64,000 bases of DNA, from contig JAPLOA010000088.1 in NCBI GenBank assembly GCA_026400835.1, forward strand, positions 1-64,000, in the 5' to 3' direction. Each line of letters opens with the position of its first letter. Position 1 is the first letter of the stretch. Below are positions 1-64,000 of this stretch, piece after piece. Source of the stretch: Planctomycetales bacterium (GTDB lineage: Bacteria; Planctomycetota; Planctomycetia; Planctomycetales; Planctomycetaceae). A program made the translations under genes and the position numbers. The notes beneath the pieces were generated by a model. The model was not told the origin of the DNA. It did not search any database and worked only from the letters and a program-made list of their open reading frames with translations.

Positions 1-204
1 CCCGAGCCTGACCACGCTGCTGAGATTTTGTCTTTGTGCTCATAAAATCCTTATAGCGCACCGAAACCATCACCACCAGGCCAAAATCTGAACTGAAAAC
101 TACGTTTGCAAAAATTCACGGCCTCTCCGGGCCTCAGATTCTTTATGTTCGAATACCGGTGGCTTGCGCCACCGGCATCGGATTTGTCGATCCTGCGTGC
201 CTGA

Positions 205-334
205 AAATGCGCAACTTCAAAACTGACGCAACAGGTTGGAATACCCCCAAAACGCGCAACTTCAAAACGCGTCAGCGAGGGATTATTGTTGAGTACGCGA
301 AAACAGTTATCCCTCACTCACGTTTCGGGTTGTG
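205..334. repeat. Truncated TIR element abutting a family-1 hairpin
   Basis: The right-end motif CGCAACTTCAAAA occurs twice (210-222, 255-267). The second copy is followed directly by CGCGTCAG and the rest of a family-1 hairpin (GCGAGGGAT near 275-283, ATCCCTCACTCACG near 309-322, ending in CGGGTTGTG). CGCGTCAG is the reverse complement of CTGACGCG, the site used by the element at 42894-43065. No left end (TTTTGAAG) is visible upstream, so the copy looks truncated. What is seen is the motif and its junction; calling it a decayed insertion is inference. Confidence 0.6.
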
Positions 335-433
335 AAAGCCCATGAAGTCAAAAGTCTGTTAACCGCCAATCACATGGTGGACCTGAACTTCGGCTGCGGC
401 AATGTAGCGGCCAGCATCGCCAAACAAAACTAA
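293..433 (+). pseudogene. Possible C-terminal gene fragment
   Basis: A short open frame runs out of the family-1 repeat and ends in TAA at 431-433. Its last 19 codons from the ATG at 374 read MVDLNFGCGNVAASIAKQN, which looks protein-like in composition. No ribosome binding site precedes that ATG and the frame is closed by a TGA at 290-292. It may be the tail of a gene whose body was lost beside the repeat, a very short real gene, or chance. I do not recognise the family. Confidence 0.2.
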
Positions 434-742
434 CGACATTGAATGCACTGTGGGACTGCGATCACTGTTTGACGTCACGCACTTTCGATGTCACTCGTTT
501 GCTGTTGCTCGTTTAATGCCGTTTTGATGCATCAACAGCGAGTCACCCAACCGCTGAATTTCCCGGATGGCTTGAGAAAAACTTATCGGAGATAAGTCTC
601 TTTGGAATGGCAATTGCCAATTAGGATGGCAAGCGACAGAATCCGAGAAATTTCACCGCTCACGAAGTCCGGGACGGCGAACGATTGTTCTTTGTTTGCA
701 AACAGTACAGGGAGTTTCCCCTGCCAGGAGTTTGATAGTTCC

Positions 743-1279
743 ATGAGAGTTCTGATTACAGAAGAACAAATTCGGCAGCGAGTTATTGAGCTGGGTGCGC
801 GGTTGTCACATGAGTATCAGGGGCGTCCCCTGACGATTCTGGGAGTGCTGACCGGCAGTGTGGTACTGTTGGCCGACTTGATCAGGGCCACCAACGTACC
901 TTTGCGAGTCGCACTGATTTCGGCCTCAAGCTACGGCGGCACTCGCACATCACCTGGTGAATTGTCCGTCAACAGTTCTCTGGTGCCGGATCTGTCGGGA
1001 CGGCACGTTGTGATTCTGGACGACATCTTTGACACCGGAAAGACGATGGTCGGGCTGCTGGACGCGGTTCAGCAATTCGGACCAGCCAGTATAAAGTCGG
1101 CCGTGTTGTTGTGGAAAACGGAACGGACCTGTGTCGATCTGGTGCCGGATTTCTTCGGGTTCCAGATTCCGGACGAATTTGTTGTCGGCTACGGACTTGA
1201 TTACAACGACGAATTCCGGCATCTCCCTTACGTTGGGATTCCGGATCCGGAGGACCTGCGTATGGCAAACGGTGGCTGA
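743..1279 (+). CDS. hpt: Hypoxanthine phosphoribosyltransferase
   Basis: This 178-residue purine-salvage enzyme transfers ribose-5-phosphate from PRPP to hypoxanthine or guanine in the cytoplasm. The PRPP-binding signature VVILDDIFDTGKT lies at about residues 89-101, with the acidic pair DD typical of type I phosphoribosyltransferases. LTGSVVLLADL near the N-terminus fits the flexible-loop region, and the length matches the family. The open frame extends upstream to 602, but the ATG at 743 is preferred: an AGGAG lies about 13 bases upstream and MRVLITEEQI matches usual HPRT N-termini, while the upstream extension has no family-like content. The gene is convergent with the deformylase gene, with a perfect palindrome between them. 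I am confident of the family, less so of the base preference. Confidence 0.9.
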   Translation: MRVLITEEQIRQRVIELGARLSHEYQGRPLTILGVLTGSVVLLADLIRATNVPLRVALISASSYGGTRTSPGELSVNSSLVPDLSGRHVVILDDIFDTGKTMVGLLDAVQQFGPASIKSAVLLWKTERTCVDLVPDFFGFQIPDEFVVGYGLDYNDEFRHLPYVGIPDPEDLRMANGG

Positions 1280-1323
1280 CTGGACAGCGCCATGTTGCCC
1301 CCTCCCATCCGGCCTATCGGCCA

Positions 1324-1347
1324 CCTTCTCCCCCGAGGGGGAGAAGG
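1324..1347. terminator. Perfect palindrome between convergent genes
   Basis: CCTTCTCCCCC and GGGGGAGAAGG form a perfect inverted repeat with almost no spacer. It lies 45 bases after hpt and about 90 bases beyond the end of the convergent deformylase gene. It could act as a bidirectional terminator hairpin, but neither side has a T-tract, so a dispersed palindromic repeat is equally possible. Confidence 0.4.
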
Positions 1348-1437
1348 GATTGCGTTCAGGCGGCAAACATTGATCAAAAGGCAACTTCGTGTATCCGACT
1401 CGTCAAACATGCCTCTGTCCAGCTAAACACCGATGCC

Positions 1438-2307
1438 TTATTGCGGCGGAGTTATCCGGGCGACGCGATGAAAGTGGAGTTCAACTTCACGATCCACGAC
1501 TCGACGAAGTCCTTCGAGCAAACAATTGGGTTCATGATCAGATTCGCCCAGTCGTTTGATGTCCGACAAAGCAGTCCCGGGCAACACACTGAAGGCGCCC
1601 TGATAGACGATCTGGTTACCGGCATCGAGTTCCGGCACGATGAAGTGCACGGTCGCACCGAAGCACAACATGTGATGCTGATAAGCGTCTTCGTAAGGAC
1701 GGAAGCCAGGAAATGAGGGCAGCAGGCCGTGGTGCAGATTGATGATGCGTCCGCCGGCAAACTTCCAGCACAGTTCAGCAGGTAGAACTCGCATGTAGCG
1801 AGCCAGAATCACATAGTCGATGTCCTGCTCATCGATTACTTTTTCAAGGACCGAGTAATCCGGGTTGCCCAGGGAGTCTCCCATATTAATCCAGGGGACA
1901 TTGAACTGATCGGCCACGCTGCGGCAGGCATTGCGGTTGCCGATCATCACGGCCGCCTCTGCTTTCAGACGCTTGTCGCGAATCGCACGCAGGATCGCGA
2001 GAGGAGGCTCAGAGCGAAAGGTCGTACAGATCGCCAGACGCGGCGGGCGAGCGTGTTCGTCTCGAGACCAGACACGCACCTGCAGGCCCTTAAGTTTTCC
2101 GATCTCCTGCAGACGTGATCTGAGAGTACTGACGGATTCGGGGGCTGCACTCCATTCGATACGCATCAGCATCGCGAACAGGCGCTCCGAGTCTCTGTCG
2201 TACATCTGAATTTCGTGAATGTTCGCGCCAGCTCCGGTCACGTAATGAATAATGGGATCCGCCAGTCCCTTGTGGTCGGGACCAACAGCGGTGATCGTGA
2301 CTTGCAT
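1438..2307 (-). CDS. purU: Formyltetrahydrofolate deformylase
   Basis: This enzyme hydrolyses 10-formyl-tetrahydrofolate to formate and tetrahydrofolate, balancing one-carbon pools. It has about 289 residues. The N-terminal part (roughly 1-80) reads as an ACT domain beginning MQVTITAVGPDHKG. The rest is a formyltransferase fold with INLHHGLLPSFPG and VPELDAG, giving the expected Asn190, His192 and Asp228. The serine usual after the His-His pair (HHS) is glycine here. The frame opens at 2331, but the ATG at 2307 is chosen because GGAGAG lies about 10 bases upstream of it and the ACT domain then starts at residue 1. It stands alone, convergent with hpt. A related phosphoribosylglycinamide formyltransferase is unlikely because of the ACT domain. 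Confidence 0.88.
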   Translation of the reverse strand: MQVTITAVGPDHKGLADPIIHYVTGAGANIHEIQMYDRDSERLFAMLMRIEWSAAPESVSTLRSRLQEIGKLKGLQVRVWSRDEHARPPRLAICTTFRSEPPLAILRAIRDKRLKAEAAVMIGNRNACRSVADQFNVPWINMGDSLGNPDYSVLEKVIDEQDIDYVILARYMRVLPAELCWKFAGGRIINLHHGLLPSFPGFRPYEDAYQHHMLCFGATVHFIVPELDAGNQIVYQGAFSVLPGTALSDIKRLGESDHEPNCLLEGLRRVVDREVELHFHRVARITPPQ

Positions 2308-2430
2308 GACTTCAACTCTCCGTTTCAGCAATCGGCTTGTCCGGCCGGGACTTCTTCAGGCTCCGGCCTGATGACCAGACTCAGGACACCGGGATTCAGC
2401 AGAGCCTCTGGCTGCCGATTTGATGGGTTT

Positions 2431-2510
2431 TCACAACCCGGAACGTCAGTGAGGGATAAGATTTGCTGTTTTTCGGACAACAATCCCTCGCTGACGATTC
2501 GGGTTGGGAT
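2431..2510. repeat. Family-1 palindromic repeat, copy B
   Basis: Left arm TCACAACCCGGAACGTCAG followed by GAGGGAT, and right arm AATCCCTCGCTGACG followed by GGGTTGGGAT, form an imperfect hairpin of about 80 bases. It lies between purU and the giant gene. The arms match copies at 18305, 26684, 42833 and 42918. This copy is not bordered by the TTTTGAAG terminal repeats, so it stands alone. Confidence 0.8.
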
Positions 2511-2574
2511 TAAATCAACAGTCTGCTGGCACCCGTGAATGATATCGGGACCGACGCAAATCTTCTTTCCGGGC

Positions 2575-2608
2575 AAAAAAAAAGCGGGGCTCGAGAATGA
2601 GCCCCGCA
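2575..2608 (-). terminator. Rho-independent terminator of the giant gene
   Basis: Read on the minus strand, a 9-bp GC-rich stem (GCGGGGCTC pairing with GAGCCCCGC, 6-base loop) is followed by nine T residues (the A-run at 2575-2583). It begins about 30 bases after the stop codon of the 14.7-kb gene. This is a textbook intrinsic terminator. Confidence 0.93.
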
Positions 2609-2637
2609 ATCTTCAGGTTTTGGACGCCATCGGCAAA

Positions 2638-5600
2638 TTACGTCGCTGACTCGTCTTTCTTACGGCGACGAAGTGCACGTGGAGCCAACGCCAGCAGAGC
2701 CCCCAGAATTCCGCTGGAGGCGGAAGTCACAGGCTGTGTTTCGGACTTGGAGACATCGGCCGCTACGACAGCGACTGGTGCTGCATCCCACCACTTCTGC
2801 TCGCCCCACTGAGACAGGATTTCGTCGGTCTGAGGCACATTCTCCGGAGCGACTTCGACAGCATTGTCTGTCTGAACCGGAACTGACGCCTTCAACTGAA
2901 CGCTGCTGTCCACAGACTGCTCACTCACAACAACCACAGGCTGCTGAGAGCCAGAGACGAACGCGGGCAACATACTGATTGTCGACTCAGAAACCATATC
3001 GTCCATACTGACCGGGAACAACGCCATCGTATACGAGCCAGACACTTTCTGCGACTGCGTACCAGACGCGTCTGTGATCGTAAAGATGATCGATGGAGCC
3101 TCCGTCAGAGCCGGTCCACTCAACTGCCCATTGGAGGCATTCACCGCTCGCACCCAGACTCGGTACTTGCCCCTGACCAAAGGTACCGTTGGTGTGTACG
3201 ACAGAGATCCAATTCCCAACTGCTGCACCACAGGAACGGTCGGATTGGAATCAAGGGCAATGAAGATCTGGTAACCAGAAGCACCGTCGACAGCTTTCCA
3301 GGAGATTGTCGGCGTGGTATCCGTTGTGGATCCGATCGCATTCACAACAGGATTACCGCCTACGTAAAACTCAACAAAGTTGCTGTAGTTGCTCGTCGTA
3401 TCCGAGGTTCGAGCCAGCACCATCGCTCGATACTGACCGACTGGCAAAGCCGTCGGCAGAGTATACGAGGGCGATGTCAGGCCCGATGCTGTTCGGAAAT
3501 TCGCCTGAACCACATTGTTGGGCAGAATGACGTCCAGACGGAAATCGTAAACCGGAACCACTGATTCTGTGCCACCGACGGTCCCACTCATGTTCGTCCA
3601 CGAGAAGCTCGGCCTCGTGTTGAACGTTGATGACGCAGGGCCAAGCAATGTCGGACCACCCACGACCTGGAAGTCCATCGACTCGCTCCAGCTGCTCAAC
3701 TCTCCGAATGCAGAACGAGCCTGCACGCGGAACTGGTAGCGTCCGATCGGGAGACTGCTCGGAACTGTGTAATTCAGGGCATTCAGACCGCTTTCACCAG
3801 CCGCGACCACGTTCCCGGGCAGTCGAATCACTTCGACCTGATAAGTCTGCCCACCGGTAACCCCGGCCCAGTTCAACGTCGGAGTTGAATCAGTAACGGC
3901 TCCGGTCGGCCCGATCAATCTTGGAGCCACGGTGACTCGGAACGTCTTTTCAATGCTCCAGTCTGAGACCGTCGCTGGGTCTGCAGACGACGTCGTTCGA
4001 ACCTTGACTACATAGGTGCCCAATCCAAGAGTCGGCATCATCATAGAAGTGCCAACAATATTCGACTGACTCAGCACGAGCACATTAGTGGCTCCGTCCT
4101 TGCGGTACAGAAGCAACTGACTTCTTGCGGCCGAAGTCGTCTCCGGTGGATTCGTCCACAACACGGTCGGACGTGTCAGGAACGTTGTGAGCACAGGCCC
4201 ACTTGTTCCCTGCACACCCAGCACAATTGGCGGCGTGACAACCGAGAATGTCGTTTCGAGACTTCGGCTGGAAATGGCGTCCGCCTGGCCTGACCCGGCT
4301 GCCGCAGTGTTAACTGCAACGACAGAGAAGCTATAGCGTCCCAGTGGAAGTGAGAACGGCAGTTCATGGAACGTCCCGGTCAGCGAGTTCTGGCGGTAAA
4401 CCTCCAGGAAGTTTCCGAAATCCTGACGGACGACCAACCGGTACAAATTCGCTGACGGAACCGCCTCCCAACCAAAGGTCGGAGTGGAATCCGGCAATCG
4501 CCCGCCCGGAGCCACAATCTTTGGAACCGGTGAATAGCTGAAGACAAGCGGGTTACTGGCCAATCCCATGAACCCACCGGCACCGCGAGCTGTCACAACG
4601 ACTCGGTACATGGCAAGGGACAATGGCGACGCTGGAGACCAGCTTGCTCCCTGAATTCCGGTGACGGAAGACACGAGAACATTGTCTGTCAGATTAAACA
4701 GTTGCACGTCATAGGAAACTGCTCCCGTAACCGGAGTCCAGGTGACCTGTGGAAGCGGTGTAATCACGACCGCCGCTGGCTGCAACAAAACCGGAGCTGT
4801 ACGAACAAAGAAGAACTGGCTGGCACTCCAATCGCCCGGCAGATCAGCCGCGTCGATCGCCTGAATCCGTGTATAGTAATTTGCCAATGGCAGATCAGCC
4901 GGCAGAGTGAACTGGCCCGGCGTTGCCATTGAACTCGTAGTCACAGTCTGACGGAACGCAATCGTGTTCGTCGATGATGCATAAACCTCAATCGTGTAGG
5001 CCTTCGTGCCGGGAACATGATTCCAGACGATCGTCGGTCGCGAAGTATTCACACTTCTTGTCGGCGAAGAAATGGCAACTTTGACGACTTCGAAGGGAAA
5101 TGCTGAAGGAAGCGCTGCCGTGCCTGCCTTGTTAAAGGCAATCACAAAAGCCGTATAAGTTCCTACAGGCAGGGAAGTTGGAATCGTATCACTGGTCTGT
5201 GTGTAGTTAGCCGTTCGCAGGCGTGAATACACAGTCTGGCCAGCAGAGTTACGAACGATGAGTTCATAGTTGTAGTTAGCCTGATCCAACGTCCAGACGA
5301 TCGTCGGTGTTGAATCTGTCGTTTGCGGAATCTGACCGTCCGAAGTGTTGAAGTCGATCGGACGATTAATGTCCGGACTAACTGGAGGCTGCAAAGCACG
5401 GATCTTCACCGCGTAGTCTTCGACTTCACCATCGTTGGCCCGCCCGGTCGGCAGAACCGTTGGCTGACTGGCCGAAGTCAGACGGAATCTCATGTACGTA
5501 TCGCCAACCGGGTTACCAGCCGGAATCACGAAGTTGATTCGGTTCACACCGGCAACCACATTCCACGCGACGCCACCATTCAAGTGCTCAGTTGCCGGAT

Positions 5601-8600
5601 CAAAGACCCCGTCCCCGTTCAGATCGAGCCAGATGTTCAGCTTGCCAGTCCCGGAAGACACGACGTCCACAAAAGCGGGCAGACTTGTAGACGGTGATCT
5701 TTCCAGGCTGGTTGGGAATGTGACGCCATCCTCATCGGCACCATCCAGGTTTGCATTCGGACCTGGCTGACCGTCAGTTTCATTGTCACGGGTCGTTCCC
5801 AACAACAGATTGCCGGTAATTGTATGGGCAGCTCCATTGCTTCCCTTCAGAGTACCGAATGTGTCCGGAGCGTCGCCGTAATCGACAATCAGAGTCTGCA
5901 ACGTGGCGTTGACAACAGCCGAACTGTTCGACTGGTTTCGACTGTCCGTAACTCGAAGTTTGATCGTCCGAGTCTCGGGCGCCGTGATGCCCAGACTAAC
6001 AAGTTGTGCCCAGGTAATCGTTCGTGTCGGACTGCTTCCGGAAGCTTCACCGGTATCGGTGTAGTCACCGTCGTTATTCAGGTCCCATGCATAGGTCAGC
6101 GTATCTCCGAATGGAGCATCCACATCGTAGCTGCTGCCCGCGTTCAGATTGAGCGAGTAGCCCTCGTCAATCACGTAGTTCCCTGTCACTGCAACCGGAG
6201 TATCGTTTACTTCGACAATCGTAATGGTGATGCTGAAGACCTGCGCACTATTCACGTTCAGGCCACCGCTCGCACCACTATCCTGCAGCAGGACGTCGAA
6301 GGTCGCCGTTCCCGCAGTATCTTTGCGAGCACGGTAATCCAGCGAACCGTCAGGCCTGATCTGAAGCACATCGAACACAAGATTACCGGATGTTCGTGTG
6401 TAGTTTATCGCAGACCATATCGGCGACTGGGTCGTTTCGTCCAGAGCCGTAGCCGGTCCTGTCGCGAAAGAATTGACCAAAGGAACATTGATGTTCTGTA
6501 CCAGACTTTCATCCTCGAGACCGTTGACCAGGATTCGAGGTGGAACGGTGCCTGGTGTAAACCCTGGATTACGAACCGGAGCGTCGTTCAACGGCGTTAC
6601 GGTAATCACAAATGTTCTGGCGATGCTCAGATTGTTCGCAGACTGACTGTCATTCAACTCAACTCTGACTGTTATTGTCCCGTTAACATCCAGCGCGGTT
6701 CTGTATGCCAGAGTGGCGGTTGTGCCACTGATCGTGATCGTCGGGAAACCACCTGCAGCAAAGAACGTGGTTGGAGTCCAGGCGGAGTTCTCGCTCAAGA
6801 TGGTTACGTTTGCTGTCAATGTCTGTCCCGCTTCGTCCGCCGGGCCCGCTGAAATCCCCGTAAGGAAGTTCAACACAGTCTGCGCTCCGGCATCTTCCGT
6901 AACCGTAGGCGGAGTGTTCGCTGCAATTGGATTGAAACTCGGACCGTCATTGACCGCCAGAACATCAACTTCAATCTGCGAAACCGTGGTCTTTATTGTC
7001 GTAGGCAGCGGGCCAAAGTTGCCGAGATCGCTGGTAGTGACCGTAATGGCATTCAACACCAGGCCATTGAAATCCTGTGCAGTGTCATAAATAAGGCCAT
7101 CAAGGGCCGCATTGAGCAATGTGATCGTACCGGAGATCGTCACGTTGTTGGTACCATTGCCGACCACGGAGAGCAGCCCGCTGGTTCCTCCCAGGGTCAA
7201 GACGCCATTCACAGCCTGCAGAGTCACCTGCAAAACTCCGTCTGCAGCAGTCAGATTTGCTGAAGGGCTCACCAACCCCAGATAAGCATCCTGATCCGCA
7301 ACAGTAATCGCATTGCCATTAGCTGCTGAGAAGACCTTTGTCGTGTCTTCATTCATAGTCTGGCGAAGCGGAATCGTATTCACCGGTGCGTTATTGATGC
7401 CGTCCGTTAGCAACAATGTGAACGATGTTGTCCCGTCCGTCTGGTTTTCCTGAAGCCGATTGCCGGCCAGATCGCGTATGCCAGTCAGCGCGGTGTTGTC
7501 GACGGTGATCGAGTATCGCGTGTCAACCGGGAACGTCGTCACGGAGACAAAGTAAACACGATTGTTGTTGGGGTTGTACCGCCAGCGATAGTCAACGTTT
7601 TCGACCAGCAATGTTCCGTTCTGATAGAGCTTGAACTGCGCTGAGCGAACCTGCGTGTCATCAACGCCAATGCCAGTATCGAGGAGGTCGATTGAAATTG
7701 TTGTTGGGAACAACAGGTTGTCGACATGAATTCGCGTCAATCCAGAATCAAGGTCGCCGGTGTTGTTGTCTTCCGCCGGGACAGTGAAGCTGGCAAATGG
7801 GCCATTGAAGTCCGCTCGCTCGATTGCTCCACGGTCTTTAAAGATGTCGGATCCAAGACCCGCATTCACCTGACCCGGATCGTCCTGACGTTGCTGACCG
7901 AAGAGGTCAAATTCGGGAGCGATCAAATCCGAGTTTGGAATTCCCAGCGGGCTCTTAACGGCCGTAAATGCTGGCCGATCCGACAGGCTGTTCAGCGAGC
8001 TGTCAACAGCAGCACTGCCAGGTGCCGGGTAATAGTTGTTCAGTGCTGGATTGACGAAGAGCGGATCCGTGTTGTTCAGGATGATGAAGTCGCTGCCAAT
8101 CGTGCCGTTCGAACCATTCCCCTGGAACAATGTCGTTGCGACAACGGTCGAGCTGGAAGACCCATCGACCTGAATACCAGTGACAGTATTTGCAACGATG
8201 TTGTTAAGCAGAGTTGGACTTGCGTTCTGTTCAATCTTGATCCCAATGCCATTTGCGGAGGCACCTCCATAGATGGTGTTGTTGATCAGTTTTCCGAACG
8301 GAACCGGAGCCAATGGAACAAAGTTGTTGTTGACATCACCACTGAACAGAATCCCGCCGGTTCCAAGATTTGCAACGACGTTGTTTCGAATCGTCACGCC
8401 TGGAATCAGCCGCAGGGCGTTCAGTGTTGCCAGATTGCGTACGGAGCCCGGGTTAGTCTGGTTTCCAGCAGAACGTGTGGCTTCGTCAGAGATGATCCCA
8501 TATCCGGCGAAGTTACGGATCGAGTTCGATTCAATAATCACCATACCTTGCTGACGATGCAGGTTCTTGTCGCCCAGTCGATCAACGAACTTGAAGTTAC

Positions 8601-11600
8601 CAGTGTCAGCGACTGTGATCGACTTGGTGTCCGAAGTGTATCCCGGAGCGGTCGCGGTAATGGACAACGATGAATTTCCGCTCGTGAAGAACTCATCGAT
8701 GATGCTCATCGTGAAGAACGCCCGCATCTCTCCATCAACAAACCGTGTCGAGCTCGACGTTACTTCGCTACCGTCTGAGCTTGTGATTGTCACAATCAGC
8801 GGACTGGCATTGTCGTATGGATCAATATCGGTGGCAGAAGCTCCTCGCAGAGTCACGTATCCAGTAACCCCGCTGTTCCCGCCATTTTCTCTGACAGTTG
8901 TCTGCAGCAATGTCATCTGCAGAATTCCAAGTGGTCCTGTCTGTCCGAGAGGGCCGGTGTCGTCATCGGTGACATCAATGATGTCGGTGATTGAGTTGAA
9001 CCCCGCCGCAGTGGCTCGCACAAGGACAGGATCCGTTCCGTCCCAGATCAGATCATTAGTTGGGTCAAGCTGCAGAGTGATGAAACTCTGGCCAATCGGG
9101 ATTGTAACCGTAATGGTTGCTGCAGGAGTCACAATACCGTCAGTGAGCACCACTGGCGAAGAAGCCCCGGTCTGAGGATTCACTGCGGAAACCTGGACCG
9201 TCAACGCACTAGTAGTCGGGCCGGAGCGAGTCACTGTCAAGCTGGTATTGGCTGCCGCTTCTGTTGTGGTTGTTGCCGTAATTCCAACAGTCAGGTCTGC
9301 CGGAGCCGCCATCTGCGTGACAGAGACATTCATCGCCCCTGTCAGATCCACGATGTCTGAATTCACAGACGATGGACGAGTTGTCGCGACCACATTAAAT
9401 CCGCTGACACCGTTGATCGCCGATGCCAGAGCACTAGCGACGGCACCCTTCGAAGCATTAGACAACACGTTGACTGCAAAGCTTCCGGCTGGAAGAGCAC
9501 TGATCGGGTTGAACACGAACGTTCGAGTCACGATTCCGTTGGAGATCACATAAGAGTCTCCAGGCTGAATGACCCTCGCGGTCGGAACTGTCAGAGTATA
9601 TTCACTCACAAACCGCTCGGTTGCTCGCAACGGATTGGTCACCGTGAATGTCGGCGTGAGCGGATCGTCGGTAGAACCAAACTCTGTGCCGCGACGAATC
9701 TCCAGTTGATACTCACCACTCAAATGCTGAGTGATCAACGATGGATCCGCTGGAGCGTTGTAGAACGCATCACCGAGATTCGCACCGGAGTTCGTCGCCA
9801 TTTCACCGCGGTTGGCAATGCCGACAATAATGTCGTCGATGTAGAAACCTTCATGGTCGTTGCTGAGACTGCGATCTCGGTCGTTGAAGTTGCCATAGGT
9901 CTGGCCATCAACCGTCAGATCATTCATGTTCCCGCTGGTCGTGAAGTCAAAACGCAGCTTAACGTCTGACTTGCCCCCGAATTTGCCGAGGTCGATACGA
10001 GCCTGACGCCATTTCCCGGTATTGTCGAAGAGTTCCTGAACCAGTTGGCGGCCATCCGCCGGAGTCTGAGTCGCCGAATGAGATGAATAGGCTGGCAGTT
10101 CACTGTCGGTGCGATTCCTGACAGAGTTGTTCGTAGCCACCAGTTGCCAGGTTAACCCGCCATCATCCGATGCATAAACGCGAGCGGCGTCCTGCATGTC
10201 ACTGGTGCTGCGGTTTGTGTCGTCGGTTTCGAGGAAGTAGTTGAAGTAGACAGTCGGGCGATCGGTGGCTTTATAGCCTTCAAGGCTGAAGCTGTTGGTG
10301 ACCAATGATCCTTGTGCACCGCCCGGCAGGTTGTAGGAATTTGCAATCGCTCCATTGGTTGTCAATTCGCGTTGCAGGCTTTGATTCCGAACCCCGTGCT
10401 GCCCCTCACCGCTGTTCATCTGGAAGTAGGTAAACGCACTCTTTGGGTCCTGTTGCCATTGTTCCAGACCAAAGTAGAAGCTTGCCCCACCTGCTGCTTC
10501 GGAGACGTCATGACCATCCAGAACGTGCGTAGCAATTCCCGGATTGCGGCTATTGTCCAGAGGCGTATTGATGCCATGCCCCTGATCATTACCGCGTCGC
10601 AGTGTTGGATGCCAGAGGTTGAAGTCGAGTGGCGAAAATGCAAGACCAGTCGAAGCAAACAATGAATTGCCAGCCGTCGACGTGGCATCTGCAACACCAT
10701 CGGCGTCAGTGTCAAAAATCACCTGACCAACACCCGTTTGGTTGAACGCATAAAGATTGCCGTCAGCTCCGCTCGCAAAGAGGACCTGCGAATAAACTCC
10801 GTCCTCTACGTTTTGCGGTCCCAGGGTGATCCCGGTAAATCCGCCCAACGGAGCAGTCACGTTTGTCAGGTTAACCTGAGTCCAGGCTCCAACACCTCGG
10901 CTTCCCTGGCTTCCCCCGACGTTGGCTCGCCAAACCTGGCCATTGTCATCAACCGCAAACAGCGTGCTGGAAGCCATTGATGCAAACGCAAGTCCGGTGA
11001 TGTTGCCGGTCCCTGGAAGTGAACCCACGTTCTGAATTCCCGTTGCGGAGCTTTCATCAACCAATCCGCCGGAGTCGGCGTTCAGACGCCACAGAGCAGG
11101 CGGAGCTTCGTTGTTATTGTTGGCACCGTCCTGGTCCCACCGATTGTTGTTAGCCACAAACAATTCGTAGGATCCAGTCGTCACTTCCGGAGTACGGCGA
11201 AATGCCATTCCGCCGAAGTCCTGTGTCAAACCGCCGAACGTCGGAATCCCATCATCTCCGCCAGCACTTTGAGATGCATCTGCTGAACTGAGGCGACGTA
11301 ATGTTCCGGAGTTCGCCTGAACTCCGAACAGAACTCCGTCCGGACGCATTGCGATGTCGGTCAGACCTGTCACAGAATTGCCGACACTTACGTACGCGCT
11401 GCCATCAAATGGGTTGTTGATCGCAAGGAAAGAACCGGACGACCCGAACAATGGCACATCCTGAAGCGTGAATGGCTTCACATAAGTGTCCAGCTTCGTC
11501 GAGGTTGTGATATCAAACAGACCTTCGGTTTTATCAGGAAGAATTGGCACCGGAGTCGGTGGTGATCCTGCCGTTGTGCTGGTCGTGGAGTATCCCTGGA

Positions 11601-14600
11601 AGCCGATGTGGTCTTCCACAATTCGCTGAACGGAGTTAATTGGTTCCAGTCGAGCCAATGGATCGGCCGCATTGGCTTCAAATGTCTGCTGCAGAGCAGC
11701 CGGCATTCGGCCGTTCGATGAAACGGCAACATAATATCGCTTGTCGTTCGCTTCAGGCAGAGCCACTGTGCCAAGGAAGGCGTCCAGCTTACCAACGGAT
11801 CCTCGGGTCAGATTATTCAGACCAGTTCCCGTTCCAGGAGCTGGCTGATCGTCGACAACATCAGAGTCTCGAGTGACGAACATCAATCGCCCTGCGCTGT
11901 CATAGACCGACAGGATTGTGTCCGGTCGCGACAGACCGTCAGCGTAGTCAATGTCAAAGATCGTGGCCCATGACTTTCCACCGGCGTTGACGCCAGCAAT
12001 CGCCTGAATAAACTGGTAGTCCACGGAGAATGAGAAGAAGTCAACATCGTTGGCGGAGGAAAGGTTTCCACTGACACTGATCGTATTGCGGTCGGATGAC
12101 AACAGATCACCGATAAACTCTGCTCCGCCTGTGCCATTGTTATCCTGACCGGTCGTTTCTCCAGCCTCGCCGCTCAGCGGTGAGTGGCCAGGCATGCCGT
12201 ACATTTCAATTCCGTCTGTGGCGAATCGCAGATCTCCAAATCGGACCGTCGATCCCGGGATTTCGTCTCGCTGATTCACTCGCACCTGAAGTTGGTAGGC
12301 CCCGGATGTCAGCGCGCCCTTGCTGCGAACACGAACAAAATAGGTGCCTTCAGCGCCCGTTGGTCCCGGCAGGATAACTCGGAAGCCTTCGTCCATAGGG
12401 TTCGTTGAGTAATAATCTCCGCCCAGAGCCGCAGCCTTTTGCATAGGCAATGCAGTGCCGCTCAGCACACCTGCATCTGACCGCGCGAGTACCGAACCAG
12501 CCGCCGACACGAGTTCGAGGACGCTGTCGAAGTGACTGGATGTGCGATCCAGGTCCAGCCAAACTTCGCTGCCAGCGATCCCCTTGAAGCTATAGACATC
12601 GACATCACCCGGTGTGTCGGGGCTTATGTGACCGTGAATCTCAAAGCCCACTGGTCGATTGTCATCGCCGCTCTTCTCGTTTGGAGCCAGAGTGCCCACA
12701 AGCTGTGGCGACGTTGTTTCCTGGCCGCCCGTCAATGCTTTTTCTGTTTCAATGACGACACGAACATTCCGATCGTTGCTGTATTGCTCAAGCTTGACAC
12801 TTCTCCAGTCGCCAGGAGCCGCCTGCGACGCAGTGCCGTCACCGTTGGTATCCAGTACAGGGAATCCGTCAAGGTCAAATCCAGCACCCACGGTGTCGTC
12901 TTTAAGCGATGTCATCACGACCGGGAACCCGGGTGAACCGATGACCTGAACTGTTCCGCCAATACGGTCGTCGATATCAATTTCCACACCGCCAGCCGTA
13001 AAGCCTGCGGCAGCACCGCTGAGTTTGACGACCAGACTCTCCGTTGGCCGACTTTGCAGTCGAATTCCACTGTAGGTGTGGTGATTCGGAACATAAACCT
13101 CTGTGTACAGCACATGCACAATGTCGGTGTCGTCCCAAACACTTTGCGTTGTCAGAGCACCACCACGAACTTCCATGCCGTTGACATCGTTATTCCGCAT
13201 CAGGTTACCACTAATCAACGGCCCGACGTTGTCATCGAGCTGTGACAGTCGTTGTACATCGCCCGTACTACGGCCTCGGTCAACACGCTCGAAGGAGTTC
13301 AACGAGTTCACGTCGATACTGATGATGTGGCTGCTCGTGTTATCACGGAATTCGTTCTTGACGATGATTGGCTGCGCGCCACGCACAAAGATCACGGCTG
13401 AACCGTTGGTCCCGCGTCCATTCCGAGTCGCATCGACTCCGGCCACACCAGTGCCATCCGCATTGAATTCAAGCCGTGAATTTCCGATACGAACATCGGC
13501 CTGATGAATTTCAATCAGATTGAATTCATTGAACTCGCCTTCAATTGGAGTTCTGCCACCGCCATATCGAATGATTGCGTGGTCAATGCTTCCTGACGAT
13601 GTTGCATTGAAGAAGACTCCACCCCAGTCCCCGGCTGCTGCACCAGCGGCGGCAAGGTTGTTCGTGGTGTCAAACGTTCCACCGATCCCGTATTCGTCGT
13701 CCAGGATCGAGGTCATGATGACCGGACGCTCTTTCGTGCCTTCCGCGAGGAAGTTGGAATTCCCCAGCAGCATTTCAATTCGAGATCCACCCAACTTCAC
13801 AATAACACCCGGGTCGACCTCCAGACGGCCACTCAAACGAGCAACACCGTCCAATGGCCCGCCTGGATTGCCCGTGATGGCAAGGTTTTCTGTAATGACG
13901 TGCACAATATCGTCGTCGTCAAATCGAGCCTGGACGTCTACCGTATCAATCGGCTTGCCAAGATCGGTCTTAACTCGAACGAAAAGGCCGTTCAACGTGT
14001 TGTTGGTCAGGTTGTTGCCATGAATTTCAGGCCCGATGCGATTTCCTGACTCATCAAATGAGTTCGGATTCGCGGACATCGCTGCCTTAGCATTGTTCGT
14101 CAAAGTATTGAAAGTGATCGTCGGCCGCGCAGACACCATGTGGATCGGGGTAAAGATGTCAGGCACCGAGTCAACAACAACTTCACCACCGCCAAAAGTG
14201 ATGTTCGCCTTGTTGACGTAGTTGAGGAAAATTCCCTGAGCTTCATAGTCAGAGTCGTCTCGGAAAACGACACCACCCCAGTTACCGCCAGCGACCGGAG
14301 CACCAGCACCGTTGGAGTCGCCACCAAGAGCATCGTTCAGGTACGATGTCAGGTAAACCGGCCGATTCGGAACACCCAGAATCTGAATCGCACCGTTGCT
14401 TCGGTCAATTCCCTGTGCCGACGAACCCGCATCGATATTCGCAGACTGCAACTTGATGACGGCATCCGCATCAATCATCAGGGTGACGCCCTGAGGAACT
14501 TCCAGAGTTCCACCATCCTGCAGAATCGCGTTCGATGGCGTTACACCGATCAGGTACGGCTTGGCATCATTCGCGGTGAGTTCATTTCCGTCCGTGCCGC

Positions 14601-17343
14601 CGTTACCAACAACTCGGATGATTGAGCCAGCAGAAACATTAAGAACAGCATCACTGATCTTGTTGTAGGGAGTCGCCAGCGATCCATTACCACCGTTGGC
14701 AGCTGCTTTGTCCACGAAGATCGTGTTCGCAACCTGGAAGAAGAATTCATAATCGCCACCGGCAATTCCGTCAGCATCGCCATCGAATTCAACTCCCGTT
14801 CCTGTGCCTGACAACGGGGCGTCCAGAAGTTTATTCGTGGCTTCAGGCTCAAAATTGAGACGCAGCTGATAATCACCATCTGTCGTGCCGCCATAACCGG
14901 AATCCGGAATGCTAGGGTCGTAAACATCATTCCCGGTACTGCTGACGCCGATGAAGTATGTCCCTGCTTCAAGCTCCAGCCCAACGAATGAGTCACCACT
15001 AAAGTAGTTGTCGTTCTGCGACAGTAACTTCCCGCTTGCATCGTACAGGCGCAGGACGCTGTCCAAATTGCTGACCTGACGTTCCGCCAGAATATCGGCC
15101 GAGAACTTGCCCTTCGTTGGCAAGTTAAACTGGTACATGTCAATGTCTGTGCCGTTCGGCTGATACAGACGCTGAATGTGAACGGTGTCATGGTCGGTTG
15201 GGAAGATCGGTTCTCGAGGAGTCGCAGGACCAGCTTCACCTTCACCCATCACGGAGATCAGATCGTAAGCATGATCCAGTCCGAGAGCATGACCAATCTC
15301 ATGCAACGCGACGCCGAACCAGGCACCACCGTATTCGCTCTTACCCCAGTCAATGTTGGCGTTCATCAGGGCGAACCCACCGCCACCAAGTCCCGCCGCA
15401 GCATTCGGCGGCATCATTGGTTGCTTGGCTCGTAAGTCACCAGTAATCACCTGGATCCCGCTATTCGCGGTTTCACGAACAGTCATTCCGGTCTTCTTGG
15501 ACCAGATCTCGAAGATTTCGCGAGCCCGTTGCTTCTGATTTTCTGTGATGGCATTGTGCAGAATGTTGTTCTGAGGGTCACGACCGTAAACATCTGCAAA
15601 GTTGAACTCGATTACGCTCAGGGCTCCCGGTACGGCAGGCGTCGTCCCGCTTGAACCGATATGAGACTCCGCCGGGATATCACGATGACCGGGCTCATCA
15701 TTACCACCAGCATATGGTGGAAGTGCAATACCTTGAGGCGTGATCTGCGAATTCACAACCTGACTCGCAGTTCCCAGTGAACCCAGATTCGTTGCTGATC
15801 CAAAGCTGGAGTTCACATCAGCAGGCACGAATGCAGTCGCACTGGAGACGGACAGGCTATACGAACCTGTTGTTGTTCCTGCCGTCGATGACGCGGAATT
15901 CCCGGCGGTATAGGCTGCATTACCCTTGCTGCTGATGCCCAGGTAAAACGTTCCTGCGGCCAACGAAGGACTGAGCGTTTCCACGCCGCCGTTCCCGTTG
16001 ACATCCGCGATAAAGACCTGAGTACCGGCATTATCGAAGACACGTAACACCAAGTCGGTGCCGGACGCTGGAGTGACCGTCAGAGTGACCGGTCGCGGAG
16101 CTGTGAGGTTAAATTTGTAAAGATCAACGTCCTTGTTCCCCAACGCTCCGCCAATAAACCCTGTCGTACTGAAGGTGTTCTGCAACACGGTTCCGATGTC
16201 AATTGCACCGGCCAGCGTCTCCTGTTCTGAATTGGACCCAATTTGCAGCGCATAGGTCGCATTCGGGAGATCAGCCGCAAACGTCAATATAGCGGTGTTG
16301 TTGATGGCGTCGTACACAACTGTGCTGGGCACAAGGAGCGAGTCATCGGCTGTCGCCAAGGTGCCAGCCGTATTGATCAATCGATAGAATGAGACCGTTT
16401 GAGCAAGAGCCGGATCAAGGTTATCTTCATTAAAGTGTACGATCACCTGATTCTTACGCTGAACAAGCCCGCCATCCGCAATCGTCAATCCGGCTGGCGT
16501 AGCGAGGTTTTTAACAACCGTTGGAGTAAAGGAAGCCCCCGTCAGGGTAATCTGCGCACCGCTTCCGCCGACAGTGACTCTCGCCCCAAATCCTGCCGTG
16601 GAAATTTTGCTGCGAATTTCAGTGGCAACCGTCGACGCCGACTGACCCGCAGTAAAGTTGAGGGCGATACTCCCTGCGCCCGTCGTCCCTGTGCTATTGA
16701 ACTCAAACAAGCGGGTCACAGTGCCCACCGTAATTGTCAATCTGTCGCCATCTGCAATCTGAGCAACGTTTACGACGTTTAGATTCTTGGCACGCAACAC
16801 CGGCTGCGGAACAACCCCCTCGACAACAGCTCCGAGATCCAGTCGAAACGTACGATCGAGATCCACACCGCCGTTGAAGATTTCATTGCCCTGATTTTTC
16901 AGAGGCGTCAGACCAGTTCCTTTCAGCGTGATTCGATAAACATCGTCCGGCAGATTCTCCGCAAATCGAACCACGACTTCTTCAGGATGGTCCCCGATTC
17001 CAACAAAGCCAATGGTCACGGGCACATCACCCACGCCATTCAGGATTCTGTCAGCTCCCCCACGAGTCACCTGGATGGCAGAGCCCAAATTTGTAGAACT
17101 GATCAATTGGCCCGGGTTGAATTGCAGTGTCAGTTCACGGGGAGCAACATTGCGCGTCTCCCCTTCGATAAGAATGTCGCCCACATTGGGACGAATTGCG
17201 ACCAGCGTTGGGGCTGTCAGCAGTGATCGAGTTTCAAGGTTCTCAGAAGCCTGGGATGCCTGCTTCTGGTTCTGACGACGTTTCACAACACGAGGAGCCT
17301 GAAGACGATTTCGGACTGCAGTCAACCAGGTGGAAATCAGCAT
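2638..17343 (-). CDS. Giant secreted mosaic protein with metzincin-type protease
   Basis: This 4901-residue protein is probably exported. A basic N-terminus leads to an LETRSLL tag (residues 36-42), a form of the LEPR-XLL signature of large planctomycete secreted proteins. Modules, by eye: PPC-like beta domain (~400-500); metalloprotease (~580-710) with HEIGHALGLDH (His681, Glu682, His685, His691) and Met-turn Met699; second PPC (~735-830); parallel beta-helix (~880-1480); PPC-like domains (~1580, ~1765); propeller-like stretch (~1960-2250); jelly-roll (~2350); Calx-beta (~2700); second beta-helix (~2930-3100); cadherin-like repeats (~3300-3800); YGDAPD and GEVEDY motifs (~3821, ~3970); eight fibronectin-like repeats with TPTxxW cores (~4000-4750). 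The C-terminus has a hydrophobic stretch then arginines (GILGALLALAPRALRRRKK), like a sorting signal. AGGG lies about 10 bases before the ATG. A role in adhesion, matrix or polymer processing is inference; the substrate is unknown. Confidence 0.9.
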   Translation of the reverse strand: MLISTWLTAVRNRLQAPRVVKRRQNQKQASQASENLETRSLLTAPTLVAIRPNVGDILIEGETRNVAPRELTLQFNPGQLISSTNLGSAIQVTRGGADRILNGVGDVPVTIGFVGIGDHPEEVVVRFAENLPDDVYRITLKGTGLTPLKNQGNEIFNGGVDLDRTFRLDLGAVVEGVVPQPVLRAKNLNVVNVAQIADGDRLTITVGTVTRLFEFNSTGTTGAGSIALNFTAGQSASTVATEIRSKISTAGFGARVTVGGSGAQITLTGASFTPTVVKNLATPAGLTIADGGLVQRKNQVIVHFNEDNLDPALAQTVSFYRLINTAGTLATADDSLLVPSTVVYDAINNTAILTFAADLPNATYALQIGSNSEQETLAGAIDIGTVLQNTFSTTGFIGGALGNKDVDLYKFNLTAPRPVTLTVTPASGTDLVLRVFDNAGTQVFIADVNGNGGVETLSPSLAAGTFYLGISSKGNAAYTAGNSASSTAGTTTGSYSLSVSSATAFVPADVNSSFGSATNLGSLGTASQVVNSQITPQGIALPPYAGGNDEPGHRDIPAESHIGSSGTTPAVPGALSVIEFNFADVYGRDPQNNILHNAITENQKQRAREIFEIWSKKTGMTVRETANSGIQVITGDLRAKQPMMPPNAAAGLGGGGFALMNANIDWGKSEYGGAWFGVALHEIGHALGLDHAYDLISVMGEGEAGPATPREPIFPTDHDTVHIQRLYQPNGTDIDMYQFNLPTKGKFSADILAERQVSNLDSVLRLYDASGKLLSQNDNYFSGDSFVGLELEAGTYFIGVSSTGNDVYDPSIPDSGYGGTTDGDYQLRLNFEPEATNKLLDAPLSGTGTGVEFDGDADGIAGGDYEFFFQVANTIFVDKAAANGGNGSLATPYNKISDAVLNVSAGSIIRVVGNGGTDGNELTANDAKPYLIGVTPSNAILQDGGTLEVPQGVTLMIDADAVIKLQSANIDAGSSAQGIDRSNGAIQILGVPNRPVYLTSYLNDALGGDSNGAGAPVAGGNWGGVVFRDDSDYEAQGIFLNYVNKANITFGGGEVVVDSVPDIFTPIHMVSARPTITFNTLTNNAKAAMSANPNSFDESGNRIGPEIHGNNLTNNTLNGLFVRVKTDLGKPIDTVDVQARFDDDDIVHVITENLAITGNPGGPLDGVARLSGRLEVDPGVIVKLGGSRIEMLLGNSNFLAEGTKERPVIMTSILDDEYGIGGTFDTTNNLAAAGAAAGDWGGVFFNATSSGSIDHAIIRYGGGRTPIEGEFNEFNLIEIHQADVRIGNSRLEFNADGTGVAGVDATRNGRGTNGSAVIFVRGAQPIIVKNEFRDNTSSHIISIDVNSLNSFERVDRGRSTGDVQRLSQLDDNVGPLISGNLMRNNDVNGMEVRGGALTTQSVWDDTDIVHVLYTEVYVPNHHTYSGIRLQSRPTESLVVKLSGAAAGFTAGGVEIDIDDRIGGTVQVIGSPGFPVVMTSLKDDTVGAGFDLDGFPVLDTNGDGTASQAAPGDWRSVKLEQYSNDRNVRVVIETEKALTGGQETTSPQLVGTLAPNEKSGDDNRPVGFEIHGHISPDTPGDVDVYSFKGIAGSEVWLDLDRTSSHFDSVLELVSAAGSVLARSDAGVLSGTALPMQKAAALGGDYYSTNPMDEGFRVILPGPTGAEGTYFVRVRSKGALTSGAYQLQVRVNQRDEIPGSTVRFGDLRFATDGIEMYGMPGHSPLSGEAGETTGQDNNGTGGAEFIGDLLSSDRNTISVSGNLSSANDVDFFSFSVDYQFIQAIAGVNAGGKSWATIFDIDYADGLSRPDTILSVYDSAGRLMFVTRDSDVVDDQPAPGTGTGLNNLTRGSVGKLDAFLGTVALPEANDKRYYVAVSSNGRMPAALQQTFEANAADPLARLEPINSVQRIVEDHIGFQGYSTTSTTAGSPPTPVPILPDKTEGLFDITTSTKLDTYVKPFTLQDVPLFGSSGSFLAINNPFDGSAYVSVGNSVTGLTDIAMRPDGVLFGVQANSGTLRRLSSADASQSAGGDDGIPTFGGLTQDFGGMAFRRTPEVTTGSYELFVANNNRWDQDGANNNNEAPPALWRLNADSGGLVDESSATGIQNVGSLPGTGNITGLAFASMASSTLFAVDDNGQVWRANVGGSQGSRGVGAWTQVNLTNVTAPLGGFTGITLGPQNVEDGVYSQVLFASGADGNLYAFNQTGVGQVIFDTDADGVADATSTAGNSLFASTGLAFSPLDFNLWHPTLRRGNDQGHGINTPLDNSRNPGIATHVLDGHDVSEAAGGASFYFGLEQWQQDPKSAFTYFQMNSGEGQHGVRNQSLQRELTTNGAIANSYNLPGGAQGSLVTNSFSLEGYKATDRPTVYFNYFLETDDTNRSTSDMQDAARVYASDDGGLTWQLVATNNSVRNRTDSELPAYSSHSATQTPADGRQLVQELFDNTGKWRQARIDLGKFGGKSDVKLRFDFTTSGNMNDLTVDGQTYGNFNDRDRSLSNDHEGFYIDDIIVGIANRGEMATNSGANLGDAFYNAPADPSLITQHLSGEYQLEIRRGTEFGSTDDPLTPTFTVTNPLRATERFVSEYTLTVPTARVIQPGDSYVISNGIVTRTFVFNPISALPAGSFAVNVLSNASKGAVASALASAINGVSGFNVVATTRPSSVNSDIVDLTGAMNVSVTQMAAPADLTVGITATTTTEAAANTSLTVTRSGPTTSALTVQVSAVNPQTGASSPVVLTDGIVTPAATITVTIPIGQSFITLQLDPTNDLIWDGTDPVLVRATAAGFNSITDIIDVTDDDTGPLGQTGPLGILQMTLLQTTVRENGGNSGVTGYVTLRGASATDIDPYDNASPLIVTITSSDGSEVTSSSTRFVDGEMRAFFTMSIIDEFFTSGNSSLSITATAPGYTSDTKSITVADTGNFKFVDRLGDKNLHRQQGMVIIESNSIRNFAGYGIISDEATRSAGNQTNPGSVRNLATLNALRLIPGVTIRNNVVANLGTGGILFSGDVNNNFVPLAPVPFGKLINNTIYGGASANGIGIKIEQNASPTLLNNIVANTVTGIQVDGSSSSTVVATTLFQGNGSNGTIGSDFIILNNTDPLFVNPALNNYYPAPGSAAVDSSLNSLSDRPAFTAVKSPLGIPNSDLIAPEFDLFGQQRQDDPGQVNAGLGSDIFKDRGAIERADFNGPFASFTVPAEDNNTGDLDSGLTRIHVDNLLFPTTISIDLLDTGIGVDDTQVRSAQFKLYQNGTLLVENVDYRWRYNPNNNRVYFVSVTTFPVDTRYSITVDNTALTGIRDLAGNRLQENQTDGTTSFTLLLTDGINNAPVNTIPLRQTMNEDTTKVFSAANGNAITVADQDAYLGLVSPSANLTAADGVLQVTLQAVNGVLTLGGTSGLLSVVGNGTNNVTISGTITLLNAALDGLIYDTAQDFNGLVLNAITVTTSDLGNFGPLPTTIKTTVSQIEVDVLAVNDGPSFNPIAANTPPTVTEDAGAQTVLNFLTGISAGPADEAGQTLTANVTILSENSAWTPTTFFAAGGFPTITISGTTATLAYRTALDVNGTITVRVELNDSQSANNLSIARTFVITVTPLNDAPVRNPGFTPGTVPPRILVNGLEDESLVQNINVPLVNSFATGPATALDETTQSPIWSAINYTRTSGNLVFDVLQIRPDGSLDYRARKDTAGTATFDVLLQDSGASGGLNVNSAQVFSITITIVEVNDTPVAVTGNYVIDEGYSLNLNAGSSYDVDAPFGDTLTYAWDLNNDGDYTDTGEASGSSPTRTITWAQLVSLGITAPETRTIKLRVTDSRNQSNSSAVVNATLQTLIVDYGDAPDTFGTLKGSNGAAHTITGNLLLGTTRDNETDGQPGPNANLDGADEDGVTFPTSLERSPSTSLPAFVDVVSSGTGKLNIWLDLNGDGVFDPATEHLNGGVAWNVVAGVNRINFVIPAGNPVGDTYMRFRLTSASQPTVLPTGRANDGEVEDYAVKIRALQPPVSPDINRPIDFNTSDGQIPQTTDSTPTIVWTLDQANYNYELIVRNSAGQTVYSRLRTANYTQTSDTIPTSLPVGTYTAFVIAFNKAGTAALPSAFPFEVVKVAISSPTRSVNTSRPTIVWNHVPGTKAYTIEVYASSTNTIAFRQTVTTSSMATPGQFTLPADLPLANYYTRIQAIDAADLPGDWSASQFFFVRTAPVLLQPAAVVITPLPQVTWTPVTGAVSYDVQLFNLTDNVLVSSVTGIQGASWSPASPLSLAMYRVVVTARGAGGFMGLASNPLVFSYSPVPKIVAPGGRLPDSTPTFGWEAVPSANLYRLVVRQDFGNFLEVYRQNSLTGTFHELPFSLPLGRYSFSVVAVNTAAAGSGQADAISSRSLETTFSVVTPPIVLGVQGTSGPVLTTFLTRPTVLWTNPPETTSAARSQLLLYRKDGATNVLVLSQSNIVGTSMMMPTLGLGTYVVKVRTTSSADPATVSDWSIEKTFRVTVAPRLIGPTGAVTDSTPTLNWAGVTGGQTYQVEVIRLPGNVVAAGESGLNALNYTVPSSLPIGRYQFRVQARSAFGELSSWSESMDFQVVGGPTLLGPASSTFNTRPSFSWTNMSGTVGGTESVVPVYDFRLDVILPNNVVQANFRTASGLTSPSYTLPTALPVGQYRAMVLARTSDTTSNYSNFVEFYVGGNPVVNAIGSTTDTTPTISWKAVDGASGYQIFIALDSNPTVPVVQQLGIGSLSYTPTVPLVRGKYRVWVRAVNASNGQLSGPALTEAPSIIFTITDASGTQSQKVSGSYTMALFPVSMDDMVSESTISMLPAFVSGSQQPVVVVSEQSVDSSVQLKASVPVQTDNAVEVAPENVPQTDEILSQWGEQKWWDAAPVAVVAADVSKSETQPVTSASSGILGALLALAPRALRRRKKDESAT

Positions 17344-18478
17344 TGCGTAAACCCTGAGAAAGACACTAAAAATGAATCAATTCGAGCTTCGAGCTTTTTA
17401 CAGGCGTCATCTCGAAGATCTCGCGACAGTCCCGACCAAAACTACACCGTGCGCGCAGAATCGGACATCAGAGCGCAAGACGCTTATTTTCTCGTTTCCA
17501 AACAGCCCTAAGTCCAGAGGCAACCCGAAACTTTTGATCAATTGCGACCAACTGACGCATCTGAGGTCGCACAAGGGATTTAGTACAATACCCCATCGCC
17601 CTTTAGTCGGACATGGTACTGTGTTCACTGCAGAATTGCCGACTTTCTGCGGAATTTGCCGAATCCACCGCTCTTTCCTGGATCAACCTCACCTCGCCAA
17701 TCTCGCCAATCCGAGATAATCCCGCAAATCTACCAAATCGCGACTATTTCCCTTCTTGCTGCCAGCAGACCATCCGGAAATGACCTGATTGGGCGTGCTT
17801 TCCACCATTGTTAACGCTTTGTCGTCGCGTAAGTTCCATTAAAACCTGCATTTGCCTCAGGCAAATGACAAGCCGGCAGCCAAACCGGGGGCACTTTCAG
17901 GGTTCAGGTCAGCCTCTCTCCACCAGAGCGGGCGGGCGGAAGATGCAATTTTCACTCGTTCCCTTCCATTCGAGGTCTTGCGGCCCTGTCCAGAGACTCT
18001 GATGTATCTCTGCCCGGTTCCGGTCTACTCGCCCCCGTAGAGTTTCTCTAAGATTCCTCTCCGTCAATGAGAAGGTGGCACGGCCTGAGTTTCTCGCAAA
18101 ACCCCGCAGCGTGGTACGATAGCAGGCTGATCTGTCAGCTTTTTCTGTCGCCGGAATCTTATACCTGTCCACTTCTTATAACATGTCTGTTCCCGCTGTT
18201 TGTGGTCTTCGTTTACGCGTGTCGCGTTGAACTCAGGTTTCAGTCACTCACGCCGATCATTTGTAGTACCCCGGGGAACAGTCCCGAAATAAGTCCCGTT
18301 CATCAAAACCCGAAGCGTCAGCGAGGGATCGAAGTTCTTTCAGGAAGATGCCTCACTGACGTGTCGGGTTGGGATTTCAAGGCACGGAAACATCGGAAAT
18401 TTGTTTCGAAACTGTCCCTGAAGAGGCTGTTGAAAAAGCACGAGTGGTCCTCAGATTATGTTCCCCGGGGTTTGATCC
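17344..18478. other. 1.1-kb divergent intergenic region
   Basis: This stretch separates the divergent giant gene and secA-like gene and should carry both promoters. Short open frames here have no recognisable content or ribosome binding sites. One family-1 hairpin (18305-18374) is the only structure I can name. I could not assign -35/-10 elements with confidence. Confidence 0.6.
18305..18374. repeat. Family-1 palindromic repeat, copy C
   Basis: AACCCGAAGCGTCAGCGAGG and, 30 bases on, CCTCACTGACGTGTCGGGTT form the two arms of the palindrome also found at 2431 and 26684. It is about 100 bases upstream of the secA-like gene and has no terminal TTTTGAAG repeats. If transcribed into that gene's leader it would fold into a long hairpin. 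Confidence 0.8.
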
Positions 18479-20425
18479 ATGAAAATCGCCAGCTCGCTTT
18501 TCCACGCTTTCAAATCCGGATTCATTCCCTCCGCGACTCGCCTGTCACGATGGCGATCGCTCGCGAATCACATCATCAAGCTGAGTGAAGGCCTGACGGA
18601 GCTGACAGATGAGGAATTGCTGACTCGAGGTCGCAAGATCCGCTGGGATGCGCGAGCCGGGACTTCGCTCGAAACCCTGATGCCGGACGCTTATGCCCTC
18701 GTTCGCGAGTCCGCTCGTCGCACTTTGCGCATGCAGCATTTCCCCGTGCAGATTATGGGGGCCATCGCAATGTTCGAGGGCCATATCGCGGAAATGCAGA
18801 CCGGCGAAGGGAAAACCCTGACGGCCACGATGACGTCATTCCTGCGTGCTCTACCCGGGCAGGGATGTCACGTCGTGACGGTTAACGACTATCTGGCTAA
18901 ACGCGATGCCGAACAAATGGGCCCGGTCCATGTACGTCTCGGCCTGACTGTCGGAACGATCCTGGAGAACATGGAACCCGACGAACGCCGAAAAAACTAC
19001 GCCGCGGATATCACCTACGGCACCAGCAAAGAAATGGGGTTCGACTTTCTCCGCGACAGACTCCGCAAAGGAGCCAGCCAGGATGACGGCGGAAACCAGA
19101 TTCGTCGCTACATTCGCACATTGCAGGGCGGTGAAGAACCAGTTCAACGAGGTCACAATTTTGCTTTGATTGACGAAGCCGACAGTATTCTGATCGATGA
19201 AGCTCGAACGCCACTGATCATCGGGTTGACTCAACCTAACGATCCCTCCACCGTAAACCTGTTCCGCTGGAGCAACCGTGCGACGTTCCAGCTCGAGCCT
19301 CGCACAGACTACATGTACGAACCAGAGCGTCGCACCGCATGGTTGACCGACACCGGTTGTCGAAAAGTCGTGCTGATGTCGAAACCCTCGCTGCTAAGCT
19401 CCATGGACACCGAACGCATCTACAGCCAGGTTGAGAAAGCTCTGACGGCCAAACATGCTTTCGAACGTGACCGCGATTATGTGATCGTCGAGAACAAGAT
19501 CGTGATTGTCGACGAAGGCACCGGCCGAGTCATGGATGGCCGCAAATGGCAGGACGGGCTTCATCAGGCGATCGAGGCCAAAGAACTGGTCCCGATCACA
19601 GCGGCAACCGGTGAGGCCGCTCGCATCACGGTCCAAAGTTTCTTCCGTCAGTACACTCATCTTGCGGGAATGACCGGAACCGGAATTCTCGCTCAGGGCG
19701 AACTAAAAAAAACGTATCGCCTGAAGGTGACAAAAATCCCGACGAACAAACACTGTATTCGCAAAGCTCTGGCTTTCCGTGTCTTCAAAACGCAGGAAGC
19801 CAAACGCGATGCCATCGTGGACGCAATTCAGACTTTGATCAAAGCTGGTCGCTCTATTCTGGTGGGAACACCGTCCGTCGATGCCTCCGAGGCACTTGGA
19901 TTGTTGCTGAAGGATAAGCGGATTTCGCATCAGATTCTGAATGCCAAATACCACGAGCAGGAAGCGGAGATCGTGTCGGCCGCTGGTGGTCCTGGTAACG
20001 TAACGATCGCCACGAACATGGCAGGCCGCGGAACCGACATTATCCTCGAAGAAGAAGTCCGCAAAGCCGGCGGTCTGCACGTGATCGCGACCGAAATGCA
20101 CAGTTCCAAACGTATCGATCGACAGCTTGTCGGGCGATCCGCACGTCAGGGCGATCCCGGTAGCTATCAATTTTTTCTATCACTCGAAGACGAACTCCTG
20201 CGTTGCCGCGAACCCAAAGAAATTCAACGCAAACAACGCATGGCGATGGCAAATCGCGAAGGCGAACTTGGTCGATCATGGCTGCGTTACTTTCAACGTG
20301 TGCAACGGTTCCTTGAGAAAACTCACCGCAAGCAACGCAAGCATTTGCTGAAGCAGGAACGCCATCGGCTGGAACAGTATGAGAACATGGGGCTCGATCC
20401 TTATCTCGAGCTGACCGAATCATGA
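18479..20425 (+). CDS. Short SecA-like preprotein translocase ATPase
   Basis: This 648-residue SecA homologue has Walker A MQTGEGKT (residues 106-113), DEAD box (232-235) inside LIDEADSILIDEARTPLII, a preprotein-crosslinking-like segment, GMTGTG, and the second nucleotide-binding domain with TNMAGRGTDI and QLVGRSARQGDPGS. Canonical SecA is about 850-950 residues. Here the chain stops soon after the second motor domain, in a basic, helical tail (about 560-648). The helical scaffold/wing domains and the C-terminal zinc-binding tail are absent or very short. It is probably a specialised second SecA, not the housekeeping copy. The stop overlaps the start of the next gene by 4 bases (ATGA), which implies co-translation. 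A G-rich run lies about 10 bases before the ATG. Which proteins it exports is unknown. Confidence 0.85.
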   Translation: MKIASSLFHAFKSGFIPSATRLSRWRSLANHIIKLSEGLTELTDEELLTRGRKIRWDARAGTSLETLMPDAYALVRESARRTLRMQHFPVQIMGAIAMFEGHIAEMQTGEGKTLTATMTSFLRALPGQGCHVVTVNDYLAKRDAEQMGPVHVRLGLTVGTILENMEPDERRKNYAADITYGTSKEMGFDFLRDRLRKGASQDDGGNQIRRYIRTLQGGEEPVQRGHNFALIDEADSILIDEARTPLIIGLTQPNDPSTVNLFRWSNRATFQLEPRTDYMYEPERRTAWLTDTGCRKVVLMSKPSLLSSMDTERIYSQVEKALTAKHAFERDRDYVIVENKIVIVDEGTGRVMDGRKWQDGLHQAIEAKELVPITAATGEAARITVQSFFRQYTHLAGMTGTGILAQGELKKTYRLKVTKIPTNKHCIRKALAFRVFKTQEAKRDAIVDAIQTLIKAGRSILVGTPSVDASEALGLLLKDKRISHQILNAKYHEQEAEIVSAAGGPGNVTIATNMAGRGTDIILEEEVRKAGGLHVIATEMHSSKRIDRQLVGRSARQGDPGSYQFFLSLEDELLRCREPKEIQRKQRMAMANREGELGRSWLRYFQRVQRFLEKTHRKQRKHLLKQERHRLEQYENMGLDPYLELTES

Positions 20426-21093
20426 CCTGGGTGATCGCGATCTGCGGAACCATGGGCAGCGGCAAATCAACGCTGGCGGAAAACGCCGCCGCTGCAATTC
20501 CCGACTGTTCCGTGGTCTTTGAAGACGATCATAACCGCATGACCGAACGTTCGCTTGATAACATCGAGGATTGGTTCTCACGTGGCGGCGACGTCAGTGA
20601 GTTTGAACTGTCTGATGTGATCGCGCGGTTAAACGAACTATGCCCTGACAAACGAAGCACGGTCACGACCACGCACGCCTCCGCAGGAGTGATCACAAGT
20701 ACGACAAACGCAAGAAGCTCTCCCGAGTCACGTGCTTCGGCTCATCAAATTGTGTTGCTGGAAACTCATTTCGGTCGACTCCATTCCGCTCTGAGTCCAT
20801 GGATTGATTTCCAGGTCTGGATCAATACACCGGCAGATATTGCCGTGGCCCGCAAAGTGCTGCAGCTCAGTCAGCAGATGACTCAGCAGAATCCCCCAGT
20901 CCCTGAATCCAATGGACTGCGGTGGATTGAGAAGTTTTGCAGCGGCTACCTGACGACTACTCGAAAACTGTTCAATTTGCAGCGACAACAGGTAGGTGCG
21001 GTTTCCGATGTGACGATCGATGGTGAAGGATCGCCATGGGATGTCTGCGGACGTTTTCTGGAGAACCTGCCGACACGGTTCATGCCAGAGTAA
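20422..21093 (+). CDS. P-loop kinase-like protein
   Basis: This 223-residue protein begins with a phosphate-binding loop, CGTMGSGKST (residues 8-17), after a short hydrophobic strand, as in uridine-kinase-like and other nucleoside/nucleotide kinase-fold proteins. FEDDHNRMTERS follows at the position where such kinases bind substrate acids, and INTPADIAVARKVLQ resembles the late core strand and lid helix. I cannot name a substrate. It overlaps the secA-like gene by 4 bases, so the two are translationally coupled, and about 160 bases separate it from the halogenase-like gene. It may modify a small molecule or protein handled by this cluster; that is inference. Confidence 0.6.
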   Translation: MTWVIAICGTMGSGKSTLAENAAAAIPDCSVVFEDDHNRMTERSLDNIEDWFSRGGDVSEFELSDVIARLNELCPDKRSTVTTTHASAGVITSTTNARSSPESRASAHQIVLLETHFGRLHSALSPWIDFQVWINTPADIAVARKVLQLSQQMTQQNPPVPESNGLRWIEKFCSGYLTTTRKLFNLQRQQVGAVSDVTIDGEGSPWDVCGRFLENLPTRFMPE

Positions 21094-21253
21094 TGCTGAT
21101 TTTGTGAGCGGTTCGGGGCAGGGCCCTGTATTGAATCGTTTCACGGCGAGCCGTTAATCGAAAATGCTCTGTCGGTGATCACGTTCAGGTCCCGCCAGCG
21201 CCGGGTCGCTCACATCAACCAACAATTCAACACCCCGCTCAAGGCTGCTCTTC

Positions 21254-22828
21254 ATGGGTGAGATTCTGAATATTCGGCCTGAATCTGTCACCGGGCGGCT
21301 TCCTCGTCGAATTGTCATCGTGGGCAACAATGAATCTGCCTGGATGGCTGCCGCAATGCTCGCCGTTCACTCCGCTCCGCTGGAATGTCGCGTCACTGTG
21401 CTGGCCAATGGCCCCGTGCAGTGCGAGTTCCCCGGCGAAGCTTCGCTGCCTTCTTTGCGTGGACTGCTGGCCAATCTTCGCATCGATGAAACTGAGATGA
21501 TGCGACACTGCGAAGCGACTTACTGCCTGGCAACTCAATTCTCCGACTGGGTTCAATGCGAACGTGACTTCTGGAAACCGTTTGCTGCAGAGCCCAATCG
21601 TCCGACGGCCATGTCTCTCTTCGAAGGTTGGCATGTTGAACGCAGTCGAGGTCGTCTGTTGCGTCCGTTTCATTCGTATTCGCTCCACTGGGGTGCGGCA
21701 TTGGCGGGAAAGAGTCCGTATGGATTTTCCGGACCGTCACCGATTTCACAGTCAGGTTCGTATGCTTTCCATGTTGATGGTCAGTCGTTTGCAGGTTGGT
21801 TGAAAACAATCGCTCTGCAATCAGGAACGGAAGAAGTTTCCGGCGTGATTCAGCAGGTAGCCAAAAATGGTCGCGGCGGAGTCGCTCAGGTGAAGCTCAC
21901 CAACGGAACCACGCTCGCTGGCGACTTTTTCATCGACGCCACGGGCTCAGAATCCCTTCTGATGGGGGCAACTCTGAGCGATGAGTTTATGAACTGGAAC
22001 GATCGACTGCCGGCAGATTGGATGATTCAAATTCGGTTACCCGGTCGTCGACAAGTTCCCCCGTACACTCGCGTCACTGGGCTGCCTGCCGGATGGTCGT
22101 GGCAGATTCCTTTGGCGAATTCGATCGACTCGGGTTACCACTTTCAGTCGTCTCTCTCATCCAATGAGGAAGCTCTGCAGCAGTTTCAGTCCCTGTTAAA
22201 GCTGGACGGAATCAAACCCGAAGAATTGCCTGAGCCGTCAATCATACCGTTTGCCTCTGGTCGCCGAACATCCTTCTGGCGTGACAATTTGCTGGCACTC
22301 GGCACGGCCGCTTGTCGCATCGATCCACTGACGTCTGCTGGTCGCCATCTGACTCAACTGGGGCTTGAGATGTTCCTCGAACTCTTCCCGGATCGCTCCT
22401 GCAATCGTACCTTGTCCGAGTACTACAATGAACGCATGCGAATGGCGACCGAAGAGATTCGTGACGCAACACAACTGCATTACCTGCTGAGCAAACGGAG
22501 AGATTCTGATTTCTGGCGTAACACGGCGACGCTGCCTGTTTCTTCCGATCTGACTCAACGCCTCGCATTGTACGATGCCGTCGGTCATGTCGGCCACCTG
22601 ACTCCCGAAGCCTTGCCGGAGGCTGGGTACTTGTACCTGCTGACTGGCTGCGGTCGACTGCCTGCGTCTCCGACGTTGCAGGCACGAGCGGCTGATCCTA
22701 ACCAGATTCAACAAGGCCTGCGTGACCTCCTGAAGTTTAATGAGACGACTCTGAAGAATCTGCCGCTGCACGAAGAACTGCTCGACTGGATTCATACGGC
22801 TCCGAACGCGGTTCAGAAATCAGCCTAA
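21254..22828 (+). CDS. Flavin-dependent halogenase-like protein lacking catalytic Lys
   Basis: This 524-residue protein belongs to the tryptophan-halogenase-like FAD family. The N-terminal dinucleotide motif is degenerate (IVIVGNNESAWMAA, ~20-33). The family block GEASLPSLRGLL (61-72) and the GWSWQIPL segment, equivalent to the family's W-x-W motif region, are present. Active family members have a lysine that forms the chloramine-type intermediate in a block like ATFKLGIQF. Here the aligned block is ATYCLATQF and the lysine position is Cys91. The classical halogenation chemistry is therefore doubtful; a monooxygenase or a structural role is possible. It lies between a P-loop protein and an O-methyltransferase on the same strand, and a perfect hairpin directly follows its stop. 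Family assignment is firm, activity unknown. Confidence 0.8.
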   Translation: MGEILNIRPESVTGRLPRRIVIVGNNESAWMAAAMLAVHSAPLECRVTVLANGPVQCEFPGEASLPSLRGLLANLRIDETEMMRHCEATYCLATQFSDWVQCERDFWKPFAAEPNRPTAMSLFEGWHVERSRGRLLRPFHSYSLHWGAALAGKSPYGFSGPSPISQSGSYAFHVDGQSFAGWLKTIALQSGTEEVSGVIQQVAKNGRGGVAQVKLTNGTTLAGDFFIDATGSESLLMGATLSDEFMNWNDRLPADWMIQIRLPGRRQVPPYTRVTGLPAGWSWQIPLANSIDSGYHFQSSLSSNEEALQQFQSLLKLDGIKPEELPEPSIIPFASGRRTSFWRDNLLALGTAACRIDPLTSAGRHLTQLGLEMFLELFPDRSCNRTLSEYYNERMRMATEEIRDATQLHYLLSKRRDSDFWRNTATLPVSSDLTQRLALYDAVGHVGHLTPEALPEAGYLYLLTGCGRLPASPTLQARAADPNQIQQGLRDLLKFNETTLKNLPLHEELLDWIHTAPNAVQKSA

Positions 22829-22829
22829 C

Positions 22830-22893
22830 GTTTAACGGCAAGCCGCAGGCGACGGAGTCATGAAGCGCAGTCGCCTGCGGCTTGCCGTTAAAC
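22830..22893. repeat. Family-2 palindrome, copy I
   Basis: Two 24-base arms containing TTTAACGGCAAGCCGCAGG and its exact reverse complement (22830-22853 and 22870-22893) are separated by 16 bases. The palindrome starts two bases after the halogenase-like stop and is followed by TTATTTTTTG. On the plus strand it could therefore act as a terminator or attenuator before the methyltransferase gene. The arms recur at 26623 and 29692. Confidence 0.85.
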
Positions 22894-22928
22894 TTATTTT
22901 TTGTGGACTTTCAGCAAATCCATACCTC

Positions 22929-23948
22929 ATGACCACAACGGACTTCCTGATCATCGAACCGTTTCTGCACGATGCCATCCAGGCTCGGACATTGCAGGCT
23001 GCGTTCGAACTGGGAATCATTGATGCTCTGGAATCAAACGCCGATGTTCCCGTATCGCAACTTCTCCGAGGTCGCTCGTGCGATGCTGCGGGTGGAAAAT
23101 TTCTGTTGCAGGTGCTGGCAAGATCGGGCGTTGTGCAACTCGACGGCGCGTCCGTGCAACTTACAAAAACTTTCCGTTCTGCACTGCGTTTTCGAGATCT
23201 CCTGCTGACAAAACTGCAGTTCAGCGAACTTGTCGCGGCTGACTTCTTCAATCGCATACCGCAGTTGCTGAGTTCCTCTGAAGAGTTCATGGAGACTTCA
23301 AAACTCTTCGAGCTTTTCGATTATGGTCGCTGCTTCGAAATCACTCCGCAGAACTGTCTCCAGGCCGCACGATGGATGAAGCTGACGACGACACTGACGC
23401 GTTATGAAGCGCCTGTATGCGTCGAGCATTTTGATTTTTCCGCTCACCAAGAAATGCTGGACCTCGGTGGCAACAGCGGAGAATTCGCGATTCAGGTCTG
23501 CCGGAGAATTCCTTCACTTCAGGCGTGTGTGGCTGATCTTCCTGTCGTTTGTCATGTGGGGACTCGGCATGTTGCCGAACAGCAAATGTCGGATCGAATT
23601 GAATTTCATCCGCTCAACTTTACTCAGGATACAATCCCGGACGGACACGATCTGATCACGTGCAAGTCCGTGCTGCATGACTGGCCGGATGAGTATGCCA
23701 CACACATCATTGGATCGGTCTTCAACGCACTTCCGATGGGCGGGCGATTTCTGATTTTCGAACGGCAGCAGTGGGACTTTCAGACGGAGCCAACCCCGTA
23801 CGGATCTTTGCCGGTGATGCTGTTCTTTCGCTCCTATCGCAAGCCAGAGTTCTATACCTTCGCACTGCAGAAAGCTGGATTTCGCGACATCACGGTGCAG
23901 ACGATTCGCCTGGACCTGCCCTTTATGCTGGTCTCAGCGACCAAATAG
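22929..23948 (+). CDS. SAM-dependent O-methyltransferase
   Basis: This 339-residue protein of the plant-type/antibiotic O-methyltransferase family (O-methyltransferase family 2) has an N-terminal helical dimerisation domain (about 1-110). The SAM-binding motif LDLGGNSGEFAIQ lies near residue 180, and CKSVLHDWPDEYA carries the conserved histidine-tryptophan-acid segment that follows the cofactor site. The open frame begins at 22860, but that start lies inside the family-2 palindrome, so the ATG at 22929 (MTTTDFLIIEPF) is preferred; no strong ribosome binding site is visible. It is the last gene of the SecA-like cluster. Members usually methylate hydroxyls of small aromatic or polyketide compounds. 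The substrate here is unknown; pairing with a flavoprotein is typical of tailoring steps. Confidence 0.8.
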   Translation: MTTTDFLIIEPFLHDAIQARTLQAAFELGIIDALESNADVPVSQLLRGRSCDAAGGKFLLQVLARSGVVQLDGASVQLTKTFRSALRFRDLLLTKLQFSELVAADFFNRIPQLLSSSEEFMETSKLFELFDYGRCFEITPQNCLQAARWMKLTTTLTRYEAPVCVEHFDFSAHQEMLDLGGNSGEFAIQVCRRIPSLQACVADLPVVCHVGTRHVAEQQMSDRIEFHPLNFTQDTIPDGHDLITCKSVLHDWPDEYATHIIGSVFNALPMGGRFLIFERQQWDFQTEPTPYGSLPVMLFFRSYRKPEFYTFALQKAGFRDITVQTIRLDLPFMLVSATK

Positions 23949-24063
23949 ACAGATTGGCATGAAGGGCGTTGAATGTGTTTAGTATTCTTATCTCCAAATC
24001 TTCCTGCCAAAAGTTGTGAGACTCTCACTTCGAATGCTTTGCGGGGGCATTCGTTCAGCTTGA

Positions 24064-24178
24064 AAGTGGAATGCATTCGACCAAAAGATTCAGGGACCGA
24101 AAGATGAATCGCAGCATGAATGGCGAGGGGGGATTGCTTTCAATCTTTCTGTCATCAAATCTTTCTGTCAAAAGACGC
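24064..24178. repeat. Family-3 paired-unit palindrome, copy a
   Basis: The left side holds ATTCGACCAAAAGATTCAG and GACCGAAAGATGAATCG. The right side holds CAATCTTTCTGTCATC and AAATCTTTCTGTCAAAAG. Each side is a tandem pair of a ~16-base unit, and the two sides are inverted to each other. The right side overlaps the 3' end of the acetamidase gene and encodes its final residues and stop. Similar paired units occur at 25243, 25496, 40855 and 51224. Confidence 0.75.
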
Positions 24179-25054
24179 GATGTACTTCTTCGCGACCTTG
24201 GCGGCGACAGCTCCCGTCGTGTAATAGCCGATCGAGATTTGCCCAACCTGTGTCAGCAGGTCATACGACTCCCAGCGGTTCCAACCATAGTCCGCTTCGA
24301 GCCACAAAATCAGCTTTGCATAACTCTCCACGATGGCTCGTTCAAGCGGCAACGCGACGGCGACGGCCATCAACTCTGTTGGCGATTCAATTCGTGGCGA
24401 TGGCAGATTGGCTCCGGGAATCAGATCAACACTGATCGTCGTTCGCGCGGGCATTTCCAGAGCCGTGGCTGACAATTCTCCATGCCCCTGAGCGGCATGA
24501 GCATCACCCAGATACAGATAACCGCCCGGCACAAAGACGGGCAAATACACCGTGTTGCCCGGGCAGACTTCAATCAGGTCCAGATTACCGCCATGATTTC
24601 CGGCCGGGCCAGTTGAAGGAACGCCCCAGTCCGGTGCAGTTCCCAGACAACCCAACATTGGGGCGTACGGAATCGAAACCTTATCACTCCATTCAATAAC
24701 TCCGTTGCGAATCGGACAGATGCGAGTTCCCGGCGGACAGTCCGGACCAAGCCATTCGGTCAGCATTCTGGGAGCACCCGTGTAGGTCGCGCACTGCCCA
24801 ATCAGCGGTTCGATGGACTCAATATGAACCGCCAGAGCATCCCCCGGTTTAGCGCCACGAACCACGATCGGTCCGTTCACCGGATTACTCCACGGCATCG
24901 CTTTTTTATCACGACGATCTTCGGGCTTTCGCAACTGTCCCGAAAGCGCATCTTCTGAATCGATTACGAGACGAGCACCGGAGTCGATCTCTGCTCGAGG
25001 CGTTGCGTGACGACTGAACTCATACTGCAAAGGAAGCGGACTGAGCGGATTCAT
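24155..25054 (-). CDS. Acetamidase/formamidase family protein
   Basis: This 299-residue protein of the FmdA/AmdA family hydrolyses short amides (formamide, acetamide) to ammonia and the acid. Supporting features are the ALAVHIESIEP strand, the glycine/histidine-rich NHGGNLDLIEV segment, and GGYLYLGDAHAAQGHGELS, which is characteristic of the family's metal and active-site region. The length is typical of the short family members. GAGGA lies six bases before the ATG. The last residues, SFDRKI, and the stop codon are encoded by a dispersed family-3 repeat, so the C-terminus has probably been replaced or extended by repeat insertion. It stands alone, without a linked transporter. Confidence 0.85.
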   Translation of the reverse strand: MNPLSPLPLQYEFSRHATPRAEIDSGARLVIDSEDALSGQLRKPEDRRDKKAMPWSNPVNGPIVVRGAKPGDALAVHIESIEPLIGQCATYTGAPRMLTEWLGPDCPPGTRICPIRNGVIEWSDKVSIPYAPMLGCLGTAPDWGVPSTGPAGNHGGNLDLIEVCPGNTVYLPVFVPGGYLYLGDAHAAQGHGELSATALEMPARTTISVDLIPGANLPSPRIESPTELMAVAVALPLERAIVESYAKLILWLEADYGWNRWESYDLLTQVGQISIGYYTTGAVAAKVAKKYIASFDRKI

Positions 25055-25779
25055 GTGAGTCCTCGATGAAGAGCGGAAAACGACGGCGGGGCGATGCGTT
25101 GATTTTGTTGCGGTGGGTCCTCAACAGTTTAGAGATTTCCCGGCGAGACATAACCTTAGCCATCCGGTTTCAACAAAACTTTCGCCCTACCGGAGAATCT
25201 TGTTCGGGAATGCGTTTCCGTGCTGCGGAAGAATTCGACCGAAAGATTTGATGACCGAAAGATTGAGGCCCGGGAACCTTGATGCTGTGAGCTTAATTTT
25301 TTCAACGTCCCGCTGCCAGGCTAAGATTGATCATCGAACGAAAGCGTTAAGGGCAAAAAGATGGCCAGTGTTTTTTTTGCCCGATCATTTTTTTGCCCCA
25401 AAACTGCTTACTTCTGCAACGCGGCACGGACGGTGCGCGCCGGGATCTCTGAGCATAGCCTTGAAGCGGGGCCGTTGTGTTTTCTCGGTTGCCCAATTTT
25501 TCGGTCCCACAATTTTTCGGTCAGATGTGTTCACGCGGCGTTAAAGAACATCGCTGGTTTGCCCGCTTTTTGCCCGCAAATGAAAACCCGAAAACCATGA
25601 AGCTGAGAGGAGTCTCATCGGCAACTCTGCGGATGAAATTGCTGATCCGGCTGGCAAACAATCTCACGCTGCCTCGAAACTTTTATCCGCGGCTATCACG
25701 GCTAAACGACGCCGGAAACATGAGCCCCACAAGGAGGCCGGGTGAATTCTGTCAAACCTGCCTTATCTTCGTAGCGTGA
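25055..25779. other. 725-base intergenic region with family-3 repeat units
   Basis: No gene is supported. A unit pair GACCGAAAGATTTGAT / GACCGAAAGATTGAG lies at 25243-25272, and an inverted pair AATTTTTCGGTCCCAC / AATTTTTCGGTCAGAT at 25496-25530. Between them are two T-rich units ending in GCCC (25369-25398) that have the same 16-17 base spacing, and a GGGCAAAAAGA that could pair with them. It reads as one or more decayed palindromic elements. Confidence 0.65.
25243..25533. repeat. Family-3 units in inverted arrangement, copy b
   Basis: The arms GACCGAAAGATT (two tandem units, 25243-25272) and AATTTTTCGGTC (two tandem units, 25496-25530) face each other across about 220 bases. The arm sequences differ by several bases, so this is either one expanded element or two half elements. 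The pairing is seen by eye; the boundaries are approximate. Confidence 0.6.
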
Positions 25780-26508
25780 TCATCTTGGCGTACTCATCAC
25801 GGCCAGGCATGCTGCGGCGGCAGTGGCGACGTTGAGCGATGGCACGGGCCCCTGAGGTGGCAGCGACACAAGCTGGTCGCAGCGATCTCGTGTGAGTCGG
25901 CGGAGTCCGGTGCCTTCGTTGCCCAGGACAAGCATCCAGTTGCGATCTCGATGAACGGTGTAGATTGATGATTCGGCTCTTTCGCACGTTCCCAGAACCC
26001 AGACCTGATTCTCCTGCGCTTTCTCCATGGCCTGAGCCAAATTGGCGACCACTGCAAACGGAACATGTTCCGCACCACCCGCGGAGATATCACAGACCGT
26101 CGCATTGACGGACGCACTACGATCCTTGGTCAAGACGATGCCTTTGACCCCAAAGAATCCGGCAAGGCGAAACAAAGCACCAAGGTTCTGAGGATCCTGA
26201 ATCTGATCCAGTGCCAACCACAATCCTCGTTCGCCTTCCGCAACATTCCACAATTTCTCGAGTGGCAGCGGAGACGGTGGTTCGACCGTCGCTGAACCTG
26301 CTCCGACACGTTCAGTATCGCGGCCGGACCTGGCCGTCCGAGGATCCACCGCACCAACTCGCACCGGGATGCGATGCTTCTGAGCCGTCTCGATCACCGG
26401 TTCCCAGGCCTCACCGGGATTGTCCGAATGCAGATGAATCTGCTTCACAGCTTTCGGTCGAACCTGCAGGGCGGCGAGAATACTGTGGGGATTTCGGAGT
26501 TCGAGCAT
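25780..26508 (-). CDS. TrmH/SpoU-family RNA 2'-O-methyltransferase (RlmB-like)
   Basis: This 242-residue protein of the SPOUT class methylates a ribose 2'-hydroxyl, in RlmB-like members a guanosine of 23S rRNA. The three SpoU motifs are present: DQIQDPQNLGALFR (~103-116) with the catalytic-type Asn/Arg, LVLGNEGTGLRRL (~193-205), and VPSLNVATAAAACL near the C-terminus, which build the trefoil-knot SAM pocket. The N-terminal third is a short substrate-binding domain (about 1-70), followed by a proline-rich linker. The protein ends almost immediately after motif 3, as in the family. No clear ribosome binding site precedes the ATG. The exact target nucleotide is inferred only from similarity. Confidence 0.88.
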   Translation of the reverse strand: MLELRNPHSILAALQVRPKAVKQIHLHSDNPGEAWEPVIETAQKHRIPVRVGAVDPRTARSGRDTERVGAGSATVEPPSPLPLEKLWNVAEGERGLWLALDQIQDPQNLGALFRLAGFFGVKGIVLTKDRSASVNATVCDISAGGAEHVPFAVVANLAQAMEKAQENQVWVLGTCERAESSIYTVHRDRNWMLVLGNEGTGLRRLTRDRCDQLVSLPPQGPVPSLNVATAAAACLAVMSTPR

Positions 26509-26622
26509 GATGGTTTCAGTGAATAACCAATTGTGTATTTTGAAGCGGAACGGTGCGAGCCGTCCGGTGAACGTTGAATAAAAAAGAGAATCACGGGAGT
26601 GCGATTGGGCTATTGACTCATT

Positions 26623-26864
26623 CGTTTAACGGCAAGCCGCAGGCGTCGCTTTCGCCTTTTGAAGTTGCGAGTTTGCGACCATCGCAACCCGAAACGTCAG
26701 TGAGGGATTGTTCTGTCGCGTTTTGCCAATGTCTCCGTAAATCCCTCGCTGACGCGTCGGGTTGTGATGATTCACTTTGTTTTCGCCCCGTTGGTCTCCA
26801 GCACGCTTGAACAGCGAAACTTCAAAACTTTCGCCTACGCCTGCGGCTCGTCGTCAAACGAAAA
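26623..26864. repeat. Family-2 palindrome split by an inserted element, copy II
   Basis: The left arm (TTTAACGGCAAGCCGCAGG, within 26623-26645) and the diverged right arm (CGCCTGCGGCTCGTCGTC, from 26838) belong to one family-2 hairpin. The 171-base element at 26657-26827 was inserted in its loop. Removing the element and one copy of its 8-base duplication rebuilds a compact hairpin like those at 22830 and 29692. Confidence 0.8.
26657..26827. mobile_element. MITE-like TIR element, copy 1 (171 bp)
   Basis: The element has 13-base terminal inverted repeats, TTTTGAAGTTGCG at the left and the complement of TTTTGAAGTTTCG at the right. It is flanked by a perfect 8-base direct repeat, CTTTCGCC (26649-26656 and 26828-26835). 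Inside lies a family-1 hairpin (26684-26768) followed by a segment shared with the copy at 42894 (CGCCCCGTTG here, GGCCCGTTGATC there). It encodes no protein. Terminal repeats plus a target duplication are seen directly; mobilisation by a transposase supplied elsewhere is inference. Confidence 0.85.
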
Positions 26865-26976
26865 TACATTCGCTTGATGTGACTAGCAGACCTCAAGTTC
26901 CCGACGATCACTGGCCGGATTCTACCCGCTTCCTCGTCCCGCTCGCATCAACCGATGCTGACCGAACCGGAAATTC

Positions 26977-27981
26977 TCATTCGGATTCTTTGCGAGCCTT
27001 CTCAATCACACTTGCCAGAGTCACGGGCACTCCGTTTTGCCGCTTGCTCTCATCGGCCGCTTCGATAAACGCAAAAATTTCCAGCATGACGTCTTCCGAA
27101 ACGGGCGATTGTCGCGTCTTAAAAAAGCGAGCGATCTCGATCACCAGCCCTTCATAATCCGCTGGCAACGGCACATGTTGCTGAGTTTTTGTGCCAAAGA
27201 TCATCGCGCCGAAGCCGGTCTTATGAGTATGCTCGCGGATGCCGCGATAAGTCCCAATGCGACCACTGGACCAGAGCCCGGTAACCTGTTCGCTCTTGTC
27301 GGTTTGAACTCGTGTTACAGAAATACACCCCGAGCCCATCACGGTGTAGAGCGTTTCGATGCCGTGCACTCCGTACCATGCAAGATCCGCATGACCGATG
27401 CCGGCACGAGATTGCCCATAGCTGTCGCAGCCGACGATCTCCCCCGCCACTTCACTGGCCAGGACTGACTGCAGTTCCTTCTGATATCGAAGAGCAGACG
27501 CTGTAAACCACGGAGTACCAGATTGCCGCCCAAGAGCCTGAATCTTCAAAGCATCTTTGAGATTATGAGCCAGTGGTTTGTCGATGAACACAGGCTTGCC
27601 GGCCTTGAAGATCGGTTCTACCTGAGCCAGATGCTGTCGACCATCAACACTGCCAAGAATCACGACATCAACTTTGGGCAAAAGAGTGTCGATCGAATCG
27701 ACAATCTCAACTCCCATCTCCGACATCTTTTGCGTGTATCCGGCAACTCGATCACGACTCAGAGGAAAGTCATCGCTACCCCCCGGATAGGCTGCCACGA
27801 TGCGAACACCGGCGAGATCCCCGGTGTTGCCGTCACGATGCAGGAGTTCGGTGAACGCCGTGCAATGCGACGAATCCAGCCCAATAAACCCGACACGAAT
27901 TTCGGTCACTGGTTCCGCCGCTGGCAGTTCCGCAAAAGGCGCGAGGGATAAAGCAGTGATGGCGGCAATAGTTCGATTCAT
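26977..27981 (-). CDS. Exported Gfo/Idh/MocA-family oxidoreductase
   Basis: This 334-residue NAD(P)-binding protein starts with a Sec-type signal (MNRTIAAITALSLAPFAELPAAE). A Rossmann fold follows with IRVGFIGLDSSHC in place of the usual GxGxxG, then VDVVILGSVDGRQHLAQV and the family hallmark KPVFIDKPLA (EKP replaced by DKP). The C-terminal half is the beta-sheet substrate domain, with HADLAWYGVHGIETLY containing histidines placed like those of the family's active site. An export signal on such an enzyme is common in planctomycetes, where many family members act outside the cytoplasm on sugars or glycans. GAGAGG lies about 10 bases before the ATG. No substrate can be assigned and no linked gene suggests one. 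Confidence 0.8.
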   Translation of the reverse strand: MNRTIAAITALSLAPFAELPAAEPVTEIRVGFIGLDSSHCTAFTELLHRDGNTGDLAGVRIVAAYPGGSDDFPLSRDRVAGYTQKMSEMGVEIVDSIDTLLPKVDVVILGSVDGRQHLAQVEPIFKAGKPVFIDKPLAHNLKDALKIQALGRQSGTPWFTASALRYQKELQSVLASEVAGEIVGCDSYGQSRAGIGHADLAWYGVHGIETLYTVMGSGCISVTRVQTDKSEQVTGLWSSGRIGTYRGIREHTHKTGFGAMIFGTKTQQHVPLPADYEGLVIEIARFFKTRQSPVSEDVMLEIFAFIEAADESKRQNGVPVTLASVIEKARKESE

Positions 27982-28025
27982 CAGGATTCAGCCTCTCGTG
28001 CTGACCGACGATCCACATCCTCTGA

Positions 28026-29504
28026 TCAGTCGTCCAGTCGTGCTCTTTTCTGCTCCATGCGGCGAACGAAAACTTCCATAATGCGGTTATACAGATCTTC
28101 TTTCAGAATCGCATCTTCGCTGTCCGAATCAATGTTCGGATTATCATTCACTTCGATGATATAGAAGTTGCCATTCGATTCCTTGACGTCCACGCCGTAC
28201 AGGCCGTCGCCGATCAGATTGGCGGCTTTCAGAGCCAGCTTCACAGCCTTTCGAGGTGCCAGTTCGACCGGCAGAGTTTCCGTCTTGCCATATCGTCCGC
28301 GACCATCTCTTTCCTGCTTCACAATTTGCCAGTGTCCCGGCGCCATGAAATAGCGGCACGCGTACAAAGGCTTCTGATCCAGAATCCCGATTCGCCAGTC
28401 GAATGTCGTTGGCAGAAATTCCTGTGCGATCAGCAACTCAGAATCACCCGAATAGTCCGCAAAGCGAGTTTTCAAATCTTCCTCGGAAGCGATCTTCACA
28501 ACTCCCTGCGAAAACGCACTGTCGGGCTTTTTGAGAACGCATGGGAAACCCAGTTCTTCGACAATGCGACGAAGATTATCACGATGCACGACGATGGATC
28601 GAGGAATCTCAATCTTGTGTCGAGCCAGCATCTCTGCGAGATACACCTTGTTGGTGCAGCGCAGAATCGAAACAGGATCATCGATTACGACCATGCCTTC
28701 TTTGGCTGCTCGACGAGCAAACCGATACGTATGATGATTAACGAACGTTGTCTCGCGGATAAACAACGCGTCAAATTCCAGCAGACGACCGTAGTCATCT
28801 TTTGTGATCAGCTCCGCATAAACATCCTGCTCTTTGGCCGCTTTGATGAATCGCTTCAGAGCCAGTTCATTCGAAGGCGCGTTCTGCTTCTCATCCGGAT
28901 CATGCAAAATCGCAAGGTCAAATCGTGTTCGCTTACGAGACCGCGGCGACGAAGCTCGCCCGGAGAAATATCTCTGCGCAGACTCTTCAACGAATGGCTT
29001 ATGACTATCAGGAAGCTGGTGCGAGGCGACGGTCTGAACTTTGCGAATCTGCCATTGGCCTTCTTCATTCCGTGCAAACTCAAATCGCAATAACGGTGCC
29101 GCGAACAGGTTGAACAGATGCAGCGCCAGCCGATCATAGCGGCGCGCCATGTTACGGCCGAAATAGACGCTCAGAGTAAACTCGCTGGACTGCAACGGAT
29201 GGAGGTTCTGCTGGATCAATTCATCCAACTCATCCGAGAGAACCTTGACGCTCGCACGCGTCTTTAGATCCTGCAAAGTAATGACGCCAGGCAGCGGCTT
29301 GTGGCCTCGCGCTTCCGCCAGAAGGGAAACGTAATAACCGGTGCTTTGATAGCGATAAGATCGACAGAGATTGACGACTCGAGAACTTCGCGCCCCCGTG
29401 GCGAATTCAGGAGACGTCAGGTAAGTCCAGGCATCGACGACTTCCACACCCGGAATCTCAAACGGCCAGTCGGTCACGTCCGAGGCAACAATCAAAACAG
29501 TCAT
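28026..29504 (-). CDS. RimK-like ATP-grasp ligase with RLAN-type N-terminal domain
   Basis: This 492-residue protein has two parts. Residues 1-170 match the RimK-like ATP-grasp N-terminal (RLAN) domain (VVNLCRSYRYQSTGYYVSLLAEARG). Residues ~285-480 form an ATP-grasp ligase with the lysine-bearing strand FPCVLKKPDSAFSQGVVKI and the magnesium-binding end IIEVNDNPNIDSDSED. Such enzymes join an amino acid or amine to a carboxylate through an acyl-phosphate. In other genomes RLAN-type proteins often sit beside a glutamate-cysteine-ligase-like or acetyltransferase gene; neither is present here, so the acceptor is unknown. A GAGAG precedes the ATG. The stop is 45 bases upstream of the Gfo/Idh gene's start on the same strand, so the two may be co-transcribed. 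Confidence 0.8.
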   Translation of the reverse strand: MTVLIVASDVTDWPFEIPGVEVVDAWTYLTSPEFATGARSSRVVNLCRSYRYQSTGYYVSLLAEARGHKPLPGVITLQDLKTRASVKVLSDELDELIQQNLHPLQSSEFTLSVYFGRNMARRYDRLALHLFNLFAAPLLRFEFARNEEGQWQIRKVQTVASHQLPDSHKPFVEESAQRYFSGRASSPRSRKRTRFDLAILHDPDEKQNAPSNELALKRFIKAAKEQDVYAELITKDDYGRLLEFDALFIRETTFVNHHTYRFARRAAKEGMVVIDDPVSILRCTNKVYLAEMLARHKIEIPRSIVVHRDNLRRIVEELGFPCVLKKPDSAFSQGVVKIASEEDLKTRFADYSGDSELLIAQEFLPTTFDWRIGILDQKPLYACRYFMAPGHWQIVKQERDGRGRYGKTETLPVELAPRKAVKLALKAANLIGDGLYGVDVKESNGNFYIIEVNDNPNIDSDSEDAILKEDLYNRIMEVFVRRMEQKRARLDD

Positions 29505-29691
29505 CAGCTCTCACCAAATCCGGTTCCACCCGCCAGCATCCTTCACCGGCTTCAATGGGGTTTCGCCTGAGTCAAAAGCGGAGTGTAGTCGCAAGCGAAT
29601 CGTCAGAACAGGCGGATCTGGAATGGTGCGAAAGGCGGTGTGCATGTGCACTGCGATGGGGCCGAGGTCATTTGCAAGACCTCAACTCACT

Positions 29692-29757
29692 CGTTTAACG
29701 GCAAGCCGCAGGCGCATGCGCACCTCGCAACGGTCGCCTGCGGCTTGCCGTTAAACG
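29692..29757. repeat. Family-2 palindrome, copy III
   Basis: Arms containing TTTAACGGCAAGCCGCAGG and its exact complement lie at 29692-29714 and 29735-29757, with a 20-base loop. The palindrome sits between two minus-strand genes (ATP-grasp and AcpH-like). It is the cleanest of the three copies. Confidence 0.85.
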
Positions 29758-29782
29758 AAATCTCCAACAAACAATCGCATTC

Positions 29783-30475
29783 TCAACCCGCAGCACGCAA
29801 ACTGGAGACAGCAGGCGATTCAGGATCTTCGACGGCCGTCAGCAAATCGGCCGCATGGAGCAACAACAATTGGCGAGCTTCCCGAAAGACTGTAATCGCC
29901 CGCTCATCGAGCGGTTCCAGGGTGACTCGGCGAAGCACTTGATTCAATCGCGTGAACAGACGCTGATCATCTGCATAGTCGAAGAGAATTCTCGCCGAGT
30001 GAAAATGCGAGACAAACTCAGCAAGGCGATCTGTTGAACGACTGGCCAGCCGGTTCACCAACTGCTCAATCTGTTGCGGCGAAACTTCTCCCAGCGCCTG
30101 GTAGTAGTCCGAGAGCACTTCCGGAACCTGCTCCGCTATGACCCAGTCCAGCAACAGTTCCACGACGATATGTCCCAGAAACGGCGGACGATGATCATAG
30201 GGATCCGGCATCAGTCGGCGAAAACGCACGGACAGTTCCGACTCCAGCATCATAAAAGTTGGACAGCGGTGAAACAGGTCATCATCTCGCAGGTGCTGCA
30301 GCATGCCTTCCGCCAGAGATTGCTCTTCACCGGCCAGAAGACCAATATGCTGGTTGACTCGATGTGAACGAATTCGCACCTTGCGATCCACAACACTCAA
30401 CCAATCCGGCACCGCCGTCCCTGCCAGCTTATGCGGGTTGTCGAGAAATCTGTATCCGTGCGAGAGATAATTCAT
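29783..30475 (-). CDS. Acyl-carrier-protein phosphodiesterase-like protein
   Basis: This 230-residue protein begins MNYLSHGYRFLDNPHKLAGT, the pattern of AcpH/YajB-type ACP phosphodiesterases (HD-like helical fold), which remove phosphopantetheine from acyl carrier protein. VPDWLSVVDRK and the later FLGHIVVELLLDWVIAE fit the conserved acid/histidine positions of that family, and the length is typical. The frame opens at 30535, but the ATG at 30475 gives the family N-terminus. The match is by pattern only, so a hypothetical protein of the same fold is the alternative. It lies downstream of the kinase gene on the same strand with about 110 bases between. Confidence 0.45.
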   Translation of the reverse strand: MNYLSHGYRFLDNPHKLAGTAVPDWLSVVDRKVRIRSHRVNQHIGLLAGEEQSLAEGMLQHLRDDDLFHRCPTFMMLESELSVRFRRLMPDPYDHRPPFLGHIVVELLLDWVIAEQVPEVLSDYYQALGEVSPQQIEQLVNRLASRSTDRLAEFVSHFHSARILFDYADDQRLFTRLNQVLRRVTLEPLDERAITVFREARQLLLLHAADLLTAVEDPESPAVSSLRAAG

Positions 30476-30585
30476 CGCCGCATTTGAACGAGTTCTGCGG
30501 TTTATGGAAGAGCAATTATCATGAGGTCGAAACAAGCTTCAAATCGGTCAGGCTCTGCGAGCACAATGAGCAATACGTATTGACG

Positions 30586-33500
30586 CTATTGTTCAAAACG
30601 CCACCGGAGCACTTGAATGCCATCAACGCCATCGTCGTAAACAAGCATTAGCTCACCGATTTTCGTGAACTGGATAGTCGGTGCCATGCTCACCAAGTCG
30701 GGCTTGGCCGGTATAGGCTCGAACACGACTCCCAGAACTTCACCAGTTTGACAATTCCAGAGGGCAACCTGTCCGGATTGATCAACGCTGGCGGCGAGAT
30801 TCGACTGATGATGCGCAACGATTTGCCGGACCTCGTTTCGATGGATCGAGCGTGGACGAACCATTGAATCCTTTACGGGGCAAATGGATACAGTTCCGTT
30901 TGCGAAACCAAGAAGCAGTGAGTCGCCGGACTGATTCCACTGAATCGCAGTACACGTCTGCCCTGTGGCCAGACTCCTTGGATTTGCGAGCGACGGAGCG
31001 TCAAAAATCAGGATTTCGTCGAACCTGCCTCCAACCGCGATATGGCTTGAATCCGCCGAGAAGCAAAGCGTATTAGCAAATCCAGGCAAAGCCGCTTCCG
31101 TGGTTTCGGGAATTCCGCCCGTCGTATGAATCACAATTCGTTTCCCTTTGCCGGTCCACGCCAGATAGCGATCGTTTGGGGAAAAGCAGAGAGCATCGAC
31201 GCCACCGTTGTGAGTGTCTGCTCGAGCGGACATTTGACGATTTTCTCCGGACGCCAGATCCTTAGTGTGTACTTCTTGTGACCAGTTAGACCAAGTGATC
31301 CTGGTGTTTTCCCTATTGGTGCTCAGACCATCAACTGCGAATTCATCCTGGTGTACAAGTTTAGTGCGTCCTTCTCGCTCCAAAGCAGCAAAAGAGTTCT
31401 GAAGGTTGCGAGTGCTGTGCAGTTTGCGATGGGGGATAAGAGAGATTTTTCCGGTGGTTGCTCCAACGAAGATGTCACCGCTCGCGGGGTCAATGGCCAC
31501 GGACCGCACAGGAGCCTTATGTTCGATGCGTTCTGTCACACCTACAGAATCTTTTGGGAAACGAAGTACAACAACTCGGCCACTTTCAGTGGCACAGAAA
31601 AGAGATTCGTCTATGGCACACATGGATGTAATGACTTGATCGTCAAGCAAATGGCTCTGGCTTGCTTTGATCTCAATTAAGCTGGTCGGTGACGAAGAAG
31701 CGGCAGACGGCATAAAAGCCTCATCTGCTTCTTCAGGTATTTCCCATGAGACAGCGCTGCCGTCTTCACATCCAACTATTAGCCTCCTCCCAACTTCGGA
31801 AAAAGCGATGGCAGAGAGAGCCTTACCGGAATGACGTAAACGGACACCGGTATGCCCGGAGATTTGATCGAGTATGTCAATGTACTGGCTCTGATAGCAT
31901 GTGACAGCCAGCCTGTTTGTCTCCGGTATTCGAAGACAATGTTCAATATCATCCGGAAGAGTCAACAGACGACTCGTGGACGGAGATGCCGGATCAGCGA
32001 CGATGAGTGAACGACGGCCCTCATGAGCGATAATCTGCGATCCGTCAAGACTATCGACCAACCACTGATTCCGGCGCGTTGTAGGCAACGAAGCCTCCGC
32101 ACCATTCTCAAGGTTAAAGATTTTGGCGGGCTCATACCGACAACCACACACGAGGAACTTGCCATCAGACGTAAACAACAATGATTCGATTGTTGTCGGT
32201 TGAGATGAAAATGTCCTGAGAAGTGCTCCACTCTCCAACGAGTAAATCGCAGGCACGGCGACGTCTTCTGCGTTCGTACTGCCACCCACTGCTATCCACT
32301 TACCGTCCGCCGACACGGCCATCGCATGAATTTCGCTGACATTGGTCTTGAAGGCATACTTAACTTGCTGTGTACTCGCATCGATCAGCGAAACCACAGG
32401 AGAGCCGCCAGCAACGGCAAGCAATCGTGTGTGTGGCACAATTTTCAACTCTCGAAGCGGATAACTCACTCCGATCAGGACTTCATAATGACGCTTTAGT
32501 TCGCTCGTTACCAACTGCCATTCCGGCCGCGTCGTTTTTTCCGGCTGGCTGCTGTGGAGACTCTGCAGTAGCTCGTGGACCGCAGAATATTTGCGATCGA
32601 GGAGTCTGTCCAATGCTTCTCGAATTGAACTATTCCACGCCAGAGTTCGAAACTTCGATACATTTTCCTCGGCGACTGTGCGGCTCTCGCTGGCCAGCTT
32701 AAGTAATGCATCGGACCGCACTTTCTCCGATTTCAGTTGAGTCAGAACTGATGTCAGTATTCTGTTGCGATCCTCGCTGCGGCGACTATTCACAATCGCC
32801 TGCCCGAGGACCGCAAACATTGAAATAGATATCAGGCCAATTGCTGTCGCAATGCCCCGGTTCCTTCGCGCCCACCGCTGCAATTGCTCATGGATCGGCA
32901 AAGGACGGGCGTGAGTTGGGCGACCGTCCAGAAATCGAGCGAGATCATCTCGAAGTTCTCCGGCCGATGCGTAGCGATCATTCGAAACGGTATTGAGGCA
33001 CTTCAAGCAGATCGTTTCAAGATCTTTGTGGATGCCCGGCCTCGTCAATCGGAACGATCGGACAGGTCGTTCGGCAGCAAGAATTCGTAATGGCAGTGTA
33101 TTCGCTTCAGGGAAAGGTACGAAGCCGGTTAAAAGTTCATGAAGCACCACTCCCAGTGAATAAATATCCGTAGACGGCCCATGTGCTGCTGCCCGTCCCT
33201 GCAGTTGTTCGGGAGCCATGTATTTGGGCGTACCAAGCAATAGTCCGGAACGACTTACGGAGACATCGTCATCAACAATTCTTGCCAGTCCAAAGTCGAT
33301 CAGCCTTGGGAGATATTGCAGACAGGTATCTGGCTCAGTGGAACTCGTAAAAGGACTGCAGATTCCCGGCGCGAACTTCTCAAGGACAATGTTCTCCGGC
33401 TTAATATCACGATGAAGTACGCCATGATTATGGGCGTGATGAATCGCATCAGCCAGTTGTTGCACGATTAATGCGGCCGTTCCGGGTGGCAGTGTCCCCC

Positions 33501-34155
33501 CGGAATTCTCTCGAAAGTCTTTCAGGTGACTTCCAGCGACGTATTCAGTGACCTGCCAAGCCAGACCGTCTGTTTTTCCGGAATCCAGAACACGCACGAT
33601 ATTCGGATGACTTAAACGTGCGGCAGCAATGGATTCACGGAGAAAGCGGACCTTTGCTTCATTGGTTGCAGAGTTCGAGAGATGTGGCACCTTGACGGCC
33701 ACTTCGCGCTGCAGCAGCATGTCGGTAGCAAGGTACACTCCGCCGAACCCCCCTTCCCCCAGCAGTCGCTGCAGAACGAAGCGGTTGGGCAACTGCTCTT
33801 GCACAGCGCTGAGGTTCAGCGTGTGATTGGAATTCCGAGCCGTCGATTCACAGCTATCCGTGTCGTCGCGAGCTTCCCTCCTCGCACCAACCTCAATGGA
33901 ACGGGTGACGCTCTGAGCCCTCAATACGTCATGCAGCAACCGAAGAGTCTTTGAATATTCTTCATCCGGCAACGCTTCCAGCGCCCCCCGCGATTCATCC
34001 ATCTGACGTAATTGGTCGTCGTACCGCACTTCTAAAGGAACCAGAGTTTCTTCGACGGAGTCATCAAGAACACTGGGACCATTCGGCAGGTTTATTTCAT
34101 CGGAATTCATTGAATCAACCACCCCCCGCGTATGCTCGGTCTGAGATGACCTCAT
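30586..34155 (-). CDS. Membrane Ser/Thr protein kinase with WD40 repeats
   Basis: This protein of about 1189 residues has a Hanks-type kinase domain (about 126-400): glycine loop LGEGGFGGV, Lys155, catalytic HRDIKPEN with Asp250, DFGLA with Asp287, and GTPKYMAPEQ. A single membrane segment lies near residues 430-455 (ATAIGLISISMFAVLGQAIV). A helical linker follows, then an extracytoplasmic WD40-type propeller (about 590-1189) with repeated SADGKWIAVGG and SPNDRYLAWTG blades. It probably senses a signal through the propeller and phosphorylates cytoplasmic targets. The start is set at the ATG overlapping the sigma factor's stop (ATGA, 34152-34155); starts at 34167 and 34110 are also open. The overlap shows translational coupling with the ECF sigma gene, a frequent pairing in planctomycetes. 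Confidence 0.9.
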   Translation of the reverse strand: MRSSQTEHTRGVVDSMNSDEINLPNGPSVLDDSVEETLVPLEVRYDDQLRQMDESRGALEALPDEEYSKTLRLLHDVLRAQSVTRSIEVGARREARDDTDSCESTARNSNHTLNLSAVQEQLPNRFVLQRLLGEGGFGGVYLATDMLLQREVAVKVPHLSNSATNEAKVRFLRESIAAARLSHPNIVRVLDSGKTDGLAWQVTEYVAGSHLKDFRENSGGTLPPGTAALIVQQLADAIHHAHNHGVLHRDIKPENIVLEKFAPGICSPFTSSTEPDTCLQYLPRLIDFGLARIVDDDVSVSRSGLLLGTPKYMAPEQLQGRAAAHGPSTDIYSLGVVLHELLTGFVPFPEANTLPLRILAAERPVRSFRLTRPGIHKDLETICLKCLNTVSNDRYASAGELRDDLARFLDGRPTHARPLPIHEQLQRWARRNRGIATAIGLISISMFAVLGQAIVNSRRSEDRNRILTSVLTQLKSEKVRSDALLKLASESRTVAEENVSKFRTLAWNSSIREALDRLLDRKYSAVHELLQSLHSSQPEKTTRPEWQLVTSELKRHYEVLIGVSYPLRELKIVPHTRLLAVAGGSPVVSLIDASTQQVKYAFKTNVSEIHAMAVSADGKWIAVGGSTNAEDVAVPAIYSLESGALLRTFSSQPTTIESLLFTSDGKFLVCGCRYEPAKIFNLENGAEASLPTTRRNQWLVDSLDGSQIIAHEGRRSLIVADPASPSTSRLLTLPDDIEHCLRIPETNRLAVTCYQSQYIDILDQISGHTGVRLRHSGKALSAIAFSEVGRRLIVGCEDGSAVSWEIPEEADEAFMPSAASSSPTSLIEIKASQSHLLDDQVITSMCAIDESLFCATESGRVVVLRFPKDSVGVTERIEHKAPVRSVAIDPASGDIFVGATTGKISLIPHRKLHSTRNLQNSFAALEREGRTKLVHQDEFAVDGLSTNRENTRITWSNWSQEVHTKDLASGENRQMSARADTHNGGVDALCFSPNDRYLAWTGKGKRIVIHTTGGIPETTEAALPGFANTLCFSADSSHIAVGGRFDEILIFDAPSLANPRSLATGQTCTAIQWNQSGDSLLLGFANGTVSICPVKDSMVRPRSIHRNEVRQIVAHHQSNLAASVDQSGQVALWNCQTGEVLGVVFEPIPAKPDLVSMAPTIQFTKIGELMLVYDDGVDGIQVLRWRFEQ

Positions 34156-34790
34156 TGCTTCAAGCATTGATGCAGTGCCAGCGTCGACTCTCGAAATCGC
34201 CGCCAGACAGTGGAAAGGGGAACATTGAGTTTCAACGCGATGGACTCAAACGTTTCATTCTCGACATACCTCATGTGGATCAGTTGCTGAGATTCTTCCG
34301 GAAGTTTCTGCACAGCCTCCAAAAGCATCACTGCTTCCTCCTGCAGCATCAGGAGGCCAGAGGGCGACAGTCCAGTGTCGGCGATCTCACCGAGTATAGC
34401 CGCATGATGCTCCTGCCCCTGACGACGAGATTCTGCGACGTGATGACGCCGAATCCCATCGATCAGTCGCGATTTAAAAATCCGGATCAGCCAGGCTTCC
34501 AGCTCCAGAAACGTGTTGCCGCGAAACTCCCGGAACCTGCAACATGCTGTCAGCATCGTCTCCTGAACGAGATCCGACAACGACATTCTGCGTTGCAACT
34601 CGGCACTCAAATCTGACTTCGCTCGCTTCGACAGATCGGGCCGAAAAATTTCGAGTAACGTTCCCAGACTCGAGATCGATCCGGCCCGAGATTTTTCGAT
34701 CAGAACGGACACTTCGATCTCGTCGACCACCGCTGTGCCTCTGACTGATGGCGACACGTGTTCCCTCGCAGATTCAAATGCCGAAATCAA
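34152..34790 (-). CDS. ECF-type RNA polymerase sigma factor
   Basis: This 212-residue sigma-70 family protein has region 2 (about 40-115), including LVQETMLTACCRFREFRG and WLIRIFKSRLIDGIRRH, which bind core polymerase and the -10 element. Region 4 (about 150-210) holds LPEESQQLIHMRYVENETFESIA and the helix-turn-helix VPLSTVWRRFRESTLAL. The length fits the ECF group, with a slightly long N-terminal extension. It is coupled by a 4-base overlap to the kinase-WD40 gene, and no anti-sigma factor is seen. Control by phosphorylation from the linked kinase is the likely arrangement, by analogy to ECF groups genetically linked to Ser/Thr kinases; the sequence alone does not prove it. Confidence 0.9.
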   Translation of the reverse strand: MISAFESAREHVSPSVRGTAVVDEIEVSVLIEKSRAGSISSLGTLLEIFRPDLSKRAKSDLSAELQRRMSLSDLVQETMLTACCRFREFRGNTFLELEAWLIRIFKSRLIDGIRRHHVAESRRQGQEHHAAILGEIADTGLSPSGLLMLQEEAVMLLEAVQKLPEESQQLIHMRYVENETFESIALKLNVPLSTVWRRFRESTLALHQCLKQ

Positions 34791-35052
34791 ACCCTTCTGC
34801 GATTTAAATCCGCTTTACTCAGGAAGTCAAGTCGATTCATTCGTCACGCAAAGAAAAGGTCCTTTCTGGTGATCGAAGAAAAGTCGAGTTTCGACCATCC
34901 GGAGTCCCCGGAATTTATTGATAAGCCACACGATTTCCACCAGCGTGAACCCTCGAGAATCAACTTCCGAACATGAGCGTCGCCGCAGACTGCCGTAGCC
35001 AAATCTTCGTTGCTCAGTTCCTGTTGACGGCCAGAATCTCAGGACCTCCCCG

Positions 35053-36885
35053 TCAGTTGTTATTCCTGCTTTGCCCGTCGAAGTTCTTCAGGTAGTCTGA
35101 CCATGTGACTAGAAATTTGCCCTCGTTGATCTCCGTGACCGCCACTTTTCCAGAGCCAGTCTTCGCTGGTGCATCAGTCGCCCACGGATTGTACAATTCG
35201 ACATACCAAGCGCCGTTGATCTTCAAGACATCAAGGACGGCATACGAGTGATTAGAGACGATGGGCCATGAAGTGGTGCTCTTGCTGGAGGCCACATAGA
35301 TGCGTCCAGCATCAAGTTTGTCTGAGAAATCCTGCGCACTTGCACCCACGGAACTGTAGAAGCCCGTCGAATACCCTGAGATCATTTTCAGCGCATGTGT
35401 TGCCACCTGCCATGGTTGACCAGTGGAAGATTTCCACTGTGCGGAATCAATCAATCGCCCCGCGCTATCCCAGATGTTGATCGCGTTGGCTTTCAGGTAC
35501 GCCTTCAAATAAAGAGACGTCCACATCGGACCACCAGCCATCACCTGTTCGGTCCAGAACCCATCCACCGTGATGTTTTGCCATTTTCCCGCGACGTAGA
35601 GCGGAACTGAATACAACCCCGTCGACCTGTCGTAACCGATTCGACTAATCAGGTCGCGGTTTACCGTTCCGGCGTCGGGAAATCTTCCCGTCCAATTCGC
35701 AACAGCGGCCAACGATGCCATGAACGTACAAACCGGGCTTGCCTGCTGGTCAATATGCAAATAGCTGTCAACAGTGGGTGGGCTTGAATCTATCAGAAAC
35801 GCCCCGGCAACCTGCTGCGGATCGTCAACATCCTGACCGTTGTCATCCTTAGTTTCCCCGGTGTCCGTTTTTTGCTTGTCGATCGTACTTTGAAACTCGG
35901 ACGACAGACCGAATCCACCCTTGGTCAGATACCGGCGAAATGTATCGAGCCCCGCACCGCCGCTAACCTGGTCAACTCCTTCTCCGCCGTCAAGCCAGTC
36001 GTTGTTGTTCCCTCCCAACAACGTGTCTATGCCAATCTCACCGAAAAGATGATCGTTACCATCTCCGCCGTACAAATAATCGGCCCCATCACCTCCGTAG
36101 ATCCAATCGTTCCCGCCACCGCCATTGAGACTATTTGCCAGGCTGTTTCCTCGAATAACATCGTTCCCATTCGTCCCGGTCAGGTTTTCAACGCTCGACA
36201 GCGTATCGACCCGCGTACCGTTACCCGGAAATTTCACAATTCCTGTCGCGAGATTCGCATCAATCGGTCCTGCGAAAAACCCATAGGACACTTCATCAAT
36301 GTCCGCACCACCATCGAGAACGTCGTAGCCAAAACCTCCATCTAGATAGTCGTTCCCGGATCCACCCCGAAGAGTATCATCACCACTGCCGCCATATAGA
36401 TAATCTCTACTAGTGTTGCCGTGGAGCTCATCGTTGCCAGCTTCTCCATAGACGTAATCGACACCGCCGCTTCCCCAAAGCACATCGTTGCCATCACCAC
36501 CGTAAACCTCAAGGTTCCTGGTCAACGAAACATACCCGGTAAAGTTACCGCTATCGCCGCGAACCGTGTCATTTCCGCCAAGTGCCTTCACGACAATCTT
36601 GTTGCAATTCGCCAGCGAAAGACTCTTTAGCGATTTCGATCCTGACTTGATGTCAATCAGACCGGTCGACTTTGCAGCCGCGACAAAAATCTCGCCATTT
36701 TTCTGAAGCACAAACAGAGACTCGGAAGAGTTGGTGCCAGTAATCGTCAGCACTTTATTCTCGACGACGGCTGCGGCCAACAAGACGCGAGTTTCCAGCG
36801 TTTCCGCTATGTGTGTGCCTGATTTTTGACGTCGTTTTCTCATTTTGAATTGGCCATCAACAGTTTTGACTTTGTCTTTCTCCAC
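35053..36885 (-). CDS. Secreted calpain-like cysteine protease with RTX repeats
   Basis: This 610-residue protein carries the LETRVLL tag (about residue 30), shared with the giant protein at 2638-17343, then glycine/aspartate-rich repeats of the GGxGxDxLxGG type (~125-320) that bind calcium and fold as a beta-roll. The C-terminal ~230 residues match papain-fold calpain-like (C2) proteases: Cys386 in ASPVCTFMASLAAV with an upstream Gln, His546 in SNHSYAVLDV, Asn566 in LYNPWATDAP. All three catalytic residues are visible, so activity is plausible. The first start is GTG at 36885; an in-frame ATG at 36843 (MRKRRQKSG) is equally possible and neither has a strong ribosome binding site. It lies upstream of the ECF-kinase pair on the same strand, 260 bases away. 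The substrate is unknown. Confidence 0.85.
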   Translation of the reverse strand: MEKDKVKTVDGQFKMRKRRQKSGTHIAETLETRVLLAAAVVENKVLTITGTNSSESLFVLQKNGEIFVAAAKSTGLIDIKSGSKSLKSLSLANCNKIVVKALGGNDTVRGDSGNFTGYVSLTRNLEVYGGDGNDVLWGSGGVDYVYGEAGNDELHGNTSRDYLYGGSGDDTLRGGSGNDYLDGGFGYDVLDGGADIDEVSYGFFAGPIDANLATGIVKFPGNGTRVDTLSSVENLTGTNGNDVIRGNSLANSLNGGGGNDWIYGGDGADYLYGGDGNDHLFGEIGIDTLLGGNNNDWLDGGEGVDQVSGGAGLDTFRRYLTKGGFGLSSEFQSTIDKQKTDTGETKDDNGQDVDDPQQVAGAFLIDSSPPTVDSYLHIDQQASPVCTFMASLAAVANWTGRFPDAGTVNRDLISRIGYDRSTGLYSVPLYVAGKWQNITVDGFWTEQVMAGGPMWTSLYLKAYLKANAINIWDSAGRLIDSAQWKSSTGQPWQVATHALKMISGYSTGFYSSVGASAQDFSDKLDAGRIYVASSKSTTSWPIVSNHSYAVLDVLKINGAWYVELYNPWATDAPAKTGSGKVAVTEINEGKFLVTWSDYLKNFDGQSRNNN

Positions 36886-37142
36886 ATCTGTTTAAGACGT
36901 AGCGTCTGACAGATTTTTCATTCCAAATCTTCAAAACACGTGGAATGACGTCATTTGCCGTAAAATGGCTGGACAGATTGCGTAAATGGAAATGATTTCA
37001 CGCTAGCCGAAAGGCCATCACGCCTATCGCTTTAATAGTTGAACCAATGACAGTCCGGCTGATGAAGCGTCACCAGTTCATGCCCATCGACAAGATGTGC
37101 TTCGAGATGATTGCACCCAACTGTGCCTTCGTCTCTGTCCGT

Positions 37143-38189
37143 TCAGCACTTCACGCCCAGCATGATGGAATTCAGGCCGCTTCCGATGCCCAGCAGGGCT
37201 AGCTGCGATCCGGGTTTTGGCGGGTCCTGTTCAAGGCCCATCGACATGGCCATGGGCAACGCGGCGGCGCCGGTATTGCCGAGGATTTCTACGGTTGGAA
37301 AATCCAGGGCCGGGTTCAACTTCAATCGCTCCATCAGCAGAGTTCGATGTTGACGACCAACCTGATGAGTGAACACCCGATCCACGTCTTCGTTCTTCCA
37401 GCTCAGCGTCTGCTTCGCCTGCTCCCACGCTTTCTGTGCCAGAGCGACTCCCGCGTGCAGTAAGCCCTCAGAGTCAGTTTCCATGCGAGGCCGGCCGTCG
37501 CCGTGTCGGCCTGTTTCGACTCCGCCAGCACACATTTTGTGAGCAGACGAGTCTGACAAAAATGCGCCGCCCAGAAGTCGGCGACCGGTCTTACTGAGCT
37601 TTCGATCACATAACAAAATCGCGGCAGACCCTGAACCAATAGTCAGAGATGCAAAGGCTGGCTTGATGCTTTGACGAGTCAACGTCGAATCGTGCAGCAG
37701 ACTGTCGATCGTTCCTTCGACGAGGTCTCGACCGCTTTCTGTTCCAACCACGATCCCAGCGCGAATCCGTCCCAGCTCAATCATGTCGGCGATGATCAGC
37801 ATTCCGTTCAGCAGTCCCAGACAAGCATTGCTGACATCCATCACCAGTGACGAAGCAGGCAGACCGACGCCCGCGTGAACTCCGGCGGCCGTGGCTGGTT
37901 CCATCTGATCTCGACAAACGGACCCGTGGATCAGGGCTCCGACATATCGATGATCAAGTCCGGATTTCTCCAGCACGGCCCGGGCGGTTTGAGTGCTGAT
38001 CGTGCCGGGCAGTGTTTCGGGCTCAAACCAGCGTCGTTCCTTGATCCCTGTCATCAGCTCCAGACGTCCCGGCGGCAGGCCAAGACGCTGATAAACGGGG
38101 GCTAATCGCTGTTCGATCTCGTCCGAAGAGACCACACAGGGAGGCAGCGTATGCGCAACGGCTTCGATGCAGACGTGTTCGTAACGCAT
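37143..38189 (-). CDS. OleA/FabH-like 3-oxoacyl-ACP synthase III
   Basis: This 348-residue thiolase-fold condensing enzyme has the catalytic triad Cys123 (VSNACLGLLNG), His275 (FTHQVGRQH) and Asn305 (LGNTGAAALP). The N-terminus, MRYEHVCIEAVAHTLPP followed by RLELMTGIKERRW, and Glu97 in SVCRDQMEPAT resemble OleA, which joins two fatty acyl-CoAs head-to-head for long-chain olefin synthesis, more than FabH of fatty-acid initiation. OleB, OleC and OleD partners are not in this window, so the gene is isolated here. If OleA, the product would feed long-chain polyunsaturated hydrocarbons; if FabH-like, an acyl-ACP. I favour OleA on the N-terminal motif and glutamate. Confidence 0.75.
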   Translation of the reverse strand: MRYEHVCIEAVAHTLPPCVVSSDEIEQRLAPVYQRLGLPPGRLELMTGIKERRWFEPETLPGTISTQTARAVLEKSGLDHRYVGALIHGSVCRDQMEPATAAGVHAGVGLPASSLVMDVSNACLGLLNGMLIIADMIELGRIRAGIVVGTESGRDLVEGTIDSLLHDSTLTRQSIKPAFASLTIGSGSAAILLCDRKLSKTGRRLLGGAFLSDSSAHKMCAGGVETGRHGDGRPRMETDSEGLLHAGVALAQKAWEQAKQTLSWKNEDVDRVFTHQVGRQHRTLLMERLKLNPALDFPTVEILGNTGAAALPMAMSMGLEQDPPKPGSQLALLGIGSGLNSIMLGVKC

Positions 38190-38425
38190 ACTGAGAAGAG
38201 CTTCAGAGTTGATTCAAGGGGCAAAAACTCACAAGCGGCGGAGTGTAGCGGCGACGCGGTTTGGCCTCAACCAGCCCTGCGAACGGGAAATTGTGGGGGC
38301 GAGTCAGTTGAGCCCGGCACTCCGAAGCCTAGAATGCGGGAAACCAGAAGGAAGATTTTTCCTGCTGAATGCTGACTGTTCAGCCAGCTCACACTTCTGT
38401 GTTGTCAGGATGAAGGATAACTCAA

Positions 38426-39037
38426 ATGCCGTATACATTGCCCGCACTGCCCTACGCGTACAACGCGCTGGAACCACACATTGATGCTCGCACGATGGAA
38501 ATCCATCACACCAAGCATCATCAGGCCTACATCAACAACGTCAACACGGCTTTGGCAGATTCACCTCTGCTGAACAAGTCCGTCGAAGATCTTGTCAGCG
38601 ACCTGAACGCTGTGCCAGAAGCCGCTCGCACTGCCGTTCGTAACAATGGTGGCGGCCATGCGAATCATGCACTTTTCTGGACCATTCTTTCGCCAACCGG
38701 CGGCGGCAAGCCTGCTGGCGATCTGGCCGCAGCCATCGATAAGGCTTGCGGAAGCTTCGACGCTTTCAAGGAGCAGTTCGGCAAGGCCGCTACAACTCGC
38801 TTCGGTAGCGGCTGGGCATGGTTGAGCGTTAAGGCTGACGGATCTTTGGTTGTCGAAAGCACAGCCAACCAGGATTCACCACTGTCAGAAGGTCGCACGC
38901 CAATTCTTGGACTCGACGTCTGGGAACACGCTTACTACCTGCACTACCAGAACCGACGTCCGGATTACATCGGCGCGTTCTGGAACGTTGTGAACTGGGC
39001 CGAGGTGGCTCGCCGATTCGCTGCCGCCAAAGGCTAG
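38426..39037 (+). CDS. Superoxide dismutase, Mn/Fe type
   Basis: This 203-residue enzyme converts superoxide to peroxide and oxygen. All four metal ligands are visible: His27, His81 (in [11 protein letters not shown]), Asp164 and His168 (in [13 protein letters not shown]). Gln149 in NQDSPL is the second-shell residue placed as in manganese enzymes. No signal peptide is seen, so it is cytoplasmic. AAGGA lies about 10 bases before the ATG. A strong intrinsic terminator follows 90 bases after the stop, so it is a single-gene transcript. Metal choice (Mn versus Fe) is inferred from Gln149 only, so I give no gene symbol. Confidence 0.93.
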
Positions 39038-39125
39038 TACTGAGTCAGGATTGATTCTCGAACAGGATGGGCATTCGTGCCCGTCCTAAGCTCAGTCGGA
39101 CAAGAATGTCCAACCCACATGTAAG

Positions 39126-39169
39126 AGAAGCCGTGCGAATCACTTGATCCGCACGGCTTCTTTTGTTTT
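39126..39169 (+). terminator. Rho-independent terminator after superoxide dismutase
   Basis: AGAAGCCGTGCG pairs perfectly with CGCACGGCTTCT (39126-39137 and 39150-39161) across a 12-base loop and is followed by TTTTGTTTT. It lies between the convergent dismutase and TPR genes and has the T-tract on the plus strand. Confidence 0.9.
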
Positions 39170-39184
39170 CTGCAATCTGCAATC

Positions 39185-40606
39185 TCACTCCCCGATGCCG
39201 CCTTCTGTCGCCCCCTGCATTTCTTCCATGCGTTTGAGCACATCTTTGTACTCATAATCAACGGCCATAATTTCGCCGTAGTGATGTTCGGCTTGTTCAG
39301 TCTTGCCGGCCTTTTCGTAGATCCGGCCCAGCAGATAATGAGCCGTCTTGAATGCATCCGGGCGATCCTGAGCATTCAAGCCCTCCAGAGCTTTCTCAAG
39401 CTGTCGTCGAGCCAGATCCAGTTTGCCGTCGCGAACGAAACATTCGCCCAACAGCACCAGCACATCGCTCTTCATTGCGGGGTTGGCCACGGCCTGCTGC
39501 AGCAAAGGGATTGCTTTGGAGTACTGCTTCGCATCAAACAGTCGTCTGGCCAGTTCGTACTTCTTTTTCAAATCGCTGGGGTTGTTTTCCACACCGTGCG
39601 TGTAGAACGCGATTTCCTTCTCCAGTAACTCGGCCTTGAGAGCCTTCGCCTTTTCGATCAGGCGTTCTTTGCCGGGGTTCTTGCGAGCACGCTCTTCGGC
39701 CTCGACCTGATCATTTCGAAGCATCGTCAACTGAACTTCCTGAAGCTGCTCGCTGATAGCCGCATTGCCCTTCGACAACTCCAATGCCTTATTCAGCTGC
39801 TCAGCGGCCTTCGGAAACTCACGGGCTCCCTTGTAGTGCTCTGCAAGCTTCAGGTACAGATTGACATTCTGAGGATCCTTGCGAATCGCATGAATCATAT
39901 CTGCTTCCTCGGACTCGCCTGGAGCATCGGCCGGCTTCGGGCCACCTCGCCGTGCCAGGCGATCGGCTTCATAGGCATTCAAAGGAGCCGCTGGCTGTTC
40001 AACTTTCACGTCACGCGTGTTGTCCGCGTCGTTGTAGCCGCTCTTCATTGTGGATTCGGCGTCACAGCGACTCATCATGCTGCGTGCATCACTGTCGGTC
40101 GGAGCCAGCTTGTAGAGTCGTTCGAAATAAGGACGAGCGGCTTTGAACTCCTGACGTTCAAACAGAAAGTGCCCCATCCGACGATTGAAGTCGACGTTAT
40201 CCTTGTCGTACTCGATCGCTCGTTCCAGGGCATATCGAGCGACGTTCATGTTATTCAGGTTGGCACAGGCGTCGCCCAGATCAAACCAAAGCTGCGGATC
40301 CCAGGGATTCGTCAGCAATCCCTCTTCCGCTGTTACCTCCAGATTCTTCCAGTCTTTTTGCATTCGCGACTTTTTCAGTCGTGTTTTCACGCCCATCAAT
40401 CGCATCCCGGCCATCTTCGCGCCGGAGCCATTGTCGTTGTACAACTTGCGGAGGCAGCCGTGTTTGGATTGTCGATACAGGAGATGCTCAGGCATCAGCC
40501 GAACGCAATTGGTAAAACACTCAATCGCGTAATCCCAATTCTTGTGGTTCATGGCCTCAGTGCCTTTACGGAACCAGTCCTGAGCCCCTTTTTCCCGTTC
40601 ACTCAT
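39185..40606 (-). CDS. TPR-repeat protein
   Basis: This protein of about 473 residues consists mostly of tetratricopeptide-type helical pairs: AQDWFRKGTEAMNHKNWDYA near the start, PQLWFDLGDACANLNNMNVA (~105), FNRRMGHFLFERQEFKAARP (~140), NLYLKLAEHYKGAREFPKAA (~250), and three more toward the C-terminus. A charged linker (~185-235) and a lysine/glutamate-rich coiled-coil segment (~290-325) interrupt the array. TPRs mediate protein-protein contact; no catalytic domain is present. The frame opens with GTG at 40624, but the ATG at 40606 has GAAGG about 11 bases upstream and is preferred. It is convergent with the dismutase gene. Its partners are unknown. Confidence 0.8.
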   Translation of the reverse strand: MSEREKGAQDWFRKGTEAMNHKNWDYAIECFTNCVRLMPEHLLYRQSKHGCLRKLYNDNGSGAKMAGMRLMGVKTRLKKSRMQKDWKNLEVTAEEGLLTNPWDPQLWFDLGDACANLNNMNVARYALERAIEYDKDNVDFNRRMGHFLFERQEFKAARPYFERLYKLAPTDSDARSMMSRCDAESTMKSGYNDADNTRDVKVEQPAAPLNAYEADRLARRGGPKPADAPGESEEADMIHAIRKDPQNVNLYLKLAEHYKGAREFPKAAEQLNKALELSKGNAAISEQLQEVQLTMLRNDQVEAEERARKNPGKERLIEKAKALKAELLEKEIAFYTHGVENNPSDLKKKYELARRLFDAKQYSKAIPLLQQAVANPAMKSDVLVLLGECFVRDGKLDLARRQLEKALEGLNAQDRPDAFKTAHYLLGRIYEKAGKTEQAEHHYGEIMAVDYEYKDVLKRMEEMQGATEGGIGE

Positions 40607-40624
40607 TGCTGAATTTGCCTTCAC

Positions 40625-41013
40625 AGACAGGATTATTCGCGTGGAGACGCATCGCCCCGGAGATCAGAAACGATTCTCACGAGCCGATGTCGTTCAGATT
40701 CCCGGCCAGAATTCCGTGATCCGCCAGTTCTCTTCCGTCAATCTAGCACAGCCAACGAGCCGCTGCCACAGTTCCATTGGCAGGGACGCCTTCTGGCGAC
40801 GGATTAATTCGGGCCCGAACTCAGCATTGCAACTTCCTCCGTGCCGAGGAAACGCATCTGACCGAAAAATTTGGGCGACCAAAAAATGAATCGCAGAACG
40901 TGAGGTTTTCTCTGCTCTCAATCTTCCGGTCACTAAATCTTCCGGTCGAATGCGTTTCAGCCTCGCAACATATCTTCCACGGCTCAATTACGTACAGCGC
41001 TGCACATCTGTCG
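40625..41013. other. Intergenic region with family-3 palindrome
   Basis: No gene is supported in these 389 bases. The family-3 element at 40848-40966 takes up about a third, and the remainder shows nothing. Confidence 0.6.
40848..40966. repeat. Family-3 paired-unit palindrome, copy c
   Basis: The left side, AAACGCATCTGACCGAAAAA, is followed by a second GACCAAAAAATG unit 17 bases on. The right side has CAATCTTCCGGTCAC and AAATCTTCCGGTC and ends CGAATGCGTTT, mirroring the left end. The outer ends GAGG-AAACGCAT and ATGCGTTT-CAGCCTC also pair. It is the best preserved copy of this family in the window. Confidence 0.8.
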
Positions 41014-41514
41014 TCAGGCCTTGCATTCTCCCTGAGACTTCTCCGGCAGGCAGATCACGATCGCGGCAATCAATGCAATCGTGAGATGCACTTCGTTGAT
41101 CACTCGCGATTGATCATGCAGCGTGACAAACTGCTGAGTTCTCGCCTGGCCAGGCGGAGTAATCAATACCTGCAGCGGTTGATACACCCATTTGTAATCG
41201 GCGATAGCAATCGCAGTGGAAATCAATGTCAGGCAACCACAGGCAAGCAGCCGTTTCCGCAGGCAACCTTTGTTCAGCATCGCGGCGATCACTGAAGCAA
41301 TCAAGGTTGTTCCCAGACAGACCCAGCCAAAAATATAGTACAGCGGAAAGCGAATTGTGGCGAGCTGATCCCGGATCAATGAATCAAACTGAGGATGTCT
41401 CTGCTCCGCAACGCTTGTGATCACAAACAGGATGGCCCCACCAACCCAGAAGCTGATCGCCAGGCGAGTCGCCATGACACACAGATGACTCACGAGTTTT
41501 GAGACATTAAGCAC
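41014..41514 (-). CDS. Small integral membrane protein, DUF4149-like
   Basis: This 166-residue protein has four predicted membrane segments (about 13-34, 55-80, 88-106, 140-157). The first contains the ATRLAISFWVGGAILF pattern seen in DUF4149-type proteins, and the extramembrane loop before the last segment carries FVTLHDQSRVINEVH. The function of that family is not known. The start is GTG at 41514, supported by AGGAAG about 9 bases upstream. It begins 20 bases after the queA stop on the same strand, so the two are probably one transcript. The family call is by pattern and could be wrong. Confidence 0.6.
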   Translation of the reverse strand: MLNVSKLVSHLCVMATRLAISFWVGGAILFVITSVAEQRHPQFDSLIRDQLATIRFPLYYIFGWVCLGTTLIASVIAAMLNKGCLRKRLLACGCLTLISTAIAIADYKWVYQPLQVLITPPGQARTQQFVTLHDQSRVINEVHLTIALIAAIVICLPEKSQGECKA

Positions 41515-41534
41515 GAAAACAACTTCCTAAGGAA

Positions 41535-42659
41535 TTACACGATCAGCATCGCATCGCCATAACTGTAAAAGCGATAACGCTCGGCAATCGCCTGACGATA
41601 CGCGTCCATAATCAAATCATAACCAGCCATGGCGGCGACGAGTACCAGCAAAGTCGACCCGGGCAGATGAAAATTTGTCAGCAAACAGTCCACAGCCTGA
41701 AAACGGTAGCCGGGCTGAATAAACAGGCTCGTTCGCCCCTGCCAGGGTTGCAACGAACTACCTGAAACCATGGTTGCCTCCGCAGCGGATTCCAATGTTC
41801 TGACGGATGTCGTCCCCACCGCAACGACTCGCCCCTGACGTCGCCGCGTCTTATTCACCATATCACAAGTTTCGGGAGGCAGGCGACACCATTCCTCGTG
41901 CATTTTATGGTCCGCAAGCCGCTCCACGACCACCGGTCGAAACGTGCCAATGCCGACATGCAACGTCAGTTCCGCTTTTTGAATGCCCTTGAGACGACAT
42001 TGCTCCAAGAGCGATTCCGTAAAATGCAACCCGGCTGTCGGCGCGGCAACAGCTCCGGGCTCGGATGCAAACTGAGTTTGATATCGCTGCTTGTCGTCCT
42101 GATCAGCCAGCTTTCGGCCCATGTACGGCGGCAAGGGCAGGCTTCCGAATTGTTCGAGCAGTTCGAGTGACGAAACCTTCGAGTTCGGCGCTGCGATCCA
42201 GCCTCCGTCATCACGCTTTTGGATGAGCGTCAGAATGAGGCTTTCAGAATCCTGTTCAGCGCCTCTCTCGTTCTCCAATGCGTCTTCCGAAGAATCAAGA
42301 TAGGCTGGACGGACGGTGATCGTTTCCCCCGGCTGCAGTCGTCCGCGAGTATCACTCAGAAGATGCCAATGTCCCGGAGAGACCTCTTCGACATAAAGCC
42401 CCTCCCAGCGTCCACCCGTCGATGTTCGAAAACCAAATAAGCGAGCGGGCAGGACTTTGGTGTTATTGAACACCAGCAGGTCGTTCGACTTCAGCAGATC
42501 CGGCAGATCGCGAATTCGTGCGTGTGTGACGGAATTCTTCTTTCGATCAACCACCAGCAACCTGGCTCCGTCCCGCGTTTCCGCAGGTCGCGATGCGATC
42601 AATTCCGCAGGCAGTTCAAACTGCCAACTGCTTAAAAGTTCCAGATCCAGAGGATTCAT
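41535..42659 (-). CDS. queA: S-adenosylmethionine:tRNA ribosyltransferase-isomerase
   Basis: This 374-residue enzyme transfers and isomerises the ribosyl part of SAM onto 7-aminomethyl-deazaguanine in tRNA, giving epoxyqueuosine. Family blocks are all present: ELPAELIASRPAETRDGARLL near the N-terminus, LLVFNNTKVLPARLFG (~57-72), AAPTAGLHFTESLL (~210-225), TLHVGIGTFRPV (~240), VGTTSVRTLESA (~290) and LLTNFHLPGSTLLVLVAA near the C-terminus. Length is normal. A variable acidic insertion (~110-130, DSSEDALENERGAEQDSES) sits in the beta-barrel domain. It is followed at 20 bases by the DUF4149-like gene. No other queuosine genes are in the window. Confidence 0.95.
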   Translation of the reverse strand: MNPLDLELLSSWQFELPAELIASRPAETRDGARLLVVDRKKNSVTHARIRDLPDLLKSNDLLVFNNTKVLPARLFGFRTSTGGRWEGLYVEEVSPGHWHLLSDTRGRLQPGETITVRPAYLDSSEDALENERGAEQDSESLILTLIQKRDDGGWIAAPNSKVSSLELLEQFGSLPLPPYMGRKLADQDDKQRYQTQFASEPGAVAAPTAGLHFTESLLEQCRLKGIQKAELTLHVGIGTFRPVVVERLADHKMHEEWCRLPPETCDMVNKTRRRQGRVVAVGTTSVRTLESAAEATMVSGSSLQPWQGRTSLFIQPGYRFQAVDCLLTNFHLPGSTLLVLVAAMAGYDLIMDAYRQAIAERYRFYSYGDAMLIV

Positions 42660-42832
42660 GACAGGCTAGCCGACATCGCGCACAGTGTTGAGAAAAACGC
42701 ATCGCAATCGGCGAATGTTAACCTGACTTCGCCAGAAGTGAAGAACTCCATCGGCATGTGAAAACGGGGCTGTGCGGCGACGCTTTGCAGCAACAGTCCC
42801 GAAACAACATCCTGTTTTTACCAGGGCGAGAA

Positions 42833-43087
42833 ATCACAACCCGAAACGTCAGTGAGGAATTTCTCTGCAAGGCACCGAACCCTCGCTGACGCGTTTTGAA
42901 GTTGCGCGTTTGCGACAATCCCAACCCGACGCGTCAGCGAGGGATTGAGTTTTTGCGTTTGGACAGTTTTGCCCCAAAATCCCTCGCTGACGCGTCGGGC
43001 TATGATAATCCCCTGTGTTTTTGGCCCGTTGATCCCCGGCAGTCTCGAACAACGCAACTTCAAAACTTACGCGTCGGGTTGTGATTT
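42833..43087. repeat. Family-1 palindrome split by an inserted element, copy E
   Basis: The left arm TCACAACCCGAAACGTCAG (from 42834), the inner right arm CCCTCGCTGACGCG (ending 42893) and the outer right arm ACGCGTCGGGTTGTGAT (from 43069) together make one family-1 hairpin. The element at 42894-43065 interrupts it within the right arm. Removing the insertion and one 8-base duplicate restores an element that matches the copy at 2431. Confidence 0.85.
42894..43065. mobile_element. MITE-like TIR element, copy 2 (172 bp)
   Basis: The ends are TTTTGAAGTTGCG and its exact complement CGCAACTTCAAAA (13 bases). The flanking 8-mers are CTGACGCG (left) and CTTACGCG (right), a target duplication with one mismatch. 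It contains its own family-1 hairpin (42918-43008) and the same spacer as the copy at 26657 (both have GGCAGTCTCGAAC or GCACGCTTGAAC before the right end). It encodes no protein. Confidence 0.85.
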
Positions 43088-43213
43088 CGGGAACTATTTT
43101 CCGGACTGGTCACTTAGTGAAACGAGCCGTGTTTCAAAAAGTGGATCTGCGGCACGCGGGCTACATTGATTCATCAACTGTTCCACGGCGGCCAAAAAGA
43201 TCGCCGCCGCACG

Positions 43214-44083
43214 CTAACGCGCGAGTGATTCCGCAACGAATTCAAACAAAGCTTTTGAACCCGGATCCTCGGGAATTCCTAAATCGTCGTTCAGTTTGGA
43301 ATGATTGGTATCACGACCGCCATACATCCGAACGGCGATATCAGACTTCCTGAGAACATCTCCCAACCAGTTGGCCTGAGCCGATGTGTCCGGATGACTG
43401 GACACATACATAATCAGAAACGGCGGAATGCCCTTGTCTTTAGCGACATGAGTCACCGCCGAAAAATCTTTGTGCAGAGCAGGGTCATTCCCAAACTTTT
43501 CGCGATGCCCGAATTTGGCGCGAGCTTGTCCGTGAAGACGCCAGCGAGTTTCCGCAAGTTCAATGATTGCCGGAATGTCGTACGTGTCTCCATCAACAGG
43601 AACGCATCCTTTAAGAACACTGAAAGGAACGCCTTCCGCCTTCAGATAACGTTCGTCAGTGCAGAGCAAGGCCGCCAACTGGGCACCTGCGGAATGTCCC
43701 ATGACGAAGATACGATTGGGATCGCCACCATACTCCGCAATGTGTTGGTGAACCCAGCCGCAGGACTTTGCAACGTCTCGCGTGAGTGTTCCCATGTCAA
43801 CATTCGGCAGCAGGCGATAATTCGTGGAAACGAACACGAAGCCTCGATCCATAAACGCCTGTGGTTTCAGATTGACGTCCGACTTGTCTCCAACCTGCCA
43901 GCCGCCACCATGAATCCAGAAAACTACGGGCAGGCTTTTCGCATCCGCGGGAGCATAGATATCCAGTACCTGCCGTTCGACCGCAGGTTCGGCATAGGGA
44001 ACATCACGTTTAACGGTTTGTGCGTCAGCCACAGAGGCCATCGTTATCACCGCCAGCAAAAGCGAAAGAACTGATTTCATCAT
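43214..44083 (-). CDS. Exported alpha/beta-hydrolase (carboxylesterase-like)
   Basis: This 289-residue protein begins with a signal peptide ([21 protein letters not shown]). The hydrolase fold of the HSL/BD-FAE type follows, with oxyanion-hole motif HGGGW (58-62), nucleophile Ser131 in MGHSAGAQ, Asp232 in SSHPDTSAQ and His261 in DTNHSKLN. All catalytic parts are visible. Such enzymes remove ester groups, for example acetyl or feruloyl groups from polysaccharides, which would suit a polysaccharide-degrading planctomycete; the substrate is not readable. GAAGAGGA lies a few bases before the start, where two ATGs are adjacent. It stands alone between the repeat cluster and the divergent SprT-like gene. 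Confidence 0.88.
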
Positions 44084-44274
44084 GAATCCTCTTCTCTGGA
44101 AATTCCGGGGATCGTGAAATGCTCAGCATAGCAACACTCAACGCCTTTGTTTAAGCCTCGACCATACCTGAATGAATCTCGCGGCCGCGAGAACACATGA
44201 TTGCGTGATTCTTTCGAAGTTGTTCGGTAGACTTTCCACCGCAAAAAGTTGAGGAAACTCCCGGGAACTGGTGT

Positions 44275-44901
44275 ATGGATCTGCATGAGGTCGAATCAAT
44301 TGCAAAGCAGGAGTTGCTGAAGCACGGCCTGACAACATGGACGTTCGCCTGGGCAAAGACGAAGCGTCGCCAGGGAGTCTGCAAGTATCGTTCTCGTCGA
44401 ATCGAGATCGCTGAATACTACGCTCGCCATAATCCTCGAGAAAAAGTCCTCGACACACTGATGCACGAAATCGCCCACGCGCTGGCTGGACCGAAAGCTG
44501 GCCATGGTCCGGCCTGGAAAGCGATCGCCGCGAAGCTTGGAGCGATCCCCAGAGCGTACGACACCTGTTCAGAAACCGCTGTCATGCCCGGCGACTGGCA
44601 GGCAACCTGTGAGGCCTGTGGCCGGACATTTCACAAGTATCGTCGTCCGGTACAACTCGATGGCTATCGCTGTCGCTGTGCTGCTCGCAAAGTTTTAACA
44701 TTTCAGTTTGCCGGGGATCCTTCACGAAGACCTCCGGATCCTTCTCCGGCAGAGCAGTCAGCAAAATGGGAAGCTCTGTGTGTCGGATGTGGCACAATTC
44801 ATTGTCGTCAACGAAGACCCAAAGCCGGTCTTTGGCGTTGCCGGTGTCCTCAGCGATGTGAACTGCGTTGGATATTTCGCGAGCCGGGAAACGCTCGCTA
44901 A
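44275..44901 (+). CDS. SprT-like metalloprotease domain protein with two zinc ribbons
   Basis: This 208-residue protein has a SprT-like domain with the zinc-protease signature MHEIAHAL (His64, Glu65, His68). The SprT/Spartan family is linked to handling of DNA-protein crosslinks in other organisms. After it come two cysteine ribbons: CEAC (112-115) with CRC (133-135), and CVGC (169-172) with CRC (189-191). Most bacterial SprT proteins have one, so the duplicated ribbon is notable and suggests nucleic-acid binding. No signal peptide. The gene is transcribed divergently from the esterase gene; the next plus-strand gene begins 240 bases on. Proteolytic activity is inferred from the motif only. 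Confidence 0.75.
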   Translation: MDLHEVESIAKQELLKHGLTTWTFAWAKTKRRQGVCKYRSRRIEIAEYYARHNPREKVLDTLMHEIAHALAGPKAGHGPAWKAIAAKLGAIPRAYDTCSETAVMPGDWQATCEACGRTFHKYRRPVQLDGYRCRCAARKVLTFQFAGDPSRRPPDPSPAEQSAKWEALCVGCGTIHCRQRRPKAGLWRCRCPQRCELRWIFREPGNAR

Positions 44902-45144
44902 CTGAGGTTCGGGGCGGAGGGGTAAGCCGGAAAGGGCGGTTACGGCTTCCCCAGAGATGATAAAGACGTCTTACCGGGTCAGGCAGCCAATTGCGGCTCA
45001 GTTTTGAGCGAGCCTATAATGGGGGCCGAGAAATCGACGAGCCAGACAACGATCCTGACAATCGTGCCTGGTTGTCGGTTGGTTTCTTGCAAAGAGTCGT
45101 CCCGCCTGAATTCCCTACCGCATTGTGAGTGTCCGGAGCAAATC

Positions 45145-47532
45145 ATGAGACGCAACTGCGTTTTGCCAGTGTCTCTGGTATTTGTTGCTTTGATCGTCCT
45201 TTCGGTGTGCTCCCCGTTGATGGCCCAGGTGGGTGCATCATCAGCCAGTACAAATCAGGCCGTCCGCAATCTCGCCTCGGTGCGACTTGTCTCTGCGTCG
45301 GCCGATGCCGCAATGGAGCGAGGTCGTGAAATCTATGAAGAGCGATGCATTCGCTGCCATGGTCCGAATGGTACCGGAACCAAAGATGTTCCTGCTCCGA
45401 TCTTTGGTGATCGACCAACATCCGACCTGGCCGATGTGATTTCTCGCACCATGCCGGAAGACGCCGTCGGTGATTGCGTCGGCGATGATGCTCGCGCGGT
45501 TGCAGAATGGATGCAGTCCGCATTCTATTCTCCCGAAGCGCAGGCTCGATTGACCCCTCCGCGGATTGAACTGAGCCGACTCACGGTCTCGCAGTATCGA
45601 AATGCGATCGCTGACCTTGGGGCCAGCTTTCGCTGGTTCAGTGCACCAAAGCCGGAACGTGGTTTGAAGGCGCAATACTTTGCCAGTCGTGGTCAACGTG
45701 GTGATCGCAAGGTTGATGACCGGATCGACAGCAAGGTCGATTTTAACTTTGGAGCCTTCAGTCCGGACGGTGAAAAGATTCCTGAAGAAGAGTTCTCGAT
45801 AGTCTGGAATGGCTCAGTGATTCCTCGTGAATCCGGCTGGTATGAATTCACGATTCGCACCGAAAACGGCGCGCGACTTTTCGTTAACGATGACGAGACG
45901 CCATTGATTGATGCGTGGGTTCGTTCCGGCAGCGACACCGAATTCCGAGGATCACGATATTTGCTGGCCGGTCGAACTTATCGCATTCGACTCGATTGGT
46001 TTAAGTTCAAAGAAGCGACAGCCTCAGTTGCCTTGCTGTGGAAAACGCCACACAGTGTGGAAGAAGTAATCCCGACCGCGAATCTGATGCCGGAATGGTC
46101 TCCCGCCGTCCTGCTGGCTGAGACACCATTCCCGCCGGATGATCGCAGCTCGGGTTATGAACGCGGCACCAGTGTCTCACTGGAATGGGAAGACGCGGTG
46201 ACCAACGCCGCTATTGAAGTTGCCGACAAACTCGTGGCGAGACTGCGTGAGTTTAGTGATATGAAGCGAGGCGAAGACAACTCCGGCAAGATCCGTGAGT
46301 TTGCCGGACTGTTTGCCGAGCGTGCTTTTCGGCGTCCTCTGTCAGATGAGCTGAAGGCCATCTTTGTCGATCAGCAGTTCGCGGCGGCAAAGTCTCCGGA
46401 AGAAGGATTGCGACGAGTGATCCTGGTCACCTTGATGTCGCCACGTTTTTTATATCGTGAACATGCGGAAGCTGAAGATCAATTTGATCGAGCATCTCGC
46501 TTGTCGTTTGCTCTGATCAATTCGATCCCCGACAAGCAGCTTCTGGAGGCGGCAAGGAACGGACAACTGCAAACTGAAAAGCAGGTTCGCGATCAGGCCT
46601 GGCGTCTTGTCAATGACTATCGCAGCCGATCTCGCCTGCTGGAGTTTCTGCGAAGCTGGATGAACCTCGAACGCCTGCAGGAGATCAACAAGAGCACTGC
46701 CGTTTATCCGGACTTCACTCCGCAGATTGCTGCCGACCTGAAGGTGTCGCTGGAGCTGCTGATGGAGCAGACAGTCGATGCGGAGAACAGCGACTTCCGC
46801 AGATTGTTGTTGAGCGATTCGATCTTCATGAACGGACGCATCGCCAGGTTCTACGGAGCGTCATTGCCGGAGAACGCCGATTTTCAGGAAGTGAAATTCG
46901 AACCGGATCGCAGGGCGGGAATCGTCTCGCATCCGTTTCTACTGAGCGGGTTTGCTTACATGGAAACAAGCTCGCCCATTCATCGCGGCGTTTTCCTGTC
47001 TCGCGGAGTTCTGGGTCGAGGCGTCAAGCCGCCGCCGATTGCGGTGGCTCCCACGGCTCCGGATCTGGCTCCGGATTTGACGACTCGCGAACGAGTGACC
47101 GTGCAGACACAGGCCGAAATGTGTGCCAATTGCCACGGGCTCATTAACTCCCTGGGCTTCGCACTGGAGAATTTTGACGCAGTCGGTCGATACCGAGACA
47201 GCGAAAAGACCAAGCCGATTGATGCAAGCGGCCAGTATCTTCAGCGAAACGGGGAGTTAGTCAGGTTCGGCGGAGCGCGGGATCTGGCCAGTTTTCTGGC
47301 TCGCAGCGAGGAAACTCACCGCTCATTCACTCGGCAGTTGTTCCACCATGTGGTTCAGCAGCCGATTCTGGCTTACGGGCCTGAGTCAATTTCTGAACTG
47401 ACCGAGTTTTTCGAGAATCACCAGTTTCATATGAAGCACCTGATGGTTGAAATAGCGTGTCGATCAGCCCTTGAAACAAGCTCGGCAGCTTCACAGCCTG
47501 TGGTTGCAGTGGAGCCGCAGGATTCGCCATAA
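45145..47532 (+). CDS. Planctomycete cytochrome-type DUF1592/DUF1588 protein with PA14 domain
   Basis: This protein of about 795 residues has a signal peptide (LPVSLVFVALIVLSVCSPLMAQ). A c-type haem site CIRCH follows near residue 70 (YEERCIRCHGPNGTG). A PA14-like domain (~170-330, GWYEFTIRTENGARLFVNDD) is inserted before the DUF1592/DUF1588/DUF1585-type region. That region contains a second haem-like site CANCH in EMCANCHGLINSLGFALEN. These large exported proteins are a planctomycete hallmark; function is unsettled, though electron transfer with carbohydrate binding has been proposed. The frame opens with TTG at 45004, but the ATG at 45145 has GGAG seven bases upstream and starts the signal peptide. 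It is followed by the DUF1552 gene, its usual partner. Confidence 0.88.
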   Translation: MRRNCVLPVSLVFVALIVLSVCSPLMAQVGASSASTNQAVRNLASVRLVSASADAAMERGREIYEERCIRCHGPNGTGTKDVPAPIFGDRPTSDLADVISRTMPEDAVGDCVGDDARAVAEWMQSAFYSPEAQARLTPPRIELSRLTVSQYRNAIADLGASFRWFSAPKPERGLKAQYFASRGQRGDRKVDDRIDSKVDFNFGAFSPDGEKIPEEEFSIVWNGSVIPRESGWYEFTIRTENGARLFVNDDETPLIDAWVRSGSDTEFRGSRYLLAGRTYRIRLDWFKFKEATASVALLWKTPHSVEEVIPTANLMPEWSPAVLLAETPFPPDDRSSGYERGTSVSLEWEDAVTNAAIEVADKLVARLREFSDMKRGEDNSGKIREFAGLFAERAFRRPLSDELKAIFVDQQFAAAKSPEEGLRRVILVTLMSPRFLYREHAEAEDQFDRASRLSFALINSIPDKQLLEAARNGQLQTEKQVRDQAWRLVNDYRSRSRLLEFLRSWMNLERLQEINKSTAVYPDFTPQIAADLKVSLELLMEQTVDAENSDFRRLLLSDSIFMNGRIARFYGASLPENADFQEVKFEPDRRAGIVSHPFLLSGFAYMETSSPIHRGVFLSRGVLGRGVKPPPIAVAPTAPDLAPDLTTRERVTVQTQAEMCANCHGLINSLGFALENFDAVGRYRDSEKTKPIDASGQYLQRNGELVRFGGARDLASFLARSEETHRSFTRQLFHHVVQQPILAYGPESISELTEFFENHQFHMKHLMVEIACRSALETSSAASQPVVAVEPQDSP

Positions 47533-47649
47533 TGGGATGCTATGCGGCTGCTCTGCCAGAATCGCAGAACCCTACGAAACCTGCAGCGGAATGGACTCCT
47601 TCCGAAACTAACCTTCCCCGGACCCCCGCCTTCGAATGGCCTCCCTCCA

Positions 47650-48963
47650 ATGAATAGCCGACGACAATTCCTCCGCAAACTGGGCGTTGGTGCTGCTGCA
47701 CTGCCGTTCGTTTCCAATCTCAATACGTTTGCGTCATCACTGATGGCGACAACTCGTAAACAGAGACTGGTCGTTATGTTCAGTCCAAACGGAACTGTGC
47801 CGTGGGATTTTTGGCCGGATGAAGAAGGGGACAAGTTCACTCTCAAGAGGATCATGGAACCTCTGAAAGATTTCCAGAACCGAACTCTGGTTCTGAATGG
47901 CGTGTGCGACAAAGTTCGCGGCGATGGTGACAATCACATGCGTGGCATGGGTTGCCTGCTGACTGGAACCGAACTTTTCCCGGGCAACATTCAGGGTGGG
48001 TCGGATACGCCAGCCGGCTGGGCCAGTGGTATCTCCATCGATCAGGAGATTGCCAACTTCCTGCAGTCAAAAGAAGAGACTCGTACACGATTTGGAACTC
48101 TTGAATTTGGCGTGATGGTTCCTGATCGCGCTGATACGTGGACTCGCATGAGTTACGCCGGGGCCAACAAGCCAATCGCTCCGATCGACGATCCTTATCA
48201 GATGTTCCGCAAGCTCTACGGCCAGGTTAAAGATCGCGAAGTCCTGACCAGCATTCTGGACAGCGTTCAGGAAGACCTGAAGAAAATCAGTCGCAGCGTT
48301 TCCAAAGAAGACCGACATCTTCTGGAAGAGCACACGACCTTCGTACGAACCATGGAAGAGCAGTTGCGGCAGGCTCAGTCCAGCGATGTCGGGCATGCGA
48401 TTCCGGAACTGGAACAGGGCATCAAGGAAGAGAACGACAACATCCCGCAGATCGCAAAGATGCAACTGGATCTGATGGTGAACAGCTTTGTGAATGACTT
48501 CAGCCGAGTCGCCACGTTTCAGATTACGAATTCCGTGGGTCAGCCGAAGATGCGATGGCTGGGAATCGATGAAGGCCACCATGAGCTTTCTCATGAGCCC
48601 AATGAAAACAAGGATGCTCACGAGAAGCTGACCAGGATTAACACCTGGTACTGTGAGCAGTTGGCGTATCTCGTACGACGGCTGTCCGAAACTCCTGAAC
48701 CGGGAAGCGACGGATCATTGCTGGACAACACGCTGATCCTGTGGGGCAATGAGTTGGGTCAGGGCAATTCGCATACGCTCGATAACATCCCGTTCGTGAT
48801 GGTCGGCAATGGGCTCGACTTCAACATGGGGCGATCCTTGAAATACAAGCACGTGCCGCACAACAGACTGCTGGTGGCACTGGCTCATGGATTCGGTCAT
48901 CACATCGAATCGTTCGGAAATCCGGACTTCTGTAAGGATGGAGTTCTCACAGGGCTGACATAG
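47650..48963 (+). CDS. Tat-exported DUF1552 protein
   Basis: This protein of about 437 residues starts with a twin-arginine signal ([18 protein letters not shown]), so it should be exported folded. The rest matches DUF1552: [17 protein letters not shown], the [14 protein letters not shown] block, and [26 protein letters not shown] near the C-terminus. The fold resembles the sulfatase/DUF1501 type, and the family is usually found next to DUF1592-type cytochrome genes, as here (about 120 bases downstream). The frame opens at 47542, but the ATG at 47650 gives the Tat motif at residue 2-3. Its function is unknown; the pair probably acts together in the periplasm. Confidence 0.88.
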
Positions 48964-49012
48964 CTCGGTCTCACTGTCTTCATCAATCGAACCTGTAAGG
49001 AGTACAGCGACC

Positions 49013-49990
49013 TTGGCTCAGAAGATCATCATTGATGCTGATCCCGGCATTGGCGATGCACTGGCGATTCTGGTCGCATTGGCCGATTCTTCGCTGGATG
49101 TTCTCGGACTGACGGCGGTCGCCGGAATGGTCTCGGGAATCCAGGCCACTCGGAATCTTCACTACCTGATTGGGATTGCCGATCCGTTACGACATCCACG
49201 AGTCGGTCAGTCGGACGTCGCGGTTTGTTCGGCCGATCAAACGCCACTGGGACTGCCGCATCCTCAGGCGTTGAATGGCCGTTTCGGACTTGGCGAAGTC
49301 GATCCACTGGTGCCGGATCTTCACAATCGACGTGAGTCCGCCAAGTTGATCGTGGATCTCGTGCGGGAGCATCCCAATGAGGTTCGCATTGTCTCTTTTG
49401 GGCCACTCACAAACGTCGCCATGGCACTGGATCTTGATCCGGAGCTGCCTTTCCTTCTGAATGGACTGATCTGTCTCGGCGGGGCTTTGCATCACGAGGG
49501 CGATGTGACTGCGGCGGCAGAGTTCAATATATGGTCGGATCCTCAGGCGGCTCGGGCCGTTATGAAATCCCCCGTCGGCAAGATTCTGGTCCCGTTGAAT
49601 GTGAGCCAGAATCCCGGCCTGACGTTTGAGGATATTGATCGTCTGACAGGACTGATTCCGTCGACACCAGTCGGGGAAATGATCTCGGGGCTGATGCAGT
49701 ACGCCGTCCGGGCTAATCGACAGAAACTACCCCGTGAAGAAGTTTCTCTTCCGGCTGTGGCGGCCCTGGCAGTTGCGTCGCGAGCAGCCAGATTCTCGAC
49801 CGAGAGCGTTTTCATCGATATCGAAACTTCCGGAGATATCACCAGCGGCATGACTCTCCCGGATCGACGTCCGTTTCGTCCGAGTCAGACAAATGCTGAC
49901 GTGGTGTCAGAACTGGATGCGGCCGCTGTGATAGATTACTACTGCCGCGGTGTCAGAAGAATAGCGGTTTCTTCCGACCGTCGTTCCTGA
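49013..49990 (+). CDS. Nucleoside hydrolase-like protein, degenerate active site
   Basis: This 325-residue protein has the IunH/nucleoside-hydrolase fold, with the N-terminal block IIIDADPGIGDALAIL, FGPLTNVAMAL (129-139) and LGGALHHEGDVTAAAEFN, which match the family. Two changes matter: the usual DTDPGxDD has Gly14 in place of the first of the two adjacent aspartates, and the HDP-type catalytic block near the C-terminus reads VSLPAVAALAV (Ser245, Leu246), without His-Asp. Active enzymes cleave ribonucleosides with a calcium ion bound by these acids, so activity is doubtful. The start is TTG with AAGGAG about 10 bases upstream. It lies 50 bases after the DUF1552 gene and 26 bases before the rhomboid gene, probably one transcript. 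Confidence 0.75.
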   Translation: MAQKIIIDADPGIGDALAILVALADSSLDVLGLTAVAGMVSGIQATRNLHYLIGIADPLRHPRVGQSDVAVCSADQTPLGLPHPQALNGRFGLGEVDPLVPDLHNRRESAKLIVDLVREHPNEVRIVSFGPLTNVAMALDLDPELPFLLNGLICLGGALHHEGDVTAAAEFNIWSDPQAARAVMKSPVGKILVPLNVSQNPGLTFEDIDRLTGLIPSTPVGEMISGLMQYAVRANRQKLPREEVSLPAVAALAVASRAARFSTESVFIDIETSGDITSGMTLPDRRPFRPSQTNADVVSELDAAAVIDYYCRGVRRIAVSSDRRS

Positions 49991-50015
49991 AGTCTTTAAA
50001 CAGAATCATTTAGCC

Positions 50016-50999
50016 GTGCGTGAACTTTACACCTTTGCTGACGAACAGGTCGCTCACCGTTTTGTCAGTGTCCTGCAGTCCCTGCAGTTGCCAGCGCATG
50101 CAGAACAGGAAGGCGCGTCGTGGATCGTGTGGATTGAAAACGACGATCATCGTGACAAAGCGCAGGAGTTGCTGACGGCGTTTCAGGCCAACCCCGATGC
50201 AGAACAATTTGCGGAGGCAGAAAAGACCGCAAAGCGAATCCTGGCTGAGAAGCTGGAAGCAGAAAAACTCCGGCAGAAGCTTCGCAAAGATCTTCGGGAT
50301 CGCTGGCGAGGGGTGTGGTGGAAATGCCATCCGGCCGCAACCATTATGGTCGCGATTTCTGTGTTTGTCGTTGCCATATCCACCGAGCTGAGCCCGGTCA
50401 AGTTTACGCAACGCATCATTCCCCTCACCTGTAACGTGGAAACGTCCGATATTCGCAATTTACTCTTCATTCAGGAAACCATCATGATGGTTGATGAAGA
50501 GGGAAATGATGCGGCTGGATTTTTGAACAAGCCACCCACAGAGGTCCTGAAAACCTGGCAGATCTGGCGCTACGTGACGCCGATCTTTATTCATTTCAAT
50601 GCTCTGCATATTCTCTTCAATATGTCCTGGCTGCGCACGCTGGGAAACGCGATTGAGTTTGTCCGCGGAACTCGCCGATTCCTTGGTCTGGTTCTGTTTA
50701 TTGCCGTCGTCTCCAATGTGGCTCAACTGATCTGGAGCGGCCCGGCGTTTGGGGGAATGTCGGGAGTTGACTTTGGACTGATCGGCTATATCTGGATGAA
50801 AGGGAAGACTCAACCGCAGCATGGGCTGGCGCTTCCGCAGGAACAGGTCGTGATGTCGATGCTGTGGATGCTGCTTTGCATTGGAGGAGCCTTTGGCCCC
50901 ATCGCAAACGCCGCGCATGTCGGCGGTTTTCTGGCTGGCATGGTGATTGGTGCTCGTACTGCAATCCGGAAAAAGATTATCGGCCCCGGTCGGGCTTAA
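50016..50999 (+). CDS. Rhomboid-family intramembrane serine protease
   Basis: This 327-residue protein has an N-terminal cytoplasmic domain (about 1-60) like that of GlpG, a charged helical linker (60-100), and a membrane core. The catalytic dyad is Ser249 (GGMSGVDFGLIG) and His301 (ANAAHVGGFLAG). HFNALHILFNMSWL (193-206) carries the upstream conserved His/Asn segment. Rhomboids cut single-pass membrane proteins within the bilayer. The segment between the first and second membrane helices (about 125-180) is longer than in E. coli GlpG. The start is GTG at 50016. It follows the nucleoside-hydrolase-like gene by 26 bases. Substrates unknown. Confidence 0.9.
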   Translation: MRELYTFADEQVAHRFVSVLQSLQLPAHAEQEGASWIVWIENDDHRDKAQELLTAFQANPDAEQFAEAEKTAKRILAEKLEAEKLRQKLRKDLRDRWRGVWWKCHPAATIMVAISVFVVAISTELSPVKFTQRIIPLTCNVETSDIRNLLFIQETIMMVDEEGNDAAGFLNKPPTEVLKTWQIWRYVTPIFIHFNALHILFNMSWLRTLGNAIEFVRGTRRFLGLVLFIAVVSNVAQLIWSGPAFGGMSGVDFGLIGYIWMKGKTQPQHGLALPQEQVVMSMLWMLLCIGGAFGPIANAAHVGGFLAGMVIGARTAIRKKIIGPGRA

Positions 51000-51467
51000 A
51001 TGCGATCGGCGAAACAGATTTGATCAGGCTCACATCCCCGAACCGCCTCGATCCACGGGCCCCTGTCGGCTTGAGGCTTCGGGAATTCTACGCGTCTCGC
51101 AAATTGACTCCCGCGCAACGCCCCGTATGAAACTGTTGAAACTGCGTCAGACTTGCAGAAACCGAACGAAGAATCTGGCTGGCTGGAAAATTGACAGCAG
51201 AAAGTAGCCCACCTCCCGGCGATTCAATTTTTCGGTCGTCAAATTTTTCGGTCGGATGTTCTCCTGCATCGAGAAACACGTCATAAAACGGCACCGTGTC
51301 TGAGCCATCTTAACGGCAGCGATTTCCCTTGAGAATTTCCTCAACCAACGAACTTCGGTTGATCCGCCGTTGCCTGAAGACGTTCCTGGCTGATACCTTC
51401 CGTCACCCGCTGATTTCGCCGAAGGAAGAATCGAGATTTATGGGATCCTGGTCTATTGGCCCGGCCT
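51000..51467. other. Intergenic region with one family-3 repeat
   Basis: No gene is supported in these 468 bases. It holds family-3 copy d (51220-51264) and otherwise shows nothing clear. Confidence 0.6.
51220..51264. repeat. Family-3 repeat units, copy d
   Basis: CAATTTTTCGGTCGTC and AAATTTTTCGGTCGGATG are two tandem units of the family-3 type (spacing 16 bases). The opposite arm is not evident upstream, so this is a half element or one that is too diverged to see. Confidence 0.65.
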
Positions 51468-52868
51468 ATGAGGAATCCATTGCCCACCCGAATTGAATGC
51501 TACGAAGACGCCATTCGATGGCTTTACGATCGTATTGACTACGAGCGGATTCGGCCGTCCGCTCAGACCAATCCGTTTCGCCTGGAACGCATTGAAAGTT
51601 TGCTGCAGCGTATCGGGGCACCTCATGAACGAATCCCTGCCGTTCACATCGCCGGAACCAAAGGCAAAGGCTCCACGGCCGCGATGGTGGATTCCATTCT
51701 GCAGTCTGCCGGAATTCGTACAGGCCTGTTCACATCACCGCATATCGAACAGTTTGAAGAACGCATGCGGGTCTCGGGACATATGCCGCATGCAGATCAA
51801 CTCACGCGACTTGTCGGCCGGCTCTGCCAGGTTTTGCAGGATGCCGAAATGGACGTCAGTGACCGAATCCCGACGTTCTTTGAAGTGACCACTCTGCTGG
51901 CCTGGATGCTGTTCGACGAAGAGCAGGTGCAGGTTGCCGTTCTGGAAACAGGGCTTGGAGGTCGTCTGGACTGCACCAATGTCTGCAGTCCACTGGTCAC
52001 AGTGATCACCAGCATTGGCCTCGACCATACGCATATCCTCGGCGACACAATTGCAAAGATTGCCTTTGAAAAAGCCGGAATTCTGAAGGCCGGAGTCCCC
52101 GTCGTACAAGGCCAGCTTCCGGGAGATGCCGACCGTGTCGTTGAAGCGCGAGCAACCGAACTGCATTGCCCGCGCTTCGTCTGCGGCCGGGATTTTGCCT
52201 GGCATGATGCGGATCATGGCCATGCCTCAGTGGCTCCGAAGAGATCTCAACGAATCCTTGTGCTGACTCCCTGTTGCAGTTATGAAAACCTGACAGTGCC
52301 TCTGCTGGGACGTCACCAGGCTCACAACGCCAGCCTTGCCATTATGACGGCCAATCTTTTGCGAGATCGTGGCTATCCGCAGATCACTGCAGAAGCCATT
52401 ACCGCAGGAGTCAAGGCGACCCACTGGCCGTTACGTTTTGAAGTTCTCGAAGGCCAGCCGACAATTGTTCTGGATGCCGCGCATAATCCGGATTCCATGC
52501 GGGCTGTCGCTGGAGTTCTGGATGGAGCGGAATGGCAGGGGCGGAGGCGGGTTCTGGTGTTTGCAGCATCCGCCGATAAAGATGCCGGCAGCATGCTGAG
52601 CATCATTGTTCCGCATTTTGACGACGTGGTTTTGACACGATTTATTGGCAATCCGAGGAGCGTGCCTCCCGAACAGTTGCAGACTCTCGTTGACGACCGT
52701 GACTCCCGGCTATTCAGACACACGCAGTTTCATCAGGCCAGTGATCCGCCAACCGCCATCGCGAAAGCTCGCCAACTGGCCGGGGCGGATGGACTTATCT
52801 GCGTCACTGGCTCACTGTTTCTTGCCGCTGAAGCCCGAGTTCATCTTTTAAAATCCAGTGCTCAGTGA
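51468..52868 (+). CDS. folC: Folylpolyglutamate synthase/dihydrofolate synthase
   Basis: This Mur-ligase-type ATP-dependent enzyme of about 466 residues adds glutamate to folates and, in bifunctional members, makes dihydrofolate from dihydropteroate. The P-loop GTKGKGST lies at about 63-70, HLLAWMLFDEEQVQVAVLETGLGGRLDCTN-type blocks follow, with ITSIGLDHTHILGDTI (~185), and the C-terminal domain starts after LLGRHQAHNASLAI with VLDAAHNPDSM. The frame opens with TTG at 51456; the ATG at 51468 (MRNPLPTRIECYEDA) is preferred. It is a plus-strand single gene, convergent with the membrane gene that ends at 52884. Whether it has both activities cannot be judged. Confidence 0.9.
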   Translation: MRNPLPTRIECYEDAIRWLYDRIDYERIRPSAQTNPFRLERIESLLQRIGAPHERIPAVHIAGTKGKGSTAAMVDSILQSAGIRTGLFTSPHIEQFEERMRVSGHMPHADQLTRLVGRLCQVLQDAEMDVSDRIPTFFEVTTLLAWMLFDEEQVQVAVLETGLGGRLDCTNVCSPLVTVITSIGLDHTHILGDTIAKIAFEKAGILKAGVPVVQGQLPGDADRVVEARATELHCPRFVCGRDFAWHDADHGHASVAPKRSQRILVLTPCCSYENLTVPLLGRHQAHNASLAIMTANLLRDRGYPQITAEAITAGVKATHWPLRFEVLEGQPTIVLDAAHNPDSMRAVAGVLDGAEWQGRRRVLVFAASADKDAGSMLSIIVPHFDDVVLTRFIGNPRSVPPEQLQTLVDDRDSRLFRHTQFHQASDPPTAIAKARQLAGADGLICVTGSLFLAAEARVHLLKSSAQ

Positions 52869-52883
52869 TTTCTGCCTTGTGCC

Positions 52884-53945
52884 TTACGAACCGGCCGTGC
52901 GACGCCACAAAAACGAATCGACGACGTAATGATGCACGCTGATCGATGACAACAGAATTGTCGAAGCGATAATCCACCAATGTTCCAGGGCTGTGGTAAG
53001 GTACTGCTCCCAGCCAAATCCCAGCAGATACAGTGTCAGCCAGAAGATGGAGAAACCGACCAGATTTGGCACGGCCACAATCCAGCGATTGCCTGATGCC
53101 GCTCGCTGTTTACGTTCCAGAACCCAGACGAGTGCCAGATACTGCATCGCATGAAAGAACGTGACCGCCTCGAAGCCTCGATGAAAATGATCGACCAGCA
53201 TGAACCCGTAATAGTGGATTCCCATGCAGACGGCATAACAGATCAGACCGGTCGGACTATAGCTGGAACCATTGCGCCGAATCAGTCGGCCTTCAGCCAC
53301 CAGAGCCGCGTAAAGCCCAAAGCAGCCGATCACTCCCAGGAGCTTCATGAAAGACTCATCGAAGTTGTAAGGAATCAGATGATAAGAATGACCGCCCCAC
53401 GCATCGTACAGCATATCCCATCGCCCAATGATCAGGTATGGGAAGACCAGATGATAAGCCCACCAGCGCAGTCGCCGATCGGTTTCATCAAACTGAGCCT
53501 GACCACCATAAAGACATCCGATGCCGTAGGTTTGACGCAGATAGTGAAACGATTGCCAGACGTTGACCAATGTGATGGTTTCAACAAACAGTCCCGCTTT
53601 GTGAATCAGAGTCAGCAGCCCGACCAGCCCCAGATACAATGGCACTCCAAACCAGCGACTGGTCCTGCCTTCGCGAATCTTGCGTTGCTGTCGAACGTAT
53701 GTGCTGTAGACGTGCGGCGAACCAATAATCACGCTCAGCCAGTAGTACCAGTGAATGTACTGCTCGGCCTCCAGTTCCTGCTCACCCAATAACAGGATGA
53801 ACGGCAAAAACAGGACCTGTCCGCCGAGGATCACGAAGAACCATTCAAAAGCTCCAGGCTTTGTGAGCGTTCGCGGTCGCGAAAATGTTTCAATCGCGTC
53901 TGCATCGTGTAACAGAGATTCAGCGCGTTCCATGGCAGTGGACAT
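52884..53945 (-). CDS. Polytopic membrane protein of unknown function
   Basis: This protein of about 353 residues has roughly eight hydrophobic segments and scattered histidines. Conserved-looking features are IHWYYWLSVIIGSPHVYSTY in the first third, WQSFHYLRQTYG in the middle, and HHYVVDSFLWRR at the C-terminus, an HHxxxD arrangement. I do not recognise the family with confidence; similar HY-x-D-x-x-W endings occur in multi-spanning proteins of unknown role. The frame opens with TTG at 53954; ATG at 53945 or 53933 is more likely. It is the last gene of a three-gene minus-strand row with an HTTM protein and another membrane protein, so the three probably work together. Confidence 0.65.
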   Translation of the reverse strand: MSTAMERAESLLHDADAIETFSRPRTLTKPGAFEWFFVILGGQVLFLPFILLLGEQELEAEQYIHWYYWLSVIIGSPHVYSTYVRQQRKIREGRTSRWFGVPLYLGLVGLLTLIHKAGLFVETITLVNVWQSFHYLRQTYGIGCLYGGQAQFDETDRRLRWWAYHLVFPYLIIGRWDMLYDAWGGHSYHLIPYNFDESFMKLLGVIGCFGLYAALVAEGRLIRRNGSSYSPTGLICYAVCMGIHYYGFMLVDHFHRGFEAVTFFHAMQYLALVWVLERKQRAASGNRWIVAVPNLVGFSIFWLTLYLLGFGWEQYLTTALEHWWIIASTILLSSISVHHYVVDSFLWRRTAGS

Positions 53946-53977
53946 AAGCGGCAACCTGGAAGACGGTTGTTGTAAAA

Positions 53978-55012
53978 TCAGTGAGTCGCGCCGGGGCGAA
54001 CAGAAGAAGAGGTACCTTCATTCGCGCTGGCAGACAACGTTCGTTTGGCCCACGAGCGACAGGTACTCACAATGCTTTGCAGAGCATCCATGTCTTCTGC
54101 AGTAAGGAACGAAGCGAAGGCGCAGACCATGGATAACGTAAAATGAGTCACATTCGGAATCGTGACTGCGATTCCCAGATGCAATCCGGAGATCGTGAGG
54201 ATCGCAAGCCGACGAGTCGGCCGGAACCACACAGCCAGCGGAAAGAATGCTTCGACGATGACCGTTCCAAAGGTCATAAATTTTCGCAGTAGTCCGCCGA
54301 ACGCCAGCGTCAGCCACGGATATTCAAATGGCCCCCACATGTCACTGGCAACGGTCCAGTGCAGAGCATCTCCGGTGACCCAGCCGGGATCGTCAGACAT
54401 TTTGCAGGGCAGGCTGATGATGTAAATCATGGCCACGTTGATCTGCATCATACGAATCGGCCAGCCTGGCAGCATCGGCATTTCGGTTCGACCGTTGCGG
54501 ACAGCTTTCGCGGAATCGATGGACCAGACGGCTCCGCAATTCACAAACATCATGTACAGCAGACAGGCTCGCAGAACCAGTTCTTCTCCGTTCGCCAGAT
54601 ATGGATTTCGGTGCAACATCGCTTCGATAAACAAGAAGATCGAGATCGTGGCGAAGCGAGTTTTCCAGCCCGCGAGGAACATCAGGCTCAGCCCCATTCC
54701 GACAAACCACCATGCCTCGATCGGTACGATCCCCTCGGTCCAGTAGAACAAACCCAGTACACTGTTGACTCGAGAATTCTGCAGGTTCTCGGAATGGAGC
54801 GAAATGATTCCGTCGGCTGCGAAGAATCGATTCCAGTTCTGGAACGATGCGGCCATAATCCAGCACAGCAGCAGTCCGGAAAGAATTCGGAACAGTGCCA
54901 GTGGACGAGGATCAAGCGGGGTAAAGAAGAACGGATTCCAGCCACGACGAATTCGGGAGATCATCATAAAACCGTCCGGAGAAAACTTTGTCGAGGAAGA
55001 CGTACCAGCCAT
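53978..55012 (-). CDS. HTTM-domain membrane protein (gamma-carboxylase-like)
   Basis: This protein of up to 344 residues matches the HTTM domain related to vitamin K-dependent gamma-carboxylase, a four-helix membrane module. It contains NPFFFTPLDPRPLALFRIL near the N-terminus, HWTVASDMWGPFEYPWLT in the middle and SGLHLGIAVTIPNVTHFTLSMVCAF near the end, all typical. Bacterial HTTM proteins have no settled substrate. The start at 55012 is uncertain: two adjacent in-frame ATGs at about 54967 (MMISRIRRG) would give the usual HTTM N-terminus. It lies 33 bases upstream of the polytopic protein gene and 57 bases downstream of another membrane protein gene, all on the minus strand. Confidence 0.8.
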   Translation of the reverse strand: MAGTSSSTKFSPDGFMMISRIRRGWNPFFFTPLDPRPLALFRILSGLLLCWIMAASFQNWNRFFAADGIISLHSENLQNSRVNSVLGLFYWTEGIVPIEAWWFVGMGLSLMFLAGWKTRFATISIFLFIEAMLHRNPYLANGEELVLRACLLYMMFVNCGAVWSIDSAKAVRNGRTEMPMLPGWPIRMMQINVAMIYIISLPCKMSDDPGWVTGDALHWTVASDMWGPFEYPWLTLAFGGLLRKFMTFGTVIVEAFFPLAVWFRPTRRLAILTISGLHLGIAVTIPNVTHFTLSMVCAFASFLTAEDMDALQSIVSTCRSWAKRTLSASANEGTSSSVRPGATH

Positions 55013-55068
55013 CCGTGCTGGTTCCGATGATTTTAAACGTGATAAAGTCGTCAGCAGTCTGTTCTGGA

Positions 55069-55722
55069 TCAGAACAAACCCACAACGGTCCCTGTGACAT
55101 GAGATCGTTCGGAGGTCACGTCGAACGTATCGATGACGTCACTCTGCACGTCGCGCTCCAGCAACTGCTGCTGTTGTACGGCCACAATCGGTGGCAGGAT
55201 ATACTGCACGACCAGCGTGTAGCTGACGCTTCGAACCGGCAACCCCTGATACTCGGGATACTGACGTGCCAGATAGCGTGCGTAGGTTTCGCGTGCGAGG
55301 CGGTCGTTATAAATGTTCAGCAAAAACTTGGCTTCTTTGAAGTCAACAAACTTTCGCTGAAACGTGGTTCGATCAGACTGGCGAGGCAGAGGAAGAGTCT
55401 GCTGAACGATGTTCTCGGCGTCGCCATATTCCGCAGTGATAATGTAACGCCAATTGAAACGGCTCTGGAGTCCGTACATCTGCCACTTGCTGTCGAATCC
55501 GCTCATATGCGCGGCATAGCGAAGCAGCCATTCAGCATATCGAACACGATAAGCTCCCTCTGGCGAGAGTCGCGAATCTGCAATTCTGAAAACGTTCTTG
55601 TGGAAACTTTCCGGAAGATTGCAATAGATGATCACGGATAAAATGATGACTGTAGTAGCAGACAGCAATCTCTGCTTCCAGCGCAGCCAGCGAGAGGTGG
55701 ATTCAACGAAGGGGGAATTCAT
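55069..55722 (-). CDS. Membrane-anchored protein upstream of HTTM gene
   Basis: This 217-residue protein has one membrane segment near the N-terminus (LLSATTVIILSVIIYCNLP, ~20-38) and a mostly charged remainder likely outside the membrane, with WLLRYAAHMSGFDSKWQMYG and YARYLARQYPEYQG. I do not recognise a domain. Planctomycete HTTM genes are often accompanied by such anchored proteins, which suggests a complex. AGG lies seven bases before the ATG. The gene leads a row of three minus-strand membrane genes. Confidence 0.65.
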   Translation of the reverse strand: MNSPFVESTSRWLRWKQRLLSATTVIILSVIIYCNLPESFHKNVFRIADSRLSPEGAYRVRYAEWLLRYAAHMSGFDSKWQMYGLQSRFNWRYIITAEYGDAENIVQQTLPLPRQSDRTTFQRKFVDFKEAKFLLNIYNDRLARETYARYLARQYPEYQGLPVRSVSYTLVVQYILPPIVAVQQQQLLERDVQSDVIDTFDVTSERSHVTGTVVGLF

Positions 55723-55827
55723 GGTTGACCTGCTTCCAGCAAAGTCTTCAATAATCGTGGAAAATTACAGAGGCCGGCCGCAGAACAGATGGGGATCGCG
55801 CTGCGGTCGAACAGGTCGAGAAAATTT

Positions 55828-55862
55828 GTCCACCGGAGCAGCAAAGAAGTGCTCCGGTGGAC
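55828..55862 (-). terminator. Terminator hairpin after the Tad-type genes
   Basis: GTCCACCGGAGCA and TGCTCCGGTGGAC form a perfect 13-bp stem across a 9-base loop. Read on the minus strand it is followed by AAATTTTC. It lies just 16 bases beyond the stop of the minus-strand TadE-like gene, so it should end that transcript. Confidence 0.75.
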
Positions 55863-55878
55863 AACACGCTTCAGAAGT

Positions 55879-56454
55879 TTATAACCCCGGTGCCGGCGGT
55901 GGTGCCGGTGCCGGTGCCGGAGCCGGTGGCTTCGGTGGGGCCGGTGCCGGTGCCGGAGCTGGTGGCTTCGGCGGGGCCGGTGGTGGTGGAGGTGGTGGAG
56001 GTGGTGGAACGGCCGCGACAGTGATCGTTGGAACTCGCTCCGTCAGCAGAGTCGTTTCGGCAGCCGCTTTGGCTGCGGACGTAAAGAATGGACTGATCCA
56101 TTGGTTCGCGGATGGTGGGATTGTCACCTTCACGGTGACATGCCCCGTCGAGTCCGTGATGACGGCCGGAGTCACCGTAACCGTTGCACCTGCGATTCCC
56201 ATGATCGCCAGCATTTTGTCTGCGGCAGCTTTCGCTTCACCGGCGGTGGCACCTGGCACGATAACGTTTCGGGCGGCTTCGTAGGAGACGTTTTCTGCGT
56301 ACTGACGCAGCATCGACAAACGAAAGAACTCAACGCCGGCGAAAATCAGCACGAAGAAAATCGGAAGTACGAGTGCAAGTTCCACCATCTGCGTGCCGGC
56401 TCGGGGAGAGCCCTGGCGTATTGTCTGTCGAGAATTTTCAGGAAAGGCTCGCAC
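55879..56454 (-). CDS. TadE-like pseudopilin with proline-rich tail
   Basis: This 191-residue protein has a short basic leader, then the TadE-type segment QMVELALVLPIFFVLIFAGVEFF (~22-44), which is the membrane anchor of minor pseudopilins of Tad (tight adherence) systems. A globular domain follows. The last ~45 residues are almost only Pro, Ala and Lys (runs of ten prolines, then PPKPPAPAPAPAP repeats), unusual for TadE. In the DNA this tail includes two exact-spaced 36-base units (55904-55939, 55940-55975) and a GGTGGTGGA-type microsatellite. The GTG start has GGAG about 9 bases upstream, overlapping the previous stop, so it is coupled to the TadG-like gene. The tail may span or bind peptidoglycan; that is inference. 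Confidence 0.8.
   Translation of the reverse strand: MRAFPENSRQTIRQGSPRAGTQMVELALVLPIFFVLIFAGVEFFRLSMLRQYAENVSYEAARNVIVPGATAGEAKAAADKMLAIMGIAGATVTVTPAVITDSTGHVTVKVTIPPSANQWISPFFTSAAKAAAETTLLTERVPTITVAAVPPPPPPPPPPAPPKPPAPAPAPAPPKPPAPAPAPAPPPAPGL
55904..56012. repeat. 36-base tandem repeat plus GGT-rich microsatellite
   Basis: Two 36-base units (55904-55939 and 55940-55975) differ by two bases, C versus T and T versus C, both third-codon or silent-type changes. A (GGTGGTGGA)-like run follows to about 56012. On the minus strand it encodes the proline-rich tail of the TadE-like protein. Such repeats can change in number by slippage. Confidence 0.8.
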
Positions 56455-56458
56455 GGGG

Positions 56459-57589
56459 TTACTCCGTAATTACCGTTGGCAGAATACGAACGATGTTCTG
56501 CAGAACCGTCGCGAGGGAGGCGGCAGTGTCTGCGTGAAAGTGTTGACCGGAACCAGCAACAGCGACTGCTTTCATTCCGGTCTGATCGGCTTCTGTGGAG
56601 AAGGTCACAGTGAAAATAATGATTCCCTTACTGGCCGCAGCGGTGGCTACCGTGACCGGGTCCGCACCAAGGCCCGGAGTTCGAATCCCGTCAGTCATCA
56701 GGATGATAACTTTAGAGGCATAGGTGCGTGCGCCGGAACCTGACAGAGCAGTGACACCGGCGCTCAGGCCGTCGCCAATATTCGTTTTCCCGGAGGGGAA
56801 GCTGCTCGTGTAAAAAGTAATTCCGGATCGGATACTGTTGTAATCTGACGTCATTGCTCGATCCGTGGATGCTGCATCGCCATAGGTGACGAGGGCTACC
56901 TTTTCGTCCAGCACCGAACTTTCCATCTCCGTGATGAAAAAATTTGCAGCAGACGCAAGGTCGCGCCAACGTGACGGCGTTGGAGCTGCATTCCCAAAAA
57001 ACCAGCCTGTGACGGCAGCCTTGGGAACAGGAGGATAGACAGCTTTTTCGTCAGAGGCGTAGGCCATGGAACCTGATCGATCCACCACAAACGCGAGGTC
57101 AACCTCGACTCGGGTCGAAACAGAAGTTCTGGAAACTTCGTAGCCGGTTGAACCAACGATCCCGGGCAGCAGAAGGGGAATTGCCCCGTTGGTGCTGGAA
57201 GCAGTTCGTTGAATTCGGACTTTGAGAGCATTTGGCTGAATGCCGCCAGGGGTAAAGGAGTAACGATTCAGAGTAGTCGAACGAATTGATGTTCCCAGCG
57301 TGAAGTCAGAATCGAGGAGTGTCATCGCCTTGCCAGCGACAAGATTCATTGATGCGGCGGTGTTCGCTTTCGCTTTGGCATCAGTCAGGTTTCCTGACAG
57401 CGAGTAAGTTCGTCCTGCAGCACGGGTCGCCGCATCCGCAGCAATGAAGGCCTGAGTACGGCTGAGTTCCATCCACGCCAGATTGACCGCAAACGCAGCC
57501 AAAATCAGCAGAACGGGAAGCATGAGTGCCACCAGAGCCACAATAGCTCCCGGGCGCCTGCTGTCTTCAGGAAACGGAATTCTTCGCAT
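56459..57589 (-). CDS. TadG-like protein with von Willebrand A domain
   Basis: This 376-residue protein has an N-terminal membrane/pseudopilin segment (AIVALVALMLPVLLILAAFAVNLAW, ~15-39), a spacer, then a VWA domain with the metal-ion adhesion site DRSGSM (Asp170, Ser172, Ser174) and LMTDG near residue 300. This is the TadG layout, placing a binding domain on the pilus or in the periplasm. It is followed, with about 5 bases between, by the TadE-like gene with a proline-rich tail, and preceded by another TadE. No TadA, TadB/C, CpaB or RcpA homologues are in the window, so the rest of the system must be elsewhere. A ligand is unknown. Confidence 0.85.
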   Translation of the reverse strand: MRRIPFPEDSRRPGAIVALVALMLPVLLILAAFAVNLAWMELSRTQAFIAADAATRAAGRTYSLSGNLTDAKAKANTAASMNLVAGKAMTLLDSDFTLGTSIRSTTLNRYSFTPGGIQPNALKVRIQRTASSTNGAIPLLLPGIVGSTGYEVSRTSVSTRVEVDLAFVVDRSGSMAYASDEKAVYPPVPKAAVTGWFFGNAAPTPSRWRDLASAANFFITEMESSVLDEKVALVTYGDAASTDRAMTSDYNSIRSGITFYTSSFPSGKTNIGDGLSAGVTALSGSGARTYASKVIILMTDGIRTPGLGADPVTVATAAASKGIIIFTVTFSTEADQTGMKAVAVAGSGQHFHADTAASLATVLQNIVRILPTVITE

Positions 57590-57592
57590 CGA

Positions 57593-58063
57593 TCAGTACT
57601 CCTTCATCATGGAACAGCTCCCGGTAATCGTTTTGTCCTTGTAGAACAGGAGCGGAACGCCAAAGTTGCTGTTTGACGAGGCTGTAACAGTTACCGTGAT
57701 GTACGAGCTGATGGCAGCAGTCGAGAAGCTTACGGGCGAAATCGAAATAGATGAACCCTGCACCTTGCGATCGGTGAGAATGGACTGAGCAGCATAGGAG
57801 ACCTGCGCGGCCGTCGTCTTGGGAACCAGAGATACTCGGGCCGCTTCATAAGCGGCAATGTGCAGTGTCTGCTTCAGATACAGCATGGTACAGGTTTCCA
57901 TCGTCCCCAGCACGATTGTCAACAGCAGAGGAAGCGTAAGAGCAAACTCCACCATCGCCGCGCCGCTGCGTGAGACGTCCGCAACGACCGTGCCGCAACG
58001 CGAACGAAAAATGCCAACCTGAATAGAAGTGCGAGCTGAGTGACGCATAGACCTGATCAACAC
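57593..58063 (-). CDS. TadE-like pseudopilin
   Basis: This 156-residue protein has a basic leader, then GAAMVEFALTLPLLLTIVLGTMETC (~34-58), the TadE anchor with the conserved Glu at position +5 of the mature part, followed by a small beta-rich domain. It begins the Tad-type minus-strand set and is separated from the TadG-like gene by 3 bases. The start is uncertain: GTG at 58063 or ATG at 58048, neither with a convincing ribosome binding site. No N-terminal processing enzyme is encoded nearby. Confidence 0.8.
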   Translation of the reverse strand: MLIRSMRHSARTSIQVGIFRSRCGTVVADVSRSGAAMVEFALTLPLLLTIVLGTMETCTMLYLKQTLHIAAYEAARVSLVPKTTAAQVSYAAQSILTDRKVQGSSISISPVSFSTAAISSYITVTVTASSNSNFGVPLLFYKDKTITGSCSMMKEY

Positions 58064-58439
58064 TTCGGGAATCTGGATGAGACAGCGAACCTATGATTGA
58101 TGTACCTCATGCACTGAATGCATGATTAAAAAATGAAACCAAGGATCAGATTCACGAAAGATCGAGACTTCAACTTTCCCGGTTCTAGCGATCGATCTGA
58201 TTTCACGGTCGAATTGAGCATCAACCCACACTTCGCGTCTCCGTCGGCCAAAGAATCCTTACAACACTCCCGGACTATCATGATCCGGCGTTTCTTCTTT
58301 GAGCCAAAGTGTTATGACGCCATTATTCTGCATCTCTGGCACGATGTTCGAACTAAGCTCAGCAGGAAGAATCGTGAATCGCATCTCTCGGGCGCGCGGC
58401 GCCGAAGCCGTTTTCGATGGTGACCTCCGGAGCACTGCC
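58064..58439. other. Divergent intergenic region
   Basis: These 376 bases separate the Tad-type set (minus) from the HAMP-like protein gene (plus) and probably hold both promoters. There is a partly palindromic stretch GTACCTCATGCACTGAATGC near 58102-58122. No gene or known site is supported. Confidence 0.5.
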
Positions 58440-58967
58440 ATGAAGAAAATACTACGATTAAAAAAACTCATCAACTGGACGGTTCAGGGGCCGGTCGTAC
58501 TGCGCGTCGTCGGGCATATGGTCACGTACAATATCGCACTGTTCGCTCTTTTGCTGATGGCGTGGGGCATGTGCAGTCTGACGGGCTTTCTGGCCGAAGA
58601 AACTGAAACGTCCGAGTATTTCGTCTTCAAACGCGATGCGATATCAGTCCTGCTCTGTATGGCAATCATCACACCTTACATGGTCTGGGATTTAATCTCT
58701 TTGACAAACCGAATCGCCGGGCCGCTTTATCGCTTCGAAGCACTTATGAAGGAATTTGTCAGAAGCGGTACACTCGATAAGGCGAATCTTCGCCAGGGCG
58801 ATTTACTGAAAGGATTTCAGACACAGTTCAATGAGTTTGTTGAAGCACTGCATGCCCTGCACCCGGAGACGATTCCTGCGACCGCTCCTTCAAACGACGA
58901 TTCGAAGTCTTTCGAAGCACCCAAAGTGATGACTTCAGAACACACTGTCAGCGCGTCCTCAAATTAA
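58440..58967 (+). CDS. Membrane protein with HAMP-like segment
   Basis: This 175-residue protein has two membrane helices (~25-50 and ~72-92). The segment after the second helix, TNRIAGPLYRFEALMKEFV, matches the start of a HAMP domain, but no kinase or methyl-accepting domain follows; the C-terminus is a short, acidic, low-complexity tail. The frame opens at 58299, yet the ATG at 58440 has GGAG about 9 bases upstream and starts just before the first helix. It is divergent from the Tad-type set. It could relay a membrane signal or be a remnant of a larger sensor. Confidence 0.7.
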   Translation: MKKILRLKKLINWTVQGPVVLRVVGHMVTYNIALFALLLMAWGMCSLTGFLAEETETSEYFVFKRDAISVLLCMAIITPYMVWDLISLTNRIAGPLYRFEALMKEFVRSGTLDKANLRQGDLLKGFQTQFNEFVEALHALHPETIPATAPSNDDSKSFEAPKVMTSEHTVSASSN

Positions 58968-59593
58968 CGACCACAGGAATTCCCAGCATGTTTCCGCGTT
59001 CTGACGGAGTGGAAAGTCTATCCTTCTGATTGGGTTCGGCCTCTTTCTGCCGGGGCTGATCGACTGGTCTGTCTGATGCCTGTCGTCACAGGAATTCGCA
59101 AGGCGGCCGCTGCTCCCCGTCACTCGGCCGCTCTGACATCTGCATCGTGCCTGGTGACGAGGCATGGAACTGGGCGAAGGCGATTCCACTCGACCGGAGA
59201 ATATTTCAAAGAAGACGGGACTTCCCTTATCACCAACGGCAACAAATTGCCATGTGTGCTGCTCCAGAAGTATTGAGGATGACTTTCTCTGGTTCCGCTG
59301 CGACGTGGTACCGACAGCCACGCCTGCCATCGTTGCGTCCGCCACATGGAACACTCCGATACCCATCACCGTAGCGGATGTAGTAGCAGTGTCGTGGCCG
59401 CAGTCGTTCGACAAACCATGGTGGTAACTCGAAACTGCAACAACCCCGATTCAGGTACCGAGGAGGCGAACAGGAGTCATTTGAAGTCATCAGCCCGGAG
59501 TGAACGAAGAGATCTGCAAATCGCTCTTGATTGATTCGTCCGGCCCCGGACCGAAATCGTGTTCATATGTCCTGCGACGTCCGCTGAGCGTTC
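58968..59593. other. 626-base intergenic region without supported gene
   Basis: Several open frames cross this stretch on both strands, including one of 151 codons on the minus strand, but none has a recognisable motif, a ribosome binding site or gene-like composition. It may be decayed coding DNA. I see no repeats of the families found elsewhere in the window. Confidence 0.5.
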
Positions 59594-59962
59594 TCACGAC
59601 CTCTCCAGCGCTTTCAATACCGCTTCCTGCAGCCTCTGAATCGTGAACGGCTTGCCCAGCACGGCACGGGGACGAAGCTCGTCCGAGCCGGTGAATTCTT
59701 CAACCGTCATTTCTCGCCCGGAACACAAAATGATCGGCACTTCGATTCCGAGGTAAGCAAGTTTTTGCATCGTCTGTAAACCGCTCATGTCGGGCATCAG
59801 TTCATCCAGCAGGATCAGATCGAACTTAGTCTCTGATGACTGCAGCGTTCGGATCGCAACCTCGCCTCCATTGACGGCAACAACCTCATGCCGGAGAAGT
59901 GTCAGCATTCCGCTGCAGACAGTACGAACCATTTCATCGTCGTCGACAATCAGGACTTTCAC
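59594..59962 (-). CDS. Single-domain response regulator (CheY-like)
   Basis: This 122-residue receiver domain has the acidic pair Asp7/Asp8, the phosphorylatable Asp53 (LILLDELMPDMSG), Ser81 and Lys104 (GKPF). All residues of a working phosphoacceptor are present, and no output domain follows. It would be phosphorylated by a sensor kinase and act by protein contact. No histidine kinase is near, so its partner is encoded elsewhere. It is about 110 bases from the TIGR03545-type gene on the same strand. Confidence 0.9.
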   Translation of the reverse strand: MKVLIVDDDEMVRTVCSGMLTLLRHEVVAVNGGEVAIRTLQSSETKFDLILLDELMPDMSGLQTMQKLAYLGIEVPIILCSGREMTVEEFTGSDELRPRAVLGKPFTIQRLQEAVLKALERS

Positions 59963-60071
59963 GGGAATACCAGACCTTCAAGCCAGACGCGCGCCAACAC
60001 TCGTCGGAGGATCATCCGCGTGTTAGAGGCAAAACGAACTCAGGGCGTACATCAAGGTGTGAATTCAGCAC

Positions 60072-62321
60072 TCAGCGCTGTGCGTTTTTCTTCGGCCACA
60101 GGGAACGCAATCCTCCCGGGAGGATCGGAATGTGGAGCCGATTTGAGGGAGTCTTGCTGGCTGCAGGCTGTTTTGCGGAAGCGGACTGCGTCGAAGTTGT
60201 TGTTTCTGAGGCTGGTTCAGGAGACTCTTCTTCCGTCTCTGAAGACTGTACGGACGGCCCGAGGATACCGATTGGCTGGTTCAGAAAGCTGTCCGTCTGA
60301 CTCAGCAGACTGTCGGTTCGGTTAAGAAATCCTTCCGTCTGTTGCAACAGCTGAGTAGTCTGAGGAATAAAAATCGGAGCCTGCTGCAGAACATCAGACG
60401 TCGTCGGAAACTGGCCGTTGGATCGTTGCAGAATCCCGGGTAATTCCATGGCACCTTGTGGCAAGTGGAGTTTCTCCTGAATGCCCAGCGGCAGCGAACG
60501 GCCCTGCAAAGTGTTGTCGATCTCGTCCATCACGCGCGTAATTTTTTCCTGATCCTTTTGCGGGATGAGTTTGGAGTTCTTCACTTGCCGGAAGATCGTT
60601 TGCGTATCCAGCTTGCCGGACTGAAGCGTCGCCACGATTTCTCGAACCTCATTGATCTGCGCCAGAAGTTCCTTATTGTCTTCCCGGAGTTTGTCATATT
60701 CGCCGGTAAATCGTTCCTTGAGCTTTTCGATCTGATCGCTGGCGTAGGAGTTTACTTCGGAGATCAGCCGCTCTTTGGCCTTGTCGAGCTGATTCGTAAA
60801 GGCAGTCTGCACGCCCAGAGCAACCTGCTCACCTACATCCGACTGCAGATCAATGACCGGATCACGTAATGTGCCTCCCAGTTTAACCGACGCATTCAGC
60901 ACGCGGATGCTGTTAAACGCATCATTAGCCGCTTCCGTGATTTCACTCCGGACGTCATCCGCAGCCTGAAAACTCAGGTTGGTAATATTCGACTGCAGAT
61001 CAATATTCCCTTCAATATTGTCGTCAATCAGAGCCAGTCGTGTCGTCCATGACAGATCACTCAACGTGGCATGCACACTGGCTTTGTCCGACTTGCCAGC
61101 GACCAACGGCAGAGGATTCTTATCGCGAAAATCAGCCAGCATCTCCGCTCGAGGTCTTTCGCCCGTGGCGTCGTAGGTGACTTTCATCTGCAGGGGTCGA
61201 CTGCCTTCCGCGGCCAGTTTCATCACACAGGGACGCCCCAGAAGTACGGGATCTTCGGTCACATCGGTCAGCAACGCCTTAAAGGGTACCTGCTCTTTGT
61301 TGATGGAAACAACTCCCGAGAGCGAAAGTTTCTTCAACAGAAAATCGGGCGCCGGGTTTCTCATGACAAACTCGAAATCTCGTCCGGCACTTCGCGGCGG
61401 CTGCACCTGTTCCTTCAGATCACGCTGGTAGTCTCGCGCGAATTCAACCCAGGTCAGAACCTGCTGCAACTGACGGTACATGGTTTTGCCCAGCAAGGCC
61501 TGTGAAATGCGACGCGCATCGGGTTTTAACAGTGAGATCGTGTGTTTGACTTTCTCCTGATCACGTTCGCGAGCTGCGTTCAGTGTCTGGAAATCATCGC
61601 GCACTTCCGGCACGATGTCCTTGATTTCATCGCGAAAGCCCTGGACTTCGATAATGATTTGTTCAGCCTTCTGACTGACCTGCAGATACTGTTCAATTTG
61701 CTGCAGCGTGTCGCCCTCTTTCGCCTGTTTAAATTGCAGGCGGAGCTCATCAACGCGGGGTTTCATCGCCTTTGCTCGATCCGTCATTTCGACAAATCGC
61801 TCGTCCCACTTTTCATAAACTTCTGTGCCCAGACGGTAAGTTTCCAGAGTATTGGGGTCCAGCTGCGACTTGACCTGTTCTGTCATATTCGTCAACCATT
61901 CCGACCCCATTTCAGTGAGTTTGTCCGACATCCATGAGGGCTCTTCACTGACCAGCTCAGGATCAAAATCCAACTGGCCATCATCGCTGCGAGGAGTATC
62001 AAAACGCAGTCCATCGAGTCGACCTTCTTCAACGACGAAACGCCGCCGCGACAAAGATGAAGGCTCAAGGCCCAGATGCATTTCCTTGAACTCAACCAGA
62101 TTCCATCCCGGGCGCCGCGCGCTTGCGAGAGCGACGTTACTGAGTGTCACAGCCGGCGGAAAGAATGAAGTTTTCAATTGGCCCAGATCAGCCCGCGCAC
62201 CTGTGGCTGTTTGCAGGGCCTGAACGGAGCTGTATCTGAGCAGCGGGTCCATTCCAAAGGCGATAAAGGCCCAGACGGTTCCAACGATCAGCAGACGGGA
62301 TATCAGATAGGTCCAGCGCAT
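60072..62321 (-). CDS. TIGR03545-type AsmA-like membrane-anchored protein
   Basis: This 749-residue protein has one N-terminal membrane segment (YLISRLLIVGTVWAFIAFG), then a beta-rich part (~35-120), two long coiled-coil stretches (~130-270 and ~500-580) and a beta-domain between them. The C-terminus is a Ser/Thr/Gln-rich tail. Layout, length and neighbour match TIGR03545, an AsmA/DUF748-related family of unknown function that regularly sits beside TIGR03546, as here. AsmA-type proteins are thought to move lipids between membranes, which is an inference for this one. AGAGGG lies just before the ATG. The next gene upstream (on the minus strand) is the TIGR03546-type gene. Confidence 0.8.
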   Translation of the reverse strand: MRWTYLISRLLIVGTVWAFIAFGMDPLLRYSSVQALQTATGARADLGQLKTSFFPPAVTLSNVALASARRPGWNLVEFKEMHLGLEPSSLSRRRFVVEEGRLDGLRFDTPRSDDGQLDFDPELVSEEPSWMSDKLTEMGSEWLTNMTEQVKSQLDPNTLETYRLGTEVYEKWDERFVEMTDRAKAMKPRVDELRLQFKQAKEGDTLQQIEQYLQVSQKAEQIIIEVQGFRDEIKDIVPEVRDDFQTLNAARERDQEKVKHTISLLKPDARRISQALLGKTMYRQLQQVLTWVEFARDYQRDLKEQVQPPRSAGRDFEFVMRNPAPDFLLKKLSLSGVVSINKEQVPFKALLTDVTEDPVLLGRPCVMKLAAEGSRPLQMKVTYDATGERPRAEMLADFRDKNPLPLVAGKSDKASVHATLSDLSWTTRLALIDDNIEGNIDLQSNITNLSFQAADDVRSEITEAANDAFNSIRVLNASVKLGGTLRDPVIDLQSDVGEQVALGVQTAFTNQLDKAKERLISEVNSYASDQIEKLKERFTGEYDKLREDNKELLAQINEVREIVATLQSGKLDTQTIFRQVKNSKLIPQKDQEKITRVMDEIDNTLQGRSLPLGIQEKLHLPQGAMELPGILQRSNGQFPTTSDVLQQAPIFIPQTTQLLQQTEGFLNRTDSLLSQTDSFLNQPIGILGPSVQSSETEEESPEPASETTTSTQSASAKQPAASKTPSNRLHIPILPGGLRSLWPKKNAQR

Positions 62322-62425
62322 GGAGCCCTCTTGGAGTTCGATTCAAAACTGTTACCGGGGCGACGCAGATCAGAGTTCTGCTGTTAAAGCGGCCGGTGAA
62401 AGATCACGATTTCGTGCTTGTCACA

Positions 62426-62938
62426 CTAGTTGATTGCTGCAATGCGATTAGCCCACTCGGCTCCCAGAATCAGCTTCGCCCATCGCCACCGACGTGCTCG
62501 CTGAGCAATCTTCTCGGCGTATTTCTCGAAGAGCGGACGACTCAGAAGATGAACCGGCCACAGCAACACCAGGCCCGTGGCAAAGCTACCCATCACGATC
62601 GTATTGTTAAAATTGGTCCATGGCATAAAAGGCATGTTGGCCATCTCCGTCCACATGCCCTGCAGTGATGGATGTGCCAGGATAAATCCACCGATCTGAT
62701 CGAACAGTGAATCACAGACCGTGGCCGCAAATGTGCAAAGGACGATGGCCAGCGTCGCAATCGCCAGGTTCACTCGCGTTGAAGCCAGCAATGTCCCCAG
62801 CACAATCGCCAGCAGATTCCCCTTCGGAACCAGCCCCACCAGAACACCGAACGCCAGGCCCAGTGACATTTGTCGAGGTGTGGATTCCATAACAAACGCC
62901 TGCAAAAGCAGACGCAGTGGACGAAGAATCAGGAACAT
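62426..62938 (-). CDS. TIGR03546-type membrane protein
   Basis: This protein of about 170 residues has an N-terminal membrane-associated segment and two or three more hydrophobic stretches (LGLAFGVLVGLVPKGNLLAIVLG, ~27-48; LAIATLAIVLCTFAATV, ~60-77; NNTIVMGSFATGLVLLWPV, ~113-131). The pattern PRQMSLGLAFGVLVGLVPKGN is like the DUF2062-type core. It lies directly upstream of the TIGR03545-type gene, its usual neighbour. The frame opens at 62947, but GGAGG directly abuts that ATG; the next in-frame ATG (62938) has GGAGG about 9 bases upstream and is preferred. Function unknown. Confidence 0.8.
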   Translation of the reverse strand: MFLILRPLRLLLQAFVMESTPRQMSLGLAFGVLVGLVPKGNLLAIVLGTLLASTRVNLAIATLAIVLCTFAATVCDSLFDQIGGFILAHPSLQGMWTEMANMPFMPWTNFNNTIVMGSFATGLVLLWPVHLLSRPLFEKYAEKIAQRARRWRWAKLILGAEWANRIAAIN

Positions 62939-62947
62939 AGTGAGCAT

Positions 62948-63278
62948 CCTCCATGATGCATTCGATCAACAATCAGATCATCGGACACACCAAAAACAAG
63001 GGAATGTCCCTCGGTTCGAAACTCAGGAAACATCAGTCCGATGATAATTCTGCTGAGCATGCCATTCGATGTTCGCGAAAGTCAAGAGGCGGAGAACCGA
63101 CTTTGGATTCATCGTCCACGCGTTTTGATCGATCCTTGCTCGAACCCGCAACGGCGTTCAAAGTCTGAGCCGGATCTGCAGGAACTGCCGATCAAAAGGC
63201 AGAGAGGTTTGCTGTCGGACGAGAATTCGTGCACACTGCAGGATCTCCCGTTTCTTAACCGCGTATGAATGACCCGTG
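62948..63278. other. Divergent intergenic region
   Basis: These 330 bases lie between the minus-strand TIGR03546-type gene and the plus-strand FHA gene and should carry their promoters. I see no gene, repeat or clear regulatory motif. Confidence 0.5.
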
Positions 63279-63968
63279 ATGGCTCGGATAACTTTGTCAG
63301 TTCTGGAAGGTCTCGAACGAGGCCACGTCTATCGTAATCTTCAAACGCCTGTGACGATCGGGCGGGAGGAAGTGAACGATGTGCAGCTTAACGATGAGCG
63401 GATCAGTCGCCTGCACGCCAAGCTTCAGGAAGATTCCGGCCGAGTCATTTTCACAGATCTGAACAGTACCAACGGAAGTCGAGTCAACGGCCATCCTGTC
63501 CAGTTGCGGATTCTTCGCCCCGGTGACCATTTACAGCTAGGTCGTTGCACGTTGCTCTTCGGAAGCGAACAGGAGATCGCCGCCCGCGCTGAAGAACTGG
63601 GAGTCAACGTCACTGCTCTGCTCCCACTGCAGGCTCCACCAAATCGTTCAATCCCGGCCGGCGGGATGCCTGATGCGGAATTCATGATTGCGGATAACGT
63701 GAACTCCGACCACATGTTCATGCCGCTGTTCTTTGGCGAACGTCCGCCGCTCCCTGAAAAGATGACAACCATCCAGCGAGCCCAACTGGCGGATCTACTG
63801 ACCTGCATTCATGAGCAACTGCAAAACGTTGTGCTGGATTCTGCATCGCATGACGACAACGAACGCATCATGCAGGTCAGCTGGGAACGATTTCAAAGCC
63901 TGCTGCTGATGAATCGCGACATCGCTCGATACCTGCAGGCGATCGTCAGTCCGGATTCAGGTGATTAG
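63279..63968 (+). CDS. FHA-domain protein
   Basis: This protein of about 229 residues has an N-terminal forkhead-associated domain (about 1-95) with the phosphothreonine-binding residues: TIGREEVNDVQL, SRLHAKL and NSTNGSRVNGHPV. The rest is an alpha-helical region (~145-225) I cannot assign. FHA proteins read the phosphorylation state set by Ser/Thr kinases, several of which exist in planctomycetes; the kinase-WD40 gene in this window is a possible but unlinked source. A GTG lies directly before the ATG used here. The gene is complete, ending 33 bases before the window edge. Confidence 0.85.
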   Translation: MARITLSVLEGLERGHVYRNLQTPVTIGREEVNDVQLNDERISRLHAKLQEDSGRVIFTDLNSTNGSRVNGHPVQLRILRPGDHLQLGRCTLLFGSEQEIAARAEELGVNVTALLPLQAPPNRSIPAGGMPDAEFMIADNVNSDHMFMPLFFGERPPLPEKMTTIQRAQLADLLTCIHEQLQNVVLDSASHDDNERIMQVSWERFQSLLLMNRDIARYLQAIVSPDSGD

Positions 63969-64000
63969 CAGAGCACCTTGCGACGAAGCCTTTGGCCATC

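Follow-up and report, generated by a model that had tools for sequence, protein, structure and literature searches.

The 171-bp element and its setting

The window analysed here is a stretch of 64,000 nucleotides from a planctomycete contig (JAPLOA010000088.1). Between a SpoU-type rRNA methylase gene (25780-26508, minus strand) and a GFO/IDH/MocA oxidoreductase gene (26977-27981, minus strand) it contains a non-autonomous element of 171 bp, at positions 26657-26827. The left terminal inverted repeat TTTTGAAGTTGCG (26657-26669, plus strand) and the right one, CGAAACTTCAAAA (26815-26827, minus strand, one mismatch), are 13 nt long and 92% complementary, with 12 of the 13 positions paired. On both sides the element is bordered by the 8-bp target duplication CTTTCGCC (26649-26656 and 26828-26835, identical at 8/8), which fits the motif CTNACGCN at 7/8, two positions being free. 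The direct repeat, CTTTCGCC(T) starting at 26649 and 26828, reads as 9 bases here because the first base of the element is a T, while other copies show 8.

Inside its ends the element carries a family-1 (REP-like) palindrome with a left arm at 26680-26709 (plus strand, 30 nt, 87%) and a right arm at 26740-26769 (minus strand), the latter containing the target motif CTGACGCG. The predicted RNA fold of all 171 bp has an energy of -74 kcal/mol (z-score -7.2 against shuffles), and its main stem is the carried hairpin. There is room for at most 57 codons and no transposase gene lies inside, as in a miniature inverted-repeat transposable element (MITE). The insertion target was a family-2 palindrome, whose left arm (26621-26646, plus strand, 26 nt, 88%) and right arm (26837-26862, minus strand) now enclose the element. 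Terminal repeats, CTTTCGCC flanks, family-2 setting and carried family-1 hairpin were thus all found where the initial annotation of this DNA had placed them. Uninterrupted family-2 palindromes occur in the window at 22830-22893 and 29691-29758, at distances of 3.7 kb (left) and 2.8 kb (right) from the element; a tryptophan halogenase-family gene (PF04820, 21254-22828) directly precedes the former.

The window contains a second closed copy at 42894-43065, within a family-1 palindrome arm and with the flanks CTGACGCG and CTTACGCG (7/8). For this copy the contig of the relative G015 starts beyond the locus, the flanks in G017 are on separate contigs, and G004 has no non-repeat match among the matches listed. 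Two stacked element ends are found at 210-222 and 255-267 (210-267, minus strand), where a type-B element end, broken by another insertion running off the contig, lies 44 bp into a truncated type-A copy.

Other repeats were noted as well. Positions 1-124 of the window, together with contig ends (L089, L090, L092-L094, L096, L097, L104, L107 and L124), belong to another multi-copy sequence, probably an insertion sequence, which has the ends AGGCCGTGAA and recurs at the same point of type-B elements. It breaks the assembly, seems to start a transposase gene (ATGAGCACAAAGACAAAATC) and has an apparent 5-bp duplication, CGGAG, as judged from different contig ends. The end of contig C98 and the start of C80 (L097 and L096) flank one type-B element, and the counterpart in G015 (C302, L139) is uninterrupted; the assembly gap is the nested insertion. 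At three further contig ends (L091, L095 and L098) a repeat beginning with TTAGGTTTAGGCACATTTCC enters GGTGGCGTGAGCC or a similar sequence at the same point in both palindrome orientations, so that at least three element families seem to target palindromes in this genome. Units resembling CAATTTTTCGGTC and GACCGAAAAATTG make up a further, distinct family of palindromes, present in the window at 24140-24172, 25234-25266, 25494-25545, 40843-40970 and 51219-51276, and a 12-bp tandem repeat resembling CCGGTGCCGGTG lies at 55887-56006.

A family of elements with the same ends

The genome to which the window belongs (G000, 7.58 Mb in 112 contigs) contains 111+110 sites matching the 13-mer end with at most one mismatch, as compared to 16+15 sites for the reversed pattern, from which it follows that up to about one-seventh of the single 13-mer ends could be chance matches. 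At least 192 distinct ends were located individually, and some of the 111+110 sites are not among these. In the examined stretches of G000, 218 ends with at most two mismatches gave 97 candidate pairs spaced 150-300 bp apart, from which 70 primary pairs were kept by length (164, 168, 170-172, 174, 227 and 238 bp) after one overlapping pair had been dropped. The element at 26657 is one of the 67 closed copies of 164-174 bp, referred to as type A. In these 67 copies the conservation of the 13 end columns is 0.93-1.00 for the left end and 0.96-1.00 for the right end, the copies having been picked by the presence of such ends. A genome-wide search with the 171 bases, proposed in the initial annotation, gave at least 68 matching stretches in G000 (40 of 206 candidates scored), so that a chance arrangement can be dismissed. 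The annotation's reading of the locus as a nested MITE with a target duplication is correct.

The 67 copies are on average 85.6% identical to their consensus, and the identity to the nearest sibling has a median of 95.3% and reaches 98.8%. Such high sibling identities indicate that some of the spread of the family is fairly young. For the copy at 26657 the identities are 77.2% (consensus) and 86.5% (nearest sibling), which give no support to the earlier suggestion that this particular copy was mobilised recently. In G015 and G004, the two closest relatives, the element is absent from the orthologous locus and so is the family-2 palindrome, while another palindrome is common to both. The locus in these genomes is consequently not a strict empty site, and no such orthologous site was found for this copy. 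The neighbouring methylase is 100% identical to that of G000 in G015 and 97% in G004, which suggests that G015 is the closer relative. If so, the comparison points to an arrival of the 26657 element in the G000 lineage after its split from G015.

Target duplication and target site

For the 70 closed copies the left and right flanking 8-mers are identical at 8/8 in 29, at 7/8 in 18, at 6/8 in 8 and at 5/8 or less in 15. A match of at least 7/8 is thus seen in 47 of the 70 copies, whereas 2000 shuffles of the right flanks among copies gave 20.0 on average and never more than 32; this is a fair control because the target itself is conserved. For each of the two free positions in the motif, left and right flank carry the same base in 39 of 49 copies, where 17.9 and 20.2 would be expected. 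It is clear from the excess over the shuffles and from the agreement at free positions that the duplication is real, and the family has the fixed-length target-site duplication of a MITE.

At least one flank fits NGCGTNAG fully in 53 of the 70 copies and at 7/8 in 8 more (61/70, free positions scored as fits). When at most two mismatches were allowed over the whole pattern, 82 ends were preceded by the target in the form CTNACGCN and 97 in the form NGCGTNAG, against 0 and 3 for the reversed patterns. NGCGTNAG lies within a REP-like palindrome arm, AACCCGNNGCGTNAGCGAGGGA, which is abundant, with 119+120 instances in G000 at one mismatch or less, those carried inside elements counted. Nine of the 70 copies fit the site at 6/8 or less, and among these are three duplications of 8/8 and three of 7/8; perfect duplications outside the motif are GATTGACT, CCGGCGCC and CAGACACT. 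The copy at 26657 hit the degenerate site form CTTTCGCC in a family-2 palindrome and not in the usual family-1 arm. The initial annotation had proposed that absence of CTTTCGCC from other copies would speak against its reading, an expectation that is misconceived since each insertion duplicates its own target.

Nested, single-ended and variant copies

Elements of the commonest type (A) carry the target palindrome as their interior, and elements are found inside elements. In four of six hand-picked nested cases, removal of the inner element and one duplication restored an outer element of 171-174 bp; the restored elements are 72-86% identical to the consensus, as compared to 54-60% for other stretches. 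On contig C52 both the inner duplication CTCACGCG and the outer duplication AGCGTCAG are perfect, and in the remaining three restored cases the outer duplications match at 7/8, 5/8 and 4/8. The outer element could not be restored to full size in the other two cases (C11, and C101 with a guessed left end).

Single-ended copies are common. A copy on contig C68 of G000 has only the right half and the duplication, and its ortholog in G004 is a bare palindrome with a single target, that is, an empty site. The C68 structure is as would be expected from recombination between the carried arm and the target arm.

The interiors vary. Elements of 227 and 238 bp with type-A ends carry GGCTGGAAGCCCGGC / GCCGGTGGCGTGAGCCACCGGC palindromes, one with a perfect duplication (C103:79825-80051, 227 bp) and one with flanks of the inverted type at 6/8 (C80:3659-3896, 238 bp), and another 227-bp element (C11:18621-18847, direct flanks 6/8) contains a TCCCTTCTCCC palindrome. 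Elements of 236-238 bp resembling the TCCCTTCTCCC type are present in G001, of the same genus, and elements of 62 and 226 bp with other hairpins in G023, which belongs to another genus. One orthologous palindrome arm holds a type-A element in G000 (L185, C101) and a type-B element in G015 (L076, C133), as a result of either two separate insertions at a single site or a swap of content through the ends.

Insertion sequences with the same ends in related genomes

Of 59 genomes, 13, with G000 among them, contain a target-tagged end pattern, and ten of these 13 belong to the 18 of 59 with the palindrome arm; the pattern contains the target and is therefore biased towards an association of end and target. 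At one locus (L136, in G008) a truncated transposase gene begins directly after the end, and a transposase protein search gave matches in G017 and G014. G008, G014 and G017 each have the transposase, or a piece of it, together with short elements with such ends. In Neorhodopirellula pilleata Pla100 (NZ_SJPM01000057.1) a full transposase gene is accompanied by a single end, which has two mismatches and lies where the contig stops, and its counterpart was not found at this locus. In a MAG labelled Pirellula staleyi a 14-base end adjoins the gene at the same target once per orientation (CAMCMB010000035.1 and CAMCMB010000148.1). At E-values up to 1e-15 the transposase is present in 10 of 170 genomes of the bacterial family. 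G000 is not one of the ten; its best match is 37% over 76 aa, and the earlier statement that the transposase is not encoded here holds in the sense that no close copy was found in G000.

Four complete insertion sequences were recovered from related genomes; a search for a full one with such ends had been proposed in the initial annotation. L248 (1507 bp, duplication CTGGCGCG) and L250 (1506 bp, duplication CGCGCAAG) lie in a palindrome arm with a 7/8 fit to the target; L249 (1526 bp, duplication GCGATCGG) and L251 (1495 bp, duplication GCCGGAGC) are outside the palindrome. The 8-bp duplication is present in all four, at 8/8 in each. The first 14 bases form perfect inverted repeats (20 in L251), and L248, L249 and L250 start with the same 13 bases as the element at 26657. 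Each contains a single open reading frame for a transposase of 459-470 aa. Four additional loci (L252, L253, L254, which is the G008 locus, and L255) have one end each. The MITEs thus have their ends in common with an autonomous element, represented by four complete copies in relatives and none found in G000. Beyond the 14-bp ends no clear similarity between MITEs and insertion sequences was detected (1 of 48 comparisons at p<0.05), and the MITEs are therefore not plain deletion derivatives.

Two homologs of the transposases in the complete copies, L222 and L223, match DDE_Tnp_1 in Pfam. The Y(2)R(3)E(6)K motif is found in all six aligned transposases. The D-D-E triad is readable in three of the six, the D1 or D2 pattern being unmatched in the other three, and where read it falls within the IS4 range D(60-110)D(100-150)E (L222 with D113, D215 and E358; L249 with D97, D205 and E348; L223 with D75, D177 and E319). 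Among the NCBIfam models the nearest to L222 and L223 are those of IS701 and IS4, and no listed insertion sequence model scores above its curated cut-off; the best match, the IS701 model NF033540, reaches 97.2 bits (cut-off 150) and the IS4 model NF033592 63.2 bits (cut-off 115). By the definitions in the available part of PMC2266710, the complete YREK signature and the 8-bp duplication favour IS4 over IS701 for the partner. The initial annotation had considered that the donor family could not be named. Complete insertion sequences in relatives with the same 14-bp ends, 8-bp duplications and the IS4-family signature now supply a name, and ISL3, IS66 and IS1595, given there as examples, are absent from the Pfam and NCBIfam matches of L222 and L223 at E-values up to 1. 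Searched against PDB sequences, the partner transposase had chance matches only, and a plasmid collection gave one remote match.

Several candidates for a partner were rejected. On C27 two ends spanning 2441 bp (13483-15923) resembled a full insertion sequence but belong to two separate short copies with a 525-aa gene between them, which we take to be Hsp70-like. At L144 in G023 an end without an opposite end that could be found lies 0.1 to 1.1 kb from presumed transposase-fragment frames, two of which were scanned without a Pfam match. Where contigs break off inside elements, as they do at eleven ends, other repeats were reached, probably insertion sequences nested in type-B elements, and not the partner. 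The only related transposase in G000 is at the 3.2-kb locus L228, where no TTTTGAAG end pair was found at up to three mismatches; TTTTGAAG has one weak forward match there and no reverse match. At the same locus a gene for a Y1_Tnp protein (IS200-like, PF01797; L228:2059-2610, on C27 of G000), a possible RAYT for the palindromes, is located beside the gene for a 413-aa DDE_Tnp_1 transposase.

Proposed mechanism and alternatives

The copies in G000 form a real MITE family, which is probably driven by a REP-targeting element of the IS4 type. We put the probability at roughly 0.88 that the element at 26657 is a MITE moved in trans by a REP-targeting IS4-type DDE transposase that recognises the common ends and prefers NGCGTNAG. 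The ends, the duplications, the target preference, the nesting, the varied interiors and the existence of complete insertion sequences with the same ends and duplication length are evident from the sequences themselves. The IS4-type transposase would act on the short non-coding passenger through the common ends TTTTGAAGTTGCGC, presumably by cut and paste, and would generate the 8-bp duplications with a preference for NGCGTNAG in the REP-like arm AACCCGNNGCGTNAGCGAGGGA. With a target palindrome as the type-A interior, every insertion would bring new sites, and copies would enter copies. Single-ended copies may have been trimmed by recombination between carried and target arms. The same type of transposase is the putative mover of the copies in G000, from which the source insertion sequence would have been lost, unless it was left unassembled.

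A possible though doubtful extension is that one IS4-type transposase serves a self-seeding pool of same-end shells with interchangeable palindromes, gathered on landing or by recombination, the commonest content being the landing site itself, so that each insertion would provide two new sites. If this were true, palindromic repeats, which are usually credited to tyrosine transposases, would spread as cargo of a DDE element in these genomes.

A minority of copies have inverted flanks, which simple insertion does not yield. In G000 this applies to four of the 70 copies, which match at 7/8 in inverted and at no more than 3/8 in direct orientation and all of which lie in stacks of ends. Among 29 candidate elements in relatives, five have inverted flanks of at least 6/8 and eleven have direct flanks of at least 6/8. 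Such flanks could stem from loss of the remaining hairpin, after insertion or through recombination within stacks, or from an occasional replacement of inverted repeats as in IS1272. Insertion into inverted repeats without target duplication is described for IS1272 in the part of PMC5678879 available. By analogy, the element would replace the palindrome loop without duplication, an explanation of the minority that we regard as unlikely. It draws on L147, L152 and L212, with inverted flanks of 8/8 and direct flanks of 2/8 or less (L210 and L211 are inverted at 7/8); direct duplications are seen, however, in the bulk of the copies and in all four complete insertion sequences, and loss of a hairpin remnant after ordinary insertion, or stack recombination, gives the same picture.

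Regarding the family as a whole, a different, unsampled transposase could move the MITEs, with ends that resemble those of the IS4-type element through convergence or borrowing. That no close IS4-type copy was found in G000, and that the similarity of MITE and insertion sequence stops after the 14-bp ends, would fit such a situation. Yet the same 14 bases occur with the same duplication length, and two of the four complete insertion sequences occupy the same point of a variant form of the palindrome arm used by the MITEs, and we find this origin of the mobility quite improbable. Still less credible is a spread as REPs or REPINs by a REP-associated tyrosine (IS200/IS605-like) transposase, in which case the apparent duplications would be the repeated palindrome on both sides. 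Interior and target are indeed REP-like palindromes, and at least one Y1_Tnp protein is encoded in G000 (the L228 gene mentioned above). But the free motif positions agree within copies far above chance (39 of 49, twice), 8/8 duplications also occur outside the motif, and the complete insertion sequences with the same ends carry a DDE transposase, judging from the Pfam matches of the homologs. To our knowledge, RAYT products come without target duplication. Finally, the possibility that the 171-bp element and the family-2 palindrome are one fixed composite repeat, copied together, is the remotest of all, since the joint absence of both from the 26657 locus in the closest relatives is outweighed by the element-free family-2 palindromes on either side and by the family-1 target motif that flanks most of the other 69 tabulated copies.

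If the trans-mobilisation by an IS4-type transposase is accepted, a likely transposase is assigned to an orphan family of mini-elements, and part of the intergenic palindrome clutter in these bacteria is explained as nested, site-directed insertion. The system offers REP targeting by a DDE transposase, with 14-bp ends and a target (NGCGTNAG) that is short and defined, which makes it directly testable, and a clear case of a mobile element carrying its own landing site. Insertions can also be ordered in time, because copies are stacked on identifiable older palindromes.

Comparison with known systems

The partner resembles the IS4 family, as characterised by De Palmenaer et al. in 2008 (PMC2266710), in its single-ORF DDE transposase, complete YREK motif, length of about 1.5 kb, 8-bp duplication (close to one helix turn) and, where read, D-D-E spacing. 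Its ends YTTTGAAGTTGCGC, by contrast, fully fit no subgroup consensus in Table 1 of that paper. By size, duplication and the first two bases the nearest subgroup there is ISPepr1 (YT-AA-YTT---A, 7-8 bp, 1500-1600 bp): the duplication agrees, the lengths of 1495-1526 bp agree fully or nearly so and the ends start with YT, but most other consensus bases mismatch. The IS701 family differs, in the same account, by a 4-bp duplication and an incomplete YREK motif, where the partner has 8 bp and a complete one.

The REP-targeting insertion sequences ISRm22, ISPsy8, ISPa11 and ISPpu9/10, treated by Tobes and Pareja in 2006 (PMC1525189), likewise enter a repeated extragenic palindrome at a fixed point; ISRm22 is listed as a member of the IS4 subgroup IS4Sa in PMC2266710. 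As portrayed in PMC1525189 these are autonomous and present in 4 to 9 copies where numbers are given, whereas here we see mostly MITEs in dozens of copies, the main type of which carries the target itself. The bacterial MITEs Nezha, NEMIS and RUP, named in PMC3733652, are likewise short and non-coding, with terminal inverted repeats, and thought to be moved in trans. In contrast to these, the elements here have only the 14-bp ends in common with the presumed parent and several unrelated palindromic interiors.

The target and the type-A interior are REP-like and recall the REPs, REPINs and RAYTs (PMC3116915, PMC2817692), from which the elements differ by inverted ends and target duplications common to a DDE element. 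REPs or REPINs moved by a RAYT are not known to show duplications and would depend on a Y1 transposase; the copies here have 8-bp duplications and a DDE partner. Among the titles and abstract starts listed in searches of open-licence literature we found no paper on this element or on planctomycete MITEs with such ends, and likewise no REP-targeting MITE or MITE carrying its own target. The parts of the system, namely REP-targeting insertion sequences, MITEs and the IS4 family, are known, and it is their combination that is new.
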